From positions 1 to 27,852 of the IMG/VR virus record IMGVR_UViG_3300043773_000259: DNA of 27,852 nucleotides; one strand, written 5' to 3'. A program made the position numbers and the translations under genes. Each line of letters begins with the position of its first letter. The first letter of the stretch is position 1. The notes beneath the pieces are model-generated. The model had not been told where the DNA came from. It ran no database searches and worked only from the letters and a program-made list of their open reading frames with translations. This document shows, piece after piece, positions 1-27,852 of this stretch. The DNA is from a virus.

Positions 1-400
1 AACGCGTGATGCGCTCGGTGTACCACTCCGCATCGTCGCGGCTTTTGTCCATCAAGCGCGTCATCTCACGTTCGCTCATTGGTGACGACTCCGTGCTGCT
101 CCTACGATCCATGCCCTTGTTCATAAACTTAAACGCCAGCACCATCGGAAGTTCAAAGTACATCCACTGAATGATCGCTGGCTGAATGTAGGTCTGCATC
201 AGCGTGGTGTTGTTAGCCGACAAAGTGCCGGCGATTACCTGCGTCACGAGTTCCGCGTATAGCGCCGATCCCACCGCTGGCTGAATGTGCATCTCTTGCA
301 CTTTCACAATGGTTGGACGTAGCTGCGTGTAGCTTACGTTTTCGCTGATGACCGAATTTTCGATCAGCGTATTTTCGCTAATAAATAGTGCCTTGCTCAT
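1..400 (-). CDS. DUF6712-like head-tail connector protein, 3' end cut by window edge
   Basis: The reading frame starts with ATG at 400 and stays open to the window edge, giving 133 codons; the C-terminus lies outside. The protein begins MSKALFISENTLIENS and contains VQEMHIQPAVGSALYAELV and a segment rich in aromatic and hydrophobic residues (QWMYFELPMVLAFKF). This pattern of a helix carrying 'lxPalGsaLyeel' resembles DUF6712-type proteins of Bacteroidota phages, which are thought to be head-tail connector or adaptor proteins. The start overlaps the portal stop as ATGA, so the two are probably translationally coupled. A role next to the portal at the neck of the capsid is consistent with this position. 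The family assignment is from memory of the pattern, not from a search. Confidence 0.7.
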   Translation of the reverse strand, partial: MSKALFISENTLIENSVISENVSYTQLRPTIVKVQEMHIQPAVGSALYAELVTQVIAGTLSANNTTLMQTYIQPAIIQWMYFELPMVLAFKFMNKGMDRRSSTESSPMSEREMTRLMDKSRDDAEWYTERITR

Positions 401-2448
401 TCGACAATTCTTTCAACTTGTGTACCTTTTTTGATTACCAACTGCTGCACCCACATATGGCGGCAGCTTGGCCGGTGCCTGCCATCTTCCAGCGTCAGCC
501 ATCCGCCTCTGCGCTCCCATACGCTGTAACCCATCAACGCCGTCAGCTGGTTGATGTCGTCGCGTGTGTATAGGCGTGCGCTGCTCAAGTCCATCATTAC
601 CTGGCAGAACTTGCGGCTCTTATCATAGCCGTCAGCCTTGCTCAACCCACGATATTCAGGCCTCCAGTCGTAGCGATAGCGCACTTCGACGATAGGTTCA
701 GGCACTTTCTCCTCTTTGGTCGCTTGACCTATGCCGCGCTTCAACGGATACTTGTTGACTTGCAGGAGGTACTGGATGCGCTTGCGGATGCGCGCCTTAC
801 TCACCCCGAACTCCTTGGCCATCTCTTCAACTGTCGCATCCTCGCGTTTGCGCCTATATTTTACGATTTTGTCGTCCAGCGCCTTATCTTGGTCGGAAAC
901 GGCAAACTGCATGAAGAACTCCGCCTCGCCGTATTCGTTGAAGTCCAATTCGCGCTCTTGCAGCACCTCAAAGCTTTCACGCGTTTCACCGAACTGCTGG
1001 CCTACCTGCGCCAGAAATTCCAACTCATCAGCTTCATCGGTGAACGCCTGCTCTTTCACGCCCAATAGCTGATCGACCTGTTCGGCGTTGAGGCCGAAGC
1101 CAGCCGTTAGCATCGTGCGCGCCTGTTCGAGGGTGACCTTGCCTTGTGAGTAGTGGCGCACAATACGCATCAGGTTTTGGTACTGCCTGCCTGAAAGCGT
1201 CTTGATAGCCTCGTTGACGCCTGCGCTCGCTTCTACGGCCACTTCGCCTGCGTCGGGTGTCGCCTCTGCCAGTGGCTCATAGCCTGCCTTCTCACGTAGT
1301 TCATCTTGCGTCAAAATCTGCATCAGCGCCTGCTCGCTAAGTTGTTCAGTGATCGGGTCGAAAGGCTGCAGGTAGAGGCACTCGTAGCCGTTGAATGACG
1401 TGAGGTAGTTGATTATGCGCTCGACTATTAAAACGCGGTTCATGATGTAGGTATTTTTGAACAACTCATACGCCTCCGACAGTTCTTTACGGCCTCCCAG
1501 CTGCCCCTCGGTTCTGATGCCAAACAGCATCGGCGAGGTGACGTTGTGCGCAACAAATATTTCTTCCTGAATCTGCTTGTTGAGCAAGTCAAACTGCTTG
1601 TCAAGGTCGCTTGGTGTGAGCGACTGAATGCTCGGCGCGTTTTCCTTGCCGGTGCTAAAGGTAAGTACGAAGCGCCCTGCGTTGTTTGCGCCGCTGAACT
1701 TGTTGCGCATCTGCCTCTCTATCTCTTGTTTTTCCTCGTCCGTCGGGATGCCATCAGCGAAGTTGATCATCTGCCCACCCCAAAACTGATTGCGGATGTT
1801 GCTGATGTGAAATTTAGCGATCTCAACGTCGCACTCGATGTAAGCCAGTGCGCCCTGGTAGTTCGGCAGTGGGTAGTGCTTGACGCCAGCCGCATAGTGG
1901 CGATAATAGAACAGCTGTTTGCCGACGCGGTTATTCGGGTCGAACTTGGGCATGCGCTCAACTTCCGCGCCCTTCGGATACTGGCGGATCATACGCTCGT
2001 CGTACCAATCGGCAATGAGGAACATCGTATCATCCAGCGACACGCGCACCTTTTCAAACGGCACATGTTCAATGAAGGCGATGCCGCCACCCCTGTTCCA
2101 CGTCACCGCAAGCGCGAAGCCGTTGAACAGTTCGAGATCCAAGACGAACTTTTGCGTCAAGTCGTTGAGGTCATCGTCTTCGTTGACGTCAGCCATGAAC
2201 GCCTCCGCCTTTGCCTGTTGCGCAACGGTGGTTTTATCCGCATCCACTGCCCAGCCTTTGCCGGCGATGTAGTTGCACTTGCCGTTGACGATTGCGTTGT
2301 GCTTCGCGCTTTTCTTGTATATGTCGAGCAAATAATACGGGTAGTCGTTCATCTCCCCGAAGGTATACAGGTCGTTAGCCTTGCTTTGCAGCATCAAAGG
2401 GTAGCGATAGTCCGCCTGTGGGATGAAGCTAAAATTCAGTTTAGTCAT
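397..2448 (-). CDS. Phage portal protein with extended C-terminal domain
   Basis: The open frame begins earlier (2505), but I choose ATG at 2448 (MTKLNFSFIP), which overlaps the upstream gene's stop by only 8 bases; the product is 683 residues. Residues 1 to about 405 look like a portal (Phage_portal type). They include an N-terminal YLLDIYKKSAKHNAIVNGK segment, HISNIRNQFWGG, the AHNVTSPMLFGIRTEG region and the terminal LMQILTQDELREKAGYEPL helix typical of the family. The portal forms the dodecameric ring at one capsid vertex and docks terminase and the connector. The remaining roughly 280 residues are extra. They include a helix-turn-helix-like stretch (VEEMAKEFGVSKARIRKRI) and a closing CRHMWVQQLVIKK motif at residues 662 to 674. 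I have seen similar CRHxW endings in Bacteroidota phage head proteins but cannot name the domain. Confidence 0.85.
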   Translation of the reverse strand: MTKLNFSFIPQADYRYPLMLQSKANDLYTFGEMNDYPYYLLDIYKKSAKHNAIVNGKCNYIAGKGWAVDADKTTVAQQAKAEAFMADVNEDDDLNDLTQKFVLDLELFNGFALAVTWNRGGGIAFIEHVPFEKVRVSLDDTMFLIADWYDERMIRQYPKGAEVERMPKFDPNNRVGKQLFYYRHYAAGVKHYPLPNYQGALAYIECDVEIAKFHISNIRNQFWGGQMINFADGIPTDEEKQEIERQMRNKFSGANNAGRFVLTFSTGKENAPSIQSLTPSDLDKQFDLLNKQIQEEIFVAHNVTSPMLFGIRTEGQLGGRKELSEAYELFKNTYIMNRVLIVERIINYLTSFNGYECLYLQPFDPITEQLSEQALMQILTQDELREKAGYEPLAEATPDAGEVAVEASAGVNEAIKTLSGRQYQNLMRIVRHYSQGKVTLEQARTMLTAGFGLNAEQVDQLLGVKEQAFTDEADELEFLAQVGQQFGETRESFEVLQERELDFNEYGEAEFFMQFAVSDQDKALDDKIVKYRRKREDATVEEMAKEFGVSKARIRKRIQYLLQVNKYPLKRGIGQATKEEKVPEPIVEVRYRYDWRPEYRGLSKADGYDKSRKFCQVMMDLSSARLYTRDDINQLTALMGYSVWERRGGWLTLEDGRHRPSCRHMWVQQLVIKKGTQVERIVE

Positions 2449-3250
2449 AAGAAACGTAGTCGATCGTGTTTGTTGTACTCGTGAAACTGCCCTCCGTCGT
2501 TTCAATCATCGCCAATCCGGTTTCAAGGACACGCGGATTCGTCGTAGGTAGCAGGAAGCGACGCATAGCACGCGTATAGCGGTTGGAGGTGTTGCCTTTG
2601 CTGTGCGTGCCTGTAACTCCGTTATTGAAGTTAATAGTGTAGGCTTCATCAGCATCGTATTCAAATGATGTCCAATAGGTGTGATTTGCGAAATTGCCTA
2701 ATCCTGCGTTATGCAGCTTAACTCGCATCTCGCTCAATTCGCCCACTGATGGCAGGAACCAATCGCTAAATCCGTTCAGCACCAAGTCATTGGCAAGCCG
2801 TGCAGCGATGCCAGCAGTTGCGCAACCTGCCACGATTGCTGCGGTATTGGCAATGCCTTGACCTATCTGCCCAGACAAGCCTCCAATGAACGTCCCCTTA
2901 CACCCCCAAGGCGCATTCGTAGATTGGTCTGATTCCGCCGTTATGTAGGCATAACCGCTGTCGGTAAATGTGTACAAGCCGCCCTGCACGAAGTCGCCAG
3001 CAGCGTAGCTGGCAGGGTTCTCGGTGACCTCGTACCGATATTGCCCTTTCTCCAGTGCGCCCAAGGTGAAGGCGAATTTGTCGTAGCGACTTTCGTAGGA
3101 CGACAGGTTGTCAATCGCGTTGAGGTAGATGTCAGTGGCTTCCAGCGTCGCCAAGTTCGTCAGCCGCAAGCGGTAGACCGTCGCGCTGTTCGCGCGCTCC
3201 GTCCACGTCACCGCTATCGTGTTGCTCTGGCTCGCCTTGAGGTATAGCAT
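2441..3250 (-). CDS. Structural protein with inserted DUF1566 (Lcl, C-type-lectin-like) domain
   Basis: The product has 269 residues in three parts. Residues 1-80 form a beta-rich module (TVYRLRLTNLATLEATDIYL ... GQYRYEVTENPAS). Residues about 85-235 look like a DUF1566/Lcl domain: WGCKGT and an AGCATAGIAARL stretch, GFSDWFLPSVGEL at 160-172, YWTSFEY at 192-198 and a closing RYTRAMRRF. Residues 236-269 (PRVLETGLAMIE...) resemble the C-terminal tail of a common Bacteroidota phage protein that otherwise follows directly on the first module. DUF1566 domains share the C-type-lectin fold and occur in surface adhesins and in targets of diversity-generating retroelements. It lies between a glycosyltransferase and the portal, so a virion-surface or receptor-binding role is plausible but unproven. 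Its start lies 119 bases inside the upstream glycosyltransferase frame. Confidence 0.75.
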   Translation of the reverse strand: MLYLKASQSNTIAVTWTERANSATVYRLRLTNLATLEATDIYLNAIDNLSSYESRYDKFAFTLGALEKGQYRYEVTENPASYAAGDFVQGGLYTFTDSGYAYITAESDQSTNAPWGCKGTFIGGLSGQIGQGIANTAAIVAGCATAGIAARLANDLVLNGFSDWFLPSVGELSEMRVKLHNAGLGNFANHTYWTSFEYDADEAYTINFNNGVTGTHSKGNTSNRYTRAMRRFLLPTTNPRVLETGLAMIETTEGSFTSTTNTIDYVSYD

Positions 3251-4334
3251 GAAGTTCTTTTATTGAAATATCCCTCGCCACGTTTTTGTACAAATTGAAC
3301 CTGCGTCTGGTGATTTCATCAATGTCAAATCGCTTCTGCATCTTCGCCGTCAGCCTGTCCGCCATCTCACGCGCCATCGCTGGCTCGTTGATCATAGCCT
3401 TCATCGACTTGTACCACTTCTTCGGTTGCTTTTCGTCCACAAGCACGCCATCCCAGCCGTCGGTGATGCAGTCGGCATACATGCAGACGTTGCTGGCGAT
3501 GATCGCCTTGTTCATCCAAGCCGCCTCGGTGATCTTCAACTCCGACTTGAGCCTGTTGAACTTATTGTCGCGAAGCGGCGCAAGCGCAACGTCAATGAAG
3601 TTGTAGCCGCCAACGTAGCTGTAAATATCCGCCGCCTGTATGCGTCCGTAGTTGTTGTTCTTGCCCTTATTGCTGAACACCTGCTCATACTGCTGATATA
3701 TCGGGTTGCCCTCATTCCACCCGGCAAGGTACAGCATATATCGACCTTCCAGCGTGTGATCGTCGCAAAGGCGCGACAGTGGCAGTTCCAGCAATGCCAC
3801 GTCCTCGGTGTGCTGCGCTGCGCCAAAGTAGCCAAAGCGTAGGCGCTCGCTCTTGGTAGGTTGCGGCTTGAATTGGTCGTACAACAGGTGCGGCACGTTC
3901 TCGCAGATTGTCACGTTGCGGTTGAGCTTGACGATTTCATCGCGGAGGTACGTCGTAGTCGTGATGACCGCATCCGCAAGCTTGACGTGTTCGGCGACGA
4001 TCGCAGACATATTTGTATCGTGGTAGTGCTTGTAGAAACTGTGGCCAGTGCCAAGATGCCAATAGTCGTCCATGTCAAGAATGATCTTCGCGCCGTACTG
4101 TCGTAGGATGTCAGCGACAGGCTTGACCGCCTCAATTGGCCCTGCGATCCAAGTGCGATTATACAGGAACACGTCGATAGTCCGCAGCTCTTCATCGCTC
4201 ATGGTGCGCACGTCAGCGATGCTCACGAACTCGGCCTCGCTGCCGAACATCTCATGGACGCGACTGCTTGGCATCTCCAAGCGGTAATAGCTGCACCCTG
4301 TCGGATGCTGATTATAGACGATACATACACGCAT
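3132..4334 (-). CDS. Glycosyltransferase, GT4-like
   Basis: This is a 400-residue protein that starts MRVCIVYNQHPTGCSYYRLEMP, the nucleotide-sugar enzyme N-terminus often seen in phage glycosyltransferases. KIILDMDDYWHLG follows, and a C-terminal Rossmann half contains FIDVALAPLRDNKFNRLKSELKITEAAWMNKAIIASNV, with the E of the E-x7-E region of GT-B enzymes near residue 272. It probably transfers a sugar to a virion protein, DNA or a host surface glycan; the acceptor cannot be told. The expected C-terminus is near ISIKEL. From there the frame runs a further 39 codons out of phase across the start of the DUF1566 gene, giving a low-complexity polar tail that looks non-native. That may be a real overlap or a lost stop. 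It is the first gene after the 4351-4387 terminator. Confidence 0.83.
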   Translation of the reverse strand: MRVCIVYNQHPTGCSYYRLEMPSSRVHEMFGSEAEFVSIADVRTMSDEELRTIDVFLYNRTWIAGPIEAVKPVADILRQYGAKIILDMDDYWHLGTGHSFYKHYHDTNMSAIVAEHVKLADAVITTTTYLRDEIVKLNRNVTICENVPHLLYDQFKPQPTKSERLRFGYFGAAQHTEDVALLELPLSRLCDDHTLEGRYMLYLAGWNEGNPIYQQYEQVFSNKGKNNNYGRIQAADIYSYVGGYNFIDVALAPLRDNKFNRLKSELKITEAAWMNKAIIASNVCMYADCITDGWDGVLVDEKQPKKWYKSMKAMINEPAMAREMADRLTAKMQKRFDIDEITRRRFNLYKNVARDISIKELHAIPQGEPEQHDSGDVDGAREQRDGLPLAADELGDAGSH

Positions 4335-4338
4335 ACAA

Positions 4339-4346
4339 CAAAGTTA
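4339..4346 (-). promoter_or_regulatory. Bacteroidota-type -7 element before the glycosyltransferase
   Basis: The minus strand reads TAACTTTG, a match to the Bacteroidota TAnnTTTG -7 box. It ends four bases before the glycosyltransferase ATG at 4334 and sits immediately after the T-tract of the preceding terminator. No TTTG is seen at the expected -33 spacing. If used, transcription would begin at or next to the ATG and give a nearly leaderless message. It is a short motif, so the support is positional. Confidence 0.4.
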
Positions 4347-4350
4347 GCCC

Positions 4351-4387
4351 AAAAAAAAGAACCCTGCGCCACCATACGCAGGGTTCT
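4351..4387 (-). terminator. Rho-independent terminator ending the capsid operon
   Basis: On the minus strand a perfect 11-bp stem AGAACCCTGCG / CGCAGGGTTCT (4377-4387 paired with 4358-4368, loop of 8) is followed directly by a run of T (4351-4357). It lies 30 bases after the stop of the 178-residue structural gene and just ahead of the glycosyltransferase. It therefore separates the capsid operon from the glycosyltransferase-portal group. Confidence 0.9.
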
Positions 4388-4417
4388 CCAACCAACCAAA
4401 ATGCACGCTAATATACG

Positions 4418-4954
4418 CTACGAACCGCCAGTGATCTGCGTTCCACTGGTCAAAGCTGTAATTATTGACGATGACACCTCGCTGCATGGCAACTCCTCCA
4501 TGCCCGTAAACGTCATCTCATAGCCATTGCGGTCACCCATAGCCGTTCCTGTTTGCGACGTTCCAGCGGTAACATCCAATCCATTTGAGCGACCAAGCAG
4601 CCAGTATTTGCCATTTCTATCGGTGACAATAGCCATAAGCCTATTCAACCCAACCAGTCGCAGTTCATTGCGCACTGCTTGCGTCATGCGGTTAATCGGG
4701 AACACCAACTCTTGTGTGTAGAAAATCGTGCCATTCTCCGTTGACGCGTTGACAGTTTCGGTAAACTGCCCAGCGCCCTTCGGTACTTCGTACTTGTAAA
4801 ATCCTGATGCAGGGAACGTACCAGTGACAACGCCAGAAGCGTCCACGGCAATAGTGCCAGTGACGCTGTTGAAGGCGATGATGCGTACCTCCGTGATGCC
4901 GCCTACATTGTCGCGGCATCCTAATTTATATCCAGTTGTTAAGGCGCAAGGCAT
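4418..4954 (-). CDS. Structural protein following the major capsid protein (tail-tube or decoration candidate)
   Basis: The product is a 178-residue beta-rich protein that begins MPCALTTGYKLGCRDNVGGI and contains a conserved-looking block, GTIFYTQELVFPINRMTQAVRNELRLVG, then DRNGKYWLLGRSNGLDVTAGTSQTGTAMGDRNGYEMTFTG. It has no signal peptide or membrane segment. I recognise the pattern 'tGta.gDrnGy.ltftg.E' from structural proteins of Bacteroidota siphophages, but I cannot say whether it is the major tail (tube) protein or a capsid decoration protein. Its position between the major capsid gene and a terminator suggests high-level late expression. It is separated from the capsid gene by a weaker hairpin at 4978-5011, so it may be made in lower amounts than the capsid protein. 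Confidence 0.68.
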   Translation of the reverse strand: MPCALTTGYKLGCRDNVGGITEVRIIAFNSVTGTIAVDASGVVTGTFPASGFYKYEVPKGAGQFTETVNASTENGTIFYTQELVFPINRMTQAVRNELRLVGLNRLMAIVTDRNGKYWLLGRSNGLDVTAGTSQTGTAMGDRNGYEMTFTGMEELPCSEVSSSIITALTSGTQITGGS

Positions 4955-4977
4955 ATCTATATCGTTTAGTTATTGAC

Positions 4978-5011
4978 AAAATAAAAGAAGCGGGGAGGGT
5001 TGCCCCTCCCC
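4978..5011 (-). terminator. GC-rich hairpin after the major capsid gene, probable (leaky) terminator
   Basis: The minus strand has a perfect 8-bp stem GGGGAGGG / CCCTCCCC closed by a GCAA tetraloop (5004-5011 with 4992-4999). It is followed by an interrupted T-rich tract (GCTTCTTTTATTTT). It starts six bases after the capsid stop. The poor T-tract suggests partial termination or 3'-end protection of the capsid message rather than a full stop. Confidence 0.7.
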
Positions 5012-5017
5012 ACGTCA

Positions 5018-6004
5018 TCAGCCTGCAGGTGTAGTCGCGTTCGACGCTTTATACAACACCATCTGCTCCGGGAAGGCGAACTGCGCGCCGTACTTGAACG
5101 CGGCTTGGAAGCGCACTTGGTCGTTGTCATACGATGCCCAAATGCGGAATTGATCTTCGTCGCTCAACAAGTCTGTGCCGTAGTACAGGTTTTCAAGCGA
5201 AGTAGCAACGATCCTGCGCGTGTTGTTCATACCGTTCACCGCAACGACTTTCAGGTTCGTGCCGGGGAAGAACATCTCACCACCGCCAAGCTGTCCGAGG
5301 TCGCCTTGATACAGGTTCAATCCTACCAGCTTATTAGCCAACAAGCGATACACGTCCCAGCCGCAAAAGGCAACAAGGTCAGGCTTGCTCACGATTGCGA
5401 CGGGGATGTTTTGGTAAACGTTCTCAAACGCTGAAACGATAGTCGCGTCGCTAAATGCAGCACCGGCCAAGGATGACACAATAGAGGCTGATGCCGTAGT
5501 CTTCTCCATCAGGTGCAAAAGGCCTACGGTCTTGTTCAAAGTCGCGTCACCGCTTATTGATGCAGACGAGCCTGTCCATCCTGATGCACCTGTTGCCGAT
5601 GTCGACTGCCAAATTGCAGTTTCGATGTTAGCGGCGATCTTCTTAGCCTTCTGCGTCGCAAACGCCTGCTCAAATGGCACGCCTTCGTAGTTGCTGCCTT
5701 GCGAAAGCTGGGTAGCAAGCCACTTGGTCTCCAACTCGCGAGGGCACAACTCCTCTTGCACCTTCACACGCGCAACGCTGATAACGCGCTGGCTGAATGA
5801 GGTTGTGCCGTTGGCTACCCACGCGCACGCTGTAGCCGATTGAAACACGGCGTCGGTGTCCATAAGGTTTAACGCCTCTTGATTTTTTACGCCCACGCGT
5901 TTCTGCATCAGCGTCTGCGTTTTCGCGTCGAAAACGGCAGTGGTCAACAACGGGAGCTTGTTCTGCTCCACATAGTCGGTTAGTCCTCCAATTGAAAATG
6001 ACAT
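5018..6004 (-). CDS. Major capsid protein
   Basis: The 328-residue protein starts MSFSIGGLTDYVEQNKLPLLTTAVFDAKT, which is a typical start of Bacteroidota phage capsid proteins. It has a long Ala/Ser/Gly-rich middle and ends with LENLYYGTDLLSDEDQFRIWASYDNDQVRFQAAFKYGAQFAFPEQMVLYK. That closing pattern (status of strand-rich segments before a final 'f..G.q...P..vv.y') matches HK97-fold major capsid proteins. It would assemble the icosahedral shell. The genes ahead of it encode an XkdF-like protease and a scaffold-like protein, which is the usual order protease, scaffold, capsid. Leader bases before ATG are AT-rich (AAATAAACT) with no Shine-Dalgarno site. No N-terminal cleavage site can be placed with certainty. 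Confidence 0.87.
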   Translation of the reverse strand: MSFSIGGLTDYVEQNKLPLLTTAVFDAKTQTLMQKRVGVKNQEALNLMDTDAVFQSATACAWVANGTTSFSQRVISVARVKVQEELCPRELETKWLATQLSQGSNYEGVPFEQAFATQKAKKIAANIETAIWQSTSATGASGWTGSSASISGDATLNKTVGLLHLMEKTTASASIVSSLAGAAFSDATIVSAFENVYQNIPVAIVSKPDLVAFCGWDVYRLLANKLVGLNLYQGDLGQLGGGEMFFPGTNLKVVAVNGMNNTRRIVATSLENLYYGTDLLSDEDQFRIWASYDNDQVRFQAAFKYGAQFAFPEQMVLYKASNATTPAG

Positions 6005-6007
6005 AGT

Positions 6008-6631
6008 TTATTTTTTAAGGGTTTTTAGGGTTTCATTCAATTCTGCAAGGCGGCTGGCGCGGCTCATCTTCACGGATTCAACAACCGCGTCACTTGCTCT
6101 TTTCTTCGGCGCAGCGGTAGGCATCTGCGCCAACGCTGACAACGCCGTGTCAATCGTGCTGAAACGAGCGGCGTTAGCTTCGACCTCTCCGCCCATCTTC
6201 GCCATTATCTCTTCAACCTTTGCGGCCAAAGCAGCGATAGCCGCCTCCATAGCTTGCATCCTCTCTTCATGCGGATCGGCGGGTGCGCCTTCGCCTTCGG
6301 GTGCTACTTCAATCTCTACCTCTTGCGCCTCAACAGCTTCGGGTGCAGCTGGTGCCGGTGCAGCGTCGCCGATCTCGACGATCTTGCCGCCTTCGGTAGT
6401 CACAACGCCAACTTCGGGGATTGAGTGCGCGCCATCAGGGGCAGGCAGCAATCCTTCTTCGGTGACGACGTAGACGAGCGTGCCAACGGCTAACTCGCCA
6501 TCAACGCGGATCATCGTGCCATCTTCAAGTTTATAGTCGCTGAACGCCAACGGCGCAGCTGCTGGCGCTGGTGCAGCGGAGAAGCTACGCAGCACGCGTG
6601 TTAATTCTGAAATTCGATCTGATAGGTTCAT
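6008..6631 (-). CDS. Capsid scaffold-like protein
   Basis: I place the start at ATG 6631 (MNLSDRISELTRVL), because it follows the recurrent GATATTTAACACT leader; an in-frame ATG lies upstream at 6688. The product is 207 residues. A beta-rich module (DYKLEDGTMIRVDGELAVGTLVYVV ... EVGVVTTEGGKIVEI) sits near residues 30-90. An acidic, Ala/Pro/Glu-rich stretch follows, then a long predicted coiled coil (HEERMQAMEAAIAALAAKVEEIMAKM), and the protein ends in a basic tail rich in K and R. This acidic coiled-coil plus basic C-terminus is what scaffolding proteins look like. It lies between the protease and the major capsid gene, where a scaffold normally sits. It probably guides shell assembly and is then degraded by the upstream protease. 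No enzymatic motif is visible. Confidence 0.7.
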   Translation of the reverse strand: MNLSDRISELTRVLRSFSAAPAPAAAPLAFSDYKLEDGTMIRVDGELAVGTLVYVVTEEGLLPAPDGAHSIPEVGVVTTEGGKIVEIGDAAPAPAAPEAVEAQEVEIEVAPEGEGAPADPHEERMQAMEAAIAALAAKVEEIMAKMGGEVEANAARFSTIDTALSALAQMPTAAPKKRASDAVVESVKMSRASRLAELNETLKTLKK

Positions 6632-6646
6632 AGTGTTAAATATCAT
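6632..6646 (-). promoter_or_regulatory. Late-gene translation leader GATATTTAACACT
   Basis: The bases before ATG 6631 read ATGATATTTAACACT. Nearly the same sequence precedes ATG 7223 (ATGATATTTAACGCT) and ATG 18586 (ATGATATTTATAGAC), and a related one precedes 13124 (GATATTTACCTGC). There is no Shine-Dalgarno sequence at any of them. The AT-rich block 9-15 bases ahead of the ATG probably serves as the initiation enhancer, as known for Bacteroidota. It decides the starts chosen here. Confidence 0.5.
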
Positions 6647-7223
6647 TGGTTTTGATAGTATGCAAAAAACTTTCAAAGGCTTGGGCAAACTCCGCCATCG
6701 CCAGCTCTATCTCCGTGTCCGTTGGCTGCATCCCGAAGTAGCCTTCAATGCTGAACCCGGTGAACTGTTCGCGATCCTCCCACACTTTGTCGTTCTCGAC
6801 CTTGAAGCTACCAAACCAGCTGCCATCCTTCGCGTCCTCGTAGCCATTCGGTGGGTTGATGCCGCGTTCCCTGTCGATCATCCAGCTTTCAAACATATAC
6901 ACGCCATCAATGGCGGTGCTGTGTTCAGCGTTGACGTTGTGCTGATTGCCCTGCTTGAAGTACTTCTGCACCATCTTGCGGATGGTTTCCCTTTGGAAAA
7001 TAACGAAATACTCGCCCCGCGTTTTGTCGCGGCGTATGATCGGCGTGTCTGCCAGCATCAACGGCCCTGTCAATACGCGCTTTTCCCCTGTTTCGGTAAA
7101 TCGCATCTTCTCTTTGCTAAAGGCCTGAAATGGCCGCTCAATCGCAGGGGATTCAACGAGGGCGACGTAGCTGACGCCTTCGTCAACTTCGTCAATGGTC
7201 ATCAGGTATACTGGTAGTTCCAT
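6636..7223 (-). CDS. XkdF-like prohead protease (Peptidase_S78_2 type)
   Basis: With the start at ATG 7223 (MELPVYLMTIDEVDEGVSYVALVESPAI) the product is 195 residues; an in-frame ATG at 7238 overlaps the tape-measure stop. The central part reads YFVIFQRETIRKMVQKYFKQGNQHNVNAEHSTAIDGVYMFESWMID, then DGSWFGSFKVENDKVWEDREQFTGFSIEGYF. This matches the XkdF/Peptidase_S78_2 pattern (N..H....v.g...ES......W...vki.d..vW..v......GfSieG). In that family the histidine near HS and the GFSIEG serine are the probable catalytic residues. The enzyme would mature the prohead by cleaving scaffold and capsid. Its place directly ahead of scaffold and capsid genes supports this. The very N-terminal residues make a natural substrate-like 'VSYVALVESPAI' segment found across the family. 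Confidence 0.78.
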   Translation of the reverse strand: MELPVYLMTIDEVDEGVSYVALVESPAIERPFQAFSKEKMRFTETGEKRVLTGPLMLADTPIIRRDKTRGEYFVIFQRETIRKMVQKYFKQGNQHNVNAEHSTAIDGVYMFESWMIDRERGINPPNGYEDAKDGSWFGSFKVENDKVWEDREQFTGFSIEGYFGMQPTDTEIELAMAEFAQAFESFLHTIKTNDI

Positions 7224-7237
7224 AGCGTTAAATATCA

Positions 7238-9064
7238 TCAGTTCCCCAACTGTGCAAATTGCCGAATGGTGCGCAGCCTGTTTTGTATCCCACTCACGTC
7301 GGACTCTACGACGTAGGCGCGTAGTGGCTGGCCTTGTGGCTGCCCGGTGTTCGGGTTGATCAACTGGCTATTCGGGTTCAGCGCGTTGCCCTGTGGCGCT
7401 GCCATGCCTCCGCCTCCCCCTGTGCCAGCTGTGCCGCCTCCGCCTCCGCCTCCGCCTCCGCCAGTGATGCTCCTGACCTGCCCGATGCTCGTGGCTGCAA
7501 TAGCCGCGATGCGCAGGCCAGCGTTAATCTTCGCCATCGTGCTAAGGCTTAATGCCTGCGTCACGCCAGCAGCACCAGCTGTCAAGGCGTTAGCAGGGTT
7601 CAGCGCTGCGTTGGCGTTGATGCCTGCCAGTTCCTTCTGCAAGTTTATAACAACTTGCGCTATTGCCATGCCTTTCTCCAACGCCAGCGCCGCCAACATG
7701 ACGGCTTTGCTCTTGCCCCCGAGCGATCGCATAATCTCAACCACGCTACTCGACGCGGCGTTGTAGAACTGAACACGCGCATCATTGTACTCCTTCTCAC
7801 GCTGCAAGTCCTCTTGCCGCAGCTTTTCGCGCTCTGCGTATAGCTCATCTTCAATTTGTACCTGATAGTCCAGCTGCGCCCTCTGCGCATCTAACTCCGC
7901 CTGATCCGCTGCATCTTGCTGCTCATTGATCTTGGCCGTACGTTCAGCGCGCAGTTGCGCCAGCAATAGGTTAGTGGCTTCCTCGTTGCCCTTGACCTTA
8001 GCGAGGCGCTCCTCATAGCTGGCGTCAATCTGCTCCAACTCGCGCTCGTTGGCAGATAGGCTGTTTTCTAACAACACCTGCCTGCTATTGGCAATGATGC
8101 CGTCAATTTCCTTCTGCTTCGCGGCTGCAGCTTCCCTCTCCTGCTCCTGTTTTCTCTTGCGCTCTTCGGCGGCCTTGTCGCGCTCTTGCTGTTTCTTGTC
8201 CGCCTCTTTTGCGGCGGCGTCCTGCTTGTCTAACTCCACCTTCTTCAGATAGCTTTCATACTGCGCCCGCAAGACGTTATGCTGATGCCGCGCCTCTGCC
8301 ATCTCCTCCTCGTTTTTCGCATTCTGCAGCCGCTTCCTGCTGATGTCGAACTCCATCGCAAAGACCTCCGCCTCGGTAGCGCCGCGCTCCTTGGCGATTT
8401 CAGCGGCACGCTCCATCAACTTAATCTGCTCGTCAAGGTTCTCTTTGACTTTAATCCCCAGAAATCCCTTGACCGCCGCCGTCAGTTTGTCGAAGTTGGC
8501 AATCAGCAAGCCAATGGCTACCACCGCCGCGCCGATGCCGGTTGCTATGAGCGCCAAGCGAAACGCCTTCATCGCCCCTGTGCTAGTTCCGACTGCCAAC
8601 GCATAGGCACGCTGCGCCGCTGCGTTCAGGTTGACCATAAGCGCGGAGTCCTTGTTCAGCGCATTGGCAACAGCCGTAGCGCCATTCACCAACGCCAACG
8701 CCGCCTGAACCTTCATCATTGCCTTCTGCACGTCCTCACTCTCCTCACCGAACAGTGCCGCTGCACCCTGGGCAACAGCAAAGCCGCCTGCAATGCCTTG
8801 AATCGCAGAGGTGAACGTGTCCAGCGTCCGCGTGTCCGACGCCAACGCCTTGACCTGTGCGCTCGTGTCGCCGATAGCGTCCTTCAGCGATCCTGCCTCG
8901 GCAGCCATCCGCCGGAACTGGTCGGTGTTCTTCTGCCCCGCCGCCTCAAGGTCAAGCATCTGCTTTTGCAGGTCGCGGAGGCGTGCCTTCGCTGACTGCG
9001 TCGCCTTCTGGGTGTCGTCCTCCGCCCTGACCTTGACGGTGATCTCTTTGTCTACATCTGCCAT
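7238..9064 (-). CDS. Tape measure protein (short)
   Basis: The product has 608 residues. It opens with coiled coil (VKVRAEDDTQKATQSAKARLRDLQKQMLDLEAAG), has small-residue hydrophobic stretches (GGFAVAQGAAALFG near 93; ALIATGIGAAVVAIGLLIANF at about 171-191), then a long charged coiled coil from about 205 to 430. It ends with a glycine run near 550 encoded by tandem CCTCCG-type repeats on the plus strand. These traits fit a tail tape measure, which sets tail length and helps DNA entry. At about 0.15 nm per residue the tail would be around 90 nm, which is rough. It lies directly between the large tail protein (775 residues) and the prohead protease, which is not the usual place. The chaperone gene is four genes upstream instead of next door. 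Confidence 0.8.
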   Translation of the reverse strand: MADVDKEITVKVRAEDDTQKATQSAKARLRDLQKQMLDLEAAGQKNTDQFRRMAAEAGSLKDAIGDTSAQVKALASDTRTLDTFTSAIQGIAGGFAVAQGAAALFGEESEDVQKAMMKVQAALALVNGATAVANALNKDSALMVNLNAAAQRAYALAVGTSTGAMKAFRLALIATGIGAAVVAIGLLIANFDKLTAAVKGFLGIKVKENLDEQIKLMERAAEIAKERGATEAEVFAMEFDISRKRLQNAKNEEEMAEARHQHNVLRAQYESYLKKVELDKQDAAAKEADKKQQERDKAAEERKRKQEQEREAAAAKQKEIDGIIANSRQVLLENSLSANERELEQIDASYEERLAKVKGNEEATNLLLAQLRAERTAKINEQQDAADQAELDAQRAQLDYQVQIEDELYAEREKLRQEDLQREKEYNDARVQFYNAASSSVVEIMRSLGGKSKAVMLAALALEKGMAIAQVVINLQKELAGINANAALNPANALTAGAAGVTQALSLSTMAKINAGLRIAAIAATSIGQVRSITGGGGGGGGGGTAGTGGGGGMAAPQGNALNPNSQLINPNTGQPQGQPLRAYVVESDVSGIQNRLRTIRQFAQLGN

Positions 9065-9067
9065 AGT

Positions 9068-11395
9068 TTAGCTTGTTGGGTTGTCGGGTAGTAAGGGAAT
9101 AGCAACGGTTTGGCCTTCATTCAAGTCCAGCATCGTCACAGGTGCGTAGATGCTGGCGTTGATCTCGCCATCGGTCTTGGCGGTTGGGTCATCGCTAAAG
9201 GTTGGGTCAAGCGTTGTAGGCACAAAGGCGTCTATTGGCAGCACCCGGCGCATCGTCACCCTGCACAGCGTTGACTGACCCACCGCGTAGTCCTTAATCT
9301 CTAACAGCCTCCAGTTGATGCCCTTCCAGTAGATCAACTTTCGGAAGTCGAGCGTTGCAATGTCGGTAGACGTCAGCAACATCGTGCATTCCACGGTCAT
9401 CGCCTGCTGGCTCGTCAACTCAAAGATGTAGCCGTTCCAAAAGTTGTTGAACAGGTTGTTGTTGTTATAGCTCATCGGGTTGCCGCTCACGTCGTAGGTG
9501 CGGTAGAAGATACGCCTCGGAATGCCGAATGACAAGTCAAAGTTTCCGCTGGCACTGGTGTCGTATGGATTCTCCAAGTGCGTCGCCAAGCTGATGGCAG
9601 ATGCAACATTGATGACAGATGATGGCACGCTGTTGTTGTAAACTTGGCCGTAGTAAAACAGAAATGTTGGATTCAGTCCTGTGTTGTTCGGCTGAACGTA
9701 GCCGCTGTGTAGCGCCAACCGATAACCCAGCTGCAAGCTGCGCGGATTGCCATTCCCTTCGGTGTCGAAGCCACGCCCCGCAATTAGGTTCGTCGTGTAC
9801 TGTGCAGGAATTAGCGTCTTAGCCTTGAGGTCGACAACTTGATCGCCACTACGATTGTAGTTGCCACTGTCGTAGATGCGCGATCCGTACCCCTCCTTGA
9901 ACTCGCTCTGGTACAGCTTGCCGAGCGCGTCGCCGCCATCGGCATACTTGAAGACATAGCGTTTCTTGCTGCTCGGATCGCCCATAAGAACGGTCATCTC
10001 CGCGTTTTCGTCAGACTTTTGCGACCAGTCCAGCCGCGTAGTGTTGTAAAAGCTTGTGAACGGCTCAATGTAGATGAGCTTGGGATCAAGTGGCGACTGA
10101 TAGAAGTACAGGTTGAACATCTTTTGCAGGTCTTGCAAGAAATCAATCTGCCTCACATCCATCGGCAACCCCTTCTGCATGCTGATCGTGTTGAACCGCC
10201 CCATCGTTGTGCCTCTGATGGTCAGCCTTCGATTGGTAATGGTCGCTCCGCCTGTCATCGTTGCAAGGCGTGTGCAGACGATGTAGAAGCTCTGCTGTGG
10301 TTGCAGATAGATGGTCGTGCGCCAGTTGTGCTGCATTTGGCCAAACAACGAACGCTGCGCGGTATAAACAGGGCCAGTTGGATTTATGTATTTAATTTCA
10401 TAGCGCAACACGTTTGCAACGCTCGGCGTACCTGAAGCAATCGCGTCAAAATTCAACTCAATGCCATGCGCAACCGTGTCATCATTTCGAAAGTAGGTGT
10501 CGCCGCTCAACACGCTGATTCCCGATGTATAGGTAAATGGCGGAGTGTTGTTGATTGGAAAGGCAACTGTTGTGCCGCTCGTCGCCACAGCTACCGTCGT
10601 GCTTCCGCTCACGTTGCCGCTGATGTCGCTGTTAGAAGTCAGCACCCAGTCATTAGCCCAAGGCACGACCAGCTTGCTAAAGACATTGCCGCTGGTGCTG
10701 AAAAAGTTAGATTCATACCGATAGCCGTGCTGTGCGAAGATTTTGTCGACCAGCATCTTTGCGAAATAGCAAGGCCGCCACTGGTATATCGGCACAAGGT
10801 TAGGCGCAATGTAGCCGTATAAGTTCAGGATTGGCGCAAGCGTCCCTGTTGGCACAGTGCCATTGACATCGGCGTTGCCTTCCGCGTCTATGTAGGCATA
10901 GCAGTAGCCACTTGTCGCGCTGTTGGCATCACCCGCGACGATCACGTCAAGGTTGTTGAACTCATGGTCGTAGGTGTCAACTCCTGCCGTTGACGCAAGC
11001 AGCGTTTCACCCATGACGCTGAACAGGCTGACGCTCTCGCCGTAGATGCTGATTTCGTAGGTTGCCACGCCCCGCGTGACCCTCATCGCCATCAGCTGCA
11101 TTGATCCGCTGAAGACTTGCACGCCATCACTCCACACCGCGCAGGTGATGCGCTTGTTTGGCGTGAACCCACCGACGAAACTCTGCACGTTGTAGGCGTG
11201 TCTGAAGGCGTTGTCGTTGCGCGGAGTGCTTGGCAGCGTGATCGTCTTGGAGTACGTTCCGCTGCGTCGCGTGATGTCCTGCGCATCCTGTATCGTGTAC
11301 GTCAACTCGATGTCGAAGTCCTCCATCAGATCGAGGTCGACACCTGATGCCAGCTTGTTATCGGCGTCCGGGTAGCATACAAACTTTATGTTCAT
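9068..11395 (-). CDS. Large tail or baseplate protein
   Basis: The 775-residue protein begins MNIKFVCYPDADNKLASGVDLDLMEDFDIELTYTIQDAQDITRRSGTYSKTITLPSTPRNDNAFRHAYNV. The opening pattern (residues asking for 'DxQdixxRxGxySKTixlPxTxxNxxxF...n') is shared by a family of large tail proteins in Bacteroidota siphophages, and the rest is rich in beta strands and aromatic residues. It has no signal peptide or membrane segment. The role is presumably distal tail or baseplate hub, which is inferred from the neighbours: it overlaps the upstream tail gene by ATGA and ends three bases before the tape measure. No enzymatic motif such as a lysozyme or peptidase could be seen. Confidence 0.7.
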   Translation of the reverse strand: MNIKFVCYPDADNKLASGVDLDLMEDFDIELTYTIQDAQDITRRSGTYSKTITLPSTPRNDNAFRHAYNVQSFVGGFTPNKRITCAVWSDGVQVFSGSMQLMAMRVTRGVATYEISIYGESVSLFSVMGETLLASTAGVDTYDHEFNNLDVIVAGDANSATSGYCYAYIDAEGNADVNGTVPTGTLAPILNLYGYIAPNLVPIYQWRPCYFAKMLVDKIFAQHGYRYESNFFSTSGNVFSKLVVPWANDWVLTSNSDISGNVSGSTTVAVATSGTTVAFPINNTPPFTYTSGISVLSGDTYFRNDDTVAHGIELNFDAIASGTPSVANVLRYEIKYINPTGPVYTAQRSLFGQMQHNWRTTIYLQPQQSFYIVCTRLATMTGGATITNRRLTIRGTTMGRFNTISMQKGLPMDVRQIDFLQDLQKMFNLYFYQSPLDPKLIYIEPFTSFYNTTRLDWSQKSDENAEMTVLMGDPSSKKRYVFKYADGGDALGKLYQSEFKEGYGSRIYDSGNYNRSGDQVVDLKAKTLIPAQYTTNLIAGRGFDTEGNGNPRSLQLGYRLALHSGYVQPNNTGLNPTFLFYYGQVYNNSVPSSVINVASAISLATHLENPYDTSASGNFDLSFGIPRRIFYRTYDVSGNPMSYNNNNLFNNFWNGYIFELTSQQAMTVECTMLLTSTDIATLDFRKLIYWKGINWRLLEIKDYAVGQSTLCRVTMRRVLPIDAFVPTTLDPTFSDDPTAKTDGEINASIYAPVTMLDLNEGQTVAIPLLPDNPTS

Positions 11396-12564
11396 AGCGC
11401 GGTGTTTTCGTAGCCAACTTGAACGTCAACGCTGATCTGCTGCAATTTATCAACCACGCGCTTGCGTACGTTGTAGGTGTTGGTCTGCACCACGACCGGC
11501 ACCAGCTGCGTGCCAAGTTGAATCCAGCACTCCGAAGCGTAGATCATCTCTTGCAGCCATGTGAACTCCGCATCGGTGAGCCAGTCGCTGTTCAGCGTGT
11601 AGGTGTCGCGGTACGTCACCGACCACTGTTTGTCGTAGACGTCATCGCCGTAGACGCTGGCGTTGTAGCCGTAGGTCTTGCGGTCAACATCAACGCGCTG
11701 CCTGTTCATCCGTGTGAACGTGTAGCCGTCAACACCGCCGTACATATTCCGGAAGAAAACACGCAGGTCGTTGTAACGCTGGCAGTTGTCGATCGTGATC
11801 GTGTATGTTGGGGTGCGGTCTTTGTCATCAGCGGCGTCATCCAAAATAAGGCGCACCGTATAGCTTGCGCCTACCAACGGAAATAGCACTGATCCGTCGT
11901 CGCTATCGCTGGTCTGCCCTGCCGTCAGGTTGTACAAGCCAAGCGCGCCCATGTTGAAGTAATTGCTGATGTTGCTGCTGCCCGTTACAGTGAAAACACG
12001 CGCACTTGCCCCGCTTGTGTCGTTGTATTGAATCTCCGCAACTGGCGTACTGCCTGCCTTGATTAGGAATCCAAGAAAGTCATGATCAGCACTTGCCAAC
12101 GTATACGATGTAGGTCTGTTGCTCACGGTGACCGTAGCACCCGCTATCGTGTTAGCCTGATACCCACTCGGCGAATAGGCCGCGTAGTCCTGTTGACGAA
12201 ACGCCGCCTGCCACGCAATCAGCGACGCTGATGCTGTGCCGCCTGTCGCCACCGTCGGAGGTGAGCCAAACTCCTCGCGGAAGGTCAGGTTCGTGTTGAC
12301 AGCGTAGCCGCCATCCTGCCAGCCGCTCGTCAGCTGTGGTATCTTCGGCGCAATCAGCGTCTCAACGACCTTGCTAACACCGAAGAAGCCGTTGTTCGTC
12401 GTTGGCAGCTTGTCGCACTTCAATCGCGCGGAGGAAAGCGACCCCGACACGTCGCAGACGTAGCGGAAGTTGGCAGAAGCGGTGTTGTTGCTACTGACCA
12501 CCACCACGTCGCTGTTGCCGACAGGAAGCAGCGAAGGAAGCGCGGATATTATAGTTATGCTCAT
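11392..12564 (-). CDS. Tail structural protein
   Basis: The 390-residue protein starts MSITIISALPSLLPVGNSDVVVVSSNNTASANFRYVCDV, a beta-rich opening that often begins tail proteins of Bacteroidota phages. Thr/Ser-rich segments follow, and the C-terminal part reads DWLTDAEFTWLQEMIYASECWIQLGTQLVPVVVQTNTYNVRKRVVDKLQQISVDVQVGYENTAL. It overlaps both neighbours by the ATGA arrangement (stop of the upstream gene at 12561, start of the 775-residue gene at 11395), so all three are probably made together. The product looks like a tail-tip or distal-tail component. I see no catalytic motif and cannot assign a subunit. Confidence 0.65.
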   Translation of the reverse strand: MSITIISALPSLLPVGNSDVVVVSSNNTASANFRYVCDVSGSLSSARLKCDKLPTTNNGFFGVSKVVETLIAPKIPQLTSGWQDGGYAVNTNLTFREEFGSPPTVATGGTASASLIAWQAAFRQQDYAAYSPSGYQANTIAGATVTVSNRPTSYTLASADHDFLGFLIKAGSTPVAEIQYNDTSGASARVFTVTGSSNISNYFNMGALGLYNLTAGQTSDSDDGSVLFPLVGASYTVRLILDDAADDKDRTPTYTITIDNCQRYNDLRVFFRNMYGGVDGYTFTRMNRQRVDVDRKTYGYNASVYGDDVYDKQWSVTYRDTYTLNSDWLTDAEFTWLQEMIYASECWIQLGTQLVPVVVQTNTYNVRKRVVDKLQQISVDVQVGYENTAL

Positions 12565-13124
12565 ACGTTAATTGAAATTGATATTTCCTTGCCGACCACT
12601 TGCGCGATACTTGTCACCAGTTCGTCCATCTTCGCGTCAGTCAATACCTGGTTGAGGAATGGCCGCCCCTTGATGCCTCTGCGTTTTATTGACTTGGCGA
12701 TGTTGTACGCCGCCGCGTCGATTTCGTCAGCAGGGATGCCGAGTGCTTTGTCGATTGCCCACTTGCGGATCGCTGCCACGTGCGAAGGACTTGGGTTGAT
12801 ACTCCGAAAGCTGAACGGCGCACCCCTGTTGACACGCACGCCATTGACGCCGTATTCAACGAACTTCCAGTAGCTGGCCATCTCCATAGCGACCTGCGCG
12901 ACCTTCTGCTCGACAGGCAACTCTGCGAAGCCTACCGATTGACGCAGGTTGAGCGTAGCCTTGGCGTCAACGCGGTCGATGCCTTCAACCGTCAGCTTAA
13001 TGACATCCTGCATCCACCGAATTAGCGCCGCGTTCACGTCAGGAGATCGCGACAGGCTGAACTCCTTAGTCACGTCAGCGCCGACGCCCAGTACGTCGCC
13101 TTCTATCTCTGTGGTAAATTTCAT
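12561..13124 (-). CDS. Tail-completion (HK97 gp10-like) protein
   Basis: The 187-residue protein starts MKFTTEIEGDVLGVGADVTKEF. It is preceded by GATATTTACCTGC, the late leader also seen at 6631 and 7223. A central segment, MASYWKFVEYGVNGVRVNRGAPFSFRSINPSPSHVAAIRKWAIDKALG, leads into AYNIAKSIKRRGIKGRPFLNQVLTD. The 'yw..ve.G..G.......pf.f' plus 'iaksI...GikgrpFl..al' pattern is that of HK97 gp10-like or minor-capsid/tail-completion proteins. Such proteins sit at the head-tail junction and finish the tail after tape-measure-guided assembly. It lies directly between the chaperone pair and the large tail genes, which suits that role. Confidence 0.72.
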   Translation of the reverse strand: MKFTTEIEGDVLGVGADVTKEFSLSRSPDVNAALIRWMQDVIKLTVEGIDRVDAKATLNLRQSVGFAELPVEQKVAQVAMEMASYWKFVEYGVNGVRVNRGAPFSFRSINPSPSHVAAIRKWAIDKALGIPADEIDAAAYNIAKSIKRRGIKGRPFLNQVLTDAKMDELVTSIAQVVGKEISISINV

Positions 13125-13157
13125 GCAGGTAAATATCGCAGCGCGGAAATCTATGCA

Positions 13158-13376
13158 CTACGGCATAGCCTTCATCAGCAACAGCGCGTTCATGAACTCC
13201 CTTGCCGGCATGTTGAATACCTGGTCCATGCGCAGAGGATCTTTGCCGGCCATCCGGTAGACCACACCAACCCAGCCGTAGTTCGGCTTTTTTACACCTT
13301 GGCCGTTGTCGTCGTCGTCTGCTGATCCGTCAAAGACCTCCGCATAATCATCAACAAAGGCTCTGAAAGCTGCAAA
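13158..13376 (-). CDS. Frameshifted C-terminal extension of the tail assembly chaperone (-1 frame)
   Basis: In the frame -1 to the chaperone, the sequence is open from the T9 run down to a stop at 13158 and encodes 72 residues beginning FAAFRAFVDDYAEVFDGSADDDDN. It continues GWVGVVYRMAGKDPLRMDQVFNMPAREFMNALLLMKAM. The last section resembles the second (T-like) part of tail assembly chaperones. Its own ATG at 13397 lies inside the upstream frame just ahead of the slip site and has no leader. I therefore read this as the extension of a 235-residue fusion (163 + 72 residues), not as a free-standing gene. Confidence 0.75.
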   Translation of the reverse strand, partial: FAAFRAFVDDYAEVFDGSADDDDNGQGVKKPNYGWVGVVYRMAGKDPLRMDQVFNMPAREFMNALLLMKAMP

Positions 13377-13864
13377 AAAAAAGCGGCATATCCCCAAACG
13401 TCACCCATGTTCATCTGCAACATCGCCTCTGCGCGCTGCTTATGACCCTTGCCGTCATACGCCTTCGGCCACCACTTCCACACCTTGCACTCCCTCGAAA
13501 GCGTCGCCAAGATCAAGTGCAAGTTGTCAATAACACCCTGCTCGCTCGTCATGTCGTAGGAATACAGCTCGACCAACTGCCCTGCGCTTATTTCGTCGAT
13601 GAACCACTCAAATTGATACCACTTTCCGGCAACCTTGGCGTGACGCTTAGCCGCCAGTGACGATAGCGATTTGCTCGCCGCGTTGATCTCACCATAACGC
13701 TTGTTGACCTCCGCAATCGTCATCTTCTTGACCTGCTCGATCGGGATGCCGTCAAGAACGGCGATGACGCCGATCTTCTTGTCGCTTGTGGTGTAGATTG
13801 CGTTCGCCTCAATCGACACAATGCGCTGGAACTGGTCGACGGTGATTTTGTTGAGGATGCTCAT
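13292..13864 (-). CDS. Tail assembly chaperone (G-like, zero-frame product)
   Basis: The 190-residue product starts MSILNKITVDQFQRIVSIEANAIYTTSDKKIGVIAVLDGIPIEQVKKMTIAEV, the pattern of the first of two tail-assembly-chaperone proteins in Bacteroidota phages (K-I-T-v-x-Q-f ... i.avl.gi...v..m...e). The C-terminal part carries NMGDVWGYAAFFLQLSEPLL. In lambda and many siphophages two chaperone forms, made by frameshift, bind the tape measure while the tail polymerises. The codons GCT TTT TTT TTG at 13384-13373 form a T9 slip site inside the ORF, and the second chaperone part lies in the -1 frame beyond it. It overlaps the upstream glycosyltransferase by ATGA. The zero-frame end past the slip site is the short form. 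Confidence 0.77.
   Translation of the reverse strand: MSILNKITVDQFQRIVSIEANAIYTTSDKKIGVIAVLDGIPIEQVKKMTIAEVNKRYGEINAASKSLSSLAAKRHAKVAGKWYQFEWFIDEISAGQLVELYSYDMTSEQGVIDNLHLILATLSRECKVWKWWPKAYDGKGHKQRAEAMLQMNMGDVWGYAAFFLQLSEPLLMIMRRSLTDQQTTTTTAKV
13373..13383 (-). promoter_or_regulatory. -1 programmed ribosomal frameshift site (T9 slippery run)
   Basis: The minus strand reads C followed by nine T and then G. In the zero frame the codons are GCT TTT TTT TTG, so both T_TTT_TTT and T_TTT_TTG slippery heptamers are present. A -1 slip joins the 163-codon head of the chaperone to the 72-codon frame that ends at 13158. A pseudoknot or hairpin downstream was not established. Homopolymers of nine can also be assembly errors, but both frames extend well either side. 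Confidence 0.75.
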
Positions 13865-14733
13865 CCTTTTATGGCTTTAAGGTAAAGTGCATAAAGTTGG
13901 CCGCATACCGTTTCACTGCGATAGTTAGCAATGTCTGCAGGTACTGTTAGCATCTCGCGCTTGGTCACTGCACCTTCCGCGTTAAAGTGATAACTCATCA
14001 CACCCTTGCCACACATCCACGCCTCTATCGTCGTTCTACCTATATGCAAACCACATGCAAAGTGGCATCCCTTAACCAGCGTTTCAATGTTGCTCACCGA
14101 ATCGCAGTAGTGAACTGGAAAGCGGTCAATCAAGTCCTTTAAGTAGTCGCCATGATCATAACCCACCAACACAAATGGCCTGTCGTTTTCTTTGCACCAC
14201 GCTGCCGCATCGTAAATCATCGCCTTGCGCATGAAATCAACAGTTCCCGCCAGTAAAACATAGCCGCCATCCTGAACGCCATCGGTGTTGAATCGGCTGT
14301 AATCAACTGGATTGTAGATGACGCTTATCTTGTTTAAGGGAACGCCATATCTTGCGTGTATTTCGTGCTTTTCGTGTTGAGCTATACTGATATACCCCTT
14401 GATGCTTTCGTGCTTCACAGGCCGCTCTAAATCGTAAAAAACGCTATGTATCGTAGCGACCTTCGGTGTAGTTGGAAACAATACGCACAGATGTTCAGTG
14501 ACCTGCTTGTGCTGAACATGGATGACGTTGTACGCCTCACGTCCTGTCAACTCTGTCCACGCCTTAACCTGCACGCCTGCCATCTCAGCCTCTGCGATCA
14601 ATGGGTAGTCCATGTATGGCGAGGTGACCGTTACGTTGTGTCCCATAGCTTTCAAGCCTTTGGCAACGTGCAAGACGTACAACTCTGATCCTGTGTACTT
14701 GCGAAAAAAAAGCGATGCGATTAGGATTCTCAT
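13861..14733 (-). CDS. Glycosyltransferase, GT4 family
   Basis: The 290-residue protein begins MRILIASLFFRKYTGSELYVLHVAKGLKAMGHNVTVTSPYMDY, the standard GT-B/GT4 opening with a conserved GSE. An IHVQHKQ segment, KVATIHSVFYDL, and ISVIYNPVDYSRF (linking the two Rossmann domains) follow, then YVLLAGTVDFMRKAMIYDAAAWCKENDRPFVLVG and GRTTIEAWMCGKGVMSY. The last holds the E-x7-E-like nucleotide-sugar region. It would transfer a sugar from an NDP-sugar to an unknown acceptor. It overlaps the acetyltransferase upstream and the tail chaperone downstream by ATGA. That places it inside the late structural operon, which makes virion glycosylation or host-envelope modification during late infection plausible. 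Confidence 0.82.
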   Translation of the reverse strand: MRILIASLFFRKYTGSELYVLHVAKGLKAMGHNVTVTSPYMDYPLIAEAEMAGVQVKAWTELTGREAYNVIHVQHKQVTEHLCVLFPTTPKVATIHSVFYDLERPVKHESIKGYISIAQHEKHEIHARYGVPLNKISVIYNPVDYSRFNTDGVQDGGYVLLAGTVDFMRKAMIYDAAAWCKENDRPFVLVGYDHGDYLKDLIDRFPVHYCDSVSNIETLVKGCHFACGLHIGRTTIEAWMCGKGVMSYHFNAEGAVTKREMLTVPADIANYRSETVCGQLYALYLKAIKG

Positions 14734-15194
14734 TTCTCTTTGATTGGTCTTGCTGGATTGCCATACGCCAGAAAGCCATCAGGAATATCGCGGGTGACAA
14801 CGCTGCCTGCACCTACCAAAGCGTCAACCCCGATACGAACTCCGCAGATGATTGTGCTGTTCGCCCCAATGCTACACCCCTTGCAGAAGTATGTTGACCT
14901 GAACCTACCGTTGTTCTTCCAGTCGCCAAAAACGCTCGGATAGTAGTCGTTTGTCGTCACCACGTTCGGCCCGATGAAAACATCATTGCCAATGATGCAG
15001 CCGTGATATATGAGCGCGTGATTTTGGATTTTGACGTTGTTGCCAATTTGCACTCCTGTGTCAATGTGCGCACCTTCACCGATGACACAGTTGTCGCCAA
15101 TCTTGGAACCAGTGCGGATGTGTGCAAATGCCCAGACCTTGACGTTCTCGCCAAGTTCTACGCCTTCTTCTATAATTGCGGTTGGATGTATCAT
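14730..15194 (-). CDS. Left-handed beta-helix (hexapeptide) acyltransferase, WbpD/WlbB-like
   Basis: The 154-residue protein is built of hexapeptide repeats (IHPTAIIEEGVELGENVKVW, IGDNCVIGEGAHIDTGVQIGNNVKI and so on) typical of left-handed beta-helix transferases. It also has NTTTNDYYPS-type and FCKGCSIGANSTIICGVRIGVDALVGAGSVVTRDIPDGFLAYGNPA elements. This closing pattern is shared by WbpD/WlbB-type sugar N-acetyltransferases. In that family acetyl-CoA is used to acetylate an amino sugar of a nucleotide-sugar precursor. Here it is followed, with ATGA overlap, by a glycosyltransferase, so it may supply or decorate the same glycan. A candidate -7 element lies four bases before its ATG. The precise substrate cannot be inferred. 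Confidence 0.83.
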   Translation of the reverse strand: MIHPTAIIEEGVELGENVKVWAFAHIRTGSKIGDNCVIGEGAHIDTGVQIGNNVKIQNHALIYHGCIIGNDVFIGPNVVTTNDYYPSVFGDWKNNGRFRSTYFCKGCSIGANSTIICGVRIGVDALVGAGSVVTRDIPDGFLAYGNPARPIKEK

Positions 15195-15198
15195 ACTG

Positions 15199-15206
15199 CA
15201 AATTTA
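15199..15206 (-). promoter_or_regulatory. Candidate Bacteroidota -7 element before the acetyltransferase
   Basis: The minus strand reads TAAATTTG, fitting TAnnTTTG, and ends four bases before the ATG at 15194. It lies wholly in the 12-base gap between the large terminase stop and the acetyltransferase. There is no clear TTTG at -33. It mirrors the spacing seen at 4339-4346 before the other glycosyltransferase, hinting that the sugar genes have their own start points. Confidence 0.35.
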
Positions 15207-16382
15207 CTACATAATCACGTACCTACCCCCAGCGTTGGCGGATAGCTTGTTCAAGGCGACGTAACGCACCGCGTCAATGGCGTGGTTGTACCGGTCAATC
15301 GGCACTCCCAACGACGCGCCCGTGCGATCGGTGTCCCAAGTGTAGTTGCGTAGTTCCTTGATCAGGTTCGTCGATTCACGCGTCACGAGCATCGGCTGCC
15401 GCTTTAGGATGTCGATGCTGTTCCTGATGCTGTCTGCGCCCTTCGTCGCCGGGTGTATGTTGAAGCCAAGGCGATGCACCTCCTCAATGCTCTTGGGTTC
15501 AGCACTGTCAGCGATGATCGGCCACGACCTGCCGATGCCTAGCTTGCGTAGGTGTTCAGCAATGTCTTGATTGGTGAGGCCGTTTTGGTAGATCAATTCA
15601 TGCAGGAGAATAGCACTGCCACGCTTGTAAACGGCCACCACCGCCGTAGGGTCATTCGTGTATCCCCAGTCCAAGCCGATGGCGACCAGCTTGTCACCAG
15701 CGAAGTCGATGCCGTCGACCTGCTGCCAGTCGTCAAAGACCACGCCCTGCAATGATCCGACCTCACCCAAGCCGTAGACCTTCCACCAGTTCGCCCAGTA
15801 CGTCGATGTCGCCGCCTTGACCTGCGCCGCTTCGATGTCGTCGCGGATCGTCGCCGGCAGTGCCTCGTTGTCGCGGTATGTCAGCACCAGCAACTCACTG
15901 TCTTGCTCGGCTAAGACCTCCGTGTGCGCCCAGAACTCCGACACCGGGTTGAAGTCGATGTAGATGGCTTCGCTTGTTCTGATAGCCAGCTGATGGTACG
16001 CCTCAAACTCGATGTTGTTGGCTTCGTTTATGTATAGCACCTGTCGCCGTGCGCCGCGTAGCTTAGCCTCCTGATCAGCACTGAAAAACTCAATCGTGCT
16101 GCCATTCGCAAACGTGTAGGTCAGCAGCGTCTTGTTCCAGCCTTCGTCGCGCCAGCGGTTCGTCCACTGCATGACCTTGCCGAAGTCCTTCATAGCACCA
16201 CGTCGCAGGTGCGGGATTGATTCAGATACGACGCTGATCTCGGTCTTGGCCTTGGCTGCAATGTGGATCAACACTGCGAGGATCGCGTAGGTCTTGCCCG
16301 CGCTCGTTCCGCCTTGGATGACTTTCTTGCGAGCCGTCATCCGCCTGATGCGCTTTATCGCGGTGGTGTGATGAAATGCCAT
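15207..16382 (-). CDS. terL: Terminase large subunit (ATPase-nuclease)
   Basis: The product has 391 residues. The ATPase half has Walker A GGTSAGKT at 24-31, Walker B-like VLYINEAN at 115-122 and IYIDFNPVSEFWAH following. The nuclease half has GLDWGYTNDPTAVV with D238, IIADSAEPKSI with D292, and YNHAIDAVRY with D370, the three acidic positions expected of the RNase H-like nuclease in the Terminase_3/PBSX family. It pumps DNA into the prohead at the portal and cuts concatemers. The ATG lies immediately after the last of three tRNA-like genes (three bases beyond its discriminator), with no ribosome-binding site. The small subunit is separated from it by a methyltransferase, a MazG-like gene and the tRNA-like genes, rather than being adjacent. 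Confidence 0.93.
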   Translation of the reverse strand: MAFHHTTAIKRIRRMTARKKVIQGGTSAGKTYAILAVLIHIAAKAKTEISVVSESIPHLRRGAMKDFGKVMQWTNRWRDEGWNKTLLTYTFANGSTIEFFSADQEAKLRGARRQVLYINEANNIEFEAYHQLAIRTSEAIYIDFNPVSEFWAHTEVLAEQDSELLVLTYRDNEALPATIRDDIEAAQVKAATSTYWANWWKVYGLGEVGSLQGVVFDDWQQVDGIDFAGDKLVAIGLDWGYTNDPTAVVAVYKRGSAILLHELIYQNGLTNQDIAEHLRKLGIGRSWPIIADSAEPKSIEEVHRLGFNIHPATKGADSIRNSIDILKRQPMLVTRESTNLIKELRNYTWDTDRTGASLGVPIDRYNHAIDAVRYVALNKLSANAGGRYVIM

Positions 16383-16385
16383 TTG

Positions 16386-16482
16386 TAACCGAGGTGGGGT
16401 TCGAACCCACGTTTACAACTTCTGTTTACGGTCGGGGTGCGCACTCCCTAATTGTCGTTTTACCACTTAAACTACTTCGGTT
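16386..16482 (-). tRNA. tRNA-like gene with expanded anticodon region (third of three)
   Basis: The 97-base minus-strand element has an acceptor pairing AACCGAA with CTCGGTT (one mismatch at position 7). The D-arm is GTTT / AAAC with a GG-containing loop, and the T-arm is a perfect GTGGG TTCGAAC CCCAC. The middle cannot form a normal anticodon arm. A 5-bp stem ACAAT / GTTGT encloses a 31-base loop, inside which GGG(A)GT and ACCCC form a small hairpin. Normal loops have 7 bases. The variable region is 4 bases (AAAC). The 3' side reads A-CAA with no encoded CCA. The ATG of the large terminase follows at once. It may be an insertion-bearing tRNA, a decoy, or a degenerate gene. No anticodon can be assigned. 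Confidence 0.6.
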
Positions 16483-16499
16483 TTTTCTAATATCATTTT

Positions 16500-16511
16500 G
16501 TTGACGTCAAC
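16500..16511. repeat. Perfect 12-bp palindrome between tRNA-like genes
   Basis: GTTGACGTCAAC is its own reverse complement and lies in the 41-base spacer between the second and third tRNA-like genes. It could fold as a short stem to guide processing or be a protein site. A perfect 12-mer palindrome is expected by chance a few times in a window this size, so this is a weak note. Confidence 0.35.
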
Positions 16512-16523
16512 GAAATGGTTTTG

Positions 16524-16594
16524 TGGCCATGGCAGGATTTGAACCTGCAATAAACCCCGCCATTGGGGTGTGTGTGCCTTTCCACCACATAGCC
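16524..16594 (-). tRNA. tRNA-like gene with a 6-base anticodon loop (second of three)
   Basis: The 71-base minus-strand element has acceptor GGCTATG / CATGGCC (seven pairs, one G-U) and a perfect T-arm GCAGG TTCAAAT CCTGC. A short D-arm GTG / CAC has a GG-containing loop. The anticodon stem ACCCC / GGGGT is five perfect pairs but closes a loop of only six bases, AATGGC. Forcing a seven-base loop breaks the stem, so the anticodon cannot be assigned (GGC after T, or TGG, are the readings on view). The variable loop is TTATT. The 3' flank is A-CAA, as in the other two, with no encoded CCA. Only three bases separate it from the first tRNA-like gene. Confidence 0.68.
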
Positions 16595-16597
16595 TTG

Positions 16598-16669
16598 TAG
16601 TCAGGACAGGACTCGAACCTGTATTTGCAGGCCCTTTCGAGCCCGTGGTTACCATTACGCCACCTGACT
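16598..16669 (-). tRNA. tRNA-like gene with an 8-base anticodon loop (first of three)
   Basis: The 72-base minus-strand element has a perfect 7-bp acceptor AGTCAGG / CCTGACT and a perfect T-arm ACAGG TTCGAGT CCTGT. The D-arm GTGG / CCAC has a GG-containing loop, but its stem starts almost without the usual two-base linker after the acceptor. The best anticodon stem CGGGC / GCCTG leaves an eight-base loop TCGAAAGG. That is one base more than normal and lacks a clear U33, although GAA (Phe) is in the expected region. The variable loop is CAAAT. It ends A-CAA without encoded CCA. The 5' end lies eight bases after a TATATTTG -7 element. The identity cannot be stated with confidence. Confidence 0.7.
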
Positions 16670-16671
16670 TT

Positions 16672-16878
16672 TTACACAAATATACACGACTTCTCCCCAA
16701 TTTCCCCCTTCAACTTCTCAACGTAGACCGCCGCATCCATCAGTTCTTCCTGAAGGTGTTGCAGCCATTGCAGTGGAGAAAGGTCATCGCGCTCCATTGT
16801 TGTGCCGTACTTCGACTTGCCCTTTTCTGCTCTTGTCCTAAGTTGGGCAACAACGGCCTCGGTGATTGCGTCAGTCAT
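16672..16878 (-). CDS. Small MazG-like (all-alpha NTP pyrophosphohydrolase-like) protein
   Basis: The 68-residue protein contains AEKGKSKYGTTMERDDLSPLQWLQHLQEELMDAAVYVEKLKGEI. The pattern 'kYG.t..R.Dls..eWl.H..EEl.Da..Y...l' is widespread in phage small proteins distantly related to MazG-like pyrophosphohydrolases. The E-E-x-x-D positions (EELMDA) correspond to metal-binding acidic residues in that fold. It is much shorter than full MazG domains, so it may be a minimal helical pair or a subunit of an oligomer. It may clean up nucleotides. The start overlaps the methyltransferase stop by eight bases. Its final codons (S-C-I-F-V) contain the TATATTTG -7 box that precedes the tRNA-like genes. 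Confidence 0.65.
   Translation of the reverse strand: MTDAITEAVVAQLRTRAEKGKSKYGTTMERDDLSPLQWLQHLQEELMDAAVYVEKLKGEIGEKSCIFV
16677..16684 (-). promoter_or_regulatory. Bacteroidota-type -7 element before the tRNA-like cluster
   Basis: The minus strand reads TATATTTG (TAnnTTTG), eight bases before the acceptor start of the first tRNA-like gene at 16669, a natural spacing for a start point close to the mature 5' end. It overlaps the last codons of the MazG-like gene. No TTTG at the expected -33 distance is visible. Support is the motif and its position only. Confidence 0.45.
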
Positions 16879-17992
16879 TGGTGACGTGGTTGATGCGTGC
16901 CTGTGCTATTGCGACGTACTCGGCCTCGCGTTCAATGCCGATGAAGCTAAAGCCTTCGAGTGCCGCCGCTTTGCCTGTTGATCCTGACCCCATAAACGGG
17001 TCAAGCACCGTTCCATCGGGTGGCGTTACAAGCCTGCACAGGTAACGCATCAGGTCGGTAGGCTTGACCGTTGGATGGTTGTTGCCCTCATCCCTGTCGC
17101 GTTTGCTTGCCTTGGCGCAGTAGAAGAACCGCGCGGCTGAGCCTGAATCGCCGTAAGTATCTGCGTTTGATTGACCGCCTCCAAACATACCCAATCCTTT
17201 GCTCGCCTTCTCACCGCCGCGCATAAACCCACTCTTTGTGTCAGGAAACAACCCCACCACCTCCTCGCTTCCATCGTGGATGAAGTTGGCAGGCCAGCGG
17301 CCTTGACTATGTTGTTCATAAGGATTTCTATTTACATCTTTCCATCCTGATGCTGTTATGCTATTTTCCTTTCTCTTAAAATCAATTATTTCCTCCGTCC
17401 CCACCCTACACCCATCCACGTTAATCGCACCCGTGCCGTGTTGCAGGACGTTCTCGGCTACCGTGCCAATCAAGGGCTTGCGTGCTACGGTGATGGGTTC
17501 AAGCGCAGGCTTGAGTGCAGTCCCCCAACCTTGCCATTGCTTTGCTTCGGGGGTGGCGGGTAAGGTTGGTGTAATGCCATCACCCCAAGCACCATATCGC
17601 CCTGTTGATTCTGATTGCGCACCCTTTCGTGTTTCGCCCACCACCTCCCTCTCCGCACCCGCCGCCTTATCAATCGCCTTGCTCACATCCAACGACTTCG
17701 GAAACCCCGACCCGTACACCCAAGCAATCATATCGCGTATCTCAAACCCCGCATCCTCAATCCGCACCGCCATTCTATGCTGCGTCCTCGTCCCCGCAAA
17801 GGCCAGCAAGTGACCACCGGGCTTCAACACCCGAAGGCACTCCGCCCACACCTCGACACCCGGCACATCGTAGTCCCACTTCTTACCCATGAACGACAGG
17901 CCATACGGCGGATCAGTAACAACAGCGTCAACGCTGCAATCAGGCATAGCACGCAAGACCTCGATGCAGTCGCCGTGTATTAGTTCAGTCAT
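16871..17992 (-). CDS. DNA N4-cytosine/N6-adenine methyltransferase, beta class
   Basis: The 373-residue protein has the catalytic motif IV TDPPY with DPPY at 27-30 near the N-terminus. The AdoMet-binding part lies near the C-terminus: NNHPTVKPTDLMRYLCRLV and LDPFMGSGSTG (FxGxG motif I, from about 330). This IV-before-I order defines the beta class of amino-methyltransferases (N6_N4_Mtase). The middle (VGETRKGAQSESTGRYGAW ... GGGQSNADTYGDSGSAARFFYCAKASKRDRDEGNNHP) is likely the target-recognition part. It methylates phage DNA, probably to avoid host restriction, or possibly to mark DNA for packaging. No restriction enzyme is adjacent, so it is an orphan enzyme. It overlaps the small terminase upstream and the MazG-like gene downstream by eight bases each, inside the packaging cluster. 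Confidence 0.92.
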   Translation of the reverse strand: MTELIHGDCIEVLRAMPDCSVDAVVTDPPYGLSFMGKKWDYDVPGVEVWAECLRVLKPGGHLLAFAGTRTQHRMAVRIEDAGFEIRDMIAWVYGSGFPKSLDVSKAIDKAAGAEREVVGETRKGAQSESTGRYGAWGDGITPTLPATPEAKQWQGWGTALKPALEPITVARKPLIGTVAENVLQHGTGAINVDGCRVGTEEIIDFKRKENSITASGWKDVNRNPYEQHSQGRWPANFIHDGSEEVVGLFPDTKSGFMRGGEKASKGLGMFGGGQSNADTYGDSGSAARFFYCAKASKRDRDEGNNHPTVKPTDLMRYLCRLVTPPDGTVLDPFMGSGSTGKAAALEGFSFIGIEREAEYVAIAQARINHVTND

Positions 17993-18398
17993 TGAATAGC
18001 GGCTGTTCGATTTTGACTTCAGCTTGTGTCTTATCAGCCAAGCCGTTGAGGCGCTGCGTGATGCTCGTATTGTAGATGCCAGTCATGCCGCCCCTGATTT
18101 GGTCAGCGCGGATCGTGGTCTTGATGCGCGTACAGATTTCCACAAATTTGTCGTATCTCCCATCCGGATTGGTGAAGTATTGGTCGATGCTCTTGCCGAT
18201 TCCCTGCTCATAGCAATAGACTTGAAAGCCCTCAAACGTCAGTGGGTTCTCACGCTCACGATGCACTTTATCGGCCTTGACGCCAACATAGTCTTCGACC
18301 AGTACAGGTGTTGCCTTCGCTTTCTTGCAATATTCGGCAAACGCCTCCCACATTTCGTCAGGCGTTTCAAAACTCGGTGGTCTGCCTGCTTTATTCAT
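17985..18398 (-). CDS. terS: Terminase small subunit (DNA-packaging protein, gp3-like)
   Basis: The 137-residue protein opens MNKAGRPPSFETPDEMWEAFAEYCKKAKATPVLVEDYVGVKADKVHRERENPLTFEGFQVYCYEQGIGKSIDQY. This is the DNA-packaging gp3-like / Terminase small subunit pattern: a GRPxxF start and 'ltleGf..y......s..qy', followed by a helical DNA-binding half. The C-terminal part KTTIRADQIRGGMTGIYNTSITQRLNGLADKTQ has the helical 'iyn..i..r..gl.dk' core typical of this family. It recognises the packaging start site and recruits the large subunit. It starts inside the stop of the upstream small gene (ATGA). The methyltransferase follows by an eight-base overlap. The large subunit lies about 1.6 kb further on. 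Confidence 0.85.
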   Translation of the reverse strand: MNKAGRPPSFETPDEMWEAFAEYCKKAKATPVLVEDYVGVKADKVHRERENPLTFEGFQVYCYEQGIGKSIDQYFTNPDGRYDKFVEICTRIKTTIRADQIRGGMTGIYNTSITQRLNGLADKTQAEVKIEQPLFND

Positions 18399-18586
18399 GC
18401 CTCCATGTTTGTAACGATGTCAATGATCTTCTCAATCACCGCAACCTTGGCATGCAGCGCGTTGGGTGCTGTGCTTTCCTCCAGTGAATCCAATACGTTT
18501 GACAGGTTGGTCAATAAATGTCCACGATCCTGCCAGTCCAATGCTCGCGCGTCCTGTTCAATTGTAATGTCGGGTTGGTGTGTCAT
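18395..18586 (-). CDS. Small protein of unknown function
   Basis: I place the start at ATG 18586 (MTHQPDITIEQDARALDWQDRGHLLTNLS) because the ATGATATTTATAGAC leader lies ahead of it; an in-frame ATG at 18601 sits within that leader. The 63-residue product is mostly helical, with an acidic pattern (DSLEESTAPNALHAKVAVIEKIIDIVTNMEA). No family is recognised. It overlaps the small terminase start by ATGA, so it is transcribed with the packaging genes, and a terminase-associated function is possible. Confidence 0.6.
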   Translation of the reverse strand: MTHQPDITIEQDARALDWQDRGHLLTNLSNVLDSLEESTAPNALHAKVAVIEKIIDIVTNMEA

Positions 18587-18597
18587 GTCTATAAATA

Positions 18598-18828
18598 TCA
18601 TTCAACCGATAATCGTGCGCGAGCGTCCATTGCGGCTGCCATCATCTCCTGCAAGCGGCTGACTGCGCATGATCCACACCACCAGTTCGTCCGTCCGTAG
18701 CCGTTGGCGTTGGCGACGTTCTCCAGCATCGACACTTCGCCCGGTGAGAGCGACATCGTTTGAGATGCATAGTAGCCGTCGAGCTTGTGCTTGACCGATA
18801 GCACCTGCATTGCTTCGTCAAGTGTCAT
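18598..18828 (-). CDS. Small Cys-containing protein of unknown function
   Basis: The 76-residue protein MTLDEAMQVLSVKHKLDGYYASQTMSLSPGEVSMLENVANANGYGRTNWWCGSCAVSRLQEMMAAAMDARARLSVE has a single CGSC pair preceded by WW, which could bind metal with partners elsewhere or form a disulfide. It overlaps the small membrane gene upstream by ATGA. No family is recognised. Helical content is likely in both halves. Confidence 0.6.
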   Translation of the reverse strand: MTLDEAMQVLSVKHKLDGYYASQTMSLSPGEVSMLENVANANGYGRTNWWCGSCAVSRLQEMMAAAMDARARLSVE

Positions 18829-19079
18829 TTCTCCGAGAGTTTAATGGTCAGCACCGTCAGACCGGCAGCGGATAGGCCAACCGGTATGGCAAGCAGCCAA
18901 GGAAGGCTGGAGGTTGTGATGGTCAGAACTACGCCCCACCAAAACGCAAGACAGGTTAGGCAGGTCAGCGGCTTGCACCTCGCGTAGCGGTAGTACCACG
19001 CTGGCAGGACGTTATAGCGGTTCATCGCCAAGGAAGTCATAGTGGCCAAAAGCAATATAGTAATCAGATCCAAGTTCAT
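18825..19079 (-). CDS. Small membrane protein with CxxC(L)xxWxG motif
   Basis: The 84-residue protein has three hydrophobic segments: residues about 2-19 (NLDLITILLLATMTSLAM), about 44-62 (LAFWWGVVLTITTSSLPWLLA) and about 62-79 (AIPVGLSAAGLTVLTI). Between the first two lies RCKPLTCLTCLAFWWG, a Cys-Pro/Cys-Trp pattern that I have seen in small membrane proteins of Bacteroidota phages and in DUF1360-like proteins. The N-terminal segment would be lost if the later Met were used, so I keep the ATG at 19079, which lies 68 bases inside the sigma-like gene. It would sit in the cytoplasmic membrane. The function is unknown and a lysis role cannot be excluded. Confidence 0.65.
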   Translation of the reverse strand: MNLDLITILLLATMTSLAMNRYNVLPAWYYRYARCKPLTCLTCLAFWWGVVLTITTSSLPWLLAIPVGLSAAGLTVLTIKLSEK

Positions 19080-19581
19080 GTTTTAGTCGTTGTTTGCAGT
19101 TGTTGATTGTGTACGAAATTGATCGCCAAGGTATCTTGGTGAGTCGCTCGATGAGTTTCTTGTTACCCAAATCGAGCCAAAGGAGGAATAGCTGCTTGTC
19201 GTACGGGTAAGCGCCGGCTTTTGCCCAGCCATCCATGACTTCGAGCGCCCGGTTAAATATTGCATCAGGCCTTGCATCATACGGCTCATCAGCTGCCTCC
19301 AGCTGCTGATCGGCGATTTCCTCGCGCAGTTCATTGTGTCGGAAGTCGCGTTGAAATTTAGAGTTTCGACTTCGGTAAAGGTTGATAGCCATTCGCACGA
19401 TGTAGAATTTGAGGTAGCCTCCGGCGTGCATGGCTTCGATCTTTTCGGCTGGCTTTTCATAGAGTCTGATGACGAGTTCATGTTCAAGGTCTGGCGCAAG
19501 GTCAGGCGTAGCCAGCTGGCGTGCTATCTGCCGCAGCTTGCCGCTCGTGTAAAGCGTTAGTATGATTGTGCGTGCCTCCAC
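19012..19581 (-). CDS. Sigma-70-like transcription factor (phage-type)
   Basis: The 189-residue protein has a segment like sigma region 2, DLAPDLEHELVIRLYEKPAEKIEAMHAGGYLKFYIVRMAINLYRSRNSKFQRDFRHNELREE (about 28-90). A second, region-4-like segment, LFLLWLDLGNKKLIERLTKIPWRSISYTINNCKQRLKHEL, includes a 'gn...lie...kip..sI..ti...k..lk' helix-turn-helix pattern (about 127-170). This two-part arrangement is seen in many phage 'sigma factor' proteins of Bacteroidota. It would redirect host RNA polymerase to phage genes, so it is a likely regulator of late transcription. The start at 19581 is GTG and is uncertain; the gene overlaps the DnaA-like gene by 80 bases and the next gene by 68. Confidence 0.58.
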   Translation of the reverse strand: MEARTIILTLYTSGKLRQIARQLATPDLAPDLEHELVIRLYEKPAEKIEAMHAGGYLKFYIVRMAINLYRSRNSKFQRDFRHNELREEIADQQLEAADEPYDARPDAIFNRALEVMDGWAKAGAYPYDKQLFLLWLDLGNKKLIERLTKIPWRSISYTINNCKQRLKHELGSDYYIAFGHYDFLGDEPL

Positions 19582-19912
19582 ATTGGTCGCAAATATACAT
19601 AGTATCTTTTGGTCTAATATTGTGCGGCTCGTAGCGCTTAATTTCTTTGAGCCACGTGTACTTGTTCATCGTAACTTGCAAGACGTAGATGACCTCCAAG
19701 CCGTGGTGTACTGTCGAGTAGTGGCGGCGCATCAGCTTGGCTATCTCCATCAGCGTCATTTTCATTTTATGGCGCATGAGGTAAATCAGGCAGTAGCGTG
19801 CCTCCGCGACTTCGCGGTGGCGGTCTTGGCTCTGCATCTGGCGCAGGCCAACGCCTGTGCGCTTGGTCACCTGCTCGGCGTAGTAGTAGAATTCACGTTG
19901 TTGCTTAGTCAT
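19502..19912 (-). CDS. DnaA domain IV-like DNA-binding protein with zinc-ribbon tail
   Basis: The 136-residue protein carries QDRHREVAEARYCLIYLMRHKMKMTLMEIAKLMRRHYSTVHHGLEVI at about 29-75. This matches the C-terminal (domain IV) helix-turn-helix of DnaA, including the RxHSTVxHx signature as RHYSTVHH at 63-70. It lacks the AAA+ ATPase domain. The C-terminal part has MYICDQCGGTHNHTN, a possible C-x2-C-x3-H-x-H zinc-binding site at 108-117. Such short DnaA-like proteins occur near phage replication genes and could bind DnaA boxes or phage origins, or act as regulators. It starts with the CCAA leader (AAACAAACCAACCAATG), and its end overlaps the sigma-like gene by 80 bases, a strange but plausible overlap. 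Confidence 0.75.
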   Translation of the reverse strand: MTKQQREFYYYAEQVTKRTGVGLRQMQSQDRHREVAEARYCLIYLMRHKMKMTLMEIAKLMRRHYSTVHHGLEVIYVLQVTMNKYTWLKEIKRYEPHNIRPKDTMYICDQCGGTHNHTNALHERQAAADSTPAGYA

Positions 19913-20261
19913 TGGTTGGTTTGTTTATAGCTTTAAGAAATTCGTTGAGTGATCGAACTATGTAGTACTTGTATCCTGCAGCTTCGATTGTCTCCTGCCA
20001 TTGCTTTTGTTTGGGCTGCTGCCTCCCGATGACCGTCTTAAACTCAATAGCGATCAAGCCATTGTCGCTCAGATACATCATATCTGCAACGCCGGCCACA
20101 ACGCCCATTGACTGATTCATAACGGCTCTGACCTTGTTGTCGCTGTTGTTGTTTACTGCAAATAACCGGCCCCGCTCTTCGGGGTAGTTATTCCAGTGGT
20201 AAAGGAAGCACTGTGATTGAAGTCTGAATTCTGACAGTTCTTGCATCGGTTTTGAAAACAT
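19905..20261 (-). CDS. VRR-NUC domain nuclease
   Basis: The 118-residue protein contains the VRR-NUC pattern. QSQCFLYHWNNYPEERGRLFAVNNNSD opens the fold, then GVVAGVADMMYLSDNGLIAIEFKTVIGRQQPKQKQWQETIEAAGYKYYIVRSLNEFLKAI follows. The metal-binding D of GVADM, the E and K of IEFKT and the Q of PKQKQW are conserved nuclease positions. Stand-alone VRR-NUC proteins act on branched DNA, possibly as Holliday-junction resolvases, and often sit beside phage helicases and primases. It starts 109 bases inside the helicase frame. It ends KPTND with a stop that overlaps the CCAA-led DnaA-like gene by eight bases. A shorter start at 20246 is possible. Confidence 0.82.
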   Translation of the reverse strand: MFSKPMQELSEFRLQSQCFLYHWNNYPEERGRLFAVNNNSDNKVRAVMNQSMGVVAGVADMMYLSDNGLIAIEFKTVIGRQQPKQKQWQETIEAAGYKYYIVRSLNEFLKAINKPTND

Positions 20262-21709
20262 TTATAGTATGGTTCTCCAGTCTCTGGGTGTTTTAATTGC
20301 GCCTTCATTCTTGCTTCCCACTTCCACTTTCCAGTCTTGCTGATAAGGCGCAGCCATTTCTCGCCCTCGCAATAGCATTCGCAAACGCTGTGCAAAACAA
20401 ATCCCTTCTTCATTCCCTCTGGGTTCTGCTTGTGCATCCTGGCTAAATCTTCCAATGGAACATCCTTCTTTTTGTTCAAAATATCTGTACGCACTTGTTT
20501 TAATATAACATCCGGCATTATCTCTTGCGCTGGACCTTGGAACTTGAATCCACAACTTGGGCATTCTTTGAAGCTGTTATGGCAAAGATACTCGCAATTC
20601 GGGCATTTTTTATGAGGAGCAACACCTCCCTTTGCTGGCCGTTTCTCTAAGCTCCACAATCGATCTTCATGCCAGGGACCATGCGTTTCCATGTTGTTAC
20701 CGAAGTCAAGGATCGTGAAATTCTTCTTAGTTCCAGTCACCCGGCTACCACGACCAACCATCTGCAAATACAGAGCCAAACTTGTGGTCGCTCGATAAAG
20801 GATCACGACCTCCGTATCCGGATCATCAAATCCTGTCGTAAGAATGCCTACGTTACACAAAATTGCATCGGGTGTGTTCTTATACCAGCTAAGTATCAAT
20901 CGTCGCTCCTCGTTGCGCATTTCGCTATCTACGTGCATTACTGGCAGTCCTACTTCCTTCATCTTGCTGCATAGCTCAATCGAGCTTTCAATATTGCTAC
21001 TGAAGACCAGGGCCTTCTTCCCAGGGCAAACCTTCAGATAATTGCTGATGACTCCGCCGTACACTTTACGGTCGCTGTATGCCTTCCCCATTTGCGCAGC
21101 ATCGTACTCCCCTTTATACATACTGACGCCAGACAGGTCGACAGGAACGGTGTAGTAATTTGGCTCCGCCAGGTAGCCATCGTCTATCAGCTTCTGGATG
21201 CTGACCGATTCAACAATCTGCGTGTAGTACTTGGATAGGGATGTCTGCTTACCGACACGTATAGGGGTGGCGGTAGCTCCGATGACATACTGTTCTTTGT
21301 GCAAGTGCGGTAAAATCTTATCGAATGCTGTTTTGTGCGCCTCGTCAAATATTACGAGCTTCATCTGTTTCAGCAGATCACTCCACAACGGCGTGTAAAT
21401 TCTATTCTTCATCGTTTCGATCATGGCCACGTAGCAGTTCGCATCCTGGTACTTCTTATCTCCAGCCGTAATCTTGACCGGGTTCAGTTCAAACTGCTGC
21501 AGAGCGTAGTGCGTTTGGTTCATCAGCTCTTGACGATCCGTCAGGATCATGACCTTGTTGCCCTTGTCTATTGACTGCCGAGCCATATGGCTAAACATAA
21601 CGGTCTTCCCGCTGCCAGTAGGGCTGCACAGTATCAGCCGCTTGTGCTTTTCATTCCAATGCATCTTTATAGCCTTAACCGCTATGTTTTGGTATGGTCG
21701 TAGTTTCAT
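20153..21709 (-). CDS. SF2 DEAH-box helicase with zinc-ribbon C-terminus
   Basis: The product has 518 residues. The helicase core has Walker A PTGSGKT at 30-36, DEAH at 122-125, TATP at 146-149 (motif III), LTTGFDDPDTEVVILYRAT and motif VI QMVGRGSR at 316-323. It belongs to the SF2 ResIII/UvrB-like group. The C-terminal part has four cysteines, CPNCEYLC ... CPSCGF (C369, C372, C383, C386), that form a zinc ribbon. A further Cys-rich section (CECYCEGE, NRCKNCQNSD) lies near residues 420-500. It would unwind DNA for phage replication or recombination. Its start is directly beside the GTGGTAA cluster, and a VRR-NUC nuclease follows. The last 36 codons overlap that nuclease out of frame. Confidence 0.9.
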   Translation of the reverse strand: MKLRPYQNIAVKAIKMHWNEKHKRLILCSPTGSGKTVMFSHMARQSIDKGNKVMILTDRQELMNQTHYALQQFELNPVKITAGDKKYQDANCYVAMIETMKNRIYTPLWSDLLKQMKLVIFDEAHKTAFDKILPHLHKEQYVIGATATPIRVGKQTSLSKYYTQIVESVSIQKLIDDGYLAEPNYYTVPVDLSGVSMYKGEYDAAQMGKAYSDRKVYGGVISNYLKVCPGKKALVFSSNIESSIELCSKMKEVGLPVMHVDSEMRNEERRLILSWYKNTPDAILCNVGILTTGFDDPDTEVVILYRATTSLALYLQMVGRGSRVTGTKKNFTILDFGNNMETHGPWHEDRLWSLEKRPAKGGVAPHKKCPNCEYLCHNSFKECPSCGFKFQGPAQEIMPDVILKQVRTDILNKKKDVPLEDLARMHKQNPEGMKKGFVLHSVCECYCEGEKWLRLISKTGKWKWEARMKAQLKHPETGEPYYKCFQNRCKNCQNSDFNHSASFTTGITTPKSGAGYLQ

Positions 21710-21722
21710 AGGTTAATGTCCG

Positions 21723-21945
21723 GTGGTAAGAGTGGTAAGAGAGTGGTAAGAGTTTTAATCCAACTGTTACCACCAAAATATTGAGTTTGCAGTTTGCATA
21801 CGCTGTTTTTTGGCTCGGTGGTAAGAGTGGTAACTACTTTTAGTAAATAAACTATATTTATTATTATACACACATGACGCATGTATGTACGCATCATATA
21901 GGTTAACTTGCTAAAAACCGTTTCCACTCTTACCACTGTTACCAC
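21723..21945. repeat. Candidate replication origin: eight GTGGTAA repeats and AT-rich core
   Basis: Between the primase stop (21956) and the helicase start (21709) lie 246 bases without a credible gene. They hold eight copies of GTGGTAA. Five are direct: 21723-21729, 21732-21738, 21743-21749, 21818-21824 and 21827-21833. Three are inverted: 21767-21773, 21930-21936 and 21939-21945. Spacing in pairs is 9 bases, once 11. Longer matches such as GGTGGTAAGAGTGGTAA recur. A very AT-rich run (about 21840-21870, TTATTATTATAC) lies between the repeat groups. Iterons next to a primase and an AT-rich unwinding stretch are the classic make-up of a replication origin. A regulator's operator array is the alternative. 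Confidence 0.6.
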
Positions 21946-21955
21946 TTTTGTGTTT

Positions 21956-24157
21956 TTAGAAATTGGGTTCAGTCATGTTGACTTCTGCAAAAGTTCGCTT
22001 GGAGAGCAGGTAACAGCGTTTTGTGATGTTGCTGCCACGTTGCTTAATACTCTTCCGCTCAAACTTCATTTTCTTAAGGTATTGACCAACCTTGTAGATC
22101 GTTATGTTCGATGATCTCAATCCACTGGTGATTAGTATGTACTGGTAAACATCGGATGTCGTGAGCCATTCGGCTCCAGCGACAGTGCCGGGTGGCTCGT
22201 AGTACTTTTCAATCAACTCACCTTCCAGGCTGACTTGTAGATTCTGCTCTGTCTTTTCCTTTAGGTATTCGCAGTCCGTGCCTGTGAGCATCCAATCCGT
22301 AGGGTTGTCGTGATAATAGTGGTACAGCTCAATAAACAGGGCGGCTTTGTCTATGGCTTCATAGGCATCCCAATTTATATTGGTGATGTTGATAGGTATT
22401 ATTCGCCTGTTGCCGGTTGGATCGTTAATAACCTCCTCTTCATTTGACGTGCCGCACAGAACCGCATACCTAATTAGATCTTCGTGCGTTTTGCCGTAAG
22501 GCTTACGAACACTAAAAGTCTGTCGGCTGGATATCTCCTTGAGTTTCTTAGCCTCCATCTTGCTCTTTCCACCAAATTCGTCATCGCAGAGGATGATCTT
22601 CTTACACATCAAGATTTCATCATCCTTGCCTCCATCCAGCTTAGATTCTCCATAATATCCGCGTAGTTCTTCGGGTAACAGGTTACGGAAGAAATTGGTC
22701 TTACCGATGCCTTGTGGACCTGTTAGCACTAAGCAGATAATCGAGTACTGACCATGCATAGATGCGACGATGGATGTAAGCCATTTCGGTAGGAATCGCC
22801 TGATGTATGTGGAATCATGGACATCACTGCTAATGGTATCGCACATCCTTTCGATGTTGCCGGTAGGTCTTGATCGTTTCTGCTTATTAAACCACTCCTT
22901 AAACGGATCGTATTGGGGTGTCCATTCTGAATCGATAATGTCAAAGACCAGCTGCTTCTTAACCTTGCTCCCCTGTTGATCTATGGCTTCCAGGTAAATC
23001 GTGTTTAGAACCCGATCGTCGACAGGCTTGCCATCAAACTCGTACTGCCTAGTGACTTTGTTCATGCGAATGTTGTACGTGCTGATCTGCGCCTTAAGAG
23101 CGTCCAGCATCTCATCAGCTGAAGGCTTATCTATCTCTTTAGCCGGCATCAAGAACGTCTCGTTTACGCGCTCCCTTGCATCATTTATGCCCTCCTGTTC
23201 GAGCTGCTTCAAGGTCGCGCTCTTAGCTTTGTCCTCATCTGCCCATCCTCCCTGCTTACCGACTTTCAACCGGTTTGTTTGTGCGACCATCTGCACCCTA
23301 ACAGTCTCAGCTGTTTGTATATCGATGTTGGCGTTTTTGCATAGGTACATAAATGTCGCAAAGGTGACCTTGCCTCTGGTGCCTTTCAGTAAAACCGTGT
23401 ACTTTGAATCGCATGTCCTGAAGTCATATTTTAGCGACTGGCTGCTAACCAGGTGAAATAGATCTCGGCCTTCCTGGCTGTCTCCGTACTTAGTAACGAT
23501 GGCCATGCCGATCTTAACCCAGTCCTCATATGATTCGCACATATTGACACGCTTCTGCTGAATCTGGTCAGTGATGTACTTGATGTCTTTGTCGCTATGT
23601 ACGTATATAGTTTTAGGCAAAAACTTAGGTTTCTGTAAATACAGTTTAAATAATGGCGGCATTTTGTCTGCCTTGTATAAATCCGGATCATAGCTGACGT
23701 AACGCAGCCGTGTCACGTCCTTGCATGAAGCGTCAATAATTAAGTGGTAGTTGTCGGCTATGTACTTACTCAATCCAAGGAACGCATCCAGGTGTCGCTC
23801 CGGATCAATGCGAAACAGCAACGCCAATCCATATCCGCCGGTAGACGTGAAAACGCTATAGCTATACTTATCGTCGATCAGTGCCTGGCGTTTGGTTTGC
23901 AGGTCCGGGTTATCCTGCAGGTCAATGTCGATGCAGATGAATCCGCTGTGTTTGGTTAGGTTGTCGACATTCCGTTTGCTAAACTCCCCACTAAGGGTTA
24001 TGCATTCCAATGTCTCTTTTTTTACCTTGCCAATCCGGACGTTTGTGACCTGGTCCTCATAGGTGCCATTGCGGATGTTCTCCAGGAAGTTATCCAGCTG
24101 GACCAAAGACTTTGGCACAGTATCATGATGTGTTTTGAAAAAACTGCAGTTAATCAT
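21956..24157 (-). CDS. VirE/BT4734-like primase-helicase
   Basis: I choose ATG 24157 (MINCSFFKTHHDTVP), which fits the family's 'FFk...t.p..l..l...ir.G.yk..v..iR' beginning; the product is 733 residues. Residues 1 to about 190 form a BT4734-like domain related to archaeo-eukaryotic-type primases: FICIDIDLQ with D77 and D79, and STGGYGLALLFRID at about 105-119. A PriCT-like helical part follows at about 193-275 (RVNMCESYEDWVKIGMAIVTKYGD). The C-terminal half is a VirE/SF3-like ATPase: GPQGIGKT at 480-487, LCDDEFG at about 523-529 (Walker B), and CGTSNEEEVINDPTGNRRIIPI near 568-589. It would synthesise primers and unwind DNA at phage forks. It follows a hairpin terminator and precedes the GTGGTAA repeat gap. 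Confidence 0.88.
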   Translation of the reverse strand: MINCSFFKTHHDTVPKSLVQLDNFLENIRNGTYEDQVTNVRIGKVKKETLECITLSGEFSKRNVDNLTKHSGFICIDIDLQDNPDLQTKRQALIDDKYSYSVFTSTGGYGLALLFRIDPERHLDAFLGLSKYIADNYHLIIDASCKDVTRLRYVSYDPDLYKADKMPPLFKLYLQKPKFLPKTIYVHSDKDIKYITDQIQQKRVNMCESYEDWVKIGMAIVTKYGDSQEGRDLFHLVSSQSLKYDFRTCDSKYTVLLKGTRGKVTFATFMYLCKNANIDIQTAETVRVQMVAQTNRLKVGKQGGWADEDKAKSATLKQLEQEGINDARERVNETFLMPAKEIDKPSADEMLDALKAQISTYNIRMNKVTRQYEFDGKPVDDRVLNTIYLEAIDQQGSKVKKQLVFDIIDSEWTPQYDPFKEWFNKQKRSRPTGNIERMCDTISSDVHDSTYIRRFLPKWLTSIVASMHGQYSIICLVLTGPQGIGKTNFFRNLLPEELRGYYGESKLDGGKDDEILMCKKIILCDDEFGGKSKMEAKKLKEISSRQTFSVRKPYGKTHEDLIRYAVLCGTSNEEEVINDPTGNRRIIPINITNINWDAYEAIDKAALFIELYHYYHDNPTDWMLTGTDCEYLKEKTEQNLQVSLEGELIEKYYEPPGTVAGAEWLTTSDVYQYILITSGLRSSNITIYKVGQYLKKMKFERKSIKQRGSNITKRCYLLSKRTFAEVNMTEPNF

Positions 24158-24177
24158 AAAGTTTAAGATGTAGGTAG

Positions 24178-24212
24178 AAAAAAATACCCCGACTGTTCGC
24201 AGGCAGTCGGGG
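24178..24212 (-). terminator. Rho-independent terminator in the primase leader
   Basis: On the minus strand a perfect 9-bp GC-rich stem, CCCCGACTG at 24204-24212 paired with CAGTCGGGG at 24187-24195, encloses an eight-base loop. It is followed by TATTTTTTTC. This is a textbook intrinsic terminator in the reading direction. It lies after the early 73-residue gene and only 20 bases before the primase ATG. It thus either ends the early operon or acts as an attenuator for the primase message. Confidence 0.88.
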
Positions 24213-24277
24213 CAGGCCAAGGTAGCGGCTTTGCTTACGTCAATGCTCACCTGCGAAAATGGGCATCAACTCTATTA

Positions 24278-24285
24278 CAAATATA
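24278..24285 (-). promoter_or_regulatory. Bacteroidota-type -7 element before the primase leader
   Basis: The minus strand reads TATATTTG five bases downstream of the stop of the 73-residue gene. Transcripts would start near 24270 and carry a leader of about 110 bases with the terminator of 24178-24212 ahead of the primase ATG. No matching TTTG at -33 is visible. Confidence 0.45.
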
Positions 24286-24289
24286 GCAA

Positions 24290-24511
24290 TTATTCTCTCA
24301 CCTCGCCACGCCTATCGTGATCATCTGCAACTATCCGCATCGCGTCAATGACCGAGTTATCCATGTACGTTGCGGCAATCGCAAGGTCGTAAAACAACTG
24401 CACCAGTTCAGTAGCAGTAAGTTCGCTGTCGTCACTTTCGATGCTGATGCGCTTGCCGTCGATTTGCAGGCTTAGCTTTAAGCCGAGGTCAGAATGGGAG
24501 GTCGCTGCCAT
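24290..24511 (-). CDS. Small protein of unknown function
   Basis: The 73-residue acidic protein reads MAATSHSDLGLKLSLQIDGKRISIESDDSELTATELVQLFYDLAIAATYMDNSVIDAMRIVADDHDRRGEVRE. It has an N-terminal beta pair (LKLSLQIDGKRISIE) and a helical C-terminal half. It starts 23 bases inside the SSB-like gene and is the last gene before the primase leader. It has no recognised family. It is likely part of the early operon. Confidence 0.6.
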   Translation of the reverse strand: MAATSHSDLGLKLSLQIDGKRISIESDDSELTATELVQLFYDLAIAATYMDNSVIDAMRIVADDHDRRGEVRE

Positions 24512-24770
24512 TGTCTTGGATGTTTAGGTTATTGTGCGATTCTGCCTTCGGCTTGCCAGCGTAGTAGTCCGCGCTGTTCGGCGATGGCTGCTGCTTGACC
24601 TGCACGTTGCCGGCCAAGAACTCGCCCTTCGCTCCGTTCTTGACCCACAGGCTTACGCTGTATTCCTGTCCGTTCAGTAGCAGACTGCCCTTCCATCGTG
24701 GTGCGTTGGCGTTGGCTGATTGGTTGGTGAACACGCTGATGTCACCGTCTTTCTTTTGGTAATTGCTCAT
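24489..24770 (-). CDS. SSB/DUF736-like single-strand DNA-binding candidate
   Basis: I choose ATG 24770 (MSNYQKKDGDISVFTNQ), which has the CCAA leader (AACCAAACCAAACTATG). The product is 93 residues. The core KKDGDISVFTNQSANANAPRWKGSLLLNGQEYSVSLWVKNGAKGEFLAGNVQVKQQ resembles DUF736-type beta-barrel proteins ('i.lF.N.....kp...G...lnG..y..slW.k..k.g..fl.g'). The C-terminus ends in GSDLPF, like the acidic DDLPF tail that bacterial SSB proteins use to recruit partners. Together with the nearby primase and annealing protein, this suggests a small phage SSB. The family assignment is a pattern judgement. The ORF extends upstream to 24860, but that part lacks a leader. Confidence 0.6.
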   Translation of the reverse strand: MSNYQKKDGDISVFTNQSANANAPRWKGSLLLNGQEYSVSLWVKNGAKGEFLAGNVQVKQQPSPNSADYYAGKPKAESHNNLNIQDNGSDLPF

Positions 24771-24798
24771 AGTTTGGTTTGGTTTAAGTTGTGTAAAA

Positions 24799-25056
24799 TT
24801 ACGCATTGTGACTTTCCCACCAGTCGGCCGCTTTCTGCATTTGCCCAAGCAAGCCGCCATCGTGTTCGGTTCCTACGTGGTTGCGTAGGTCGTGAATGAT
24901 GGTCTTCTGACGCTCGTCAAATCCGATGTCGGTGTAGTGAACAGCAGGGATGTCGCCACTGTCATCGTCAAACCATTCGTGTGCGGAAAAGTACATTGGT
25001 ACTTCGAAGCTACCTGCTTCGGTTTCAATTTCAAATACAAATTCGATGTCGTTCAT
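24799..25056 (-). CDS. Small protein of unknown function
   Basis: The 85-residue acidic protein starts MNDIEFVFEIETEAGSFEVPMYFSAHEWFDDDSGDIPAVHYTDIGFDERQKTIIHDLRNHVG. It is beta-rich at the N-terminus, followed by a helix and a small Trp-rich end (AADWWESHNA). The ATG overlaps the upstream stop (ATGA) and has a CCAA leader (AACCAACCCAATT). No family is recognised. It belongs to the early block. Confidence 0.6.
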   Translation of the reverse strand: MNDIEFVFEIETEAGSFEVPMYFSAHEWFDDDSGDIPAVHYTDIGFDERQKTIIHDLRNHVGTEHDGGLLGQMQKAADWWESHNA

Positions 25057-25289
25057 AATTGGGTTGGTTTAAAGGTTATCGGTTTGTTTTTGTGTTCGCT
25101 ATTTGAATAGTAGCCAGTTGGGTTGTTGCAGTCCAAGATTTGAAACCAGTCAATGTTGTTATCATCGCACTCCACTAATTTATCACCCGCCTCAAATGCT
25201 TCGTCCAAAGTGTCGTAGGTTCCTGCATAATCTTCCAGTCCGTGGCAACTGTCGTAGTTGTTGCCTGCGATTAGTAAAAATTTATTCAT
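25053..25289 (-). CDS. Small phage protein of unknown function (KFLLIAGxxYD type)
   Basis: The 78-residue protein starts MNKFLLIAGNNYDSCHGLEDYAGTYDTLDEAFEAGDKLVECDDNNIDWFQILDCNNPTGYYSN. The 'fLLIaG..Y....g..D..G.ydtleEA' pattern is one I associate with small conserved phage and bacterial proteins of unknown function. The ATG follows a CCAA leader (CCCCAACCCAACT) and overlaps the stop of the alanine-repeat gene by ATGA. Its own C-terminus KPTQL is encoded by the next gene's leader. Confidence 0.62.
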   Translation of the reverse strand: MNKFLLIAGNNYDSCHGLEDYAGTYDTLDEAFEAGDKLVECDDNNIDWFQILDCNNPTGYYSNSEHKNKPITFKPTQL

Positions 25290-25783
25290 AGTTGGGTTGG
25301 GGTTAGAATTGAATTAACTTTTTGGATGATAAGGTCGCCAATGTACTTTCGGCAAATGTCAGCTGTTTGCAATCGATTTTCGATAGCGGCAGCGGCATAG
25401 GCAGCGGCATCGGCAGCGGCATAGGCAGCGGCAGCGGCATAGGCAGCGGCAGCGGCATAGGCAGCGGCATCGACAGCGGCATCGGCAGCGGCATAGGCAG
25501 CGTCTAACTCCTCACGTGTTGCCGTGCCTTCGCCAAAAGCAATCGCAGTGTCAACTGCTTTAAGGCTTCTATCGTCATTCATCAAGTGCCTAACGGTGTT
25601 GGCGCAGTGCCCTTTTGCAAGGGTTAATGGTTGCAGTCCAATATCGCATTTGGATGCGAGCCACAACAACCAATCGCCGCGGTGGCAGTCGGCTACGACC
25701 TGTTCAATTGTTTTATCGCCAGCCCAATCAATGGCGGTCTGGCAGGCTTCTAATGATTTAAGGTATTGATTAAAGGTTTTCAT
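25286..25783 (-). CDS. Imm-5-like (putative immunity) protein with alanine repeat
   Basis: I choose ATG 25783 (MKTFNQYLKSLEACQTAIDWAGDKT), which has the strongest CCAA leader (ACCAAACCAACC). The product is 165 residues. The opening (EACQTAIDWAG, then DCHRGDWLLWLASKCDI) fits the pattern of the Imm-5 family of putative immunity proteins, which are alpha-helical proteins with an 'AC..AidW' start that also occur in phages. Residues about 95-140 are Ala-rich with Tyr/Asp every three to five positions (AAYAAADAAVDAAAYAAAA...), encoded by tandem GCC/GCT-type repeats. The last part, ENRLQTADICRKYIGDLIIQKVN, is normal. Function is unknown. Copy-number changes in the repeat keep the frame. Confidence 0.68.
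   Translation of the reverse strand: MKTFNQYLKSLEACQTAIDWAGDKTIEQVVADCHRGDWLLWLASKCDIGLQPLTLAKGHCANTVRHLMNDDRSLKAVDTAIAFGEGTATREELDAAYAAADAAVDAAAYAAAAAYAAAAAYAAADAAAYAAAAIENRLQTADICRKYIGDLIIQKVNSILTPTQL
25386..25501. repeat. In-frame tandem repeat GGCAGCGGCATA/C within the Imm-5-like gene
   Basis: On the plus strand the 12-base unit GGCAGCGGCATA (or ATC) and 6-base halves GGCAGC recur about ten times with few changes (one GACAGC). Because all units are multiples of three, loss or gain changes the alanine helix by 2 or 4 residues without frameshift. It is coding, not a CRISPR. Confidence 0.85.
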
Positions 25784-26034
25784 TGGTTGGTTTGGTTTAG
25801 TTTGGACATCATTGCGACGCACTTGGTACGCTCTTCGGTCACGCCAAGGTTGTACGCGTTCTGCATGTCTTGCAGTGCGCTCCTGTACGCCTCCGCCCAG
25901 ACCGGGTAGAGGCGCGCCGAAACTTCAGGCGATACGTTTTGGAATAGCTGGCCAACGAGCGTCACGACCTTGCCAAGCTGCATGTTGTTGTGGGATAGCG
26001 ATACCATCGCTTCCACGCGTTCTTCAAGGCTCAT
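25780..26034 (-). CDS. Small helical protein of unknown function
   Basis: The 84-residue protein MSLEERVEAMVSLSHNNMQLGKVVTLVGQLFQNVSPEVSARLYPVWAEAYRSALQDMQNAYNLGVTEERTKCVAMMSKLNQTNQ is almost all helix. No family is recognised. It overlaps the upstream gene by ATGA. Its final residues N-Q-T-N-Q are exactly the reading of the next gene's AACCAAACCAACCAATG leader. It is an early gene. Confidence 0.62.
   Translation of the reverse strand: MSLEERVEAMVSLSHNNMQLGKVVTLVGQLFQNVSPEVSARLYPVWAEAYRSALQDMQNAYNLGVTEERTKCVAMMSKLNQTNQ
25784..25800 (-). promoter_or_regulatory. CCAA-type translation leader (best example)
   Basis: The bases ahead of ATG 25783 read CTAAACCAAACCAACCA. Similar A/C-only leaders lie before the starts at 26674 (ACCCAACCCAACCA), 25289 (CCCCAACCCAACT), 25056 (AACCAACCCAATT), 24770 (AACCAAACCAAACT), 19912 (AAACAAACCAACCA) and 27179 (CCAACTAAACCAACTAAAA). 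None has a GGAGG. It is likely an initiation enhancer for early genes, or the target of a phage or host factor. Confidence 0.55.
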
Positions 26035-26465
26035 CGGAAGGTTACAGTTAGCGTTGTCTTGGCTGGCTTCACTGGTACTACCGGCACAACTTCGCCAGTG
26101 TTCGGATCGACGATGGCGGCGGTTGTTGCCATGCGGAATGCGGTCTTGACCAGCTCTTGCCGAGCCTTCAAGCGTTCGGTCAACTCAACGCAGACTGGAT
26201 CCTGCGCAAAGTCAGGCACGTCGCGTGGTTCACGCAGCACTACCTTGGCACCAGCGAACGCGAACTCGCCCTTGCCGTGCATTGCGGCTGCATCCTTGGC
26301 TACTTCTTCTGTGCGCTCGATGATTGCCTCCAGCGCCTTGACAACCGCTTTGCAGCGGATGTGAACGGAGAGCGGATCGACGTTGCCGTCCATGACTTCG
26401 GCGGTGACGTGGTTGACAAAGGCTTCGATCTCGGCTCTGTCGATGTTGGTGGGCAGCGTCAGCAT
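26031..26465 (-). CDS. Conserved-type phage protein of unknown function
   Basis: The 144-residue protein begins MLTLPTNIDRAEIEAFVNHVTAEVMDGNVDPLSVHIRCKAVVKALEAIIERTEEVAKDAAAMHGKGEFAFAGAKVVLREPRDVPDFAQDPVCVELTERLKARQELVKTAFR. It is an acidic, helical start followed by a 'hGkgEf.f.gakv..re....ydf' core. I recognise this pattern from early proteins of Bacteroidota phages, usually beside recombination genes, but the function is not known to me. It ends in a strand (TLTVTFR) and overlaps the next gene by ATGA. It starts seven bases before the upstream stop. Confidence 0.65.
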   Translation of the reverse strand: MLTLPTNIDRAEIEAFVNHVTAEVMDGNVDPLSVHIRCKAVVKALEAIIERTEEVAKDAAAMHGKGEFAFAGAKVVLREPRDVPDFAQDPVCVELTERLKARQELVKTAFRMATTAAIVDPNTGEVVPVVPVKPAKTTLTVTFR

Positions 26466-26674
26466 TGGTCACCTCCTTTCAGTGCGTTAATGAATGCCTC
26501 TCTGTCCTTCAGCTGCGATGCCTTAAACCGCATCTTCATCTGGTGCAGTTCGTAGTTAAATCGGCCACGCTCCTCGCGTTGCTTGATGCTAAAGCGTGAT
26601 AGCTCCAGCTTGAATTGTTGATCTGTCATTGCCTTTTTCGGCAGTGGGGTGAAGGTGATTGTTTCTGTGTTCAT
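26459..26674 (-). CDS. Small basic protein of unknown function
   Basis: The 71-residue protein MNTETITFTPLPKKAMTDQQFKLELSRFSIKQREERGRFNYELHQMKMRFKASQLKDREAFINALKGGDQC is basic with a long predicted coiled helix. A CCAA leader (CCCAACCCAACC) precedes ATG 26674. No family is recognised. It lies between the annealing-protein candidate and the 144-residue early gene, so a recombination-accessory role is possible. Confidence 0.6.
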   Translation of the reverse strand: MNTETITFTPLPKKAMTDQQFKLELSRFSIKQREERGRFNYELHQMKMRFKASQLKDREAFINALKGGDQC

Positions 26675-26687
26675 TGGTTGGGTTGGG

Positions 26688-27179
26688 TTAAAGTGTTGAA
26701 AGATATTTAAGTCCTGATTCGTACTTGGCGATGTCCCAGTTCTCGCGTGCCTCCAGCTTGTAGCGTTGGTCGGGATCGCTGACCTTTGCCATTAGCTGTT
26801 GGTGGTACTTCATGCGGATGTCGTCGAGTGCCTGCTGCTTTCCGAGTGCCATTGCCATCTCGTCAGCCGTGGCGATGCTGACCTCCAGTCCGATGCCGAA
26901 GTTGCCAAGTGCGCGTCCCCATGCGGATGACTCGCAGTTCTCGACGTAACTGGTCTTGTTGATCGCGCTACTCGTGCGGTCTTCCTGCGCCATACCGCTG
27001 GCGACGATGCGACCTGTTGGATCGCTGATAATTGCGTTGAGGACGCAGAAGTCTGGCGTGAGCTGCACGACCTCGGTGGTCAGTGCGTAGTCTGCGAAGT
27101 TGGCGCGGAAGTATTTGAGGCGCTCAACTACCTCGACGTAGGGTTTACCCTTGATGTTGGTCGTTTTGAATTGGTGCAT
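26688..27179 (-). CDS. Putative single-strand annealing / ERF-like recombination protein
   Basis: The 163-residue protein reads MHQFKTTNIKGKPYVEVVERLKYFRANF and later TPDFCVLNAIISDPTGRIVASGMAQEDRTSSAINKTSYVENCESSAWGRALGNFGIGLEVSIATADEMAMALGKQQ. The 'sYvEnCEtSAwGRALgnlGiG...siAsa.Ev' pattern is that of Rad52/ERF-like single-strand annealing proteins of phages. This places it in the early recombination module with the SSB-like gene. The C-terminal part is helical with no other motif. It is short for ERF proteins, though the core is complete. Its leader is CCAA-type. Confidence 0.6.
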   Translation of the reverse strand: MHQFKTTNIKGKPYVEVVERLKYFRANFADYALTTEVVQLTPDFCVLNAIISDPTGRIVASGMAQEDRTSSAINKTSYVENCESSAWGRALGNFGIGLEVSIATADEMAMALGKQQALDDIRMKYHQQLMAKVSDPDQRYKLEARENWDIAKYESGLKYLSTL

Positions 27180-27297
27180 TTTTAGTTGGTTTAGTTGGTT
27201 GGTTTGCAGCGAAGTTCAACGCGGCGCGGATGCTGCCATAACGCGCCCGGCATAGGGTGAGGGTGTCAGCCTCGCAGTAAACGGAAGTAAGTTGCAT
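27145..27297 (-). CDS. Small protein of unknown function
   Basis: I choose ATG 27297 (MQLTSVYCEADTLTLCRARYGSIRAALNFAANQ), directly after the stop of the membrane gene; it gives 50 residues. An in-frame ATG at 27345 would add 16 residues out of phase over that gene, and it has an AACCAATG leader and a -7 box ahead, so it remains possible. The ITLTLCRARYGSIRAAL section looks like a helix-turn-helix, but too weakly to say. It overlaps the annealing protein by 35 bases. Confidence 0.45.
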   Translation of the reverse strand: MQLTSVYCEADTLTLCRARYGSIRAALNFAANQPTKPTKNAPIQNDQHQG

Positions 27298-27307
27298 TTT
27301 GGACTGG

Positions 27308-27490
27308 TTAGAAAGTGTAGGTGTCATCTTCTTGGTTGAGTTCATTGGTTTTTTTTAGGTACGCAAATATACATAAATAAATAATAGGCAGTGCGCAGAA
27401 TGATATGTACCACCACCAGCGGTCGTGGAAGTCAGCCATCATGTAGACCATGGATAGCACGAATGGGAGGATCAGGAGTAGGTTGCTCAT
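27308..27490 (-). CDS. Small membrane protein
   Basis: The 60-residue protein MSNLLLILPFVLSMVYMMADFHDRWWWYISFCALPIIYLCIFAYLKKTNELNQEDDTYTF has two hydrophobic segments (residues about 3-18 and 27-44) and an acidic tail. It should sit in the cytoplasmic membrane. The start overlaps the upstream stop by ATGA. No family is recognised. The segment order is compatible with a small holin-like or superinfection protein, but nothing proves either. Confidence 0.6.
   Translation of the reverse strand: MSNLLLILPFVLSMVYMMADFHDRWWWYISFCALPIIYLCIFAYLKKTNELNQEDDTYTF
27364..27371 (-). promoter_or_regulatory. Candidate Bacteroidota -7 element inside the small membrane gene
   Basis: The minus strand reads TATATTTG, 18 bases before the ATG at 27345. 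It overlaps codons of the 60-residue gene, so it could be coding coincidence. The expected -33 TTTG is not seen. Confidence 0.3.
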
Positions 27491-27702
27491 GGGTAGAATA
27501 GGTTTTGAAAGTTAGACAGGGTGCGTTTTTTGTCCAGCACTATTAGCAGGGTGTGTACTTCAATATAGGTGCAGAGTGTGTAAAACTGTTCGCGCCGGAG
27601 GAAATCGATGCAGAAATTCCTGCTGTATGTGTGCTCGTAGCTTTCGATGGCAGCGCGGTCTTCGGCGCTCATGCGATCCCAAAGGGTTGGTGCTTGTTGC
27701 AT
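27487..27702 (-). CDS. Small protein of unknown function
   Basis: I choose ATG 27702 (MQQAPTLWDRMSAEDRAAIESYEHTYSRNFCIDFLRREQFYTLCTYIEVHTLLIVLDKKRTLSNFQNLFYP, 71 residues) because a stop of another frame lies three bases ahead of it. The open frame continues upstream to 27843, but that stretch is the shadow of the partial gene at 27705-27852. The leader is AACCAAATCTAACG. The protein is helical with many aromatic residues. No family is recognised. Confidence 0.6.
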   Translation of the reverse strand: MQQAPTLWDRMSAEDRAAIESYEHTYSRNFCIDFLRREQFYTLCTYIEVHTLLIVLDKKRTLSNFQNLFYP

Positions 27703-27704
27703 CG

Positions 27705-27852
27705 TTAGATTTGGTTCAGAAGGTTTTGACGTGCTTGGAGGTAGCGGCCGTAGAGTTCGTAGTTGAACGTCAGCGGCCTTTTGGTTTCGCTGGATGAAGG
27801 CGTTGCGGTTCGTTCCAGCATGTAGCGGATGTGGCGATGCCACGCGTAGAGG
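27705..27852 (-). CDS. C-terminal fragment of an unrecognised gene, 5' end outside window
   Basis: From the right edge a frame reads LYAWHRHIRYMLERTATPSSSETKRPLTFNYELYGRYLQARQNLLNQI (48 codons) to a TAA at 27707-27705. It is too short to be listed as a full gene, but it is the phase that best fits the stop and start layout. The next gene starts at 27702, three bases downstream of the TAA. The ending is helical and aromatic-rich, similar in style to the following gene, so the two could be related early proteins. No family is recognised. Confidence 0.55.
   Translation of the reverse strand, partial: LYAWHRHIRYMLERTATPSSSETKRPLTFNYELYGRYLQARQNLLNQI

Follow-up and report, generated by a model that had tools for sequence, protein, structure and literature searches.

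Probable non-decoding tRNA-scaffold RNAs with exchanged interiors beside terL in an uncultured phage and its relatives

That a tRNA-like RNA can serve for something other than decoding is already known as an idea, with T4 RNA C and tmRNA as the examples. In tmRNA, a tRNA-like domain of acceptor and T-arm is present, and a long, pseudoknotted insert stands where the anticodon arm would be. In the engineered 'tRNA scaffold', acceptor stem, D- and T-arms are kept and the anticodon arm gives way to a foreign RNA that is to be stably expressed in E. coli (PMC3753655). Species 1 RNA of phage T4 (rnaC) is a late RNA of unknown function that was seen on Northern blots (PMC9697503). This stable phage RNA is encoded in a tRNA gene cluster, beside rnaD, and shares a T-arm with the elements reported here, in its case a perfect one close to the 3' end (CCGGG-TTCGAAT-CCCGG), but T4 makes one such RNA per genome and its acceptor pairing is partial by reading of the sequence. 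To our knowledge, no shared shell with interchangeable interiors has been described for rnaC. Furthermore, phage tRNA genes with altered anticodon loops were proposed to act against host defence (PMC10264068); these carry loop mutations, whereas in the elements described below the whole arm is replaced. GOLLD and ROOL are non-coding phage RNAs of unknown function that occur near tRNA islands (PMC12286853).

Among cultured phages, the 234-kb Tenacibaculum phage pT24, announced with 4 tRNAs in all (PMC5502841), offers a close likeness. Two of its genes are annotated 'tRNA-Undet'. Their acceptor, D- and T-arms are normal; in both, the anticodon hairpin is lengthened (TTCG-C-GGGTA-TAT-TACCC-T-CGAA). 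ARAGORN names both of them tRNA-Ile (TAT), and the fold places TAT in a triloop. They differ from our elements in their shell (GGTTGTA/TACAACC) and in being just two near-identical copies. The same small array holds an annotated suppressor tRNA with a CUA anticodon (pT24 191520-191593, i.e. 21520-21593 of L382; L-numbers denote the fetched loci or contigs that were compared), and genes for Pnk and RNA ligase are present in this phage too.

The window analysed here is the virus record IMGVR_UViG_3300043773_000259 of IMG/VR, positions 1-27,852, that is the whole record of 27,852 bases. Its terL is approximately 51% identical to a Flavobacterium phage terL, hence the host is probably a member of the Bacteroidota. 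Three tRNA-like elements precede this gene on the minus strand (Table 1), as the initial annotation had claimed. Two glycosyltransferase genes lie among the structural genes of the window, at 3132-4334 and, close to terL, at 13861-14733.

Table 1. Positions of the tRNA-like elements and of terL in the window.
Feature	Position	Strand	Description
Element 1	16598..16669	-	tRNA-like RNA, widespread shell AGTCAGG/CCTGACT, without usable anticodon; RF00005 40.4 bits
Element 1 interior	16628..16645	-	CGGGC-UCGAAAGG-GCCUG in place of the anticodon arm; read from the sequence
Element 2	16524..16594	-	tRNA-like RNA, shell GGCUAUG/CAUGGCC; RF00005 42.5 bits
Element 2 hairpin at anticodon position	16554..16569	-	ACCCC-AAUGGC-GGGGU, 6-nt loop; minimum-energy structure
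Element 3	16386..16482	-	tRNA-like RNA, shell AACCGAA/CUCGGUU, 3 nt ahead of the terL start codon; RF00005 37.1 bits
Element 3 interior	16415..16455	-	ACAAU stem, 31-nt insert with internal GGG/CCC hairpin, GUUGU
terL (terminase large subunit)	15207..16382	-	Terminase_3C 2.9e-16, Terminase_3 1.8e-9; ATG directly after ACAA of element 3

Acceptor stem, D-arm and a T-arm with TTCRA loop can be recognised in all three elements, and each of them scores above the gathering score of the Rfam tRNA model RF00005 (29 bits). The acceptors are excellent overall, as had been stated before, but that of element 3 contains one A.C mismatch. Direct reading of the sequence also bears out the loops of 8, 6 and 31 nt at the anticodon position, so that a 5-bp stem with 7-nt loop, U33 and anticodon is found in none of the three. 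The 8-nt loop of element 1 would become a GAAA tetraloop on a 7-pair stem if extra pairs form. By RNA folding, element 2 is a clean cloverleaf with its 6-nt loop; for elements 1 and 3 the structure of minimum energy is something other than a cloverleaf. ARAGORN called two of the three elements in the window, both as 'tRNA-???' with a 2- or 4-base 'anticodon' and no amino acid. An intron was looked for by reading the interiors only: an insert whose removal restores a 7-nt loop is not apparent, and no insert is present in elements 1 and 2. The spacing is likewise as first reported, with A-CAA leading into element 2 and again into the ATG of terL. Between elements 2 and 3, at 16494-16517, lies the near-perfect palindrome CATTTTGTTGACGTCAACGAAATG, possibly an operator or promoter, which is kept in nearly all relatives, with one-base variants in L009 and L212.

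The identity with tmRNA was considered and rejected, as neither ARAGORN nor Rfam gave a tmRNA match in the window or the array loci. The G3.U70 alanine identity pair is absent, the third acceptor pair in AGTCAGG/CCTGACT being U-A, and the elements mostly measure 70-210 nt compared with about 350 nt for tmRNA.

Sequencing errors or chance can be rejected as well, because near-identical elements recur in 23-25 independent contigs. Element 2 was found in 25 public contigs, where its anticodon region is constant except for single substitutions and the hairpin ACCCC-AAUGGC-GGGGU is unchanged in all intact copies; element 3 was found in 23, with an interior constant except for one substitution in the copies found. 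Since they vary hardly at all, elements 2 and 3 show no covariation of their own. One truncated copy of element 2 exists in L211 near 8659, cut at the loop (junction ATGGCGGGG) and fused to other sequence, with the breakpoint inside the anticodon hairpin.

Element 1 behaves differently in the related phages: upstream of terL its shell is the same and the interiors are quite different. Five types of element 1 interior stand beside an almost unchanged element 2, namely those of the window, of L204/L217 (...ACGGTAGGACAACGTGCCCCGTATAGGTGAGATACCTTGGCT), of L203/L213, which is related to the former, of L006 and of L009. Identity to the window amounts to 90-92% upstream and 97-98% downstream in L216, L220 and L221, and yet the element 1 interior is different. 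As judged from these sequences, the interior is exchanged within a constant element 1 shell at one site. The interior of L006/L028/L312 may form a pseudoknot, with compensatory changes in both crossing helices, in three sequences only. Some relatives are without any element at the terL site. Comparison with homologues yielded no plain 7-base loops that would expose errors in the window; the interiors of the relatives are even stranger.

The shell of element 1 reaches far beyond this locus. The exact 28-mer of its T-arm, acceptor and ACAA was matched in over 119 stretches of IMG/VR, on contigs of up to 308 kb among the matches listed, and has no match in 84,980 genomes of GTDB; a 30-mer of the 3' end of the shell has none in 50,697 cultured-phage records. 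None of the cultured phages matched 80% of a composite query made from the two conserved halves (5' and 3') of the shell. A shorter 23-mer matches 10 stretches of GTDB contigs, half of them labelled Sediminibacterium, Flavobacterium, Chitinophagaceae or Saprospiraceae (all Bacteroidota), and the others Neisseriaceae, Helicobacteraceae, Peregrinibacteria or without a name; these other labels may reflect binning errors or a broader range of hosts. The class appears to be carried by many uncultured viruses of Bacteroidota from freshwater. The terminase that was used for searching is T4-like, its closest named cultured phage being Flavobacterium phage immuto at 26% identity.

Altogether, 372 loci were examined, some contigs being fetched repeatedly, with identical elements counted once. 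On this basis there are 374 distinct AGTCAGG-shell elements in 213 loci, mostly in large phages with 1-16 copies per phage, and their interiors measure 22-161 nt (median 71). When any shell is admitted, 454 non-decoding elements fall into 320 interior sequence clusters, 249 of which are singletons. In 20 large records (1-16 copies each), all copies lie on a single strand in 19, and the backwards control gave 0. Arrays of ordinary tRNAs adjoin the odd elements in several large records. In L186, a GOLLD RNA (262 bits, 1293-1710) is located directly before tRNA-Leu in an array with shell elements; GOLLD and ROOL differ from our class in that they are hundreds of nucleotides long, have their own fold and are not built within a tRNA.

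The loss of the decoding arm is nearly complete. An ordinary anticodon arm, defined as 5-bp stem, 7-nt loop, U33 and purine at position 37, was found in only 4 of the 374 AGTCAGG-shell elements compared to 343 of 493 tRNA-like genes with other acceptors; by chance, approximately 0.9 would be expected among the 173 shell elements short enough to test. Three of the four exceptions, one for Thr (UGU, L152) and two for Lys (UUU, L262 and L309), resemble real tRNAs. Acceptor stem, T-arm and usually the D-arm are kept, and the stretch that spans anticodon arm and variable loop, sometimes also the D-loop, gives way to an unrelated RNA module. At the same time the elements carry the flank signature of ordinary phage tRNA genes (T at -1, discriminator, C): base -1 before the acceptor is T in 84% of the shell elements versus 66% of the ordinary tRNA genes in the same loci, and C follows the discriminator in 100% versus 99%. 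The A-CAA trailer, which had been pointed out for all three elements of the window, is indeed present, but it is rejected as a special signal; as ordinary tRNA genes have the C after the discriminator too, ACAA is a general feature and not a signature of the elements. Taken together, the elements cannot decode and probably have another job during infection.

In 66 pairs of elements with a common interior, the interiors are mostly 70-99% identical and both 80-bp flanks are at or near the random level (approximately 0.48) in nearly all pairs, the clear exception being the near-identical contigs L058/L074; the homology stops at the ends of the tRNA-like RNA. Family F3 comprises 16 sequences; each of its 23 proposed pairs is formed in 100% of them, and 11 pairs show double-sided compensatory changes. 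Of 500 shuffles 0 did as well, and slid controls failed. One of its helices, columns 10-13 with 53-56, is absent from tRNA, and the F3 interior occurs in differing shells, e.g. AGTCGAG/CTCGGCT in L087. More generally, 11 of the 71 interior clusters with at least two members span clearly different acceptors. D-loop inserts also combine with different interiors (L149/L243, L180/L243 and L193/L313). Those of L180 (GTTAACA/TGTTAAC around ACCCCGT/ACGGGGT) and L243 are structured. Two further families were noticed. Family Y (L088, L158, L199), with the shell CCATTCT/AGAATGG or CCACTCT/AGAGTGG, has a conserved CGCC..CCGA tip enclosed by a long arm, CTTACAT/ATGTAAG or CTTTGTGT/ACACAGAG, and compensatory changes are visible; in family Z (L160, L196, L107), tRNA-like genes carry a similar GTAGACCACCAGC motif within a large insert at the variable arm.

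On these grounds the interiors look functional. It must be mentioned that the folding of isolated interiors exceeds that of shuffles by only a small margin on average (mean z -0.55, with 9% below -2), and a closing helix at the interior ends is, as a general feature, not enriched above shuffles. Since folding is so near to that of shuffles, many interiors may be weakly structured or pseudoknotted, and singleton interiors are possibly neutral.

We consider it likely that the elements are non-decoding 'tRNA-scaffold' RNAs, an interpretation drawn from comparative sequence data. They have the architecture of the engineered scaffold, with the tRNA shell kept and an RNA module in place of the anticodon arm, but the latter is man-made and the elements are natural and present one shell with hundreds of interiors. 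The ordinary-tRNA flank signals together with the intact acceptor and T-arm suggest processing by tRNA enzymes: the host maturation machinery (RNase P, 3' processing and CCA addition) would excise the RNA from a polycistronic transcript, the tRNA fold would shield it from nucleases, and the interior module would be the active part that binds a host protein or RNA. No consistent partner gene was found near the loci, the commonest gene family being near 18 of 209, and the longest complement to the own genome is 12 nt; a trans-acting role on a host factor is therefore favoured. The fast exchange of modules at a fixed locus suggests an arms race, which makes host takeover or counter-defence the likeliest purpose, although we put this forward only tentatively. 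With similar reserve, the elements can be imagined as a combinatorial set of RNA weapons in uncultured Bacteroidota phages, with a constant shell, processing by the host and hundreds of swappable interiors and D-loop inserts, in which each interior would inhibit or distract a specific host factor and cassettes would be swapped in the arms race. Of the functions offered in the initial annotation, RNAs with a role other than decoding is thus the one that gained support, and it extends far beyond the window.

An alternative from the same source, which appears unlikely to us, is that the elements are decoys or nuclease-resistant tRNA mimics. They might, for example, soak up toxins that act on tRNA ends or escape from anticodon nucleases; the shell alone would matter and the interior would be free to drift. 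Indeed, the interior varies far more than the shell, hardly any decoding arms are present and interiors average near-random folding. In addition, the Pnk and RNA ligase of the cultured pT24 represent classical tRNA repair, and it has been proposed that phage tRNAs evade host nucleases through changes in the anticodon loop (PMC10264068). However, a plain mimic leaves unaccounted for the conservation of interiors in phages whose flanks are unrelated, together with the compensatory changes and non-tRNA helices of the interiors, and the reuse of modules in several shells is unexpected of a free filler.

It is quite improbable that the shell acts at the DNA level, as a recombination or attachment site or mobile cassette with a secondary RNA resemblance. 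Such a feature would suit the 28-bp identity across divergent phages, the presence, absence and swapping at one locus and the unrelated flanks, but other shells hold the same interiors with fully compensated stems, the homology ends where the RNA ends, D-loop, T-loop and flank signals are retained, and the copies lie on one strand. Spread of the cassettes by recombination may still occur. Decay of tRNA genes into pseudogenes is very improbable: a usable anticodon is absent and one contig has the truncated element 2, yet acceptor, T-arm and flank signals are intact in hundreds of copies, the interiors of elements 2 and 3 are almost invariant in 23-25 contigs, and compensatory changes were found in interiors of family F3. 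We give as little credit to tRNA punctuation, in which element 3 would mainly let tRNA processing make the 5' end of the terL mRNA; in the window, and also in relatives whose elements are quite different (L028, L043), NCAA stands immediately before the start codon of terL, but other relatives have no element at terL and in the wider class almost no element has a gene start immediately after it, so punctuation could be an added local effect. Finally, frameshift-suppressor tRNAs, once suggested by the 8- and 6-nt loops of elements 1 and 2, can practically be dismissed, as neither loop has a U33-like base ahead of a plausible anticodon and the interiors found at this locus in relatives are much longer, those of the class (22-161 nt) being without any loop able to decode.

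A description of the class was not found in the open literature, and Rfam recognises the elements solely as weak tRNAs. Within the literature searched, the system of one shell with many swappable interiors is what appears to be new. If our reading is right, a type of non-coding RNA that is common in freshwater phages has escaped notice, since such elements are set aside by annotation tools as 'undetermined' or pseudo-tRNA. It would represent a natural counterpart of the engineered tRNA scaffold and a source of many RNA modules under strong selection. Moreover, it would provide a handle on why phages carry tRNA clusters and on the role of T4 RNA C.

Follow-up and report, generated by a model that had tools for sequence, protein, structure and literature searches.

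The 246-base non-coding gap between two replication genes of a viral genome record is very probably the replication origin of a tailed phage of Bacteroidetes-type bacteria. The record analyzed here (IMG/VR IMGVR_UViG_3300043773_000259, 27,852 nucleotides, hereafter the window) is covered in full and is classed as linear. Copies of the heptamer GTGGTAA surround AT-rich DNA directly behind the gene of a VapE-type primase-helicase (Table 1), and sequence comparison makes it highly likely that the gap is an iteron origin served by this adjacent initiator. The locus is a further case of an already known initiator-origin layout, and it supplies a concrete candidate origin in a phage group represented chiefly in metagenomes.

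Iteron array and its conservation

The original prediction had described eight GTGGTAA copies, five direct and three inverted, flanking an AT-rich stretch in the only gene-free gap. These counts were borne out exactly, and one additional copy with a single mismatch was found. The spacing, predicted to be mostly 9 bases, is so for three of the four tandem steps, the fourth being 11 bp. The heptamer occurs 11 times in the window (2.2 expected, maximum 7 in 100 shuffles), and 8 of these 11 copies lie within the gap. When the gap alone was dinucleotide-shuffled 5000 times, the mean GTGGTAA count was 0.1 (maximum 3), and any 7-mer reached eight copies in only 0.02% of the shuffles. The AT-richest 37-bp segments of the whole record fall within 21830-21870, between the two iteron clusters (86-89% A+T vs 48% overall), and the spacer is probably the DNA-unwinding region. 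The iteron nearest the primase-helicase begins 10 bases past the stop codon of that gene. Only two gaps longer than 100 bp separate main genes of the window, and the other one (16383-16671) carries two tRNA-like genes, which leaves the iteron gap as the sole gene-free one. An Rfam search gave no match within 21400-22300.

Table 1. Features of the putative origin and its neighboring genes (positions in the window).
Feature	Position	Strand	Remarks
Putative replication origin (non-coding gap)	21710..21955	.	8 iterons around AT-richest stretch; kept by every near relative that spans the gap
Iteron 1, GTGGTAA	21939..21945	-	Primase-helicase side; exact in all relatives covering iteron 1
Iteron 2, GTGGTAA	21930..21936	-	9-bp step
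Degenerate iteron, GTGGAAA	21921..21927	-	1 mismatch; left cluster with three exact copies in clade 2
Spacer, 70% A+T, 96 bp	21834..21929	.	Between the two iteron clusters; conserved AATAAATATA(G/C)TTTATT
Iteron 3, GTGGTAA	21827..21833	+	
Iteron 4, GTGGTAA	21818..21824	+	9-bp step
Iteron 5, GTGGTAA	21767..21773	-	Inverted
Iteron 6, GTGGTAA	21743..21749	+	
Iteron 7, GTGGTAA	21732..21738	+	11-bp step (clade 2: 10)
Iteron 8, GTGGTAA	21723..21729	+	9-bp step (clade 2: 10)
VapE-type primase-helicase (BT4734_N + PriCT_2 + VapE)	21956..24250	-	Pfam; PDB 7pds; covariation in relatives
SF2 (ResIII/DEAD) helicase	20153..21709	-	Next gene of the replication module
Small DnaA domain-IV-like protein	19502..19912	-	Bac_DnaA_C; considered as iteron binder, disfavored

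Near relatives that keep both flanking genes form two clades. The repeat, whose absence from such relatives the original prediction had named as grounds for refuting it, was present wherever the whole gap was covered, with eight (window clade) or nine (second clade) exact GTGGTAA copies. Copy order and orientation are the same in both clades, the steps between iterons vary among 9, 10, and 11 bp, and the clades differ at ~40% of the remaining positions. Invariant columns comprised 52 of 56 motif positions vs 95 of 193 other positions, and the four motif exceptions belong to a single shifted copy. The gap combines features by which iteron origins are recognized: short direct and inverted repeats beyond chance in non-coding DNA, an AT-rich region beside them, and repeats kept where the flanking sequence diverges. 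A cumulative GC-skew analysis, proposed earlier as a check, did not mark the site and speaks neither for nor against an origin, since the coding strand is the same for nearly all genes.

A 79-aa open frame crosses the gap and was rejected as a coding gene. It is open in one clade only and broken in the second, and its codon differences (15-17 nonsynonymous vs 3-5 synonymous) lack a synonymous excess. Judged from these comparisons, the frame is not a gene and not under protein selection, in agreement with its earlier dismissal as a low-quality translation.

Arrays behind VapE genes and known origins

With both flanking genes on the minus strand, the gap follows the primase-helicase gene and precedes the second helicase gene in the direction of transcription. 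The gap-adjacent primase-helicase is a helicase of the SaPI Rep/VapE kind: it carries a VapE-like domain (Pfam, E 2.8e-31), and the nearest solved relative of its helicase core is PDB 7pds ('Similar to D. nodosus vapE', E 4.7e-25); DUF3874 scored below its cut-off. The position of the putative origin directly downstream of the helicase gene is likewise that of the SaPI Rep/VapE kind. For the second helicase, no relatives were found in bacterial genomes.

Arrays of this kind are common behind VapE genes. VapE-type loci were recruited on protein similarity, with the repeat playing no part in the choice, from phage records, genomes, and viral contigs; after clustering at 70% identity and exclusion of loci found through the motif, 89 deduplicated loci remained. 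For each, copies of the commonest 7-mer within 450 bp behind the VapE gene were counted. A 7-mer repeated at least five times was found downstream in 46/89 loci, vs 4/81 upstream and 2/89 elsewhere; repeats at p ≤ 0.01 were found downstream in 54/89, vs 5/81 upstream and 5/89 elsewhere. As a search rule, inspection of these 450 bp recovered arrays at roughly half of the diverse VapE loci. The iteron word varies by VapE lineage, and relatives keep the array behind VapE irrespective of the following gene, be it VRR-NUC, small orphan genes, or satellite genes. Some VapE loci lack an array directly downstream, among them phi46:1, phi3ST:2, and, under the filter used, P12024S; in mumin6-3 the array is one gene further from VapE. 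In Clostridia MAGs (L528-L533), a 7-mer (e.g. GTGTACA, TAGTACA) is repeated 9-16 times directly behind the VapE gene.

Scans that started from the motif covered 120 stretches each and gave examples rather than rates. Among the matches listed, non-coding mixed-orientation GTGGTAA clusters adjoin VapE in L056, L107, L225, and L246 and other replication ATPases in L095 (4020-6122, DUF927 with Cch HTH), L173 (25-1442, AAA_25), and L088 (1715-3892, AAA_25). A GTGGTAA-type word may be common to these unrelated ATPase families by convergence or through a shared binding module; no homology was detected when the VapE C-terminal domain was compared by profile with the C-terminal domains of the DUF927 and AAA_25 proteins, the latter side represented by single sequences. 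Further non-coding GTGGTAA clusters occur without an identified initiator neighbor (L129 1686-1926, L183 2259-2503, L237 12439-12699, and also L186).

In the record of Streptococcus phage Sfi21 (NC_000872), the stretch 34487-34784 is labeled 'origin of replication, 302 bp non-coding region'; it follows a putative primase and has nine AGTAAC copies around an AT-rich core, and its function was shown experimentally (summarized in PMC6356513). Like the gap, it is of similar size, lies directly behind the putative primase gene, and has GTAAC-type repeats on both sides of the AT-rich core. It differs in its word, AGTAAC, in a primase that the VapE profile does not match, and in its experimental footing, the window gap being read from sequence. 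Together with the relatives and the VapE-array association, this annotated origin supports by inference the iteron-origin reading first proposed for the gap. SaPI Rep and SCCmec Cch2 recognize iterons directly downstream of their own genes through their C-terminal domain (PMC7581432). The SaPI ori and the putative SCCmec ori share with the window a helicase gene with iterons directly downstream; the helicase is reported there, and proposed here, to be an initiator that binds them. However, they belong to chromosomal islands or cassettes with separate primases, whereas the window represents a tailed phage with a fused primase and a ResIII helicase as the next gene. The Cch2 iteron is the 5-base AAGTG, and the Cch2 repeat TACCACTTAAT holds GTGGTA on its other strand. 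Phages and satellites CHPC1282, IPP31, Javan589, Javan373, and FPSV-S27 resemble the window in carrying 6-9 copies of a 7-8-mer around an AT-rich core directly behind vapE, with words that differ by lineage (CGGTAAC, ATCGGTAG, CGGTAACA, GGTAGGAA, and GGTTACAC). The records viewed label none of these five arrays an origin.

Covariation of iterons with the VapE wing

The likely reader of the iterons is the C-terminal winged domain of VapE, a fold that sequence profiles predict. Among pairs with 40-97% or 50-97% core identity, iteron similarity correlated with identity of the C-terminus once the helicase core was corrected for (partial r 0.25-0.30); with the core, corrected for the C-terminus, the value was 0.06-0.09. 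In a sliding-block scan, the streptococcal-type and Bacteroidetes-type groups both had their maximum in the C-terminal region (r about 0.32), and the Bacteroidetes-type peak falls on block IYKVGQYLKKMKFERKSIKQRGSN of the window protein. At a partial r of about 0.3, the signal of these larger groups is modest, and a small third group has its covariation peak outside the C-terminal region. By hhalign, the two larger groups have homologous C-terminal domains (95%, E 4e-8).

The clearest evidence on the presumed reader comes from natural switches. In the streptococcal proteins of L272 and L318, only 3 of the 429 residues before the wing differ, as against 12 of the final 24; the corresponding iterons are CGGTAAC in L272 and CGGTTGC in L318, with right-end copies at matching positions. 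Conversely, L277 and L307 have one iteron in common, and their proteins differ at 87 of the 429 residues preceding the wing but at only 4 of the last 24. Across 34 distinct streptococcal proteins, residue 434 is K/R where the iteron has A and S/G where it has G; at residue 435, Q accompanies base T, and T/V/P/A accompanies base A. At the aligned wing position, the window protein has S (GTGGTAA) and its syntenic relatives L462 and L494 have N (GTGGTTA and TGGTTAC). Counted by lineage, N/Q accompanied T in 5/5 cases and A in 0/11 (chance 2e-4 if lineages were independent, which they are only in part). The wing codons and the array are adjacent in DNA, so that one recombination event could carry both. 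Such linked recombination is a partial alternative that weakens the covariation argument but does not remove it.

The evidence leaves evenly balanced a broader reading, in which the VapE primase-helicases of tailed phages and satellites would form one large initiator-origin class. Their specificity would be set by a residue-base code of the wing, iteron and wing would switch together, and GTGGTAA-type words would even be shared with unrelated replication ATPases (DUF927/Cch, AAA_25). In the code proposed as part of this reading, an amide residue would specify T, and any other residue A, at one iteron base; at the next base, in streptococcal phages, K/R would specify A and G/S would specify G. 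Both the wide association of arrays with VapE genes and the residue-base code may be new; a limited literature search found no paper combining VapE with iterons. If the code is true, the origin specificity and incompatibility of many phages and satellites would be readable from sequence, and it would be predictable which phages an Sfi21-kind origin decoy blocks.

The explanation we favor as highly likely is that the gap serves as the theta-type replication origin of the phage. The VapE-type primase-helicase would bind the GTGGTAA iterons via its C-terminal winged domain, and its hexamers would assemble on the clusters flanking the AT-rich stretch. The enzyme would then open this stretch and load itself, and the fused primase domain would start new strands.

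Alternative readings and genomic surroundings

Dense repeats can also be operators, and the gap lies directly upstream of the second helicase gene and the genes after it. The repeats might accordingly bind a repressor or activator of helicase-operon transcription, with the AT-rich stretch as promoter. A scan found no sigma-70-type promoter in the gap, Bacteroidetes promoters being outside the coverage of that scan. Arrays that follow VapE regardless of the next gene, and an iteron word that changes together with the VapE wing, make an operator in place of an origin unlikely; the two functions are compatible, as the initiator could autoregulate at the gap. Another candidate binder is encoded in the same module. 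The Bac_DnaA_C domain of the small DnaA domain-IV-like protein could recognize the repeats as diverged DnaA boxes and initiate replication or recruit host DnaA. GTGGTAA resembles GTGGATAA minus one base, and one near DnaA box (TTATACACA, 21864) lies inside the gap. Yet near matches to the DnaA box (TTATCCACA) are no more frequent than chance predicts (4 in the window vs 4.35 expected), which is not the pattern of a DnaA-box origin. The DnaA-like protein is only 60% identical in L003/L004 and about 28% in clade 2, where the iteron is unchanged, and arrays widely follow VapE genes across phages. We therefore judge binding by this protein very unlikely.

Iterons are generally known to occur at partition sites too, and the gap might be a packaging, partition, or recombination site instead of an origin. 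No partition genes were noted, however, and the terminase-like genes (15207-16382 and 17985-18398) are kilobases away. The position directly behind an initiator helicase recurs in many lineages, and we regard this possibility as extremely improbable. The reading as an origin served by the adjacent VapE-type initiator remains preferred.

Some neighboring genes of the window and its relatives are unusual in their own right. In L004, the DnaA-like protein is 60% identical while the adjacent helicase and VapE are about 100% identical, as for a locally swapped or fast-changing gene. The two tRNA-like genes (16523-16669, minus strand), located beside a terminase-like gene, have odd anticodon loops (ARAGORN: 'tg' and 'gaaa'). 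An ORF at 25286-25822 (minus strand) encodes a long alanine-rich repeat of YAAADAAA type, built from tandem codon repeats.
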